A stretch of DNA of 31,714 bases from a virus: positions 1 through 31,714 of IMG/VR virus record IMGVR_UViG_3300035670_000887; one strand, 5' to 3'. Position numbers and translations under genes: made by a program. Shown piece by piece: positions 1-31,714 of the stretch. Numbering within the stretch: position 1 is the first letter of the stretch; the number at the start of each line of letters is the position of its first letter. The notes under the pieces were generated by a model that had not been told where the DNA came from, did not search any database, and was given only the letters and a program-made list of their open reading frames with translations.

Positions 1-68
1 TGCTTGAGTCGGGCAAAATGGTCATCAGCAATCTTGCCGAAGCAGCAAGCGAGGTAGCAGGCACGGTG
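1..68. repeat. Terminal direct repeat, left copy
   Basis: Bases 1-68 are identical to bases 31647-31714. The repeat lies inside the tape measure gene and the reading frame is kept across the join. It is therefore most simply the overlap of a circular assembly, or the ends of a circularly permuted genome, rather than a biological terminus. Confidence 0.95.
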
Positions 69-1232
69 GCAGCGGTAGCAACGAACGTAGTCAAGACCAT
101 CCAAACCATTGACATCAAGGCAGCGACTGACCAAGCCGCACGATTGGTGGAACTGCAAAAGCAAGCAGCCCTTGCTGATGTAGCACGGCAGAAGATTCAA
201 CTTGAATACCAAAATACGCAGGAGCAGTTGCGCCAATTGCGTGATGACGAGCAGAACTCACTTGTAGAACGTCAGAAGGCCAACCAAGACCTATTGGCAT
301 CGCTTGAGAAGCAAGCGGAGTTGGAGCGTGTGCAACTAAACATCAAGGTAGCAGCAGCATCCGCAGAATACGAAATCAACAAGACCAATGAGAACCTTGT
401 CGCTCTTAAACAGGCGCAGTTGGAACTCACGGACTTGGATGAGCGTTTGCAAGGTCAGCGTTCAGAAGCATTGGCGAACCAAAACTCTCTATTGCGTGAG
501 CAGTTGGACATCACAAAGAGCGTAGCAGAAACCGACCAAGAGATTTACGAGATTCAGCAGGAAGCGCAACTATCAATGCTTGACGATGCGGTAGCAGTAG
601 CGCAGAAGGAGATTGAGATTGCCAACAATGTCTACAACCGCAAGAAGACTTTGCTTGAGCAAGAGGTAGCCCTTTACAAGGAGGGTACTGCCCAACGAGC
701 AGAAGCCGAAAACGCTCTAAAGACCTTTGAAGCAGAGAACGCAGCAAATCGCTTGCAGTTAGAGCGGAATTTGCAAGAGGCGAAGCTCGCAACCATCAAA
801 GGCGCACTTCAGGGTGTAGCCCAACTCGTAGGAGAGAACACAATGCTCGGCAAGGCTATCGCTTTGGCACAGGTAACCATTGACACATACACAGGTGCTA
901 CCAAAGCCCTCGCTCAAGGTGGTGTATTTGGCTACATCGGTGCAGCAGGCATCATTGCTTCAGGTCTTGCTAACGCACGTCAGATTACGGCTACGCAAGT
1001 GCCTACGGAATCTTCGTTTGGCGGAGGTGGCACACCGAGCATCACCAACACCCTCACACAACCTGCGCAGCCTGCGCAATTCAACATCGTAGGGCAGTCC
1101 AACCTCAACCAACTTGCACAAAGCATCGGCAGTCAGTTCAACCAACCTGTACGAGCTTATGTGGTAGGTCAAGATGTGACTACCGCCCAACAATTAGAAC
1201 GCCAACGAGTACGAACCGCAACATTTGGATAA
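1..1232 (+). CDS. Tape measure protein, C-terminal part (continues from 31001)
   Basis: This is the C-terminal part of the tail tape measure protein, which sets tail length and lies in the tail lumen. The frame is open from base 3, before the first internal Met at 18, and joins the N-terminal part at 31001-31714 through the 68-base terminal overlap. Joined, the protein is about 625 residues. The visible part is a long Gln/Glu/Ala-rich coiled coil, followed by a hydrophobic Gly/Ala stretch (near LGKAIALAQ and YIGAAGIIASG), typical of tape measure C-termini, then a Gln/Thr-rich tail. The stop overlaps the next start by one base (TAATG). No enzymatic domain was recognised. The role is inferred from composition and from the preceding tail genes. 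Confidence 0.8.
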   Translation, partial: LESGKMVISNLAEAASEVAGTVAAVATNVVKTIQTIDIKAATDQAARLVELQKQAALADVARQKIQLEYQNTQEQLRQLRDDEQNSLVERQKANQDLLASLEKQAELERVQLNIKVAAASAEYEINKTNENLVALKQAQLELTDLDERLQGQRSEALANQNSLLREQLDITKSVAETDQEIYEIQQEAQLSMLDDAVAVAQKEIEIANNVYNRKKTLLEQEVALYKEGTAQRAEAENALKTFEAENAANRLQLERNLQEAKLATIKGALQGVAQLVGENTMLGKAIALAQVTIDTYTGATKALAQGGVFGYIGAAGIIASGLANARQITATQVPTESSFGGGGTPSITNTLTQPAQPAQFNIVGQSNLNQLAQSIGSQFNQPVRAYVVGQDVTTAQQLERQRVRTATFG

Positions 1233-2164
1233 TGAAACTTATTGAACTAATACTTGACGAAACGATGGCTCTCACGGGGATTGATGCCATCAGCCTCGTA
1301 GAGCATCCCGCTATTGAGGAGGACTTCATTGCGCTCAATTCCGAGCGTGTAGAGTTCGCCAAGCAAGACGAGGAGAAGCGCATCCTGATGGGAGCAGCAC
1401 TCGTACCCAACAAGCCCATCTACCGAGTCAATGGCGAGGAGGAGTTCTACGTTTACTTCAGCCAAGAAACAATCCGCAAAGCGAGTGAGATGTTCTTCCA
1501 AAAGGCCAAGCAGAACAACGCCACCCTTGAGCATGAGGTAGGCATCAACGGCCTCACGGTTGTAGAGTCTTGGATTATTGAAGATGAAACACACGACAAG
1601 AGCCGCAAGTACGGAATGGATTTGCCTGTTGGCACTTGGATGGTTTCTATGAAGGTCAATAACCCCGAAATATGGGACGGCTTCGTAAAGACGGGCAAGG
1701 TCAAGGGCTTTAGCATTGAGGGCTACTTCGTTGACAAGATGAACTTCGCCAAGCAGGAGATGGAGCGCATTGAGGAGCAAGAGGCGGCACTCCTATTGTC
1801 GCAAATCGTAGCCATCATCAAAAAGGACGGCCGCAAGAAGACTGGAAAGCGTATGGAGCTTGAATCCTACTCGGACTACCCCCAAGCGGTACGCAACAAC
1901 GCCAAGCGAGGCATTGAGCTAAACGATGCCAATGGCAACAAGTGTGCTACACCTGTTGGCAAGGTGCGTGCGCAGCAGTTGGCACAGGGAAAACCCATCA
2001 GCGTAGAAACCATCACCCGTATGCACTCGTACCTATCACGAGCCGAAGAATACTACGATGAGAACGACACTAAAGCCTGTGGCACTATCTCGTACCTATT
2101 GTGGGGAGGGTTGGCTGCAAAGCGTTGGGCTGAATCTAAACTTAAAGAACTCGGTAAATTATGA
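1232..2164 (+). CDS. XkdF-like prohead protease
   Basis: This 310-residue protein resembles the XkdF family of putative phage serine proteases, which mature the prohead. Residues about 1-30 form the family-like leader with an ISLVEHPAI motif. The core has the features VPNKPIYRVNGEEEFYVYFS, LEHEV, VVESWIIED, LPVGTWMVSMKV and VKGFSIEGYF. A separate C-terminal domain (about 205-310, starting near SYSDYP and containing CATPVGKVRAQQLAQG and CGTISYLLWGG) is a conserved phage appendage of unknown role. The gene overlaps the tape measure stop by one base and the next start by four (ATGA). It lies two genes before the scaffold and capsid genes, as expected for a protease. The family call is from recalled motifs; catalytic residues were not assigned. 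Confidence 0.75.
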   Translation: MKLIELILDETMALTGIDAISLVEHPAIEEDFIALNSERVEFAKQDEEKRILMGAALVPNKPIYRVNGEEEFYVYFSQETIRKASEMFFQKAKQNNATLEHEVGINGLTVVESWIIEDETHDKSRKYGMDLPVGTWMVSMKVNNPEIWDGFVKTGKVKGFSIEGYFVDKMNFAKQEMERIEEQEAALLLSQIVAIIKKDGRKKTGKRMELESYSDYPQAVRNNAKRGIELNDANGNKCATPVGKVRAQQLAQGKPISVETITRMHSYLSRAEEYYDENDTKACGTISYLLWGGLAAKRWAESKLKELGKL

Positions 2165-2790
2165 CCACCACACTAAATTCAGCCATCAAGGTACAAACGG
2201 ACGTTATCAGCGATGCGGAGCGTTTGACCTATGCCATTGAAGAAGGCTCTATTGTCCAAACCGAAACGGGCTACTGGGTGGTGCGCAATGGTGCTTGGAT
2301 TAACCTAAACACGAGCGATGCTCTTGGTCTTGGATGGGCGAGATATGATGATGGGGAGTACACTTCAGAGAACAAGCTGACTATTTCGGATGGTGCTACG
2401 GTTACCGTTCCGAACAATATGTCGGAGGTTGTATGGTCTATAAATGACCCATTCCTGTTCTACCAACCGATGACCAAGCGAGTGTATGGCATCAAGGAGA
2501 ACGATATGTACATTGCCACGATTGTCTTTAAGGCCAGCGCAGCAAACGCCAACTCTACCTACGGAGAACTAAAGCTTGAGGGTGGTAACGGAACGCCCTA
2601 CGAGCGTTTGGCAGCAACAATCAACTTCCCCAAAGGAAATGACGTAGAGCATCCGTTCCACTTTATGTTCCAATACTACGTTGACGAGGACTTCGTGACC
2701 AACGGAAACTTTTGGACTATTACCGCAACAGGCGGAGCAATCCAAACTTGGGACCACATTATGTTTATTCAAAGAACCCAATCACGATGA
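2161..2790 (+). CDS. Virion structural protein, putative beta-rich decoration or head fibre
   Basis: This is an unrecognised 209-residue protein between the protease and scaffold genes. It has no signal peptide or membrane segment. The sequence alternates polar and hydrophobic residues, is rich in Thr, Asn and aromatic residues, and ends in a strand-like HIMFIQRTQ. This suggests a beta-sandwich such as a capsid decoration or small fibre protein. Short spacer residues GYWVVRNGAWINL near the N-terminus look like an attachment or oligomerisation segment. Both ends overlap neighbours by ATGA, so it is translated as part of the head operon. Its structural role is an inference from position and composition. 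Confidence 0.6.
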   Translation: MTTTLNSAIKVQTDVISDAERLTYAIEEGSIVQTETGYWVVRNGAWINLNTSDALGLGWARYDDGEYTSENKLTISDGATVTVPNNMSEVVWSINDPFLFYQPMTKRVYGIKENDMYIATIVFKASAANANSTYGELKLEGGNGTPYERLAATINFPKGNDVEHPFHFMFQYYVDEDFVTNGNFWTITATGGAIQTWDHIMFIQRTQSR

Positions 2791-2948
2791 TACGCAGACA
2801 AAAGCTACCCGTAGCCTCACCACGAGGCGGCAATAGAGGATGCCTCTGCCCAGACAACACCTACTCACGCAAGTGCTGCGATGGCTCTCTACCCGCACAG
2901 GGCATAGGCTCTTTGGTGGGTCAAGGCGATGTAGAACTGAACCCATAA
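2787..2948 (+). CDS. Small cysteine-rich phage protein
   Basis: A 53-residue protein whose ATG overlaps the stop of the previous gene (ATGA). The core RGCLCPDNTYSRKCCDGS has four cysteines in two close pairs, followed by a conserved-looking QGIG. I recognise this CLCxDxTYSxxCC pattern as one recurring in Bacteroidota phages near structural genes, but no function is known to me. The Cys spacing could bind a metal or form disulfides. The start is fixed by the stop/start overlap. Confidence 0.6.
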   Translation: MIRRQKLPVASPRGGNRGCLCPDNTYSRKCCDGSLPAQGIGSLVGQGDVELNP

Positions 2949-2987
2949 AATGTAACAAACGATTCAAACACTCTTATTTAGTTAGAT

Positions 2988-3584
2988 ATGAAAGCAAATA
3001 ATATCCTTAACCGCATCCTTGCCGAACTTTCATCCATTCGTGAGGTGAAGTTTGAGCAAATGACCCTTGAGAACGGAGCCGTTCTTGAGGCTGAAGCATT
3101 TGAAGCAGGAAACGAGGTTTTTGTCGTTAGTGGCGAAGACCGTGTTCCCGCTCCTGTAGGCGAGCATATCCTTTCTGATGGCCGTGTATTGGTTGTCGCT
3201 GAAGAAGGACTGATTGCCGAAATCAAAGAGGCCGCTGCCGAAGAAGTAGAAGAAGAAAAAATTGAGGTAGAGGTTGAGGCTTCTGCTGAAGAATCTACTG
3301 AACTCGCAGAGGTTGAAGTAAAAGAAGAAGCTCCTGCCGTTGCAGCCATCGTTGAGAAAGTCCTTGAGGAGATTGCAATGATGCGTGAGGAGATGAAAGC
3401 TATGCGTGAGGAGATGGGCGGCTACGCCAAGAAGGAGGAGATGGCTGCGGTTAAGGCCGAGTTGTCTGCCGCACCTGCTGCCAAGCCCATCAAACACAAC
3501 CCCGAAACAAAGCAAGTCAACAAGGTAGAATTTAACCGCCCCGCAAAGGCGATTGACCGAGTCCTTGCACGTCTTAACAACTAA
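2988..3584 (+). CDS. Putative capsid scaffolding protein
   Basis: This 198-residue protein directly precedes the major capsid gene with a 12-base gap. Its middle (about 75-115) is extremely acidic with Glu/Val/Ala repeats. It is followed by a helical coiled-coil segment containing the repeat MREEMKAMREEMGG, and a basic C-terminus (RPAKAIDRVLARLNN). An acidic coiled-coil body with a short basic capsid-binding tail, located just before the capsid gene, is the typical scaffold layout. The N-terminus (LEAEAFEAGNEVF) looks like a small beta domain. Scaffolds are poorly conserved, so the call rests on composition and position. Confidence 0.65.
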   Translation: MKANNILNRILAELSSIREVKFEQMTLENGAVLEAEAFEAGNEVFVVSGEDRVPAPVGEHILSDGRVLVVAEEGLIAEIKEAAAEEVEEEKIEVEVEASAEESTELAEVEVKEEAPAVAAIVEKVLEEIAMMREEMKAMREEMGGYAKKEEMAAVKAELSAAPAAKPIKHNPETKQVNKVEFNRPAKAIDRVLARLNN

Positions 3585-3596
3585 TAAAACCCGAAA

Positions 3597-4523
3597 ATGG
3601 CTACGACCACTTCAATCACTACTTCGTACGCAGGGCAATTTGCCTCCAAGTACATCTCTGCTGCTCTTTTGAGCGCAGACACCCTTGACAAGGGCCTCGT
3701 TGAGATTCTTCCCAACGTAAACTTCAAGACCACGCTTCAGAAGGTCAACACCGATGACATCGTTAAAGATGCCACTTGTGACTTCACGGCTACGTCTACG
3801 CTTACCCTCACCGACCGTGTTCTTGAGGTTGAGCCGTTCCAAGTTAACCTGCAGCTTTGCAAGAAGGACTACTACGATTCTTGGATTGGTGGTCAGATGG
3901 GCTTCTCTGCCTACGATAGCATCCCCGCTTCGTTCGCTGACTTCTTGATTGCCCACGTTGCTGCCAAGACTGCCCAAAAGATTGAGCAGAACATTTGGAA
4001 TGGTAACGCTGCTTCTGCTGGCGAGTTCTCTGGCTTCTTGAGCCTGATGACTGCTGACTCTGACGTTGTTGACGTAACGGCTACGACCGTAACGGCTGCC
4101 AACGTAATCACCGAGCTTGGCAAGGTTGTAGACGCTATCCCCGCTGCCCTTTACGGCAAGGAAGACCTGACCATCTACGTTCCGCAGAATGTTGCTAAAG
4201 CATACGTTCGTGCTTTGGGTGGCTTCGGAGCTTCAGGCTTGGGTGCTAATGGTGTTGACAATAAGGGTACCATGTGGTACGGTTCAGAGCCGTTGTTCTT
4301 TGACGGAATCCGTGTTGCTATGGTGAACGGCCTGCCTTCTAACAAGATGGTCGCTGCTCAATCAAGCAACCTGTACTTCGGTACTGGCCTCCTGAACGAG
4401 CGCAACGAGGTTCGTGTTCTTGACATGGCTGACCTTGATGGTTCTGACAACATCCGTGTGATTCTGCGCTTCTTCGCAGGTGTACAATACGGCATCGGAA
4501 CTGACGTAGTTCTCTACTCTTAA
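3597..4523 (+). CDS. Major capsid protein (HK97-fold)
   Basis: This 308-residue protein forms the icosahedral shell. Support comes from its length, its position after protease and scaffold, the closely following terminator and typical features. These include an N-terminal TSYAGQFASKYISAAL, a central Ala-rich helix (FADFLIAHVAAKTAQKIEQN) like the spine helix, and a C-terminal beta region ending FFAGVQYGIGTDVVLYS. No fused protease or delta domain is visible, in line with the separate scaffold gene. Codon use looks highly biased (many GCT, AAC and AAG codons), as expected for a strongly expressed gene. Confidence 0.8.
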   Translation: MATTTSITTSYAGQFASKYISAALLSADTLDKGLVEILPNVNFKTTLQKVNTDDIVKDATCDFTATSTLTLTDRVLEVEPFQVNLQLCKKDYYDSWIGGQMGFSAYDSIPASFADFLIAHVAAKTAQKIEQNIWNGNAASAGEFSGFLSLMTADSDVVDVTATTVTAANVITELGKVVDAIPAALYGKEDLTIYVPQNVAKAYVRALGGFGASGLGANGVDNKGTMWYGSEPLFFDGIRVAMVNGLPSNKMVAAQSSNLYFGTGLLNERNEVRVLDMADLDGSDNIRVILRFFAGVQYGIGTDVVLYS

Positions 4524-4544
4524 TCCGAGCGATTAAATAAACCA

Positions 4545-4586
4545 TAGGGGGGTGGTGGTTTCAAAGCCCCGCCCCCTTTTTTAATT
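4545..4586 (+). terminator. Rho-independent terminator after the capsid gene
   Basis: A G-run (AGGGGGG) pairs with GCCCCGCCCCC across a loop containing TTTCAAAG and is followed by six T. The stem has one bulge or wobble but is GC-rich. Its position, just after the most abundantly needed protein, fits partial termination. Confidence 0.75.
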
Positions 4587-4599
4587 CAAACAACAAACA

Positions 4600-5148
4600 A
4601 TGGCTTGCGATTTAACAAAAGGACGTGCAGTACCGTGTAAAGACGTAGTTGGTGGCATTCGTGCCGTTTACTTCGTTGACTTCGGTGACTTTTCAAGCGT
4701 TACCCTCACCAATGACGAGGTAACGGACATCAGCGGAACTTTCTCCGCCTACCAATATGTGGTGAAGGGCAACTCATCTTTTGAGCAGGCATTCAACTCA
4801 AGCCGTGAGAATGGTACTACCTTCTTCACGCAGACGTTGAACCTGACCTTGACCAAACTCACCAAAGAAGACAACAAGGAGCTGAAGCTCTTGGCCTACG
4901 GACGTCCCTACGTTGTTGTGGAGGACTACAATGGCAATGCCTTCTTGATGGGTAAGAACTACGGAGCAGAGGTTACTGGCGGTACTATCGTCACGGGTGC
5001 TGCTATGGGTGACCTGTCGGGCTACACCTTGACGATGGAAGCACAGGAGCAACTGCCTGCCAACTTCATCAGCGGTGCAGTTCTTAACAATCCGTTCGCT
5101 GGACTTGCTTCGGCTACGGACACCATTGTAGTAGGAACTAACTCTTAA
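4600..5148 (+). CDS. Virion structural protein, putative major tail tube
   Basis: A 182-residue protein of a type I recognise from Bacteroidota phages. It begins MACDLTKGRAVPCKDVVGG and contains FEQAFNSSRENGTTFFTQ, a LLAYGRPYVVVED core and GGTIVTGAAMGDLSGYTLT. It is beta-rich with the size and Gly/Thr-rich strands expected of tail tube or neck proteins. It lies between two terminators, directly after the capsid gene, so it is probably abundant. The tube assignment is inferred; a capsid-associated or neck role is the main alternative. Note that the tail chaperone and tape measure are encoded far away, so synteny does not support the tube role. Confidence 0.55.
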   Translation: MACDLTKGRAVPCKDVVGGIRAVYFVDFGDFSSVTLTNDEVTDISGTFSAYQYVVKGNSSFEQAFNSSRENGTTFFTQTLNLTLTKLTKEDNKELKLLAYGRPYVVVEDYNGNAFLMGKNYGAEVTGGTIVTGAAMGDLSGYTLTMEAQEQLPANFISGAVLNNPFAGLASATDTIVVGTNS

Positions 5149-5153
5149 ATTTG
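5126..5153 (+). promoter_or_regulatory. Candidate Bacteroidota-type promoter upstream of the 5187 gene
   Basis: TTG at 5126-5128 is followed after 17 bases by TAAATTTG at 5146-5153, matching the TTG-N17-23-TAnnTTTG pattern of Bacteroidota promoters. The -7 element begins at the last codon-stop boundary of the preceding gene. Transcription would start inside the following hairpin. The spacing is at the short end and the match could be chance. Confidence 0.35.
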
Positions 5154-5186
5154 GTTGGGGGGCGCAAGCCCCCTACCTTTATTTTT
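5153..5186 (+). terminator. Rho-independent terminator after the 4600 gene
   Basis: GGGGGGC (5157-5163), a GCAA tetraloop, then GCCCCCT, followed by ACC and the T-rich TTTATTTTT. The stem is strong with a GNRA loop. It ends just before the ATG at 5187, so that gene needs either readthrough or its own promoter. Confidence 0.8.
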
Positions 5187-5603
5187 ATGAAACACATTTT
5201 TTCTAAAATCGCCAAGATTGGTGAGGAAGTTCGTGGTTCTGAAGTAGTCAAGGTTGAACTTGCAAAAGTCAATTTGCCAAGTGCTTTGATTTTCTTGAAG
5301 AATGGCGTTGAGTATAGCGTTAAGAACAACAAGAATACCTCTAATGCTATTAGCGAGATGTCTTATGCACTTGGCGTTTACAAGAAGCAAATTGATTCAA
5401 ATGAAAGTTTGTTGCGTGGCAATGATGATCTTTTAAAGAGAATCCAATCCACAATTCAAGATGCAGAATCTGCTGCTAAAGATCTTGGTGTTGCACCGAC
5501 TGCTGTTCCCGACTATAGTGAAGTAGTACGACTTTTTAATGAGATGAAGCAAGCTGACAAGCAATTGCAAGATTCTCATTTGAAATTGAAAGGAATGATT
5601 TAA
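5187..5603 (+). CDS. Hypothetical coiled-coil protein, moron-like
   Basis: This 138-residue protein was not recognised. ATG 5187 is chosen because an upstream TTG at 5151 would put the terminator hairpin inside the coding sequence. The N-terminal half has short strands (VELAKVNLPSALIFLKNGVE). Residues about 45-138 are helical with coiled-coil heptads (KKQIDSNESLLRGNDDLLKR and MKQADKQLQDSHLKLKG). It is visibly richer in A/T and AT-ending codons than the capsid and tail genes around it. It is flanked by terminators on both sides and has a possible promoter of its own, the pattern of an independently acquired 'moron' gene within a late operon. No function can be assigned. Confidence 0.65.
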   Translation: MKHIFSKIAKIGEEVRGSEVVKVELAKVNLPSALIFLKNGVEYSVKNNKNTSNAISEMSYALGVYKKQIDSNESLLRGNDDLLKRIQSTIQDAESAAKDLGVAPTAVPDYSEVVRLFNEMKQADKQLQDSHLKLKGMI

Positions 5604-5611
5604 TATATTTG
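5580..5611 (+). promoter_or_regulatory. Bacteroidota-type promoter
   Basis: TTG at 5580-5582 (within TTTG) is followed after 21 bases by TATATTTG at 5604-5611, a full match to the TTG/TAnnTTTG promoter type. It overlaps the end of the 5187 gene. A transcript starting near 5616 would run into the terminator at 5652-5673 before the next gene at 5710. Confidence 0.55.
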
Positions 5612-5651
5612 CGTTAGCAATTCGCAAGAGTGGCTAAACGTGAGAGGGATG

Positions 5652-5673
5652 AGGGGGCGAAAGCCCCCTTTTT
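5652..5673 (+). terminator. Strong rho-independent terminator
   Basis: AGGGGGC, a GAAA tetraloop and GCCCCCT form a perfect seven-pair stem followed directly by TTTTT. It separates the moron-like gene from the portal block. Confidence 0.9.
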
Positions 5674-5709
5674 CATTACAAAAACTTTCAGCGAGGTTAT
5701 TTACTTGAG

Positions 5710-6144
5710 ATGCATATTCTACAAGTATCGGCTTCGCCTCAAACCATTACAATCATCCCTCGTGAGTTTGTTTACTCGCAGGAGGACTTGGACTTATACT
5801 TTGAGCGTGTGTTGCTTGATGACGGCACGTTAGAGGGCATTACCTGCACGGAGAACGCTCTAAATGACCTTGATGGTGTTACGCTATACCTGATAGACGA
5901 AAGCACCAACACAACGGCTGAAATCAATCCCACGATTGAGGAGGCCAATGGCTTTATGCACCTCACCGCTACATTCACATTGGTCAACAACCGATTCTAC
6001 GGAATGAAGGTGGTATACGATGGCAACCTCATCTATCGTGACAGGATATTCGTAACTTCACAAACCGAGTACGACAAGTTCACCGTGAACGCTGGGGTGT
6101 ACACCGAAGAAACATCATACGACAATGACTTCATCATCATCTAA
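5710..6144 (+). CDS. Structural protein with inserted RVxxDGGxxEGxxC-type motif
   Basis: A 144-residue protein whose end overlaps the portal start by 20 bases. Residues 11-22 (QTITIIPREFVY) and the later VTLYLIDES, FTLVNNRFYGMKV and RDRIFVTSQ form a beta-rich frame typical of small structural proteins. Between them, residues 30-54 hold YFERVLLDDGTLEGITC, which resembles segments in the proteins at 8461 and 27482. The segment appears inserted into an otherwise continuous beta protein. ATG 5710 is the first start after the terminator. A neck, decoration or minor tail role is possible; function is unknown. Confidence 0.6.
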   Translation: MHILQVSASPQTITIIPREFVYSQEDLDLYFERVLLDDGTLEGITCTENALNDLDGVTLYLIDESTNTTAEINPTIEEANGFMHLTATFTLVNNRFYGMKVVYDGNLIYRDRIFVTSQTEYDKFTVNAGVYTEETSYDNDFIII

Positions 6145-7885
6145 AATCCACGTTGTCAATTTAAGCTCCTACACCACGCCTGTAATCAAGGAAGTGCAGG
6201 GCAAGGATTGGGTAGAGTACGGGGAGGACAACAACTACTTCCAGTACATCATTGACCGCTACAACGGCTCACCAACCAACAACGCCATCCTCAACTCTTT
6301 GATGGACTTGACCTACGGCAAGGGGTTGGATGCTACGGACTCTGCTCGCAAGCCGAGTGAGTACGCTTTGATGAAGGGCTTGTTCACCAAAGACTGCGTG
6401 AAGAAGTTGGTTTCTGACTATGTGATGATGGGGCAATGCGCCATTCAGGTAGTGTATAGCCAAGACCACAACACCATCGTCCGTGTAGAGCATATACCTA
6501 TTGAAACGCTGCGTGCAGAACGCTGCAACGAGGAGGGCGAGGTTGAGGGCTACTACTACGCCAAGAGCTGGAGTGATGTCAAGAGCCGCAAAGAAACCCC
6601 TATCCGTATACCAGCATTTGGTACAAGCAAGGAAGGTCTTGAGATTCTTTACATCAAGCCCTACCGAGCAGGATACTACTACTACTCACCTGTGGATTAT
6701 CAGGGAGGCCTGCCGTATGCTGAATTAGAAGAAGAGGTAGCCAACTACCACATCAACAACATCCAGAACGGCCTATCGCCTTCAATGCTCATTAACTTCA
6801 ACAACGGAGTTCCGAGTGAGGAGGAGCGCAGGCAGATTGAGCAGCAGATTGCCAACAAGTTCAGCGGCAGTTCAAATGCGGGTAAGTTCATCCTTGCGTT
6901 CAACGACAACAAGGACTTGGCTGCTACGGTTGACCCCGTTCAGTTGAGCGATGCCAGCGAGCAGTACCAGTTCTTGTCGCAAGAGGCTACGCAGAAGCTA
7001 ATGGTAAGCCATAGGATTGTTTCTCCGATGCTCTTAGGCATCAAGGATAATACAGGACTCGGCAACAACGCTGACGAGCTTAAAACGGCTTCTACGTTGA
7101 TGGACAACATCGTCATCCGTCCGAAGCAGGAGTTGCTCTTGGATGCGTTTGAAACCATCCTCCACTACAACGATGTTCGCCTGAACCTGTACTTCAAAAC
7201 GCTTCAGCCGCTTGAGTTCACCGAAGACATCGTGACCCCGATGGATGCAGAAACCCGTGAGGAAGAAACGGGCGTTAAGTTGTCAAGCCAAGAGCCGAGT
7301 GACGAGCAGTTTGATGAGGTCTTTGCTGCTTTGGAAGAAGTGGGTGAGGTCATCAACGAAGACGAATGGGAGCTTGTTGACGAGCGACCTGTTGACTACG
7401 AGGCGGAGCAGGCATTGAGCAAGTATGCGTTTGCATCAACAGGCGCAGCCTTCCCCAACGCTAAAAGCTCGCAAGATGGTGTAACGGAAGAAGGCCGCAG
7501 ATACAAGGTTCGCTATGCTTACGCCCCGAATGCTACGAAGGCCAATAGCCGTGAGTTCTGCAAGAAGATGGTGTCTGCCAACAAGGTCTACCGCAAGGAG
7601 GACATTGAGCGTATGGGAGGCCAAGCGGTGAACGCAGGCTTCGGCCCTGAAGGAGCAGCAACCTATTCAATATGGTTGTACAAGGGAGGCGCACGTTGTC
7701 ATCACTTTTGGATGCGCAAGACCTACTTGGCAAAGGCCGAAGGCGTAACGCCTGATGTGGGTAACCCGAATGCTGAAGTGTCGGTCAACCAAGCCAAGCG
7801 AGCAGGAGTAGATTTAGAAACAAATCCGAAGGATGTGGCAAAGCGGCCTGTTGATATGCCCCGTCAAGGTTTCCTACCTAAATAA
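6125..7885 (+). CDS. Portal protein with C-terminal extension
   Basis: The portal forms the dodecameric ring for DNA entry and for head-tail joining. This 586-residue protein has portal features: an N-terminal KEVQGKDWVEYGEDNNYFQY, LNSLMDLTYGKGL, an EHIPIETLRAERC segment, and a late segment with SHRIVSPMLLGIKDNTGLGN and LLLDAFETILHYN. After about residue 425 comes a separate domain (RRYKVRYAYAPNATKANSRE, FCKKM, AGFGPEGAATYSIWLYKGGA, CHHFWMRKTY). I know that type as a C-terminal appendage of prohead protease-like proteins. The gene lies downstream of the capsid gene, an uncommon order. It ends 10 bases before the connector gene. Confidence 0.75.
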   Translation: MTSSSSKIHVVNLSSYTTPVIKEVQGKDWVEYGEDNNYFQYIIDRYNGSPTNNAILNSLMDLTYGKGLDATDSARKPSEYALMKGLFTKDCVKKLVSDYVMMGQCAIQVVYSQDHNTIVRVEHIPIETLRAERCNEEGEVEGYYYAKSWSDVKSRKETPIRIPAFGTSKEGLEILYIKPYRAGYYYYSPVDYQGGLPYAELEEEVANYHINNIQNGLSPSMLINFNNGVPSEEERRQIEQQIANKFSGSSNAGKFILAFNDNKDLAATVDPVQLSDASEQYQFLSQEATQKLMVSHRIVSPMLLGIKDNTGLGNNADELKTASTLMDNIVIRPKQELLLDAFETILHYNDVRLNLYFKTLQPLEFTEDIVTPMDAETREEETGVKLSSQEPSDEQFDEVFAALEEVGEVINEDEWELVDERPVDYEAEQALSKYAFASTGAAFPNAKSSQDGVTEEGRRYKVRYAYAPNATKANSREFCKKMVSANKVYRKEDIERMGGQAVNAGFGPEGAATYSIWLYKGGARCHHFWMRKTYLAKAEGVTPDVGNPNAEVSVNQAKRAGVDLETNPKDVAKRPVDMPRQGFLPK

Positions 7886-7894
7886 AGAATAGAA

Positions 7895-8392
7895 ATGACA
7901 GCACTTTGGATTAAGCGAGAGGATTTGGTGCGGCAGACCGCATTGGGTGGCAACGTAGACCAAGACAAGTACCTGCAATTTGTTAAGATTGCACAGGAAA
8001 TTCATATGCAGAATTATACAGGTACTCGCTTGTACAATAAAATCAGCAACGACATTATTGCTAACACTTTGGCAAATCCATACCTTGCCCTTGTAACGGA
8101 TTATTTGCAGCCTATGCTAATCCAATGGGCACTCGTAGAATACTTGCCGTTTGCTGCTTACACTATCGGCAACGGGGGTGTGTTCAAGCACAATTCGGAA
8201 AACTCTACAACGGCAGAGAAGGTAGAGGTAGACTACTTGGTGGGCAAGGCGAGGGACTTGGCGCAGTATTATACTGACAGGTTCATCACCTATATGAGCT
8301 ACAACCAAGCCACGTTCCCTGAATACTATCAAAACAACAATGCTGATGTCTTCCCCGATACGGACGCAAACTTCGCAAGCTGGGTACTCTAA
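7895..8392 (+). CDS. Head-tail connector-like structural protein
   Basis: A 165-residue, mostly helical protein following the portal by 10 bases. The N-terminus ALWIKREDLVRQTALGGNVD and the helix YLQFVKIAQEIHMQNYTGT resemble DUF6712-type connector proteins that commonly follow the portal in Bacteroidota phages. The C-terminus is Asn/Asp-rich. It probably completes the neck. The family assignment is from memory of the N-terminal pattern and from the position after the portal. Confidence 0.6.
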   Translation: MTALWIKREDLVRQTALGGNVDQDKYLQFVKIAQEIHMQNYTGTRLYNKISNDIIANTLANPYLALVTDYLQPMLIQWALVEYLPFAAYTIGNGGVFKHNSENSTTAEKVEVDYLVGKARDLAQYYTDRFITYMSYNQATFPEYYQNNNADVFPDTDANFASWVL

Positions 8393-8468
8393 AAAGCAGT
8401 ACGAACCAAAGAAGAGCAATGTAGTGAAGTTAAAAAGTTATTTAAAGGAGAAAGAGAAGAATGGCTAA
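8340..8468 (+). CDS. Possible small lysine-rich protein
   Basis: An open frame of 42 residues overlaps the end of the connector gene and the start of the 8461 gene. Its C-terminal half (YSKKQYEPKKSNVVKLKSYL) is lysine-rich and looks like real protein, and it fills an otherwise empty 68-base gap. The start is uncertain: ATG 8340 or 8346. The AAAGGAGAAAGAG before 8461, which resembles a Shine-Dalgarno site, would be part of this coding sequence. Function is unknown. Confidence 0.4.
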   Translation: MLMSSPIRTQTSQAGYSKKQYEPKKSNVVKLKSYLKEKEKNG

Positions 8469-8781
8469 TCTGATTTCATGGGGCGTTGTGTATTGCTCTA
8501 CTTGGTTTGGTCAAGTAGACGAAACTACTTTGTCCATCCAGAACGAGAGCGCACCTCCTTGCTTTGCTCCTGCTAATGACATTGCAACATACTATTCAGA
8601 CCGAGTATTGGCTGATGGTGGTGTTGTAGAGGGCTACGACTGCTTGGTTGCTGCTCTTGAGGATTTGGGAGAGGATACCTACTACGACATCTTTGACACC
8701 TACATCCAGCGTATGACCGATGACGGAGCAACATTGGAGGGAGAAGAATGCTTGATTGACCAACTATTTATTTTGAACTGA
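8461..8781 (+). CDS. Small protein with two RVxxDGGxxEGxxC-type motifs
   Basis: This 106-residue protein contains two tandem copies of a module: residues 44-69 (YYSDRVLADGGVVEGYDCL) and residues 81-102 (YIQRMTDDGATLEGEECLID). Related copies are in the 5710 and 27482 proteins. The first 40 residues (WGVVYCSTWFG, then Ser/Pro-rich) may form the attachment part. It immediately precedes the fibre-like gene (TGATG overlap), so a receptor-binding or baseplate accessory role is plausible but unproven. An AAAGGAG-like stretch lies 8-14 bases upstream. Confidence 0.6.
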   Translation: MANLISWGVVYCSTWFGQVDETTLSIQNESAPPCFAPANDIATYYSDRVLADGGVVEGYDCLVAALEDLGEDTYYDIFDTYIQRMTDDGATLEGEECLIDQLFILN

Positions 8782-10589
8782 TGAGTTATTTTGACGATGC
8801 CAGCTTGGTAATGATTCCAAGCGGTTACAAAGACCAGAAGGTGTACTCCGTTAAGCCTTTGGATGGTTCAGGGGATTTAACCTTTACCCGTGCCAGCGAT
8901 GCCACCCGAGTGGCTTCTAACGGCCTTATTGAGAAGGTGCGGACGAATCTTGTTTTGCAGAGCAACAACTTTAGTAGCGCATCTTGGACAAACAATGCGC
9001 TGGTAACGCCAAACAACCAAACAAGCCCAGACGGGACTTTGGATGCTGATACATTTACTGCTGACGGCACAAATTCTGGTATACTTCAAGTTGTAGCAGT
9101 TACAAATGTTCCGCACACTTTTAGCATCTATGCAAAGGCTGGAACTTATTCTATTTTTAGAATTGTAAACCTTTCAAGTTTAACAAATGCCGCTTGGTTT
9201 GATTTATCAACTAACACAACTGGAAACCAAGTAGGTGGTACTTCAAAGATTGAGGCGGTAGGCAACGGATGGTATCGCTGCTCGTATTCTACCAATTTGC
9301 CAAATACATCCGCTGGTTCGCAAGGCTTTGTTTTGTCTGATGCTATGGGTTCAACGGGAGGCGTTCCAAGCGGCTCAACTATGTATTTTTGGAAGGCCCA
9401 AATTGAAACGGGCGACATTGCAACAGACCCGATTACTACTTTGGGGACCGCAGTAAGCGTTGGCCCCGTTAGTGGGTTACCCCGTTTGGACTACTTGAAT
9501 AGTACTTGCCCTCGCCTGTTGCTTGAGCCGCAGCGGAGCAACATTGCCCTATACTCCGAGCAGTTTGACAATGCGGATTGGACTAAACTAAACGCAACTG
9601 TAACGGCTAACCAAACGCAAGACCCGACTGGGTACGATGGTGCTGACAAGTTAATTCAAACTACCGCAACGGCAGAACATAGCATTTACAATACCATAAG
9701 CGTAACAAGTGGCACAACCTATGCGGGTAGCGTTTTCTTGAAGATGGGCGATGGCTCTACCTCGTGGCGATATGCTCAAGTGCGTTTCCGAAATGGCGGC
9801 TTTGGTACTGGCGGTGGTGTTGTCGTAGACCTTTTAAATGGGGCTATAACTTACTCAAGCGGCCTTGCCTCAAGTTCTATTGAATCCTACGGCAACGGAT
9901 GGTATCGTGTTTCTATTGTACAAGCGTCAACAGTTACCAGCGCAAGCGCTGGTATTGTGGTGGCGTTTAATGATACGAGCAATTCGTTTAGCGTTTCTTT
10001 TGCTGGAGATACCAACGCCAATATGTTCCTATTTGGGGCGCAGATTGAAGCGGGAAGCTATTCAACATCCTACCTCAACACCCTATCCACAAGCGTGACC
10101 CGTGTGGCGGATTCTGCTTCTAAAACGGGCATAAGCTCGCTTATCGGGCAGACGGAGGGGACTGTATTTCTTGAGTTTGAAATTAGCACAAACACGGGAT
10201 TCAATAGTCAATATCCCGCTTTGATTGATATATCAGACGGAACATCAAGCAATAGATTCAGTTTATTATTAAATAATGCATCTTTTTCGCCTGCAAAGCT
10301 TCAGTTGTTTGTGGTGAATGGTTCAGCTACTCAAGCATCTATAACGGCTTCAGCTTCAATTACAACTGGACGGCATAAGGTGGCATTCGCATACGCATTA
10401 AACAACTATGCTGTTTATATGGATGGGGTATTAATTGGAACCGACACTTCGGCAACAGTACCCGCTTGTAGCAAGGTAGCGTTGACAAATTTTGACGGAA
10501 CCTTTGTCGCAGAAAATAAAACAAGCCAAGCCCTACTATTCAAGACCCGTTTAACAAACGCCCAACTGGCAGAATTAACTACTTTGTAA
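8781..10589 (+). CDS. Fibre-like receptor-binding protein with duplicated carbohydrate-binding-like domains
   Basis: This 602-residue Ser/Thr/Asn-rich protein has three parts after an N-terminal LTFTRASDATRVASNGLIEK anchor-like segment. Two related beta domains (about 53-230 and 252-450) each start with RTNLVLQS or RSNIALYS, contain a GNGWYR motif, and end with a FWKAQIETG or LFGAQIEAG strand. The C-terminal part (about 455-602) looks like a LamG/concanavalin-type sandwich (VFLEFEIS, GRHKVAFAYALNNYAVYMDG). Such domains bind sugars, so the protein probably recognises a surface glycan. A 17-base DNA repeat (9261-9277 and 9891-9907) marks the duplication. It overlaps the preceding stop (TGATG). 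Confidence 0.65.
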   Translation: MSYFDDASLVMIPSGYKDQKVYSVKPLDGSGDLTFTRASDATRVASNGLIEKVRTNLVLQSNNFSSASWTNNALVTPNNQTSPDGTLDADTFTADGTNSGILQVVAVTNVPHTFSIYAKAGTYSIFRIVNLSSLTNAAWFDLSTNTTGNQVGGTSKIEAVGNGWYRCSYSTNLPNTSAGSQGFVLSDAMGSTGGVPSGSTMYFWKAQIETGDIATDPITTLGTAVSVGPVSGLPRLDYLNSTCPRLLLEPQRSNIALYSEQFDNADWTKLNATVTANQTQDPTGYDGADKLIQTTATAEHSIYNTISVTSGTTYAGSVFLKMGDGSTSWRYAQVRFRNGGFGTGGGVVVDLLNGAITYSSGLASSSIESYGNGWYRVSIVQASTVTSASAGIVVAFNDTSNSFSVSFAGDTNANMFLFGAQIEAGSYSTSYLNTLSTSVTRVADSASKTGISSLIGQTEGTVFLEFEISTNTGFNSQYPALIDISDGTSSNRFSLLLNNASFSPAKLQLFVVNGSATQASITASASITTGRHKVAFAYALNNYAVYMDGVLIGTDTSATVPACSKVALTNFDGTFVAENKTSQALLFKTRLTNAQLAELTTL

Positions 10590-10590
10590 T

Positions 10591-10953
10591 ATGACTTTCC
10601 GCAAGTACGAGTTCACGCCCACGCAATGGGCTACGGCAAAGGCCAAGATTCAAGTAACCCCCGAAGAAGGCGAACCAACGTGGGACGCTACCAAAGTGGT
10701 GGCGGTTGTGGAATTAGGCCACATTTGTTTGGAGCATAACGAGGAAGGCGAGTGCATCAACGCTTCGCCAAAGTATGCCGTTGACATTTTATGGACCGAC
10801 AAGCCCCTTACTACGAGCTTCGCTTCGTATGTGGTGTGGCCCGACCCTTGTGGCGTTCACGTCTTCGCTGGCTGGGAGCAAGCATACGCAGAAGAATACT
10901 GCAAGGCTAACCCCGAATACTGCCAACCTCCTGTTCCGCCTGTAACTGAATAA
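10591..10953 (+). CDS. Conserved-type small protein downstream of the fibre
   Basis: A 120-residue acidic, aromatic-rich protein starting one base after the fibre stop. Features are FTPTQWATAKAKIQ at the start, a mid-region VVAVVELGHIC and VDILWTDKPL, a PCGVHVFAGW segment and a Pro-rich end. Five cysteines are present. Its position suggests a fibre chaperone or tail accessory protein. I do not recognise a family with a known function. Confidence 0.6.
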   Translation: MTFRKYEFTPTQWATAKAKIQVTPEEGEPTWDATKVVAVVELGHICLEHNEEGECINASPKYAVDILWTDKPLTTSFASYVVWPDPCGVHVFAGWEQAYAEEYCKANPEYCQPPVPPVTE

Positions 10954-10955
10954 CG

Positions 10956-11132
10956 ATGACAAAGGAATCCGCAGATAGCGTTATCACCTCTTGGTCGCTG
11001 ACAGGAGCAGGATTGCTCGTTAGCTACGCACATCAGGCGTTAGGTCTGATGGTTCTATTGGCATCACTTGCTTACACCTTGTGGAAGTGGCGCAGAGATT
11101 GGCTTCGTGAAAAGAATCGCAATGTTGATTGA
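10956..11132 (+). CDS. Small membrane protein, holin candidate
   Basis: A 58-residue protein with a hydrophobic stretch (about 15-43, including GLMVLLASLAYTLW) and a strongly basic C-terminus (KWRRDWLREKNRN). The size, charge pattern and position at the head of the amidase cluster fit a holin or antiholin. It overlaps the next membrane protein gene by 11 bases in another frame. Confidence 0.55.
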   Translation: MTKESADSVITSWSLTGAGLLVSYAHQALGLMVLLASLAYTLWKWRRDWLREKNRNVD

Positions 11133-11307
11133 GCGTATTTGGAAAGACCCAAAGACAACAGTATTAGGCCTGCTTATCGTAGGCCTTTGCTTTGTTCTGG
11201 TCTTTTTTGAGAAGGCTTCGCTTACGGAGGTATCTGCGTTCCTGATGGGAGCGTTTGCCCTGTTGTTCCTAAAAGACCCTAAAGATGAAAAAGCAGGTAG
11301 TAAGTAA
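11122..11307 (+). CDS. Two-pass small membrane protein, holin candidate
   Basis: A 61-residue protein with two hydrophobic segments (VLGLLIVGLCFVLVFF and VSAFLMGAFALLFL) joined by a short polar loop, and a charged C-terminus. This is a typical class II holin shape. ATG 11122 is preferred over an upstream in-frame start because the upstream residues overlap the previous gene and are not membrane-like. The gene overlaps both neighbours and precedes the amidase. Confidence 0.6.
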   Translation: MLIERIWKDPKTTVLGLLIVGLCFVLVFFEKASLTEVSAFLMGAFALLFLKDPKDEKAGSK

Positions 11308-11410
11308 CCACGTCAGCAAGAGCAAGAAGCGAGGCAAGCATTCAAAGAGCGCAAGCAGCAACAAGCGGAGCAAGAACTACAAGAAATCATATCAGGGACA
11401 AGGAAGATGA
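11285..11410 (+). CDS. Small highly basic protein
   Basis: A 41-residue protein rich in Lys, Ser and Arg (SKSKKRGKHSKSASSNKRSK, ending YKKSYQGQGR). I recall this composition and QGQGR-type end from Bacteroidota phages, but no function is known to me. The stop overlaps the amidase start by ATGA, which supports translation. It could bind nucleic acid or envelope polyanions. Confidence 0.55.
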   Translation: MKKQVVSNHVSKSKKRGKHSKSASSNKRSKNYKKSYQGQGR

Positions 11411-11820
11411 GAACTCTCAATCGCATCATCCTCCACTGCACCGCTACTCCCGAAGGCAAGCATTTTGACGTTGACACCATCCGCAGATGGCACGTCAAGG
11501 ACAGGGGTTGGAAAGACATCGGCTATCACTACGTCATCTACCTTGATGGCTCGGTACACGAAGGCCGACCCATTGAACAGGCAGGAGCGCATACAAGCGG
11601 TCACAACAAAGATTCCATCGGCATAGTTTACGTTGGTGGGTGTGATGCCAAGATGAAGGCGAAGGACACTTTGAACGAAGCACAAGAAGTTGCGATGGTT
11701 AATTTGATACAGGCATTGCGAGCAGCACACGGAGAGCTATCCCTTCATGGACACAACGAGTACGCAAACAAGGCCTGCCCTTCGTTTAACGTCAAAACCA
11801 AATTCCATTGGCTTCTTTAG
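11407..11820 (+). CDS. N-acetylmuramoyl-L-alanine amidase (endolysin)
   Basis: This 137-residue zinc amidase of the T7 lysozyme / Amidase_2 type cleaves the bond between N-acetylmuramic acid and L-alanine in peptidoglycan for host lysis. Zinc ligands are His10 (IILHCTAT), His116 and Cys124 (HGHNEYANKACPSF); the His-Cys spacing of eight matches T7 lysozyme. Tyr40 in DIGYHYVI matches the conserved active-site tyrosine. There is no signal peptide or binding domain, so export should depend on the holin. It is in an operon with the holin candidates and spanin-like gene. Confidence 0.9.
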   Translation: MRTLNRIILHCTATPEGKHFDVDTIRRWHVKDRGWKDIGYHYVIYLDGSVHEGRPIEQAGAHTSGHNKDSIGIVYVGGCDAKMKAKDTLNEAQEVAMVNLIQALRAAHGELSLHGHNEYANKACPSFNVKTKFHWLL

Positions 11821-11906
11821 AGGACTTCATCAACGATTTAGAAAATGCGCCACAACCGACTTGCAACATTGACAATCCTGACGAGTGTACTTCTTGCGGC
11901 AGTTAG
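11808..11906 (+). CDS. Possible small acidic CxxC protein overlapping amidase and spanin genes
   Basis: An open frame of 32 residues starts with TTG at 11808, overlaps the last 13 bases of the amidase gene and runs 62 bases into the spanin gene. The sequence (LEDFINDLENAPQPTCNIDN, then DECTSCGS) is acidic and ends in a CxxC, a composition unlikely for noise. It bridges the 24-base gap between amidase and spanin. The start codon and reality are uncertain. Confidence 0.4.
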   Translation: MASLEDFINDLENAPQPTCNIDNPDECTSCGS

Positions 11907-12243
11907 TGGATGCAATTCTGCCAAACCTATCCTCGAGAGTGTAATTGTAAGGGACACGGTAATTGTAACGGAAACAAGGTACCTCATAGACACGCTGGAG
12001 GTGATGAAGGACACCGTGATATACCAAGACAAGGTTCGGGTGCAGTTTCAGTACATCGACCGAAAGGTCGTGGTTGAGGCAGCTTGTGAGCCTGATACCA
12101 TCCGCATCACCCAAACCAAGATTGTGGCGAAGCAAGAGCCGAAGGTCAAGAAGTGGACTTTGGAATCGTACTTGGGAGCTTTGGCTTTCATCTTGACGTT
12201 TGCCTACCTCATCAAGCGGTGGATTGACAAACTGACGGAATAA
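11845..12243 (+). CDS. Spanin-like lipoprotein (possible u-spanin)
   Basis: This 132-residue protein has an N-terminal signal (RLATLTILTSVLLAAVSGC) with a lipobox ending at Cys23 and a periplasmic beta/coil stretch with repeated Val/Thr/Asp. Near residues 107-125 is a C-terminal membrane segment (YLGALAFILTFAYLI) followed by KRW. Outer-membrane lipoprotein plus inner-membrane anchor in one chain is the layout of a unimolecular spanin such as phage T1 gp11. Spanins fuse the two membranes in the last step of lysis of Gram-negative hosts. Its position after the amidase agrees. The homology is structural, not by sequence. Confidence 0.65.
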   Translation: MRHNRLATLTILTSVLLAAVSGCNSAKPILESVIVRDTVIVTETRYLIDTLEVMKDTVIYQDKVRVQFQYIDRKVVVEAACEPDTIRITQTKIVAKQEPKVKKWTLESYLGALAFILTFAYLIKRWIDKLTE

Positions 12244-12343
12244 GCCCGTAGAGGGCATTTATATGCGTTCTAATACACTTTCTACCAAAAGTGGGATGGT
12301 TGTATGGTTTCGCATATAATAGTGGCTTAAATCAAAGATTCCC

Positions 12344-12374
12344 TTCTTTTTCTTTGTTTAGTTTCTTTTTCTTT
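12344..12374. repeat. Polypyrimidine direct repeat
   Basis: TTCTTTTTCTTT occurs at 12344-12355 and again at 12363-12374 within a purine-free-like + strand tract. Such tracts occur at easily melted origins, but the role here is unknown. Confidence 0.7.
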
Positions 12375-12397
12375 CAAGTAGTTGGTAAAGTTATATG

Positions 12398-12422
12398 TTG
12401 ACTTACTTGATAGTTAAGTCAA
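12398..12422. repeat. Inverted repeat TTGACTTA / TAAGTCAA
   Basis: Perfect eight-base arms at 12398-12405 and 12415-12422 separated by nine bases. The size suits a dimeric DNA-binding protein or a small hairpin. Confidence 0.75.
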
Positions 12423-12430
12423 GTTATAGT

Positions 12431-12464
12431 TTAACTAACTTAAGTAAGTAAGTTAAGTAAGTTG
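12431..12464. repeat. Near-palindrome and tandem TAAG array
   Basis: TTAACTAACTTA at 12431-12442 is mirrored by TAAGTAAGTTAA at 12445-12456 with one mismatch and a two-base centre. The right arm runs into repeated TAAG units up to 12464. The same ACTTA/TAAGT words occur in the neighbouring inverted repeat, so a single factor could bind several sites. Confidence 0.7.
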
Positions 12465-12597
12465 TATAAAAAACTAAATAAACTTGACATACGCAAGTAC
12501 CTATGCATAGATTATGCTAATTTTTAATCATTCTAAATAGTGAACGACCATATTTTCATTTATTGGGATGACTTACCTTTGGGTAAACCATCAGAGA

Positions 12598-12882
12598 ATG
12601 AGCAAGACACCAACATACTACATCGGGAAAACACTCGGCATAGAGGCGAAGGATGTGGTGATGGACTTCCAACCTGACAACTACAATTTAGGTACGGCAC
12701 TCACCTACCTGATGCGAGCAGGAAAGAAGCCCAACAACCCCATCACCCAAGACATTCGCAAGGCTATCGCACACCTTGAGTTTGAATTAGAACGCCAAAT
12801 AAAGCAACAAACAACCGATGAGCATTCAGGAACAAGCGCAACAGGTCAAATCAACGATGTCAAGTATGCAGTACTATACTAA
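12598..12882 (+). CDS. DUF3310-like protein
   Basis: A 94-residue protein matching the DUF3310 pattern of phage nucleotide-kinase-like proteins: TYYIGKTLGIEAKDVVMDFQ near the start, then NLGTALTYLMRAGKK and DIRKAIAHLEFELERQI. Its biochemical role is not established. ATG 12598 is preferred over ATG 12568 because AAACCATCA, a variant of the early-gene leader motif, lies 4 bases upstream of AATG and the extra residues do not fit the family. It is the first gene of the early region and overlaps the next gene by 65 bases. Confidence 0.65.
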   Translation: MSKTPTYYIGKTLGIEAKDVVMDFQPDNYNLGTALTYLMRAGKKPNNPITQDIRKAIAHLEFELERQIKQQTTDEHSGTSATGQINDVKYAVLY

Positions 12883-13066
12883 CCCTGCCAAGCGCAGGAA
12901 GATTGACTTCTTGCTCGCTGAATGCGCTTCCCTGTTCGCCAACTGCGACTCCACCTACCAAGCTCGCCAAGAGGCGAAATACAAAGAGCAATCAATTCTT
13001 GCAGAAATCGCAAAGATTGATTACCACTTCGCCATCCAATGCGGGTACCTTCTACAGGACAACTAA
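12818..13066 (+). CDS. Hypothetical early protein
   Basis: An 82-residue soluble, helical protein, not recognised. Features are a Gln/Ser-rich N-terminus (MSIQEQAQQVKSTMSSMQYY), KRRKIDFLLAECASLFANC and a C-terminal helix with three aromatic residues. It overlaps the DUF3310-like gene (65 bases) and the resolvase gene (28 bases). These overlaps leave the start uncertain; a later ATG at 12860 or 12866 is possible and would reduce the overlap. Confidence 0.5.
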   Translation: MSIQEQAQQVKSTMSSMQYYTNPAKRRKIDFLLAECASLFANCDSTYQARQEAKYKEQSILAEIAKIDYHFAIQCGYLLQDN

Positions 13067-13425
13067 AGTCCTACCACGTTGTGGTGGGCAAGGTTCCGAG
13101 CCTCAACGCCTTCTACGCATCAAAGCATTGGACGGTACGAGCAAAGGCAAAGGACAAGCATTGTGCTGAAGTGTTGCAACAATTGCAAGAGTACGACTGC
13201 GTACCCATTCACCACGTCTACATCACCTGCAAGGTCAACTACCGCTACGACATAGACAATTCCATTATGGCGGTCAAGTTTGCCCTTGATGCGTTCCGCA
13301 AATGGGGAGGAGTCAAGGACGATTCAAGAGCCTACGTCCGAAAGCTCAAACTGGAACACGACCCAGAGATTCACCCCGACACCGCAGAAATTACGTTTCA
13401 GGGTTTGGTGGTTGAGCAAAGTTGA
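13039..13425 (+). CDS. RusA-like Holliday junction resolvase
   Basis: This 128-residue protein fits RusA-type endonucleases, which resolve branched DNA formed during phage recombination and before packaging. The signature is RYDIDNSIMAVKFALDAF with Asp71, Asp73, Asn74 and Lys80, followed by Asp94-Asp95 (GVKDDSRAY). This spacing resembles the catalytic Asp70, Asp72, Lys76 and Asp91 of E. coli RusA. The N-terminus VPSLNAFYASKHWTVRAKAK also fits the family. The start may be later than ATG 13039, which overlaps the previous gene by 28 bases. It acts with the exonuclease, SSB-like and ATPase proteins encoded nearby. Confidence 0.7.
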   Translation: MRVPSTGQLKSYHVVVGKVPSLNAFYASKHWTVRAKAKDKHCAEVLQQLQEYDCVPIHHVYITCKVNYRYDIDNSIMAVKFALDAFRKWGGVKDDSRAYVRKLKLEHDPEIHPDTAEITFQGLVVEQS

Positions 13426-13434
13426 TTATATTTG
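13405..13434 (+). promoter_or_regulatory. Bacteroidota-type promoter before the SSB-like operon
   Basis: TTG at 13405-13407 (in TTTG), 19 bases, then TATATTTG at 13427-13434. It overlaps the end of the resolvase gene and lies 25 bases before the ATG of the next gene, an ideal position. Confidence 0.65.
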
Positions 13435-13445
13435 TCCTGTCAACT

Positions 13446-13456
13446 AAAACCAATCA
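13446..13456 (+). promoter_or_regulatory. Early-gene leader motif, copy 1
   Basis: AAAACCAATCA two bases before ATG 13459. It is one of five identical 11-base copies, plus one partial copy, each directly upstream of an early start codon. It does not resemble a Shine-Dalgarno site. Confidence 0.6.
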
Positions 13457-13458
13457 TT

Positions 13459-13599
13459 ATGACACTTAACCTCTCACAGGACACCTACTCCCAAGCATTA
13501 GTTGCGCAGCAGGCGCAAATCCAAGCACTCCAAAACAAAGTACAAGAGCTTGAAGCCAAGATTCAAGTACTGGAGCAGCAATCTCATCTATTCATTTAA
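13459..13599 (+). CDS. Small coiled-coil protein
   Basis: A 46-residue protein with a clear leucine-zipper-like helix (IQALQNKVQELEAKIQVLEQ). It has no other domain. The gene has its own promoter at 13405-13434 and a leader motif two bases before the ATG. Its stop shares the A-run of the leader of the SSB-like gene. It may act as an oligomerisation partner or regulator; function is unknown. Confidence 0.6.
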   Translation: MTLNLSQDTYSQALVAQQAQIQALQNKVQELEAKIQVLEQQSHLFI

Positions 13600-13608
13600 A
13601 ACCAATCA
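13598..13608 (+). promoter_or_regulatory. Early-gene leader motif, copy 2
   Basis: AAAACCAATCA starting in the TAA stop of the previous gene and five bases before ATG 13614 of the SSB-like gene. Confidence 0.6.
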
Positions 13609-13613
13609 ATACA

Positions 13614-14051
13614 ATGGCTAAAATCGTAAGCATCACGCCCAAAGGGCAATGGCAAGACCTGTTCAAGTTAGAAATCCGTTTTGACAACGGTGACTTCGGA
13701 ACGGCATTCGCCAAATCACCAACTCCCTCCTACGCAGTAGGCGATGAGGTGGACTACACCAAAAACGAAAAGGGTACTATCAAAATCAACAAGCCTTTCG
13801 GAGGCGGCTTTGGTGGCGGTAGCACCCCGAGCTACACTCCCAGCTACGGAGGCGCAAAGAGCGATGACCGTTCTGCCAGCATCATTCGTCAGGTTGCTCT
13901 CAAGGCAGCAGTTGAGTACGCTTGTGCAGCAGGCCACGATGTAAACACCATCCTCGCCAACGCAGCAACATTCAATGAGTGGATGAACGGTAACCAATCA
14001 ACCGCCACTCATCAAGAGCATTTCGCTACACGCAACGAGAGTCCGTTCTGA
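13614..14051 (+). CDS. Single-stranded DNA-binding protein-like (OB-fold)
   Basis: This 145-residue protein has an N-terminal OB-fold-like domain (about 1-62: KIVSITPKGQWQDLFKLEIR, then FDNGDFGTAF, VGDEVDYT, GTIKI). A Gly/Ser/Tyr-rich linker (63-83) and a helical region (85-125, SIIRQVALKAAVEYACAAG) follow. The end, ATRNESPF, resembles the acidic-proline-phenylalanine tip by which SSB proteins recruit partners. It is placed directly before the RecA/DnaB-type ATPase and ends just before a strong terminator. I know similar OB-plus-helix proteins in other phages as putative SSBs; the call is by architecture rather than sequence identity. Confidence 0.6.
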   Translation: MAKIVSITPKGQWQDLFKLEIRFDNGDFGTAFAKSPTPSYAVGDEVDYTKNEKGTIKINKPFGGGFGGGSTPSYTPSYGGAKSDDRSASIIRQVALKAAVEYACAAGHDVNTILANAATFNEWMNGNQSTATHQEHFATRNESPF

Positions 14052-14076
14052 TTGGTTTCTTCGGACGTTGCGTAAG

Positions 14077-14100
14077 AGCCTCCTTCGGGAGGCTTTTTTT
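14077..14100 (+). terminator. Strong rho-independent terminator
   Basis: AGCCTCC, a TTCG tetraloop and GGAGGCT form a perfect stem, followed by TTTTTTT. It ends the SSB-like transcript just upstream of the next promoter element. Confidence 0.92.
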
Positions 14101-14107
14101 ATTGGAA

Positions 14108-14115
14108 TATGTTTG
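14108..14115 (+). promoter_or_regulatory. Candidate promoter -7 element
   Basis: TATGTTTG matches TAnnTTTG and follows the terminator directly, 24 bases before ATG 14140. No TTG lies 17-23 bases upstream, so the -33 part is missing or replaced by an activator. Confidence 0.45.
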
Positions 14116-14127
14116 TATATTAGCCGT

Positions 14128-14135
14128 ACCAATCA
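14128..14135 (+). promoter_or_regulatory. Early-gene leader motif, partial copy 3
   Basis: ACCAATCA four bases before ATG 14140; the upstream A-run of the full 11-base motif is replaced by GT. An inverted copy (CTGATTGG, 14048-14055) lies on the other side of the terminator. Confidence 0.5.
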
Positions 14136-14139
14136 GAAT

Positions 14140-15084
14140 ATGAAACATCCCGACTTATTACCAAACGAAGCATCGCTTCCCTACCTTCAAAGGGCGTTGA
14201 AGGGCAAATACTTTGACACAGGCAAACTCGGTGTCTACGAACTGGACGAGTATGTCCGCTTCAAGGATGGTGAGTTCATTGTGGTCACAGGCCACGCCAA
14301 CGTGGGCAAGACCCACACCTTGATGTACCTGATGCTTTTGCAGTCGTACAATCAGGGCAAGAAGTGGCTCATCTACTCCGCAGAGAACGAGGTCGCATCC
14401 CTCAAGCGCAAGCTCATTGAGTTTATGGTGTGCAAACCCATTCAAGGCATTGACGAGCTGACCATGTTCCGCAAGCTTGACTGGATAAACGAGTACTTCC
14501 AATTCATTGATGGCAACAGGCTATTTAACGCCTTTGATTTGATTGAAGTAATGGAGTCCATCAAAAACGAATGGGACTACACAGGTGCGCTCATTGACCC
14601 GTACAACTCACTCACCACCGACCAAAAGAAACTCGGCAAGACAGGAATGCACGAATACCACTACGAGGTAGCAAGTGCCATTCGGGTGTACGCCCACAAG
14701 AACAACGTCACTACGATTGTGAACACCCACCCTGTTACGGAGGCAATGCGCAGAACGCACTACAAAGGCCATCCATACGAGGGTATGCCTATGCCACCGA
14801 TGACCTCTGACATTGAAGGAGGCGGCAAGTGGGGCAACCGAGCTGATGCGGTCATCATCATTCACCGCTATTCGCAGCACGAAACGGATTGGATTTACAC
14901 CCACATCCATGTCCGAAAAGTAAAGGAGATGGAAACGGGGGGCCGTGTAACGCCTCTTGAAACACCCCTTGTGATGCAGTCAATGATTGGCAACGTAGGA
15001 TTTAAAATAAATGGGCGTAATTTGTTGACGCAAACAAAGGATGAACCCACACCACTAATCAGCCCTGACGATGTACCCTTCTGA
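14140..15084 (+). CDS. RecA/DnaB-superfamily replication ATPase (putative helicase)
   Basis: This 314-residue protein is an ATPase with Walker A GHANVGKT (51-58), a Walker B-like GALIDPYNSL (149-158) and a sensor-like IVNTHPVTEAMRR segment. The layout matches the RecA-core C-terminal domain of DnaB-type replicative helicases, without an N-terminal primase-binding domain. The C-terminus, SPDDVPF, mimics the SSB tail tip. ATG 14140 is chosen over an upstream in-frame ATG at 14068, because that one lies before the terminator and because a leader motif precedes 14140. It overlaps the next gene by 14 bases. It could be the phage helicase or a recombinase-like loader. Confidence 0.7.
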   Translation: MKHPDLLPNEASLPYLQRALKGKYFDTGKLGVYELDEYVRFKDGEFIVVTGHANVGKTHTLMYLMLLQSYNQGKKWLIYSAENEVASLKRKLIEFMVCKPIQGIDELTMFRKLDWINEYFQFIDGNRLFNAFDLIEVMESIKNEWDYTGALIDPYNSLTTDQKKLGKTGMHEYHYEVASAIRVYAHKNNVTTIVNTHPVTEAMRRTHYKGHPYEGMPMPPMTSDIEGGGKWGNRADAVIIIHRYSQHETDWIYTHIHVRKVKEMETGGRVTPLETPLVMQSMIGNVGFKINGRNLLTQTKDEPTPLISPDDVPF

Positions 15085-15382
15085 AGAACTCCACGACCTG
15101 TACATCAGGGAGAAGCAACTGATGCTATCAGGCACGGCTATATGGCTTGCCCATCAAGCAGCAGACAAATCCAAAGGTCGTGAGGTACAAGACGAGATGC
15201 TTGACCACGTTATGAACTGTCACCACGCAGACCAGCTCTTGCAGCAGTTTATTGACTACCGCCTGTTTGCCAACCGCAAGCTCAACGAGGTGATGCTCGC
15301 CAACGCACAACTGCGGGTGAACAACGAGGAGATGATTATGGAGATAGAACGTCTGCAACGCATTATTGAGGACAACCTATGA
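15071..15382 (+). CDS. Hypothetical helical protein
   Basis: A 103-residue protein overlapping the ATPase gene end by 14 bases. It is wholly helical in appearance, with a C-terminal coiled coil (RVNNEEMIMEIERLQRIIED) and a His/Cys cluster in the middle (LDHVMNCHHADQLL). It is co-translated with the putative helicase, so a loader or accessory role is possible. No family was recognised. Confidence 0.6.
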   Translation: MYPSEELHDLYIREKQLMLSGTAIWLAHQAADKSKGREVQDEMLDHVMNCHHADQLLQQFIDYRLFANRKLNEVMLANAQLRVNNEEMIMEIERLQRIIEDNL

Positions 15383-15609
15383 AGCAGATATTTTCGCCAT
15401 TTCAACAACTTGAATGCTTTAGGGTGGATGGCGTTGACTACATCTGCTTGGACTACCAAATAATTCAGGACTCGGAAGACAAACTTGTTGACTGGTGTTC
15501 TTGGTTTAAGTTCAAGAGGCTATCTGACCACAAGCACTTCTTGATGCCAATTACCAAAATAATAGAAACCAAAAAAGAGGGCAGAGCAACACTCTGCAAA
15601 TGCAAATGA
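15379..15609 (+). CDS. Hypothetical small protein
   Basis: A 76-residue protein starting in an ATGA overlap with the previous stop. It is rich in aromatic residues and Cys (ECFRVDGVDYICLDYQII and VDWCSWFKF) and ends with CKCK. It is probably a compact alpha/beta protein. A short GCAGAG/CTCTGC hairpin lies at 15581-15597 in its last codons. Function is unknown. Confidence 0.55.
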   Translation: MKQIFSPFQQLECFRVDGVDYICLDYQIIQDSEDKLVDWCSWFKFKRLSDHKHFLMPITKIIETKKEGRATLCKCK

Positions 15610-16019
15610 GAGCTTTTGAATTACAACAAATCAAGCGAGCCCAAAAAACCTTTATGACTCGTTTAGGGTTAGAAGACAAAGATACCCGCCAGCGGGAATA
15701 CGCTTTAGCAAGAGGGGCTTTTGTAGCCGCCTACCGAAGCAGGGCGAGCCTAACGGAGCTTGCTAAAATATTAAATCGTGACCACTCCACCATAGCCCAC
15801 GCACAAAGGGAACACGAAGGCCGCCTAAACTACAAGGACTACCGATACGCATACAAAGTTGCCTGTGAAATCCGTGATGAGTTCCCCATTGAATCTATGG
15901 AAGGTGTGGATGCCAAGTCTTTGGAGGATGAAATCAAAAGGCTTAACGATATTGTAACGGAGTTAATTAAATATAAAGAACTATATTTAACTCTGAAAAA
16001 GACATTTGATGAATTTTAA
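15600..16019 (+). CDS. Protein with DnaA domain IV-like helix-turn-helix
   Basis: This 139-residue protein has a central segment (about 36-75) resembling the DNA-binding domain of the initiator DnaA: ALARGAFVAAYRSRASLTEL, then AKILNRDHSTIAHAQREHE. The DHSTIAHA stretch matches the DHTTVLHA signature that contacts DnaA boxes. No ATPase domain is present. The C-terminus is a coiled coil (LEDEIKRLNDIVTELIKYKE). ATG 15606, which forms an ATGA with the previous stop, is an equally good start. It may bind an origin or regulate transcription; it stands between the helicase-like and sigma-like genes. Confidence 0.6.
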   Translation: MQMRAFELQQIKRAQKTFMTRLGLEDKDTRQREYALARGAFVAAYRSRASLTELAKILNRDHSTIAHAQREHEGRLNYKDYRYAYKVACEIRDEFPIESMEGVDAKSLEDEIKRLNDIVTELIKYKELYLTLKKTFDEF

Positions 16020-16158
16020 CGTAGGCATATACCCCATCTACGGCTTACTTCTTGGAGTGAATTGGTCAAAGACCGATTACCTTGACGAAGAAGAAACAGT
16101 CCAGCAAATACAAATAGCAGTCGGTATCATCCTGCTTGAACTATCGTGGAACTCCTAA
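16009..16158 (+). CDS. Small protein, possible membrane segment
   Basis: A 49-residue protein overlapping the previous gene by 11 bases and the sigma-like gene by 13. It has two hydrophobic parts (FNVGIYPIYGLLLGVNW and IQIAVGIILLELSW) around an acidic DYLDEEET. I recall similar small GIYPIYGLxLG-type proteins in Bacteroidota phages without a known function. It fills the gap between the 15600 and 16146 genes. Confidence 0.55.
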   Translation: MNFNVGIYPIYGLLLGVNWSKTDYLDEEETVQQIQIAVGIILLELSWNS

Positions 16159-16682
16159 ACGTACTTGCTGAACGGCACACCGATTGGATTCGGATGGTCA
16201 AGAGCTTTGGTGCAGACCAAGACCTTGCCAACGACATCGTCCAAGAGATGTACGTTCGCCTGTACAAATACGTTGGGGAACCTGAAAAGATTATGTACAA
16301 CGAGAAGGAGGTCAACACCTTCTTCGTGTACGTCACCCTGCGCAATATGTACGCTACCTTGATGAAGGCCAAAGGTCGCATTGAGTTTGTGGATGTCAGC
16401 CAACTGGAAGAAGAACTAATCTTTGAGGAGGCCAACGAAGAAGCCGAAGTGCAGCTCGTAGCCCTATACGATGAGATATGGGAGCAAGCAGACGATTGGC
16501 ATTGGTACGACCGAAAGATATTTGACCTGTACCACAATACCGATATGAGCATCAGAACGCTCGCAGACAAAACAAAAATATCAGCACGTTCAATTTTCAA
16601 CACCCTAAAAAATGCAAGAGAACGAATCCAAGACGAATGCAACGACCACTACCAAGCGTGGAAGGAAGCCTCGCAAGAGTAG
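16146..16682 (+). CDS. Sigma-70-like RNA polymerase sigma factor
   Basis: This 178-residue protein has the two-domain layout of small sigma factors. A region 2-like segment (about 23-75) holds DLANDIVQEMYVRLYKY and TFFVYVTLRNMYATL. A region 4-like helix-turn-helix (about 128-170) holds DRKIFDLYHNTDMSIRTLAD, then SARSIFNTLKNARERI. It should redirect host RNA polymerase, plausibly to late genes. The start is GTG 16146; the next Met, 16194, would cut the first helix. The linker is very acidic. It overlaps the 16612 gene by 71 bases in another frame. Confidence 0.75.
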   Translation: MELLNVLAERHTDWIRMVKSFGADQDLANDIVQEMYVRLYKYVGEPEKIMYNEKEVNTFFVYVTLRNMYATLMKAKGRIEFVDVSQLEEELIFEEANEEAEVQLVALYDEIWEQADDWHWYDRKIFDLYHNTDMSIRTLADKTKISARSIFNTLKNARERIQDECNDHYQAWKEASQE

Positions 16683-17019
16683 CGGGTTAGGAGATACCAT
16701 TGAGGCCATCACCACCGTCACAGGCATCAAAGCAGCGGTAGATTGGTTTAGCGAAGCCACAGGCGTTGACTGCGGATGCGATGCACGCAAGGAGAAGCTA
16801 AACAAGATTTGGCGTTACCGCAAGCCCGAATGCCTGACCCAAGCCGAGTACGAGTTCATTGGAAAGATGAAAGGCCGTAACGTAGTGACCGCCTTTGAGC
16901 AGACCGAACTGAATAAAATCTACAACCGAGTATTCAACGACAACGTGCAGCCAACGAACTGCGGCTCGTGCTTGAAGGGTAGGTTGCAGGAATTAGAAAC
17001 CTTGTACAACGCCTACTGA
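16612..17019 (+). CDS. Hypothetical protein with AT-hook-like N-terminus and Cys motifs
   Basis: A 135-residue protein starting inside the sigma-like gene. The N-terminus carries KRGRKPRKS, similar to an AT-hook. Then follows SGLGDTIEAITTVTGIKAAV, a conserved type of segment in these phages, and DCGCDARKEKLNKIW. A second Cys pair, NCGSC, near the C-terminus could complete a metal site with CGC. It may be a DNA-binding regulator coupled to the sigma factor. The long 71-base overlap is unusual, but the AT-hook region seems to belong to the protein. Confidence 0.6.
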   Translation: MQENESKTNATTTTKRGRKPRKSSGLGDTIEAITTVTGIKAAVDWFSEATGVDCGCDARKEKLNKIWRYRKPECLTQAEYEFIGKMKGRNVVTAFEQTELNKIYNRVFNDNVQPTNCGSCLKGRLQELETLYNAY

Positions 17020-17477
17020 TGTACGGAGCAAGAAAGTTTGTACAGGCATCCTACGACAGGAATGACGAGTGGGGTAGGAATGTACTTGTGCAATGGCTCC
17101 AATCATTTGCTGATAGGTTTGAGATTGTAACAAAGGACAAGGAGGACTACAAGGTTGACGTATTGACCTACGACAACAAAAACAAAAAGCAGATTGCTTT
17201 TGAGGTTGAGGTCAAGCACAACTACCCATTCACCGATGAGGAGTCCTTTAAGTTTGACACGGTGAGCTTCTTGGGCCGCAAGAAGAAGTTCGGTGACTTC
17301 TACTATGTGATTGTGTGTGCTGAAACGGAAGCTCTGCTCATGGCGCATTCTGATGTCATCTATCGTGAGGAGTACCGTGAAATCAAAACAATAGCAACAA
17401 ACGAGCGCAACGGGCTTGATGAGTTCTATCGTGTTCCTAAATCTAAATGTTTATTCTATGCCAATTCCAAAACCTAA
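17019..17477 (+). CDS. Possible PD-(D/E)XK nuclease-like protein
   Basis: A 152-residue alpha/beta protein. YKVDVLTYD followed by IAFEVEVKHNY resembles the D...ExK core of restriction-like nucleases, preceded by an N-terminal helix with WGRNVLVQWLQSF. The later FDTVSFLGRKKKF and DFYYVIVCAETEALL fit the rest of such a fold. No specific family was recognised. It could act in host DNA degradation or recombination, or be a catalytically dead relative. It starts in a TGATG overlap with the previous stop. Confidence 0.5.
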   Translation: MYGARKFVQASYDRNDEWGRNVLVQWLQSFADRFEIVTKDKEDYKVDVLTYDNKNKKQIAFEVEVKHNYPFTDEESFKFDTVSFLGRKKKFGDFYYVIVCAETEALLMAHSDVIYREEYREIKTIATNERNGLDEFYRVPKSKCLFYANSKT

Positions 17478-17595
17478 TTCAGGCGAAAAGCAATCCGACT
17501 TCATTCAGCGATGTATGGAGGCCATCGGAAGCGAGTACACCGACAAAGACCAAGCAGTAGCAGTTTGCTACACACAATGGAGAGAGGGCAAATAG
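17458..17595 (+). CDS. Small protein of the PIPKPxxGEK type
   Basis: A 45-residue protein overlapping the previous gene by 20 bases. MPIPKPNSGEKQSDFIQRCM and DQAVAVCYTQWREGK match a short module that elsewhere sits at the N-terminus of prohead proteases or stands alone in phage genomes. Its function is not known to me. A strong terminator begins within its final codons. Confidence 0.65.
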   Translation: MPIPKPNSGEKQSDFIQRCMEAIGSEYTDKDQAVAVCYTQWREGK

Positions 17596-17607
17596 CCCTC
17601 TTTTTTA
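17583..17607 (+). terminator. Strong rho-independent terminator
   Basis: AGAGGGC, loop AAATA and GCCCTCT form a seven-pair stem followed by TTTTTATT. It closes the helicase-sigma operon. Confidence 0.9.
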
Positions 17608-17658
17608 TTCAATGGATATTCGTTTTTATGCAAATGCCTGATTTTTAGGAATCGGCTA

Positions 17659-17688
17659 TTGTAGGTTCAATTAACCTGCATACATTTG
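17659..17688 (+). promoter_or_regulatory. Bacteroidota-type promoter with embedded palindrome
   Basis: TTG at 17659-17661, 19 bases, then TACATTTG at 17681-17688. The spacer holds an inverted repeat: TGTAGGTT (17660-17667) and AACCTGCA (17673-17680), with one mismatch and a five-base centre. Placed between the two promoter elements, it is a good repressor site candidate. Confidence 0.6.
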
Positions 17689-17698
17689 GGTATCATTA

Positions 17699-17709
17699 AA
17701 AACCAATCA
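17699..17709 (+). promoter_or_regulatory. Early-gene leader motif, copy 4
   Basis: AAAACCAATCA two bases before ATG 17712. Confidence 0.6.
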
Positions 17710-17711
17710 CA

Positions 17712-17885
17712 ATGAAAACTTTTTACACTTTTGAGGTCAACTACTTTGAAAACGACCTATTTGACTTTGTTACTTCAGTTGCTGCTGACAACTTCTCTGA
17801 AGCACTAACAAAGGTTTACCTAAAGTCCATTGAGAAAGCCGAAGGTAAATCATCCATTACGTTCAAGAATTGCTACATTGCCTAA
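17712..17885 (+). CDS. Small early protein, unknown
   Basis: A 57-residue protein, first gene after the promoter at 17659-17688. Sequence features are MKTFYTFEVNYFENDLFDFV and a helix with FSEALTKVYLKSIEKAEG. It is probably a small alpha/beta protein and looks like an immediate-early host-takeover or anti-defence candidate. No family was recognised. The stop shares bases with the next leader motif. Confidence 0.6.
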   Translation: MKTFYTFEVNYFENDLFDFVTSVAADNFSEALTKVYLKSIEKAEGKSSITFKNCYIA

Positions 17886-17894
17886 AACCAATCA
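17884..17894 (+). promoter_or_regulatory. Early-gene leader motif, copy 5
   Basis: AAAACCAATCA, overlapping the TAA of the previous gene and two bases before ATG 17897. Confidence 0.6.
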
Positions 17895-17896
17895 AC

Positions 17897-17989
17897 ATGA
17901 AAAACATACTTTCTTTTATCGCTCAAGTGCTTGCTGCCTTTGTGGTAGTGATGGCATACCTATACACCCTTGAATACTTTGGAATATGA
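17897..17989 (+). CDS. Very small membrane peptide
   Basis: A 30-residue peptide with one hydrophobic segment (LSFIAQVLAAFVVVMAYLY). The leader motif two bases before the ATG and the ATGA overlap with the next gene support translation. It may alter the host membrane or a membrane protein; function is unknown. Confidence 0.55.
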   Translation: MKNILSFIAQVLAAFVVVMAYLYTLEYFGI

Positions 17990-18300
17990 TTTTTGAGATT
18001 GATGACCTTCAGATGTGGCTTGAGGATGTAGTCAAGATGCCACAGGCTTACTGGAACGCAGTAGAAGCAGGAACCGATAGAGAATACCTCGCCCAATGGC
18101 TTGGGTACGAATCGGTAGACGAGATGGAGAAGTACGAGATGCAGATTGAGTACAAGGAGGAATCCTACAACGAGGATGGCTACACCAACACCACAAGCTA
18201 CCCCACCTCGCACATTGAGAATCCACCTACCAAGATGGATATGGAACTTTACTACAAATGGATTAACTGGGCAACCGAAGCAGCAGCAGATGAATACTAA
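17986..18300 (+). CDS. Hypothetical acidic protein
   Basis: A 104-residue acidic protein, rich in Tyr, Trp, Glu and Asp, with helices near MIFEIDDLQMWLEDVVKMPQ and MDMELYYKWINWATEAAADE. The strong negative charge fits a DNA mimic or an inhibitor of DNA-binding proteins, but this is only an inference from charge. It starts by ATGA overlap with the membrane peptide gene. Confidence 0.55.
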   Translation: MIFEIDDLQMWLEDVVKMPQAYWNAVEAGTDREYLAQWLGYESVDEMEKYEMQIEYKEESYNEDGYTNTTSYPTSHIENPPTKMDMELYYKWINWATEAAADEY

Positions 18301-18478
18301 ATCCAAATCCGCAATGACTCTTTTCTTTGAGTACCATCCCGAGTTCAGCGATGCCATCAAAGAGATGTACCTCCACATTGAGCGCACTCAACTTGAATCA
18401 GCATACTTCACAGGCAAGGTGCAGTACGATTCAGGCAAGTCCGAGCAGCAATTCTTTGCCGAGCGTTATGAAGATTAA
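18290..18478 (+). CDS. Hypothetical small protein
   Basis: A 62-residue protein overlapping the previous gene by 11 bases and the methyltransferase by 11. FFEYHPEFSDAIKEMYLHIE and FFAERYED suggest a helical protein. The start may instead be the internal ATG at 18314 (MTLFFEYH). No family was recognised; the tight packing supports expression. Confidence 0.5.
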   Translation: MNTKSKSAMTLFFEYHPEFSDAIKEMYLHIERTQLESAYFTGKVQYDSGKSEQQFFAERYED

Positions 18479-19847
18479 CCAACTTGACTTGTTCAGCGGA
18501 ATCGGTGGATTCCATCTCGGCTTTGAGCGAGCAGGATATGAAGTCACATCCTACTTCTCGGAGATAGACCAACACGCTATCGCAGTATACAAACATCAAT
18601 TCCCAAACTCTACTTATGTCGGATCAGTTACAAATGTTCGGGGAGCAGACCTTCCCCGAATTGACCTCATCACTTTCGGAAGTCCTTGCCAAGATTTCTC
18701 ATTGGCAGGAAAACGAGCTGGGATGGAAGGAGAAAGAAGTTCTCTTGTCCTCCAAGCAATCCGCCTTATTGGCGAATGCCGACCAAGTGTATTTGTCTGG
18801 GAAAATGTTAAAGGCACGTTCTCCTCAAATGATGGCGCAGACTTTTGGGCGATTATCCAAGCCTTTACCAACATTGGGGGTTATAGACTTGAATGGCAAT
18901 TGCTTAATACAAGTTGGTTTCTACCCCAAAATAGAGAGCGGATATACCTTGTCGGATATTCTACAACCACAGGAGGAGATTGGCGAGGAGTATTTCCTAT
19001 CGGAGAAGGTGATAAATCAAATCCTGTCCAACGAGTCCAAATAGTCGGGCATCGTGGCACAGGCGGTCAGCAAGGATTCATCTATGGTGAGGATGGCATA
19101 GCGGCTACTCTAAACGCCTGTAGCTACAAAGACCCGATGAAAGTACAGGTGCTTGATAAGCGTGGCAACCACAAGAAAGGTGAGAATGCTTATACGCTTG
19201 TAGCTGGATATTACAAGCAGCCATCTGATGGTGATTACCTGAAAGTAAAGCAAATCGGTACGAGGCGTGATTCCAATGGTGGAACACAACCCTATCAGCA
19301 AGACCGAGTGTATGATGCTGATGGAATTGTTCCTGCATTAAATCGTGGCAAGAGTGATTTGATTATTAAACAGGAGATTGGCGATTATCGTAGTGATGAA
19401 GGATGGAGGCCACGAAAAGATGGAAATTGCCCAACACTTGCTGCTCGTGCAAGGGAAGATGGTAGCGGTCAGCCATTGCTAAAAACAAACTATTCAAGCA
19501 AAGCTCTAAATGAAACGATAGAGAACAGTGAATTAGTAGAAGGAGAACCGCAAGCTCTTGATTTGTACAATCGTGTAGCAAGAAGCGAATCACCAACCCT
19601 CACCGAGCCACACCACAACTCTCTACGGATGTTTGATGGCTACCGTATCAGAAGGCTCACGCCCATTGAATGCGAACGCTTACAGGGATTCACCGATGAC
19701 CATACCGCCTTTGGCAACTACGATGGTGTAGTGAAGCCAATGAGCAACACCCAACGCTACAAGCAATGTGGCAACGCAGTAACGGTGGATGTGGTTGCGG
19801 CAGTTGCAAAAAATTGTTTACCTTTATTCAAAACCAATCAACAATGA
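18468..19847 (+). CDS. DNA (cytosine-5) methyltransferase
   Basis: This 459-residue C5 methyltransferase transfers a methyl group from S-adenosylmethionine to cytosine and probably protects phage DNA from host restriction. Visible motifs are I DLFSGIGGFHLGFE (7-20), IV with the catalytic Cys74 in GSPCQDFS, VI ENV (112-114), VIII QNRER (154-158), and the C-terminal RRLTPIECERLQGF and QCGNAVTV (433-440). The region 205-385 is unusually long and carries about five TLxA-like units, suggesting several target-recognition parts. ATG 18468 is chosen because motif I must start within about ten residues. A second long open frame (18616-19044) overlaps it. Confidence 0.92.
   Translation: MKINQLDLFSGIGGFHLGFERAGYEVTSYFSEIDQHAIAVYKHQFPNSTYVGSVTNVRGADLPRIDLITFGSPCQDFSLAGKRAGMEGERSSLVLQAIRLIGECRPSVFVWENVKGTFSSNDGADFWAIIQAFTNIGGYRLEWQLLNTSWFLPQNRERIYLVGYSTTTGGDWRGVFPIGEGDKSNPVQRVQIVGHRGTGGQQGFIYGEDGIAATLNACSYKDPMKVQVLDKRGNHKKGENAYTLVAGYYKQPSDGDYLKVKQIGTRRDSNGGTQPYQQDRVYDADGIVPALNRGKSDLIIKQEIGDYRSDEGWRPRKDGNCPTLAARAREDGSGQPLLKTNYSSKALNETIENSELVEGEPQALDLYNRVARSESPTLTEPHHNSLRMFDGYRIRRLTPIECERLQGFTDDHTAFGNYDGVVKPMSNTQRYKQCGNAVTVDVVAAVAKNCLPLFKTNQQ
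19830..19840 (+). promoter_or_regulatory. Early-gene leader motif, copy 6
   Basis: AAAACCAATCA three bases before ATG 19844, inside the last codons of the methyltransferase gene, so here the motif must act within a coding region. Confidence 0.6.
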
Positions 19848-20614
19848 AAATCATAGAACTACTTGATGGCAGCACTTGGGATATGGAAACAGTCCTGACC
19901 AAGATGCACGATGATGACTTCTACTACGGCAACCTGTCAAAGAATGCCCTGTCATCTTCCGCCTGTAAGCTCCTGCTTACCTCACCCAAGACCTACCACT
20001 ACGTCACCAAGTACGGCAGTCAGGATTCAGATGCCTTCTCGGTAGGCCGACTGGTTCACCTTATGGCTCTTGAGCCTCACCGTGTAGAGGAGTACAAGGT
20101 GATTGAGGTGCAGAGCAAGAACGCAAAGGCTTGGCAGGAAGCAAAAGGCGAACGCAACCTATGCACCCGCAAGGAGTTTGACGAGGCTCAACGGATTGCT
20201 GATGCGCTACTTCGCAACGAGTACTTCCTGTCAATGATTGAGGGATGCGAGTTTGAGAAGCCAGCAATCGGAATGATAGAGGGTATGCCCTTCCGTGCAA
20301 AGGCAGACATCATCGCTGACGGCTTCTTGGCTGACCTGAAAACAACAACCGACCTACGGGCATTCCCTTACTCGGCAAAGAAGTACGGCTACGATGTACA
20401 GGCGTTCATCTACACTCGGTTGTTCGGTGTGCCGATTGACAAGTTCTACTTCATCGCTATTGACAAGGCGAGCTTGGATGTAGGCATCTACTCCATCACT
20501 CCCGAGTTCGTAGCAGAAGGCGAACGCAAAACGCTTGAGGCAATAGAATTGTACAAGCAGTTCTTCATCTTGGGTGAGGACTTGGACTCGTACACAATCT
20601 TCGGTGAGTTATGA
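19844..20614 (+). CDS. RecE-like PD-(D/E)XK exonuclease
   Basis: This 256-residue protein resembles the nuclease domain of exodeoxyribonuclease VIII / PDDEXK exonucleases that make 3' single-stranded tails for annealing recombination. Features in order are LSKNALSSSACKLLLTSPKT, His72 in VGRLVHLMALEP, Asp155 (RAKADII), Asp164-Lys166 in LADLKTT, and the QxxxY motif Gln186-Tyr190 (DVQAFIY). ATG 19844 is chosen because a leader motif lies three bases upstream; it overlaps the methyltransferase stop by four bases. Together with the SSB-like and RusA-like proteins it forms a plausible recombination set, though no annealase was recognised. Confidence 0.8.
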   Translation: MKIIELLDGSTWDMETVLTKMHDDDFYYGNLSKNALSSSACKLLLTSPKTYHYVTKYGSQDSDAFSVGRLVHLMALEPHRVEEYKVIEVQSKNAKAWQEAKGERNLCTRKEFDEAQRIADALLRNEYFLSMIEGCEFEKPAIGMIEGMPFRAKADIIADGFLADLKTTTDLRAFPYSAKKYGYDVQAFIYTRLFGVPIDKFYFIAIDKASLDVGIYSITPEFVAEGERKTLEAIELYKQFFILGEDLDSYTIFGEL

Positions 20615-20865
20615 AGACACCAATGCAGAAGTACATCCTTGAACTCCGCAAGAGGCGGAACATAGCGGTGTACGGAAAGAATACGGAAGCAGCACAGGCG
20701 TACAACATTAGCTTGCTGATTGCGGAACGCTACCTTCAGATGGAGCGCAACGCTATTGAATCGGCTTGCACTTGGGGATTCGTTTGCAAGAACCAATACA
20801 AGTCAGTCATCACATCAGGAGAACAATACTTTAAAGAGAAATACAATGAGGATATTTATTGTTAA
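20611..20865 (+). CDS. Hypothetical phage protein
   Basis: An 84-residue basic, helical protein starting by ATGA overlap with the exonuclease. LELRKRRNIAVYGKNTEAAQ and LIAERYLQMERNAIESACTW are its main helices. Two Cys residues are in the C-terminal half. No family with known function was recognised. Confidence 0.6.
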   Translation: MKTPMQKYILELRKRRNIAVYGKNTEAAQAYNISLLIAERYLQMERNAIESACTWGFVCKNQYKSVITSGEQYFKEKYNEDIYC

Positions 20866-21022
20866 GGAATTGCATGGCTATGAAGCTTGGGACATTGCAT
20901 TCTTTACCAACCGAGAAGCGGCAGAAGAATGCAAGAAGTATTTGGATTCTATGTACAACGATGATGATTACTTCATCCACGAATTAGAAGTTAAAGAAAC
21001 CTTTAACACCAACGAGAAATGA
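20846..21022 (+). CDS. Hypothetical small protein
   Basis: A 58-residue alpha/beta protein starting at ATG 20846 inside the end of the previous gene (20-base overlap). MRIFIVKELHGYEAWDIAFF followed by the helix NREAAEECKKYLDSMY resembles small phage proteins with a strand-helix fold. Function is unknown. The stop overlaps the next start by ATGA. Confidence 0.55.
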   Translation: MRIFIVKELHGYEAWDIAFFTNREAAEECKKYLDSMYNDDDYFIHELEVKETFNTNEK

Positions 21023-21240
21023 AAGCAACACTTGAATACAACCTACCTGATGAGCAAGAGGAGTTCCAAGATGCAGTCAATGGTGCTAAATGGAAGTACG
21101 CTATGTGGGTAATGGATAACGAACTGCGAGCTTTGACCAAGTACGCTCCTGATTCAATGCCTGATATGGAACACGAAACGTATGAGAAGATTCGCAACAC
21201 CCTACACCGCATCCTAAACGAAAACGAACTAAACCTATGA
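21019..21240 (+). CDS. Conserved small phage protein
   Basis: A 73-residue helical, acidic protein beginning MKATLEYNLPDEQEEFQDAV and NGAKWKYAMWVMDNELRAL. This MKATLExNLPxExEEF pattern recurs in many phages and prophages, but no function is known to me. Stop and start overlaps (ATGA) are present on both sides. Confidence 0.65.
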   Translation: MKATLEYNLPDEQEEFQDAVNGAKWKYAMWVMDNELRALTKYAPDSMPDMEHETYEKIRNTLHRILNENELNL

Positions 21241-21503
21241 GAGAGCAATTTATGCGTATCGCAATGGCGAGGCTACGCAGCACCTATCCGTTTAAACCCC
21301 AACGCAGAGCGGTTGCAGCTCGTATGTGGGTAAGCCATCTTGAACGCTACGCTATGAAAGAATGGCAACGTGAACAAATGCGCCAAGTTCGTGGATGCTC
21401 TGCCCACGCAGCACAACAGGAGTGGGAACTGCAAGAAGAAGAACTCAACAAGCGAATGGACATAATCGGGCAGAACGGCAATACAGGCGAACACTATGAG
21501 TAG
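21237..21503 (+). CDS. Hypothetical basic protein
   Basis: An 88-residue protein with a very basic N-terminal half (RLRSTYPFKPQRRAVAARMW) and a Gln/Glu-rich C-terminal helix (HAAQQEWELQEEELNKRM). It could bind nucleic acid. No family was recognised. It overlaps the glycosyltransferase start by eight bases. Confidence 0.5.
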   Translation: MREQFMRIAMARLRSTYPFKPQRRAVAARMWVSHLERYAMKEWQREQMRQVRGCSAHAAQQEWELQEEELNKRMDIIGQNGNTGEHYE

Positions 21504-22437
21504 ACCCTTTGTCCTTGCCTTTCACAAGGTCAATTCAGGCGTAAGCTATCACCGTGTGTTTGCGCCACTAATCTGCCACCACGATGCGGACGTGATGTTC
21601 ATTGAGAAGATTACGGATGTTGAACCTGATATGTGGGCAAAGGTCACGCACATCTTCGCAAGCCGTGCATTCCCTGTTGAGCCGTTTGCCGACTTCGTGA
21701 AGCTCTGCCGAAAGGAAGGCATCAAACTAATCGTTGACCAAGACGATTGGTGGGTGCTACCTCCTAACCATCCCCTCAACGGATTCTTCGGTACGCAGAT
21801 GAAAGAGCGCATAATACGTTCAATGAAAGCAGCAGACGAGGTATGGGTGACCAACAAGCACCTCGCCTCAAAGGTGAAGAAGTACAACACCAACATCCGA
21901 ATCATCCCCAACGCCATCAGCGTACCCACTTGGCAGATAAACCGCCAACCCTCCGACAAAGTAAGATTCGGATACATCGGAGGCAACCATCACCAAGCGG
22001 ATGTCAAAGCATCTACTATTGACCTTACTGGATACGAAGCGTTTGTTGCTGACGTGGATGGCTACCCCGAAATGATGAAAGCACCATACAAGCTCAACAC
22101 CTTCCCCCCGAACTCATACCATCGCCTGTATGACTTCTTTGACGTGAGCCTTGTGCCTTTGGTAGGTTCGGAGTTTGCCAAGTGCAAATCCCATTTGAAG
22201 ATGCTTGAGGCTGGATTCAGCCGTTGCGCCCTAATAGTGAGCAACACGCATCCCTACACGCCCTACATCACCAAAGACAACTGTATTGCCATCAATCACC
22301 CATCGGAATGGGCAGGAGCAATCAAGAGGCTAAACGATAACCCCAACCAAGTCCAAGACCTTGCAGATTCGTTATACGAGTTCGCACAAGACTTCACGAT
22401 GGACAAAATAAACGAACTGCGATGCTTTACATTGTAA
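21496..22437 (+). CDS. Glycosyltransferase, GT-B fold (GT4-like)
   Basis: A 313-residue protein with the two-domain layout of GT-B enzymes. In the N-terminal half are VDQDDWWVLPPNHPL (Asp83, Asp84) and DEVWVTNKHLASKVKKY. The linker IRIIPNAISVP and VRFGYIGGNHHQADV are typical of the start of the second Rossmann domain. In the donor site, KSHLKMLEAGFSRCALIVSN (about 231-250) is the expected sugar-nucleotide-binding segment. It should transfer a sugar to DNA, a virion protein or a host glycan; the acceptor is unknown. It overlaps the GT-A gene by 16 bases, so the two probably act together. Confidence 0.75.
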   Translation: MSRPFVLAFHKVNSGVSYHRVFAPLICHHDADVMFIEKITDVEPDMWAKVTHIFASRAFPVEPFADFVKLCRKEGIKLIVDQDDWWVLPPNHPLNGFFGTQMKERIIRSMKAADEVWVTNKHLASKVKKYNTNIRIIPNAISVPTWQINRQPSDKVRFGYIGGNHHQADVKASTIDLTGYEAFVADVDGYPEMMKAPYKLNTFPPNSYHRLYDFFDVSLVPLVGSEFAKCKSHLKMLEAGFSRCALIVSNTHPYTPYITKDNCIAINHPSEWAGAIKRLNDNPNQVQDLADSLYEFAQDFTMDKINELRCFTL

Positions 22438-22949
22438 CCCCTTGCTCACGCCCACAAAACCTCAAGTACATCAGGCAGCACATTCCTGAATGGGCAACGT
22501 GGGTTGTGATGATGGACGCAAATTGCGACTTCAAGGAAGCAACAGGCGCAAGCGTAACCCACTACTCAAAGCAGACAGGATACTGGGGACACCCACTACG
22601 CAATGAGTTCCTTGACCTTTACGCAGAACATTTCACACAAGATGACTGGGTGTACTTCTTGGACGATGACAACATCCTACACCCAAAGTTCAACGAGCAA
22701 TGGTCAACCATTCACAACCTTGACTCATCCATAGTCACGTGGGGACAAGAGGGAAGGCTACGCCCTACCGACCAACCAAGAGTCGGAAACATAGACACCG
22801 CCTGCTTTATGTTCAAACCCTACCACGTTCCAAAGATTAGATTCAATGACACCTACGAAGCAGATGGAACCTTTGCAGAGGCCGTAGCCAAGCAAGGAAC
22901 ACTTATCTGCGTAGATGCCTACCTTTGCTATTATAACGCTCTGCGATGA
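22422..22949 (+). CDS. Glycosyltransferase, GT-A fold
   Basis: A 175-residue protein with a nucleotide-sugar-binding start (MLYIVTPCSRPQNLKYIRQH), the acceptor-side HYSKQTGYWGHPLRNEFLDL, and a DxD-type metal motif in VYFLDDDNILHP (Asp81-83). Later IVTWGQEGR and GNIDTACFMFK fit the donor/acceptor loops. It is short for the fold, a minimal catalytic domain. The function is paired with the adjacent GT-B enzyme. Confidence 0.75.
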   Translation: MLYIVTPCSRPQNLKYIRQHIPEWATWVVMMDANCDFKEATGASVTHYSKQTGYWGHPLRNEFLDLYAEHFTQDDWVYFLDDDNILHPKFNEQWSTIHNLDSSIVTWGQEGRLRPTDQPRVGNIDTACFMFKPYHVPKIRFNDTYEADGTFAEAVAKQGTLICVDAYLCYYNALR

Positions 22950-23206
22950 AGAACCACACAAAGGTCTACCTGAAGGCAATGGGCTACGATACAACTGACT
23001 TTGTGCCTTGCGAGGTGTGTGGAGCCAAAGCCGTAGACATACACCACATTGAATCTCGTGGTATGGGAGGGAGCAAACAGGCGGACACCATAGATAACCT
23101 GATGGCTCTATGCCGAGATTGCCACATCACATACGGTGACATCAAGCAACACAAAGAGATGCTTCAAGCAAGACACAAATACCAACTATCTAAAAGAGTT
23201 ATTTAA
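22946..23206 (+). CDS. HNH endonuclease
   Basis: An 86-residue HNH nuclease with zinc-binding CEVC (22-25) and CRDCH (56-60), and the catalytic core VDIHHIESRGMGG (His33-His34) with Asn51 in DTIDNLMALC. HNH proteins beside terminase genes assist DNA cleavage during packaging, which suits its position two genes before the small terminase. A free-standing homing-type nuclease is the alternative. It starts by ATGA overlap with the GT-A gene. Confidence 0.85.
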   Translation: MKNHTKVYLKAMGYDTTDFVPCEVCGAKAVDIHHIESRGMGGSKQADTIDNLMALCRDCHITYGDIKQHKEMLQARHKYQLSKRVI

Positions 23207-23208
23207 TT

Positions 23209-24282
23209 ATGAAACGAGTACCTATCTCGCAGGTTATTCCTAACCCGACCAACCCACGCATCATCAAGGATGACAAGTTCAAGAAGCTAACGAAGTCCAT
23301 CCAAGAGTTTCCGCAGATGCTTGAGCTGCGCCCTATCGTGGTGGATAGCAATATGGTCGTTCTTGGCGGCAATATGCGCCTGAAGGCTTGCATTGCAGCA
23401 GGGCTTAAAGAAGTGCCTATCATCGTAGCGGACAACCTAACCGAGCAGCAACAGGCGGAGTTCATCATCAAAGACAACGTAGGCTTCGGAGAATGGGATT
23501 GGGACTTGCTCGCTAACCAATGGGACGTAGAGGCGTTAGAGGATTGGGGGCTTGAGCTTCCGTTTGACAATACCCCTGTGCTTGAAGCCGAAGAGGATGA
23601 CTACGAAGCACCATCCGAAATACAAACGGACATCGTATTAGGTGACCTGATAGAGATAGGCCAACACCGCCTGCTATGTGGGGACTCTACCGATAGCGAT
23701 GCAGTTGCAAGGTTGATGAACAATGAAACGGTAAATCTGCTCACCGACCCACCTTATGGCATTAACGCAAACAAGCAAACGCTTGGAAGCGGTAAGAAGC
23801 AATTTCATCGTGGTGAATCTTGGGACGCTGAAGTTCCTGATTTTTTCTACATTCTTGAATTTGTAGAAAAGGCAATTATTTGGGGAGGCAATTATTTTAC
23901 CAATAGACTTGAGCCAAATAATGATTGGTTATGTTGGCACAAAAAAAATGACAATTTAAGCTTTTCAGAATTTGAACTTGCTTGGACTAATCTTGGAAAT
24001 AACTGCCGACATCTATCTCATCATTGGGGCAAGGAAACAAAACTGCATCCAACAATGAAACCCGTCAAGGTAATTGAATGGTGTATTGGTATGCTTGATT
24101 CAAAACCTATCCTTGACATTTTTTGTGGTAGCGGCTCTACAATGGTAGCAGCACACCAACTTAACCGTAAGTGCTATGGTATGGAACTTGACCCGAAGTA
24201 CTGCCAAGTGATTGTAGACCGAATGCATAAACTTGACCCATCACTTGAAATTAAAATAAACGGCAAACCGTATGGCAAATAA
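23209..24282 (+). CDS. ParB-domain fused DNA methyltransferase (N6-adenine/N4-cytosine type)
   Basis: A 357-residue protein with an N-terminal ParB/sulfiredoxin-like domain (about 1-95: VIPNPTNPRIIKDD, LRPIVVDSNMVVLGGNMRLK). The C-terminal amino-methyltransferase has DPPY at 180-183 (motif IV) before the SAM-binding FCGSGS at 305-310 (motif I), the beta-class order. It methylates DNA at unknown sites and probably protects phage DNA. The central segment, about 23810-24110, is clearly richer in A/T than the rest, which suggests a swapped target-recognition part. It overlaps the small terminase gene by 11 bases. Confidence 0.88.
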   Translation: MKRVPISQVIPNPTNPRIIKDDKFKKLTKSIQEFPQMLELRPIVVDSNMVVLGGNMRLKACIAAGLKEVPIIVADNLTEQQQAEFIIKDNVGFGEWDWDLLANQWDVEALEDWGLELPFDNTPVLEAEEDDYEAPSEIQTDIVLGDLIEIGQHRLLCGDSTDSDAVARLMNNETVNLLTDPPYGINANKQTLGSGKKQFHRGESWDAEVPDFFYILEFVEKAIIWGGNYFTNRLEPNNDWLCWHKKNDNLSFSEFELAWTNLGNNCRHLSHHWGKETKLHPTMKPVKVIEWCIGMLDSKPILDIFCGSGSTMVAAHQLNRKCYGMELDPKYCQVIVDRMHKLDPSLEIKINGKPYGK

Positions 24283-24619
24283 TGACATCCTTAAAAAGGC
24301 AATGCTTGAGGCTTTGGAGAAATCTTTAGGTGTTGTCACCTCTGCCTGCAAGACGGTGGACATCTCAAGAGAAACGCACTACCGATGGATGCGTGAGGAT
24401 GCTGACTACAAAGCAGGAGTTGAAGCACTATCAGACGTTGCCCTTGACTTCGCAGAAAGCCAACTCCACAAGCAAATCAAAGACGGCAACTCAACCGCCA
24501 CAATCTTCTACCTAAAGACAAAGGGCAAGAAGCGTGGGTACATAGAACGCCAAGAGGTAGAGGTGGCATCAGGCAAGATGTTCCAAATAGAGGTGCTTGG
24601 GGAAGATTCAGACCAATAA
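24272..24619 (+). CDS. terS: Terminase small subunit
   Basis: A 115-residue protein with an N-terminal helix-turn-helix (LEKSLGVVTSACKTVDISRE, then THYRWMREDADYK), a central helix (VALDFAESQLHKQIKDGN), the TATIFYLKTKGKKRGYIER segment typical of phage small terminases, and an acidic tail. It recognises the packaging start site and activates the large subunit, whose gene overlaps by 23 bases. Confidence 0.8.
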   Translation: MANNDILKKAMLEALEKSLGVVTSACKTVDISRETHYRWMREDADYKAGVEALSDVALDFAESQLHKQIKDGNSTATIFYLKTKGKKRGYIERQEVEVASGKMFQIEVLGEDSDQ

Positions 24620-25754
24620 GGTATTCAACCACCTAAAGCGCAGCGACAAGAAGATAGTCGTTGAGCAGGGCGGAACCCGAAGCGGAAAAACGTACAACAT
24701 CCTGCTTTGGGTAATTTTCTATTATACGGACCAACATACGGACAAGACGATAACAATCTGCCGTAAGACGTTCCCATCGCTTCGTGCTTCGGTAATGCGT
24801 GACTTCTTTGAAATACTGCGTAGCCACGACCTGTACCGTGAGGAGTACCACAACAAGTCAAACCACGAATACTACCTCAACGGTAACTTGGTTGAGTTTA
24901 TCAGCCTTGACCAACCACAAAAGATACGAGGCCGCAAGCGTGACCTGTTGTACATCAACGAGGCCAACGAGCTAACGTACGAGGATTGGCAGCAGCTCAT
25001 CCTGCGTACCGAAGGCAGGGCAATCCTTGACTACAACCCTTCGGATGCGTTCCATTGGATTTACGACAAGGTGGTTACCCGTGATGACTGCGACTTCTAC
25101 CAAACGACCTACCTTGACAACCCGTTCCTTGATGCAGGCATCAAAGCCGAGATTGAACGCTTAAAGGAAACGGACGAGGACTATTGGCGCATCTACGGCT
25201 TGGGCGAGCGTGGCATGAGCCGTGCCACCATCTTCCAATTCGGGATGAATGAAATACCTGCTGATGCAAGCCTACTCGCTTATGGGATGGACTTCGGCTA
25301 CACCAACGACCCGACCTCGCTTGTAGCGGTGTACAAGTCGGGTGACAACCTGTATGCCGATGAACTCATCTACCAAACAGGACTCACCAACCCAGACATT
25401 AGCAACCGACTCAAAGACCTAAACCTTGACAGGCGCACGGAAGTATTTGCGGACTCTGCTGAACCCAAATCCATTGAGGAGTTGCATCGCATGGGGTGGA
25501 ACGTAAAGCCCACGCAGAAGGGCGCAGATAGCGTTATAGTGGGTATTGACGTGCTGAAGCGACACAAGCTATTCGTGACCCCACGAAGCAACAACCTAAT
25601 CAAGGAACTTCAGAACTACAAATGGGTAGAGGACAAGAACGGCAACCTCCTCAACAAGCCCATAGATGCGTTTAACCACGCCATTGATGCAATGCGGTAC
25701 GCAACATACAACAAGCTCTCACGCCCCAACTACGGGCGGTATGCTATACGCTAA
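24597..25754 (+). CDS. terL: Terminase large subunit
   Basis: A 385-residue packaging motor and nuclease. The ATPase has Walker A GGTRSGKT (25-32) and Walker B DLLYINE (116-122) with coupling residues NYNPSD-like in LDYNPSDAFHWIY. The RNase H-like nuclease has YGMDFGYTNDPT (about 225-236), VFADSAEPKSIEEL and the final acidic site DAFNHAIDAMRYA. It pumps DNA into the prohead through the portal and cuts it. The start appears to be TTG 24597: a stop lies at 24588-24590 and the first in-frame ATG is well past the Walker A motif. The overlap with the small subunit suggests translational coupling. Confidence 0.93.
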   Translation: MGKIQTNKVFNHLKRSDKKIVVEQGGTRSGKTYNILLWVIFYYTDQHTDKTITICRKTFPSLRASVMRDFFEILRSHDLYREEYHNKSNHEYYLNGNLVEFISLDQPQKIRGRKRDLLYINEANELTYEDWQQLILRTEGRAILDYNPSDAFHWIYDKVVTRDDCDFYQTTYLDNPFLDAGIKAEIERLKETDEDYWRIYGLGERGMSRATIFQFGMNEIPADASLLAYGMDFGYTNDPTSLVAVYKSGDNLYADELIYQTGLTNPDISNRLKDLNLDRRTEVFADSAEPKSIEELHRMGWNVKPTQKGADSVIVGIDVLKRHKLFVTPRSNNLIKELQNYKWVEDKNGNLLNKPIDAFNHAIDAMRYATYNKLSRPNYGRYAIR

Positions 25755-25774
25755 TTTTAAAAGGTTATTTGAAT

Positions 25775-26473
25775 ATGGAACTGAAGGTCATAGTACCCAC
25801 CTCACTATCTGAAATCACCCTTGACCAATACCAACGCTTTGCACGGTTGGAGGGTGACGAGGAGTTCCTCACCCATAAGATGCTTGAAATCTTCTGCGGT
25901 GTGCCTTTGGCGCAACTGCCGAACGTCAAGTTCTCAAGCGTAGCAAATGTGATGCGCCACATCAACACGATGTTTGAGGAGAAGCCATCACTCAAGCCTA
26001 CGTTCACGATTGGTGAACAGGAGTTCGGATTCATCCCCAACCTAGAAGACATCACCTTTGGCGAGTACGTTGACCTTGACAACTACATGGGCGATGTGCA
26101 GAACCTCCACAAGACGATGGCGGTGTTATACCGACCTGTCACGGAGAAGGCAGGCAAGCGATATGCCATTGAGCCATACGAGTCAGCGCAGAAGTATGAG
26201 CAGCAGATGAAGGATGCTCCAATGGATGCGGTAATGGGTGCATCGCTTTTTTTTTGGCGTTTAGGAAACGACTTGTTGGTCGCTACCCTGACCTCTTTGG
26301 AGAAGGAGAAAACGAGTACACAAGCGAAGCCCAATTCGGACGTAAGTGGGGATGGTATTCTTCCTTCTATCAGCTCGCTCAAGGAGATGTTACAAGATTT
26401 GACCGAGTCGGAAGGCTTGGTATTCACGAAGCCCTTACCTTTCTCGTTTTTGAAAAAGAGCGAATTGATTTAG
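25775..26473 (+). CDS. Tail assembly chaperone, zero-frame product
   Basis: A 232-residue helical protein with ITLDQYQRFARLEGDEEFLT, IFCGVPLAQLPNV, a central FIPNLEDITFGEYVDLDNYM and DVQNLHKTMAVLYRP, recognised as a type common after terminase or tail genes in Bacteroidota phages. At residue 158-160 a run of nine T allows a -1 shift into the frame ending at 26502. Without the shift, translation continues with FFWRLGNDLLVATLTSLEKE and DGILPSISSLKEMLQDL, which also look conserved. It would be the counterpart of lambda gpG, assisting tape measure and tube assembly. ATG 25775 is preferred to the upstream TTG 25769. Confidence 0.7.
   Translation: MELKVIVPTSLSEITLDQYQRFARLEGDEEFLTHKMLEIFCGVPLAQLPNVKFSSVANVMRHINTMFEEKPSLKPTFTIGEQEFGFIPNLEDITFGEYVDLDNYMGDVQNLHKTMAVLYRPVTEKAGKRYAIEPYESAQKYEQQMKDAPMDAVMGASLFFWRLGNDLLVATLTSLEKEKTSTQAKPNSDVSGDGILPSISSLKEMLQDLTESEGLVFTKPLPFSFLKKSELI
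26248..26254 (+). promoter_or_regulatory. Slippery site for -1 ribosomal frameshift
   Basis: A run of nine T at 26247-26255. In the zero frame it reads C-TT TTT TTT TGG, so T-TTT-TTT at 26248-26254 is a canonical X-XXY-YYZ heptamer in the correct phase. A shift by -1 enters the frame that ends at 26502, whose stop overlaps the next start by ATGA. No strong stem-loop immediately downstream was confirmed by eye. Confidence 0.7.
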
Positions 26474-26502
26474 AACGCAAGCAAATAGCAAAAATTAAAT
26501 GA
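26254..26502 (+). CDS. Tail assembly chaperone, -1 frameshift extension
   Basis: This frame encodes about 82 residues joined by frameshift to the first 160 residues of the 25775 protein, giving about 242 residues. The extension contains EAQFGRKWGWYSSFYQLAQG and GIHEALTFLVFEKERIDLER. I recognise this KWGWYxxxYxLAxGD pattern as a free-standing or frameshifted partner of this chaperone in other phages. Only a TTG could start it independently. Its stop at 26500-26502 forms an ATGA with the next gene. It corresponds to the T part of lambda gpGT. Confidence 0.7.
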   Translation: MAFRKRLVGRYPDLFGEGENEYTSEAQFGRKWGWYSSFYQLAQGDVTRFDRVGRLGIHEALTFLVFEKERIDLERKQIAKIK

Positions 26503-26966
26503 GGCAGTTTTACGACATCACGACCAAGCTTAAGGACACCCTTGAAGCCCATAGCCAAGTCAACGTAGTGACTACGGGTGACCTGTTTGACATTGACCTG
26601 AACAAGCAGACCATCTTCCCTTTGAGCCACATCATCATCAACCAAGCAACATTTGAAGGCCAAATTGTACGCATGAACGTAAGCCTCGTTTGTATGGACT
26701 TGGTAGATGAAACCAAAGAGAACCCTCGTGACCAAGCAGAACCGTTCTACGGCACGAGCAACGAACAGGACATTCTGAACACGCAGCTTGCCGTCATCAA
26801 CGATGTGGTGACCGAACTACGAAGAGGCACGTTGTACTCGGACTTGTACCAGTTGGATGGCTCGGCATCAGCAGTACCCTTCAGCGAGCGTTTTGAGAAC
26901 TTGCTTGCGGGATGGACTGCTACGTTTGATGTGCTTCTTGCTAACACCGAAATAAGCGTTTGCTAA
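26499..26966 (+). CDS. Tail completion / terminator-like protein
   Basis: A 155-residue protein of a type frequent in Bacteroidota phages: MRQFYDITTKLKDTLEAHSQ, VNVVTTGDLFDIDL, FPLSHIIINQATFEGQIVRM, EQDILNTQLAVINDVVTEL and FENLLAGWTATFDVLL. The helix-strand layout and size fit tail terminator or completion proteins that cap the tail for head joining. That function is inferred. It is translationally coupled to the frameshift product and is one base from the next gene. Confidence 0.6.
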   Translation: MRQFYDITTKLKDTLEAHSQVNVVTTGDLFDIDLNKQTIFPLSHIIINQATFEGQIVRMNVSLVCMDLVDETKENPRDQAEPFYGTSNEQDILNTQLAVINDVVTELRRGTLYSDLYQLDGSASAVPFSERFENLLAGWTATFDVLLANTEISVC

Positions 26967-27485
26967 ATGGCACGGAAGGAGTTGTTGGATGCGGTCTTGA
27001 CCAAGTTTGCTAAATACGTTATTCAGCAAGCGAAGAACAACCTTACCCGCAACAAACGCAACTCATCCAAAGACTTGTACAACTCCTTGTCCTACGATTT
27101 GAGCGTGGGGGAAAATTCGTTCTCCTTGAGTTTTAAGATGGAGGACTATGGCGAGTACCAAGACAAGGGTGTTAAGGGCGCAAAAAGCACCTATGCAAGC
27201 GCAGCAGGCTCTCCATACAAATACACCAACAAGATGCCTCCCGCAAGTGCGTTTAGCCAATGGGTAGTACGCAAGGGGCTGGAAGGAGTACGCAACAAGC
27301 AAGGGCAGTTCGTGAAGCGCAAGAGCTTGCAGTTCGCTATTGCTCGCAGCATCTACGAGAAGGGTATCCCCGCCACCAAATTCTTCAGCACACCTTTTGG
27401 CATTGGATTCAAGAGGCTACCGCCCGATATCGTGCAAGCATTCCAACTCACCGAAGAAGACCTTAAAGCATTTACAAGAAAATGA
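26967..27485 (+). CDS. HK97 gp10-like head-tail or neck protein
   Basis: A 172-residue basic protein directly after the 26499 gene. VIQQAKNNLTRNKRNSSKDL, LSLSFKMEDYGEYQDKGVKG and the C-terminal helix (LQFAIARSIYEKGIPATKFF) match the gp10-like pattern, where a strand pair followed by GxYxDxG precedes a basic loop. The family helps form the head-tail interface. The stop overlaps the next start by ATGA. Confidence 0.6.
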   Translation: MARKELLDAVLTKFAKYVIQQAKNNLTRNKRNSSKDLYNSLSYDLSVGENSFSLSFKMEDYGEYQDKGVKGAKSTYASAAGSPYKYTNKMPPASAFSQWVVRKGLEGVRNKQGQFVKRKSLQFAIARSIYEKGIPATKFFSTPFGIGFKRLPPDIVQAFQLTEEDLKAFTRK

Positions 27486-28747
27486 GTGTACCTGTATCAG
27501 CGACCCCAGCATCAATTGCTACGGCTCGCAGTCCCATATTCATAACTGGTAAGAACAACACCCTCACCAATGATGCGCTCAACTCTATGAGCGTAAATAT
27601 ATCTACTTATACGGGTGTTCAAACGCCTGTTGCTGGAGCAACAACCTACACCCTGTCAAAGGGCTACTCCATTGATGAGGTAATCAACTTTGAGATTGCT
27701 GACTTGGTGCGTGAGAAGTTTCAGCACCCGTTCGGTAAGGCGTTCATCACGGCACCAAGCGCATCGGAAACAGGCGAGGCAGTATGGGTGCGTAGAACTG
27801 GTAGTTGGAATTACTCTAACAACGGAGCCGCACCTGAAGATGGAATTATCGGAACAATATACTTCTTGGTTCTTGATGGCTACAAATCATTAGGCGAAGC
27901 GCAGAACAACGGAGTCACACGTGCAGGTCTTGTAACGCAACGCCCTATTCAAGTGCTTGCAGGCAACTACCAAAGCCTTGCGGTGTCCTACAACTCATAC
28001 TCTGGAGTCAACGGCTTCAGCATTGAGATTGACGGTACTGAATACTGGTTCTCACTCAAAGATGAACTCGGATGGGATAACACCACCACGACCACTACGC
28101 AGATGGTCATTTACATTCCAAGCGGTGTTGCTAACGTAGCAGCATTCTTGGGAGTAACGCCCACCGATTCCTACACCATCAACCTGTTGGTGGCAAACGA
28201 GTGCGTGAGCTACAACGATAGGGTGAAAGCCGATGGAGGCATTGTAGAAGGATTTGACTGCCTATGCGAAGCGGTAGATGCTCTTGGCGGCAACGATGAC
28301 AAGGTGGCCTATGACTTTGAGGTGGTATGCGAACCCAAGTACGACCCCTACTTGGTGCAGTTCGTGAACAAGTACGGGATGAGTGACTACATCACCTTCT
28401 TCAAGAAGTCCTCCGAGCAGGGCAACTTCACGCAGGATTCATACCAAAAAAGCATCTATGCGGATGCCTACACGGATGTCAACTACGCAACAGGCAAGTA
28501 CCAATCGTTCAACATCAACTCTCGCAACACGCTAACGCTCAACACGGGCTTCGTGGATGAGTCGTATGGTGATGTCATGGAGGAAATCCTAATGAGCGAA
28601 AAGGTAGCCATTTGGCAAGATGACCAATGGGTAGCCGTTGTACCAAATCGTGGTAGCATTGACTACCAAAAGTCGGTGAACGACAAGACCATCAATTACA
28701 CGATGAGCTTCACCTATGCGTTTGACCAACGGATGCTTGTACGATGA
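27482..28747 (+). CDS. Tail structural protein with inserted RVxADGGxVEGxxC motif
   Basis: A 421-residue beta-rich protein. It begins with ATARSPIFITGKNNTLTNDA, then YTLSKGYSIDEVINFEIADL, and ends with MLVR. I recognise similar ARSPIFI...FEIxxLVREK proteins as minor tail or distal tail proteins of Bacteroidota phages. Residues 244-268 hold YNDRVKADGGIVEGFDCL, a copy of the module also found in the proteins at 5710 and 8461. A Thr run (DNTTTTTT) separates two halves. It lies between neck-like genes and the baseplate-like gene and overlaps the latter by four bases. Confidence 0.6.
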   Translation: MSVPVSATPASIATARSPIFITGKNNTLTNDALNSMSVNISTYTGVQTPVAGATTYTLSKGYSIDEVINFEIADLVREKFQHPFGKAFITAPSASETGEAVWVRRTGSWNYSNNGAAPEDGIIGTIYFLVLDGYKSLGEAQNNGVTRAGLVTQRPIQVLAGNYQSLAVSYNSYSGVNGFSIEIDGTEYWFSLKDELGWDNTTTTTTQMVIYIPSGVANVAAFLGVTPTDSYTINLLVANECVSYNDRVKADGGIVEGFDCLCEAVDALGGNDDKVAYDFEVVCEPKYDPYLVQFVNKYGMSDYITFFKKSSEQGNFTQDSYQKSIYADAYTDVNYATGKYQSFNINSRNTLTLNTGFVDESYGDVMEEILMSEKVAIWQDDQWVAVVPNRGSIDYQKSVNDKTINYTMSFTYAFDQRMLVR

Positions 28748-30861
28748 ATAAGGTTGACATATACGTCAATGACCAACGTCTTGACATCTTTGATGACGAA
28801 GAAATCACTATCAACCTATCGGTGCAGAACGTGCAGGACATCAGCAAGGTGTTCACGGACTTCACGCAAGGATTCACTGTTCCTGCAAGCCCTACAAACA
28901 ACGCCATCTTCAGCCACTATTACCGCACGGATGTAAATGGTTCTTTTGATGGTCGCTTGCGACAACCAGCAAGAATTGAAATCAACTCCTTGCCATTCCG
29001 CACGGGAGTGATTGAGATTGAGAACGTGCAGCTCAAAGGCACAGAGCCGTACTCCTACACGCTAACGTTCTATGGGGACTTGGTAAACCTCACCGACCTA
29101 TTTGGCGATGACTACCTGTACGACCTTGACTTCAGCGCATTTGACCATGAGTACACGGATGACGAGGTACGCATTCGCTTTATTGCAGATACCGACTTTG
29201 AGTTCTTTTATCCGTTGATGAGTCCTGTGAAGAATTGGTACTACAATTCAAGCGGAGCAGACACCAATGACAACAATATCGCTGACAATGCTTCGGGCGT
29301 TCACGGCATCCATTGGTACGAATTGAAGCCTGCAATCAAGGCTACGGCTGTGTTAGATGCTATGGAAGCAAAATACGGCATCACATTTTCAGGTGACTTC
29401 TTAACATCCGTTCCGTTTGTTGACTTGTCGCTATGGCTCCACCGAGCAGAAGGCTACCTCTTTGATAGCGGAAACGACATTGCTTGGACGTTGATTGACT
29501 TCACCCGCAACACGGGAAGCGGTAGTGACTTCAACCTTGCTACCGAAACGTGGACAAGCCCTGCCGATAACGACTACCGATTTGTGGTAACAATGGGCAG
29601 TTGTACAGAGAACTACGAACTTGGTATTTTCTTCAATGGTCAGTTACAGGCTTCGGCTCTTGTAAATACGCACGTCACAAGCATTCAGAGAACCTTTGAC
29701 CTGTATGTGCCTCTTGGTACTGATGTGCAGCTTGCCATCCGTCCACAGGCTACCAATTCCATCACGTTCCTGCCAACTGATTATAGTTGCGACCAGTTAG
29801 ACCGAGAAACGGGACTACCTGTCGCAAACGAGTTCTCGGTTGACCGCACCGCTTCGCAGACCATTAGCTTCAAACTAATCGTATCTGACCTTATGCCTGA
29901 AATGCGGGTTACTGACTTCCTTTCGGGTATAATGAAGATGCACAACCTTGTGCTTGTTCCGCAGAGCGATGGAAGTTTCTTACTTCAGCCCTTGAGCGAA
30001 TGGTATGCTGATGGTACTGACCAGAACTACCAAACCTACTTTGACATTACGGAGTATTCAGTCAATCGCCCGCCCATCTATCGGGACATTGAGTTCAAAT
30101 ACCGACCCACCGAGCAGATACTTGGCTTCCAATATCAGCAGACCAACTCGGTAGGCTTTGGTGATTTGCGAGCAACCTTCACTTTTGATGCTGATAACTT
30201 CACCATTGATATTCCGTTTGAATGCCCCCTGTTTGAACGCTTGAGCGATTTGGCCGACCCCGACACGTTGACGGGTGTACTCGTGTACAAGAGCATCACG
30301 AACGAGGCGAACGAAGACGGCACGTTCAACCCATACTTGGGCGCACCTGTTTTGTTCTACGGATACTTTGATACGGACTTCACATTCTTTGATGAACCGA
30401 TTATGTGGGTGGATTCTGACGGAACTACCACACGGACAATTACCAATTGTTGGTATGCCAACGTATCAAACCGCTACGACCAAACGCTCTTTGAGGCCAA
30501 TAGTATGTGCTTCGGTGCTAACATTGACCCTTACTTTTTACAGGTGGTCAAGAACGGATTGTATTACAACTATTGGGCTGACTACATTGCGGGGCTTTAC
30601 AACCGAAGCCGTAGGCTTGTACAGGTGGATGCGGTATTGCCACTTGGCAAGATTCTAACCCTGAACCTGCAAAACAAGGTGATTTGGAACAACACCAAGT
30701 ACACCATCAACTCGGTTGCGGTTAATATGACCACAGGCCGCTGCCGTTTTGAGTTGCTTAACGATGACAACTCCACCACATCGGGAATCTACGCAACGCC
30801 ATCAGAGCCATTATTGCCAGTTGAACCAGAAGTGCCTGAAGAACCACTTCAACTATCTTGA
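28744..30861 (+). CDS. Large tail/baseplate protein
   Basis: A 705-residue protein starting MNKVDIYVNDQRLDIFDDEE, then VQDISKVFTDFTQGFTVPAS and RIEINSLPFRTGVIEIENVQ. This N-terminal pattern is common to large tail proteins encoded just before the tape measure in Bacteroidota phages. The middle is beta-rich with aromatic/Asp repeats. The C-terminal part has YRPTEQILGFQYQQTN, NRSRRLVQVDAVLPLG and a Pro-rich end. No enzymatic motif was recognised. It probably forms part of the baseplate or tail tip. Its start overlaps the previous stop by ATGA. Confidence 0.65.
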   Translation: MNKVDIYVNDQRLDIFDDEEITINLSVQNVQDISKVFTDFTQGFTVPASPTNNAIFSHYYRTDVNGSFDGRLRQPARIEINSLPFRTGVIEIENVQLKGTEPYSYTLTFYGDLVNLTDLFGDDYLYDLDFSAFDHEYTDDEVRIRFIADTDFEFFYPLMSPVKNWYYNSSGADTNDNNIADNASGVHGIHWYELKPAIKATAVLDAMEAKYGITFSGDFLTSVPFVDLSLWLHRAEGYLFDSGNDIAWTLIDFTRNTGSGSDFNLATETWTSPADNDYRFVVTMGSCTENYELGIFFNGQLQASALVNTHVTSIQRTFDLYVPLGTDVQLAIRPQATNSITFLPTDYSCDQLDRETGLPVANEFSVDRTASQTISFKLIVSDLMPEMRVTDFLSGIMKMHNLVLVPQSDGSFLLQPLSEWYADGTDQNYQTYFDITEYSVNRPPIYRDIEFKYRPTEQILGFQYQQTNSVGFGDLRATFTFDADNFTIDIPFECPLFERLSDLADPDTLTGVLVYKSITNEANEDGTFNPYLGAPVLFYGYFDTDFTFFDEPIMWVDSDGTTTRTITNCWYANVSNRYDQTLFEANSMCFGANIDPYFLQVVKNGLYYNYWADYIAGLYNRSRRLVQVDAVLPLGKILTLNLQNKVIWNNTKYTINSVAVNMTTGRCRFELLNDDNSTTSGIYATPSEPLLPVEPEVPEEPLQLS

Positions 30862-30863
30862 GT

Positions 30864-31001
30864 ATGAAGCCGACTTATTTAGGTTATTTGATTGAACTGC
30901 TGCAAGCAAGTGAATATCGCAAGGTGTCTGACAACATAGACATCGCCAAAGGCAAGTATGCGATACCACGCACTTGGAAGGAGTTCCTAAATCGTAGGTA
31001 A
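30864..31001 (+). CDS. Small protein preceding the tape measure
   Basis: A 45-residue basic protein (YLGYLIELLQASEYRKVSDN, ending PRTWKEFLNRR). It starts two bases after the previous stop, and its TAA shares one base with the tape measure ATG (TAATG). These tight junctions and the lack of any other coding frame support it. Function is unknown; it may be a tail accessory protein. Confidence 0.6.
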   Translation: MKPTYLGYLIELLQASEYRKVSDNIDIAKGKYAIPRTWKEFLNRR

Positions 31002-31714
31002 TGGCAGTAGTTGAACAAATACGTGTAGAGGGCGATACTTCAGGGTTTCAGCAGCAGATTGATGCGCTCAACAAAAAGATTGAGGAGCTTGAGAAGAATC
31101 TCGGTGGCGTACAAAAGGAAACCGCTGATGTAGCCAAAGAAGCCAAAAAGACAGGCAACGTCATCACCAAAGCCTTTGGAGGCTTGAAGAAGGTGGTGAC
31201 TGCTCCGTTTGACCTTGCCAAGAAAGCAGCAGGCGGACTGGGAACACTCCTAAAAGGCGGTCTTGGATTCGGTCTTGTCACGGCAGCGGTAGACAAACTA
31301 TCAGAATCTTTTAACGCCAACCAAAAGGTCGTAGATGCGGTCAACAAGGTGTTGGCTACGTTGAGCATCATCTTCAACAAGATTGCAGAGGCGGTCTTCA
31401 GCACCGTAGAGGAGCAGAGCAAACTCAACGGAGGGTTTGATGCAACGAAGAAAGTACTCGGTGGCCTCATCTCGGGCGTTCTGCTGACGTTTGTCGGCAT
31501 CATTCAGGGAATCACACTCGGAGTGCAAGAGGCGCAGTTAGCGTGGGAAAAATCATTCTTTGGTGACAAAGACGAGAAGACCATTGACGAGCTTAACAAG
31601 AAGATTGCCATCACCCGTGAGGAGCTGAAGAAGACAGGCGAGGGATTGCTTGAGTCGGGCAAAATGGTCATCAGCAATCTTGCCGAAGCAGCAAGCGAGG
31701 TAGCAGGCACGGTG
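31001..31714 (+). CDS. Tape measure protein, N-terminal part (continues at base 69)
   Basis: The first 238 codons of the tape measure gene, open to the window end. It starts AVVEQIRVEGDTSGFQQQID followed by a coiled coil with KKIEELEKNLGGVQKETADV, then hydrophobic segments (FGGLKKVVTAPFDLAKKAAG, GTLLKGGLGFGLVTAAVDKL, and GGLISGVLLTFVGIIQG), typical of tape measure proteins. The frame is preserved through the 68-base overlap into bases 69-1232, giving about 625 residues. Comparing with lambda, about 1.5 angstrom of tail per residue would predict a tail below about 100 nm, a rough inference. Confidence 0.8.
   Translation, partial: MAVVEQIRVEGDTSGFQQQIDALNKKIEELEKNLGGVQKETADVAKEAKKTGNVITKAFGGLKKVVTAPFDLAKKAAGGLGTLLKGGLGFGLVTAAVDKLSESFNANQKVVDAVNKVLATLSIIFNKIAEAVFSTVEEQSKLNGGFDATKKVLGGLISGVLLTFVGIIQGITLGVQEAQLAWEKSFFGDKDEKTIDELNKKIAITREELKKTGEGLLESGKMVISNLAEAASEVAGTV
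31647..31714. repeat. Terminal direct repeat, right copy
   Basis: Identical over 68 bases to positions 1-68; it closes the circle within the tape measure gene. Confidence 0.95.

Follow-up and report, generated by a model that had tools for sequence, protein, structure and literature searches.

A conserved nine-T run and two overlapping reading frames under selection in a probable tail assembly chaperone cassette of Bacteroidota phages

Two overlapping reading frames meet at an uninterrupted run of nine T's (T9) in the phage genome analysed here (the window, 31,714 nt, IMG/VR record IMGVR_UViG_3300035670_000887), and both frames are conserved past the run. Our favoured reading, to which we assign a probability of about 0.6, is that this is a recoding cassette, probably a tail assembly chaperone gene, whose fusion product is made through slippage of RNA polymerase at T9.

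Genomic organization of the cassette

The window represents a circular phage genome of ~31.6 kb, as judged from identical 68-bp ends (1-68 and 31647-31714), and contains terminase, portal, capsid and tape-measure-like genes. The features relevant to the cassette are as follows.

24597-25754, + strand: terminase large subunit gene, the upstream neighbour (phrog_2, E 6e-47)
25775-26473, + strand: zero-frame ORF with ATG at 25775, G-like product of 232 aa (phrog_32199, annotated as unknown function, E 7.7e-23)
26247-26255, + strand: T9 homopolymer, the putative slip site (sequence; T9 or T10 in 410/410 related sites)
26248-26254, + strand: T_TTT_TTT heptamer in zero-frame phase, the ribosomal alternative (sequence)
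26254-26502, + strand: -1-frame C-terminal extension, T-like, 82 residues plus TGA (conserved family; helical model, pLDDT 79)
26255-26473, + strand: region coding in both frames, with a zero-frame tail of 72 codons plus stop (synonymous-site suppression, effect-class test, stop avoidance)
26254-26301, + strand: dual-constraint block 1, zero-frame helix WRLGNDLLVATLTSLE and -1-frame LAFRKRLVGRYPDLFG (4-fold difference, helix 150-176)
26365-26400, + strand: dual-constraint block 2, zero-frame SISSLKEMLQDL and -1-frame FYQLAQGDVTRF (4-fold difference, suppression of radical changes and stops, helix 195-214)
26262-26264, + strand: TAG in the +1 frame, two codons past T9 (sequence)
26499-26966, + strand: next gene, 155 aa, overlapping the -1 frame by ATGA and used here as a control gene (phrog_30964, annotated as unknown function)

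The zero frame crosses T9 as CTT TTT TTT TGG and continues to a stop codon at 26471-26473. The -1 frame is already open upstream of T9 and includes the KWGWYSSFYQLAQGD pattern; it ends in a TGA at 26500-26502 that overlaps the start of the next gene (ATGA, 26499-26502). The overlap between the frames is about 219 nt, and the predicted fusion would comprise 160+82 = 242 aa, its first 160 residues being common with the 232-aa product. The original prediction had described the T9 run with its in-phase heptamer, the open -1 frame with its pattern and ATGA overlap, the 72-codon continuation of the zero frame and products of 232 and 242 aa; each of these agrees with the coordinates of the two frames.

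Conservation of the T9 site in relatives

Relatives were retrieved by searching viral contigs with the zero-frame protein, the alignment of its N-terminal part and the alignment of the -1 frame; they comprise well over 100 distinct contigs, several of which were retrieved more than once. The run was exactly T9, and the second frame -1, in all of the first related loci carrying both parts (238/238, including loci reached via the -1 frame alone). After more distant searches, 410 sites (118 non-redundant) were available: all are T9 or T10 and none is shorter. The cultured Nonlabens phages P12024L and P12024S are among the T9 carriers, and the cassette with its T9 is also found in Dysgonomonas contigs with about 26% identity, where the run occupies another codon phase. 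Searches of the phage collection by tblastn and blastn with Dysgonomonas and other members gave no match. A sequencing error at the T run, which the original prediction had named as one finding that would refute it, is ruled out by the occurrence of the same run in hundreds of assemblies.

The two ORFs stand in a -1 relation at every site with both, except for one T10 outlier (L333:2968-2977). In this contig the extra T places both parts in one frame, and it may represent a natural fused variant or a homopolymer error. The outlier also bears on the idea that replication slippage at T9 toggles the fusion at the DNA level. Homopolymer tracts can act as contingency loci, and the T10 of L333 sets the parts in frame as such a switch would; yet the parts are out of frame everywhere else and the run length is near-fixed, unlike that expected of a switching population, making phase variation very improbable.

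Selection on both frames of the overlap

Up to 39 diverse representatives entered the test of dual coding, in which the N-terminal part of G and the next gene served as controls. Each third base of a -1-frame codon is at the same time the middle base of a zero-frame codon. At conserved residues, codon identity was 0.45 in the controls and 0.60 for -1-frame codons of the overlap. Third positions of the -1 frame differed in 0.26 of comparisons over the first 20 codons, in 0.44 over the following 42 and in 0.54 at the gene end (controls, 0.61-0.63), while the first and second positions were hardly altered in the overlap relative to the controls. At 4-fold sites, the third-position difference was 0.053 in block 1 and 0.225 in block 2, versus 0.646 in control genes. 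Among eight sequences of the Dysgonomonas group, the third-position difference was 0.31-0.42 in the overlap versus 0.61, and 0.68 past the zero-frame end.

In an effect-class test, each change that left the -1-frame protein unaltered was sorted by its effect on the zero frame, and an observed/expected ratio was calculated for each class. Changes also silent in the zero frame were tolerated (1.23). In the first block the ratios were 1.44 for silent, 0.50 for conservative and 0.30 for radical changes, and zero-frame stops were absent (0 versus 327 expected). The second block (columns 42-53) was likewise constrained, with ratios of 0.54 for radical changes and 0.06 for stops, and columns 20-41 and 54-65 were near neutral. 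This test superseded a comparison of first-base and third-base changes in Leu codons, in which the predicted pattern was absent (it drew on few columns, including one within the T run). When the -1-frame proteins were held in simulation, 37 zero-frame stops were expected and none was seen across 18 disjoint pairs (product P about 1e-22).

These results bear on whether the zero-frame tail could be a non-functional shadow, or the two frames a single gene broken by a sequencing error. Out-of-frame ORFs of 60-80 codons do exist elsewhere in this genome, and the zero frame of P12024-type phages stops 15-24 codons past the run, as a chance overlap would allow. A shadow ORF is nevertheless ruled out by the stop avoidance and the effect-class test: the suppression is position-specific and graded by zero-frame effect, and together with the T9 found in so many assemblies this leaves chance with next to no likelihood. 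RNA structure was also ruled out as the source of the synonymous-site suppression, because strong suppression is confined to the -1-frame third position and spares changes that are silent in the zero frame; moreover, RNA structure alone would not yield suppression graded by zero-frame effect. The codon comparison across relatives that had been proposed alongside the claim of two coding frames thus upholds it, and purifying selection on both C-terminal frames is strongly supported by the alignments.

Conservation of the zero-frame protein in relatives reaches its C-terminus. In its AlphaFold model (pLDDT 79), a helix at residues 150-176 passes through the slip point and another spans residues 195-214, whereas the linker between them (180-192) and the end of the chain are disordered; the two helices coincide with constrained blocks 1 and 2. 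The -1-frame tail was modelled as an all-helical domain (pLDDT 79). Long constrained zero-frame tails occur on both sides of the family, which suggests that the short tail of P12024-type phages arose by loss rather than being the ancestral state.

Evidence bearing on the slippage mechanism

The original prediction was of a programmed -1 ribosomal frameshift. The comparative data strongly support entry into the -1 frame at the T run, whereas the ribosome is the less supported mechanism. In the classical scheme, known from lambda and P2, two tRNA-Phe would slip in tandem at T_TTT_TTT, and the 242-aa fusion would again result. The direction is right, the heptamer lies in zero-frame phase at the sites examined, and every T9 site contains one. 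Ribosomal frameshifting is, moreover, the established mechanism of the G/GT cassettes of characterised phages (PMC5009743).

Several properties of the run are less readily accommodated by ribosomal slippage. Seven T's suffice for the ribosomal heptamer, which fixes only the core, yet the run is at least nine long in any codon phase. At all seven non-redundant sites where codon 1, which precedes the two Phe codons, gives one T (GCT, GGT or AGT), codon 4, which follows them, gives at least two (TTG, TTA or TTT); codon 4 thereby compensates for codon 1, such that the run changes phase without becoming shorter and no run of eight occurs, although these seven cases come from few clades and so represent few independent events. 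The Phe codon TTC, and with it T_TTT_TTC, is never used at the slip site, even though it makes up ~32% of Phe codons in the controls and a C at position 26254 would leave the protein of either frame unaltered. A downstream stimulatory structure is common, but not obligatory, at X_XXY_YYZ sites, and lambda-type sites work without an obvious strong stimulator. No enrichment of downstream RNA structure was detected at the 118 sites with a pseudoknot-free model (mean z -0.31 to -0.1 immediately past the run; -0.31 at +5 nt, other offsets being similar), and an Rfam search gave no match.

A census of T runs in 465 other genes of related contigs, scored as observed/expected by codon phase, revealed avoidance of sense T7 runs in all three phases (4/12.9, 1/8.8 and 10/29.0) and only two runs of eight or more versus about 20 expected. 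The in-phase T_TTT_TTN heptamer (T6, phase 2) was not avoided (49/51.4), contrary to what ribosomal slippage would lead one to expect. Mutation bias or DNA instability may account for part of the T-run avoidance. Long A runs in the 465 genes were avoided only from about 8-9.

Programmed transcriptional slippage calls for an uninterrupted A/T homopolymer of about 8-9 or more with a conserved length, and the T9/T10 tract, kept across codon phases, has this form. Searches for such slippage in bacteria have used runs of nine A or T; in Shigella mxiE a U run fuses two ORFs by this route, and Thermus dnaX offers a further precedent for length-dependent slippage of RNA polymerase (PMC1088944). Slippage sites are mostly homopolymers of eight or more (PMC3711429). 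Because the length-dependent, phase-independent T-run pattern fits slippage by RNA polymerase better than slippage by the ribosome, the sequence comparisons suggest the former. They stop short of proof, because every T9 contains a valid heptamer and the known G/GT cassettes rely on the ribosome. The lambda G:GT ratio is about 30:1, and a further point against the transcriptional reading is that published transcriptional slippage efficiencies of 15-55% (PMC4256274) exceed it. Given the length of at least nine across phases, the lack of a detected stimulatory structure and the phase-independent T-run avoidance, we regard purely ribosomal frameshifting as possible but the less likely of the two mechanisms. 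A mixture of transcriptional and ribosomal slippage on one tract, for which both signals are present inside T9, is improbable, as no result requires two mechanisms.

A model for the products of the cassette

With transcriptional slippage as the preferred reading, standard decoding would give the 232-aa G-like protein. A minority of transcripts would gain one U at T9 through slippage of RNA polymerase; on the resulting U10, ribosomes would continue in the -1 DNA frame and produce the 242-aa G-T fusion. Transcripts with -1U or +2U would instead meet the TAG two codons on and give a short form of about 162 aa. The +1 frame ends two codons past the run in most relatives (median 2 codons across non-redundant sites), so mis-slipped transcripts would yield the short form only; this stop may be a mere consequence of the dual-coded TTTAG sequence. 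Past the run, the DNA would specify the end of the last core helix and the second helix in the zero frame, and a helical T-like domain in the -1 frame. The lambda G/GT system would suggest that the shared N-terminal region binds the tape measure and that the T part contacts the tail-tube protein. On balance, we lean towards a broader scheme in which programmed transcriptional slippage at an invariant T9 determines the proportion of the two tail chaperone forms in a large group of Bacteroidota phages; nearly the whole slipped region would be ancient dual-coded sequence with a different conserved helical C-terminal domain in each frame, and a third, short form may exist.

Relationship to known systems

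Like lambda gpG/gpGT, P2 E/E+E' and HK97 gp13, the cassette combines a short protein with a predicted longer -1 fusion that has a common N-terminus, lies in the structural and tail region, and has a T-like extension ending at the start of the next gene. The differences are considerable. Lambda, P2 and HK97 have zero-frame tails of about 6-8 codons past their slip sites, whereas here the tail is mostly 50-85 codons long and under selection; the slip site is T9/T10 rather than of the GGGAAAG type. The gene follows terminase instead of lying between the major tail protein and tape measure genes, and the tape-measure-like ORF (31001 onward, wrapping), which spans the end-to-end junction of the circular genome, is several genes downstream.

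Sequence similarity to these systems is also missing. Comparisons by hhalign with lambda G, lambda T and HK97 gp13 were negative, searches of Pfam and NCBIfam returned no match for the family, profile libraries gave it no name, and a PDB fold search found no match. Tail chaperones diverge widely, so absent similarity to characterised members is weak evidence. The listed matches of a BFVD fold search were unnamed or uncharacterised proteins only. One of them belongs to the cultured Flavobacterium phage 6H, which was rejected as a relative with the cassette since it is without the T9/-1 arrangement; near the end of this fold-level relative (L422:10001-10930) there is a T_TTT_TTC that is followed by no open -1 frame.

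The name tail chaperone given in the original prediction is therefore reasonable from the G/GT-like layout, with neither a sequence family nor a fold match behind it. Because tail length, slip sequence, position and similarity all differ, the cassette is better said to work like a tail assembly chaperone cassette than to be a demonstrated member of that class, and it appears to be a variation on G/GT recoding with a long, selected zero-frame tail and a T9/T10 slip site.

The cassette also resembles Shigella mxiE and spa13 and Citrobacter or Yersinia tssM, in which an A/T homopolymer of at least nine lies at the junction and an added base shifts the downstream frame, changing the C-terminus of the product (PMC1088944, PMC4256274). 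Those are secretion-system genes with measured slippage, whereas slippage in the present case is proposed from sequence comparison; unlike them, it encodes conserved protein in both downstream frames. A literature search of incomplete coverage found no report of transcriptional slippage for the tail assembly chaperone genes of these phages. If the preferred reading is true, the G/GT ratio would be controlled by RNA polymerase and not by the ribosome in a widespread group of Bacteroidota phages, and the overlap would be an unusually clear and statistically testable example of a dsDNA phage with extended dual coding on one strand.

The cassette gene is split or missed by gene callers, and T9 could be used as an annotation marker. 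The homologous cassette of Nonlabens phages P12024L and P12024S (genes 40 and 41) has T9 and a -1-frame WGW domain, its zero frame ending 24 codons past the run. In P12024L (L082:3001-3695), the annotation treats genes 40 and 41 as separate hypothetical genes and begins the second at an ATG internal to the -1 frame. Elsewhere in the window, a 142-aa ORF (18616-19044) lies in another frame inside a DNA cytosine-methyltransferase-like ORF (18327-19847) and is a possible second overlap.
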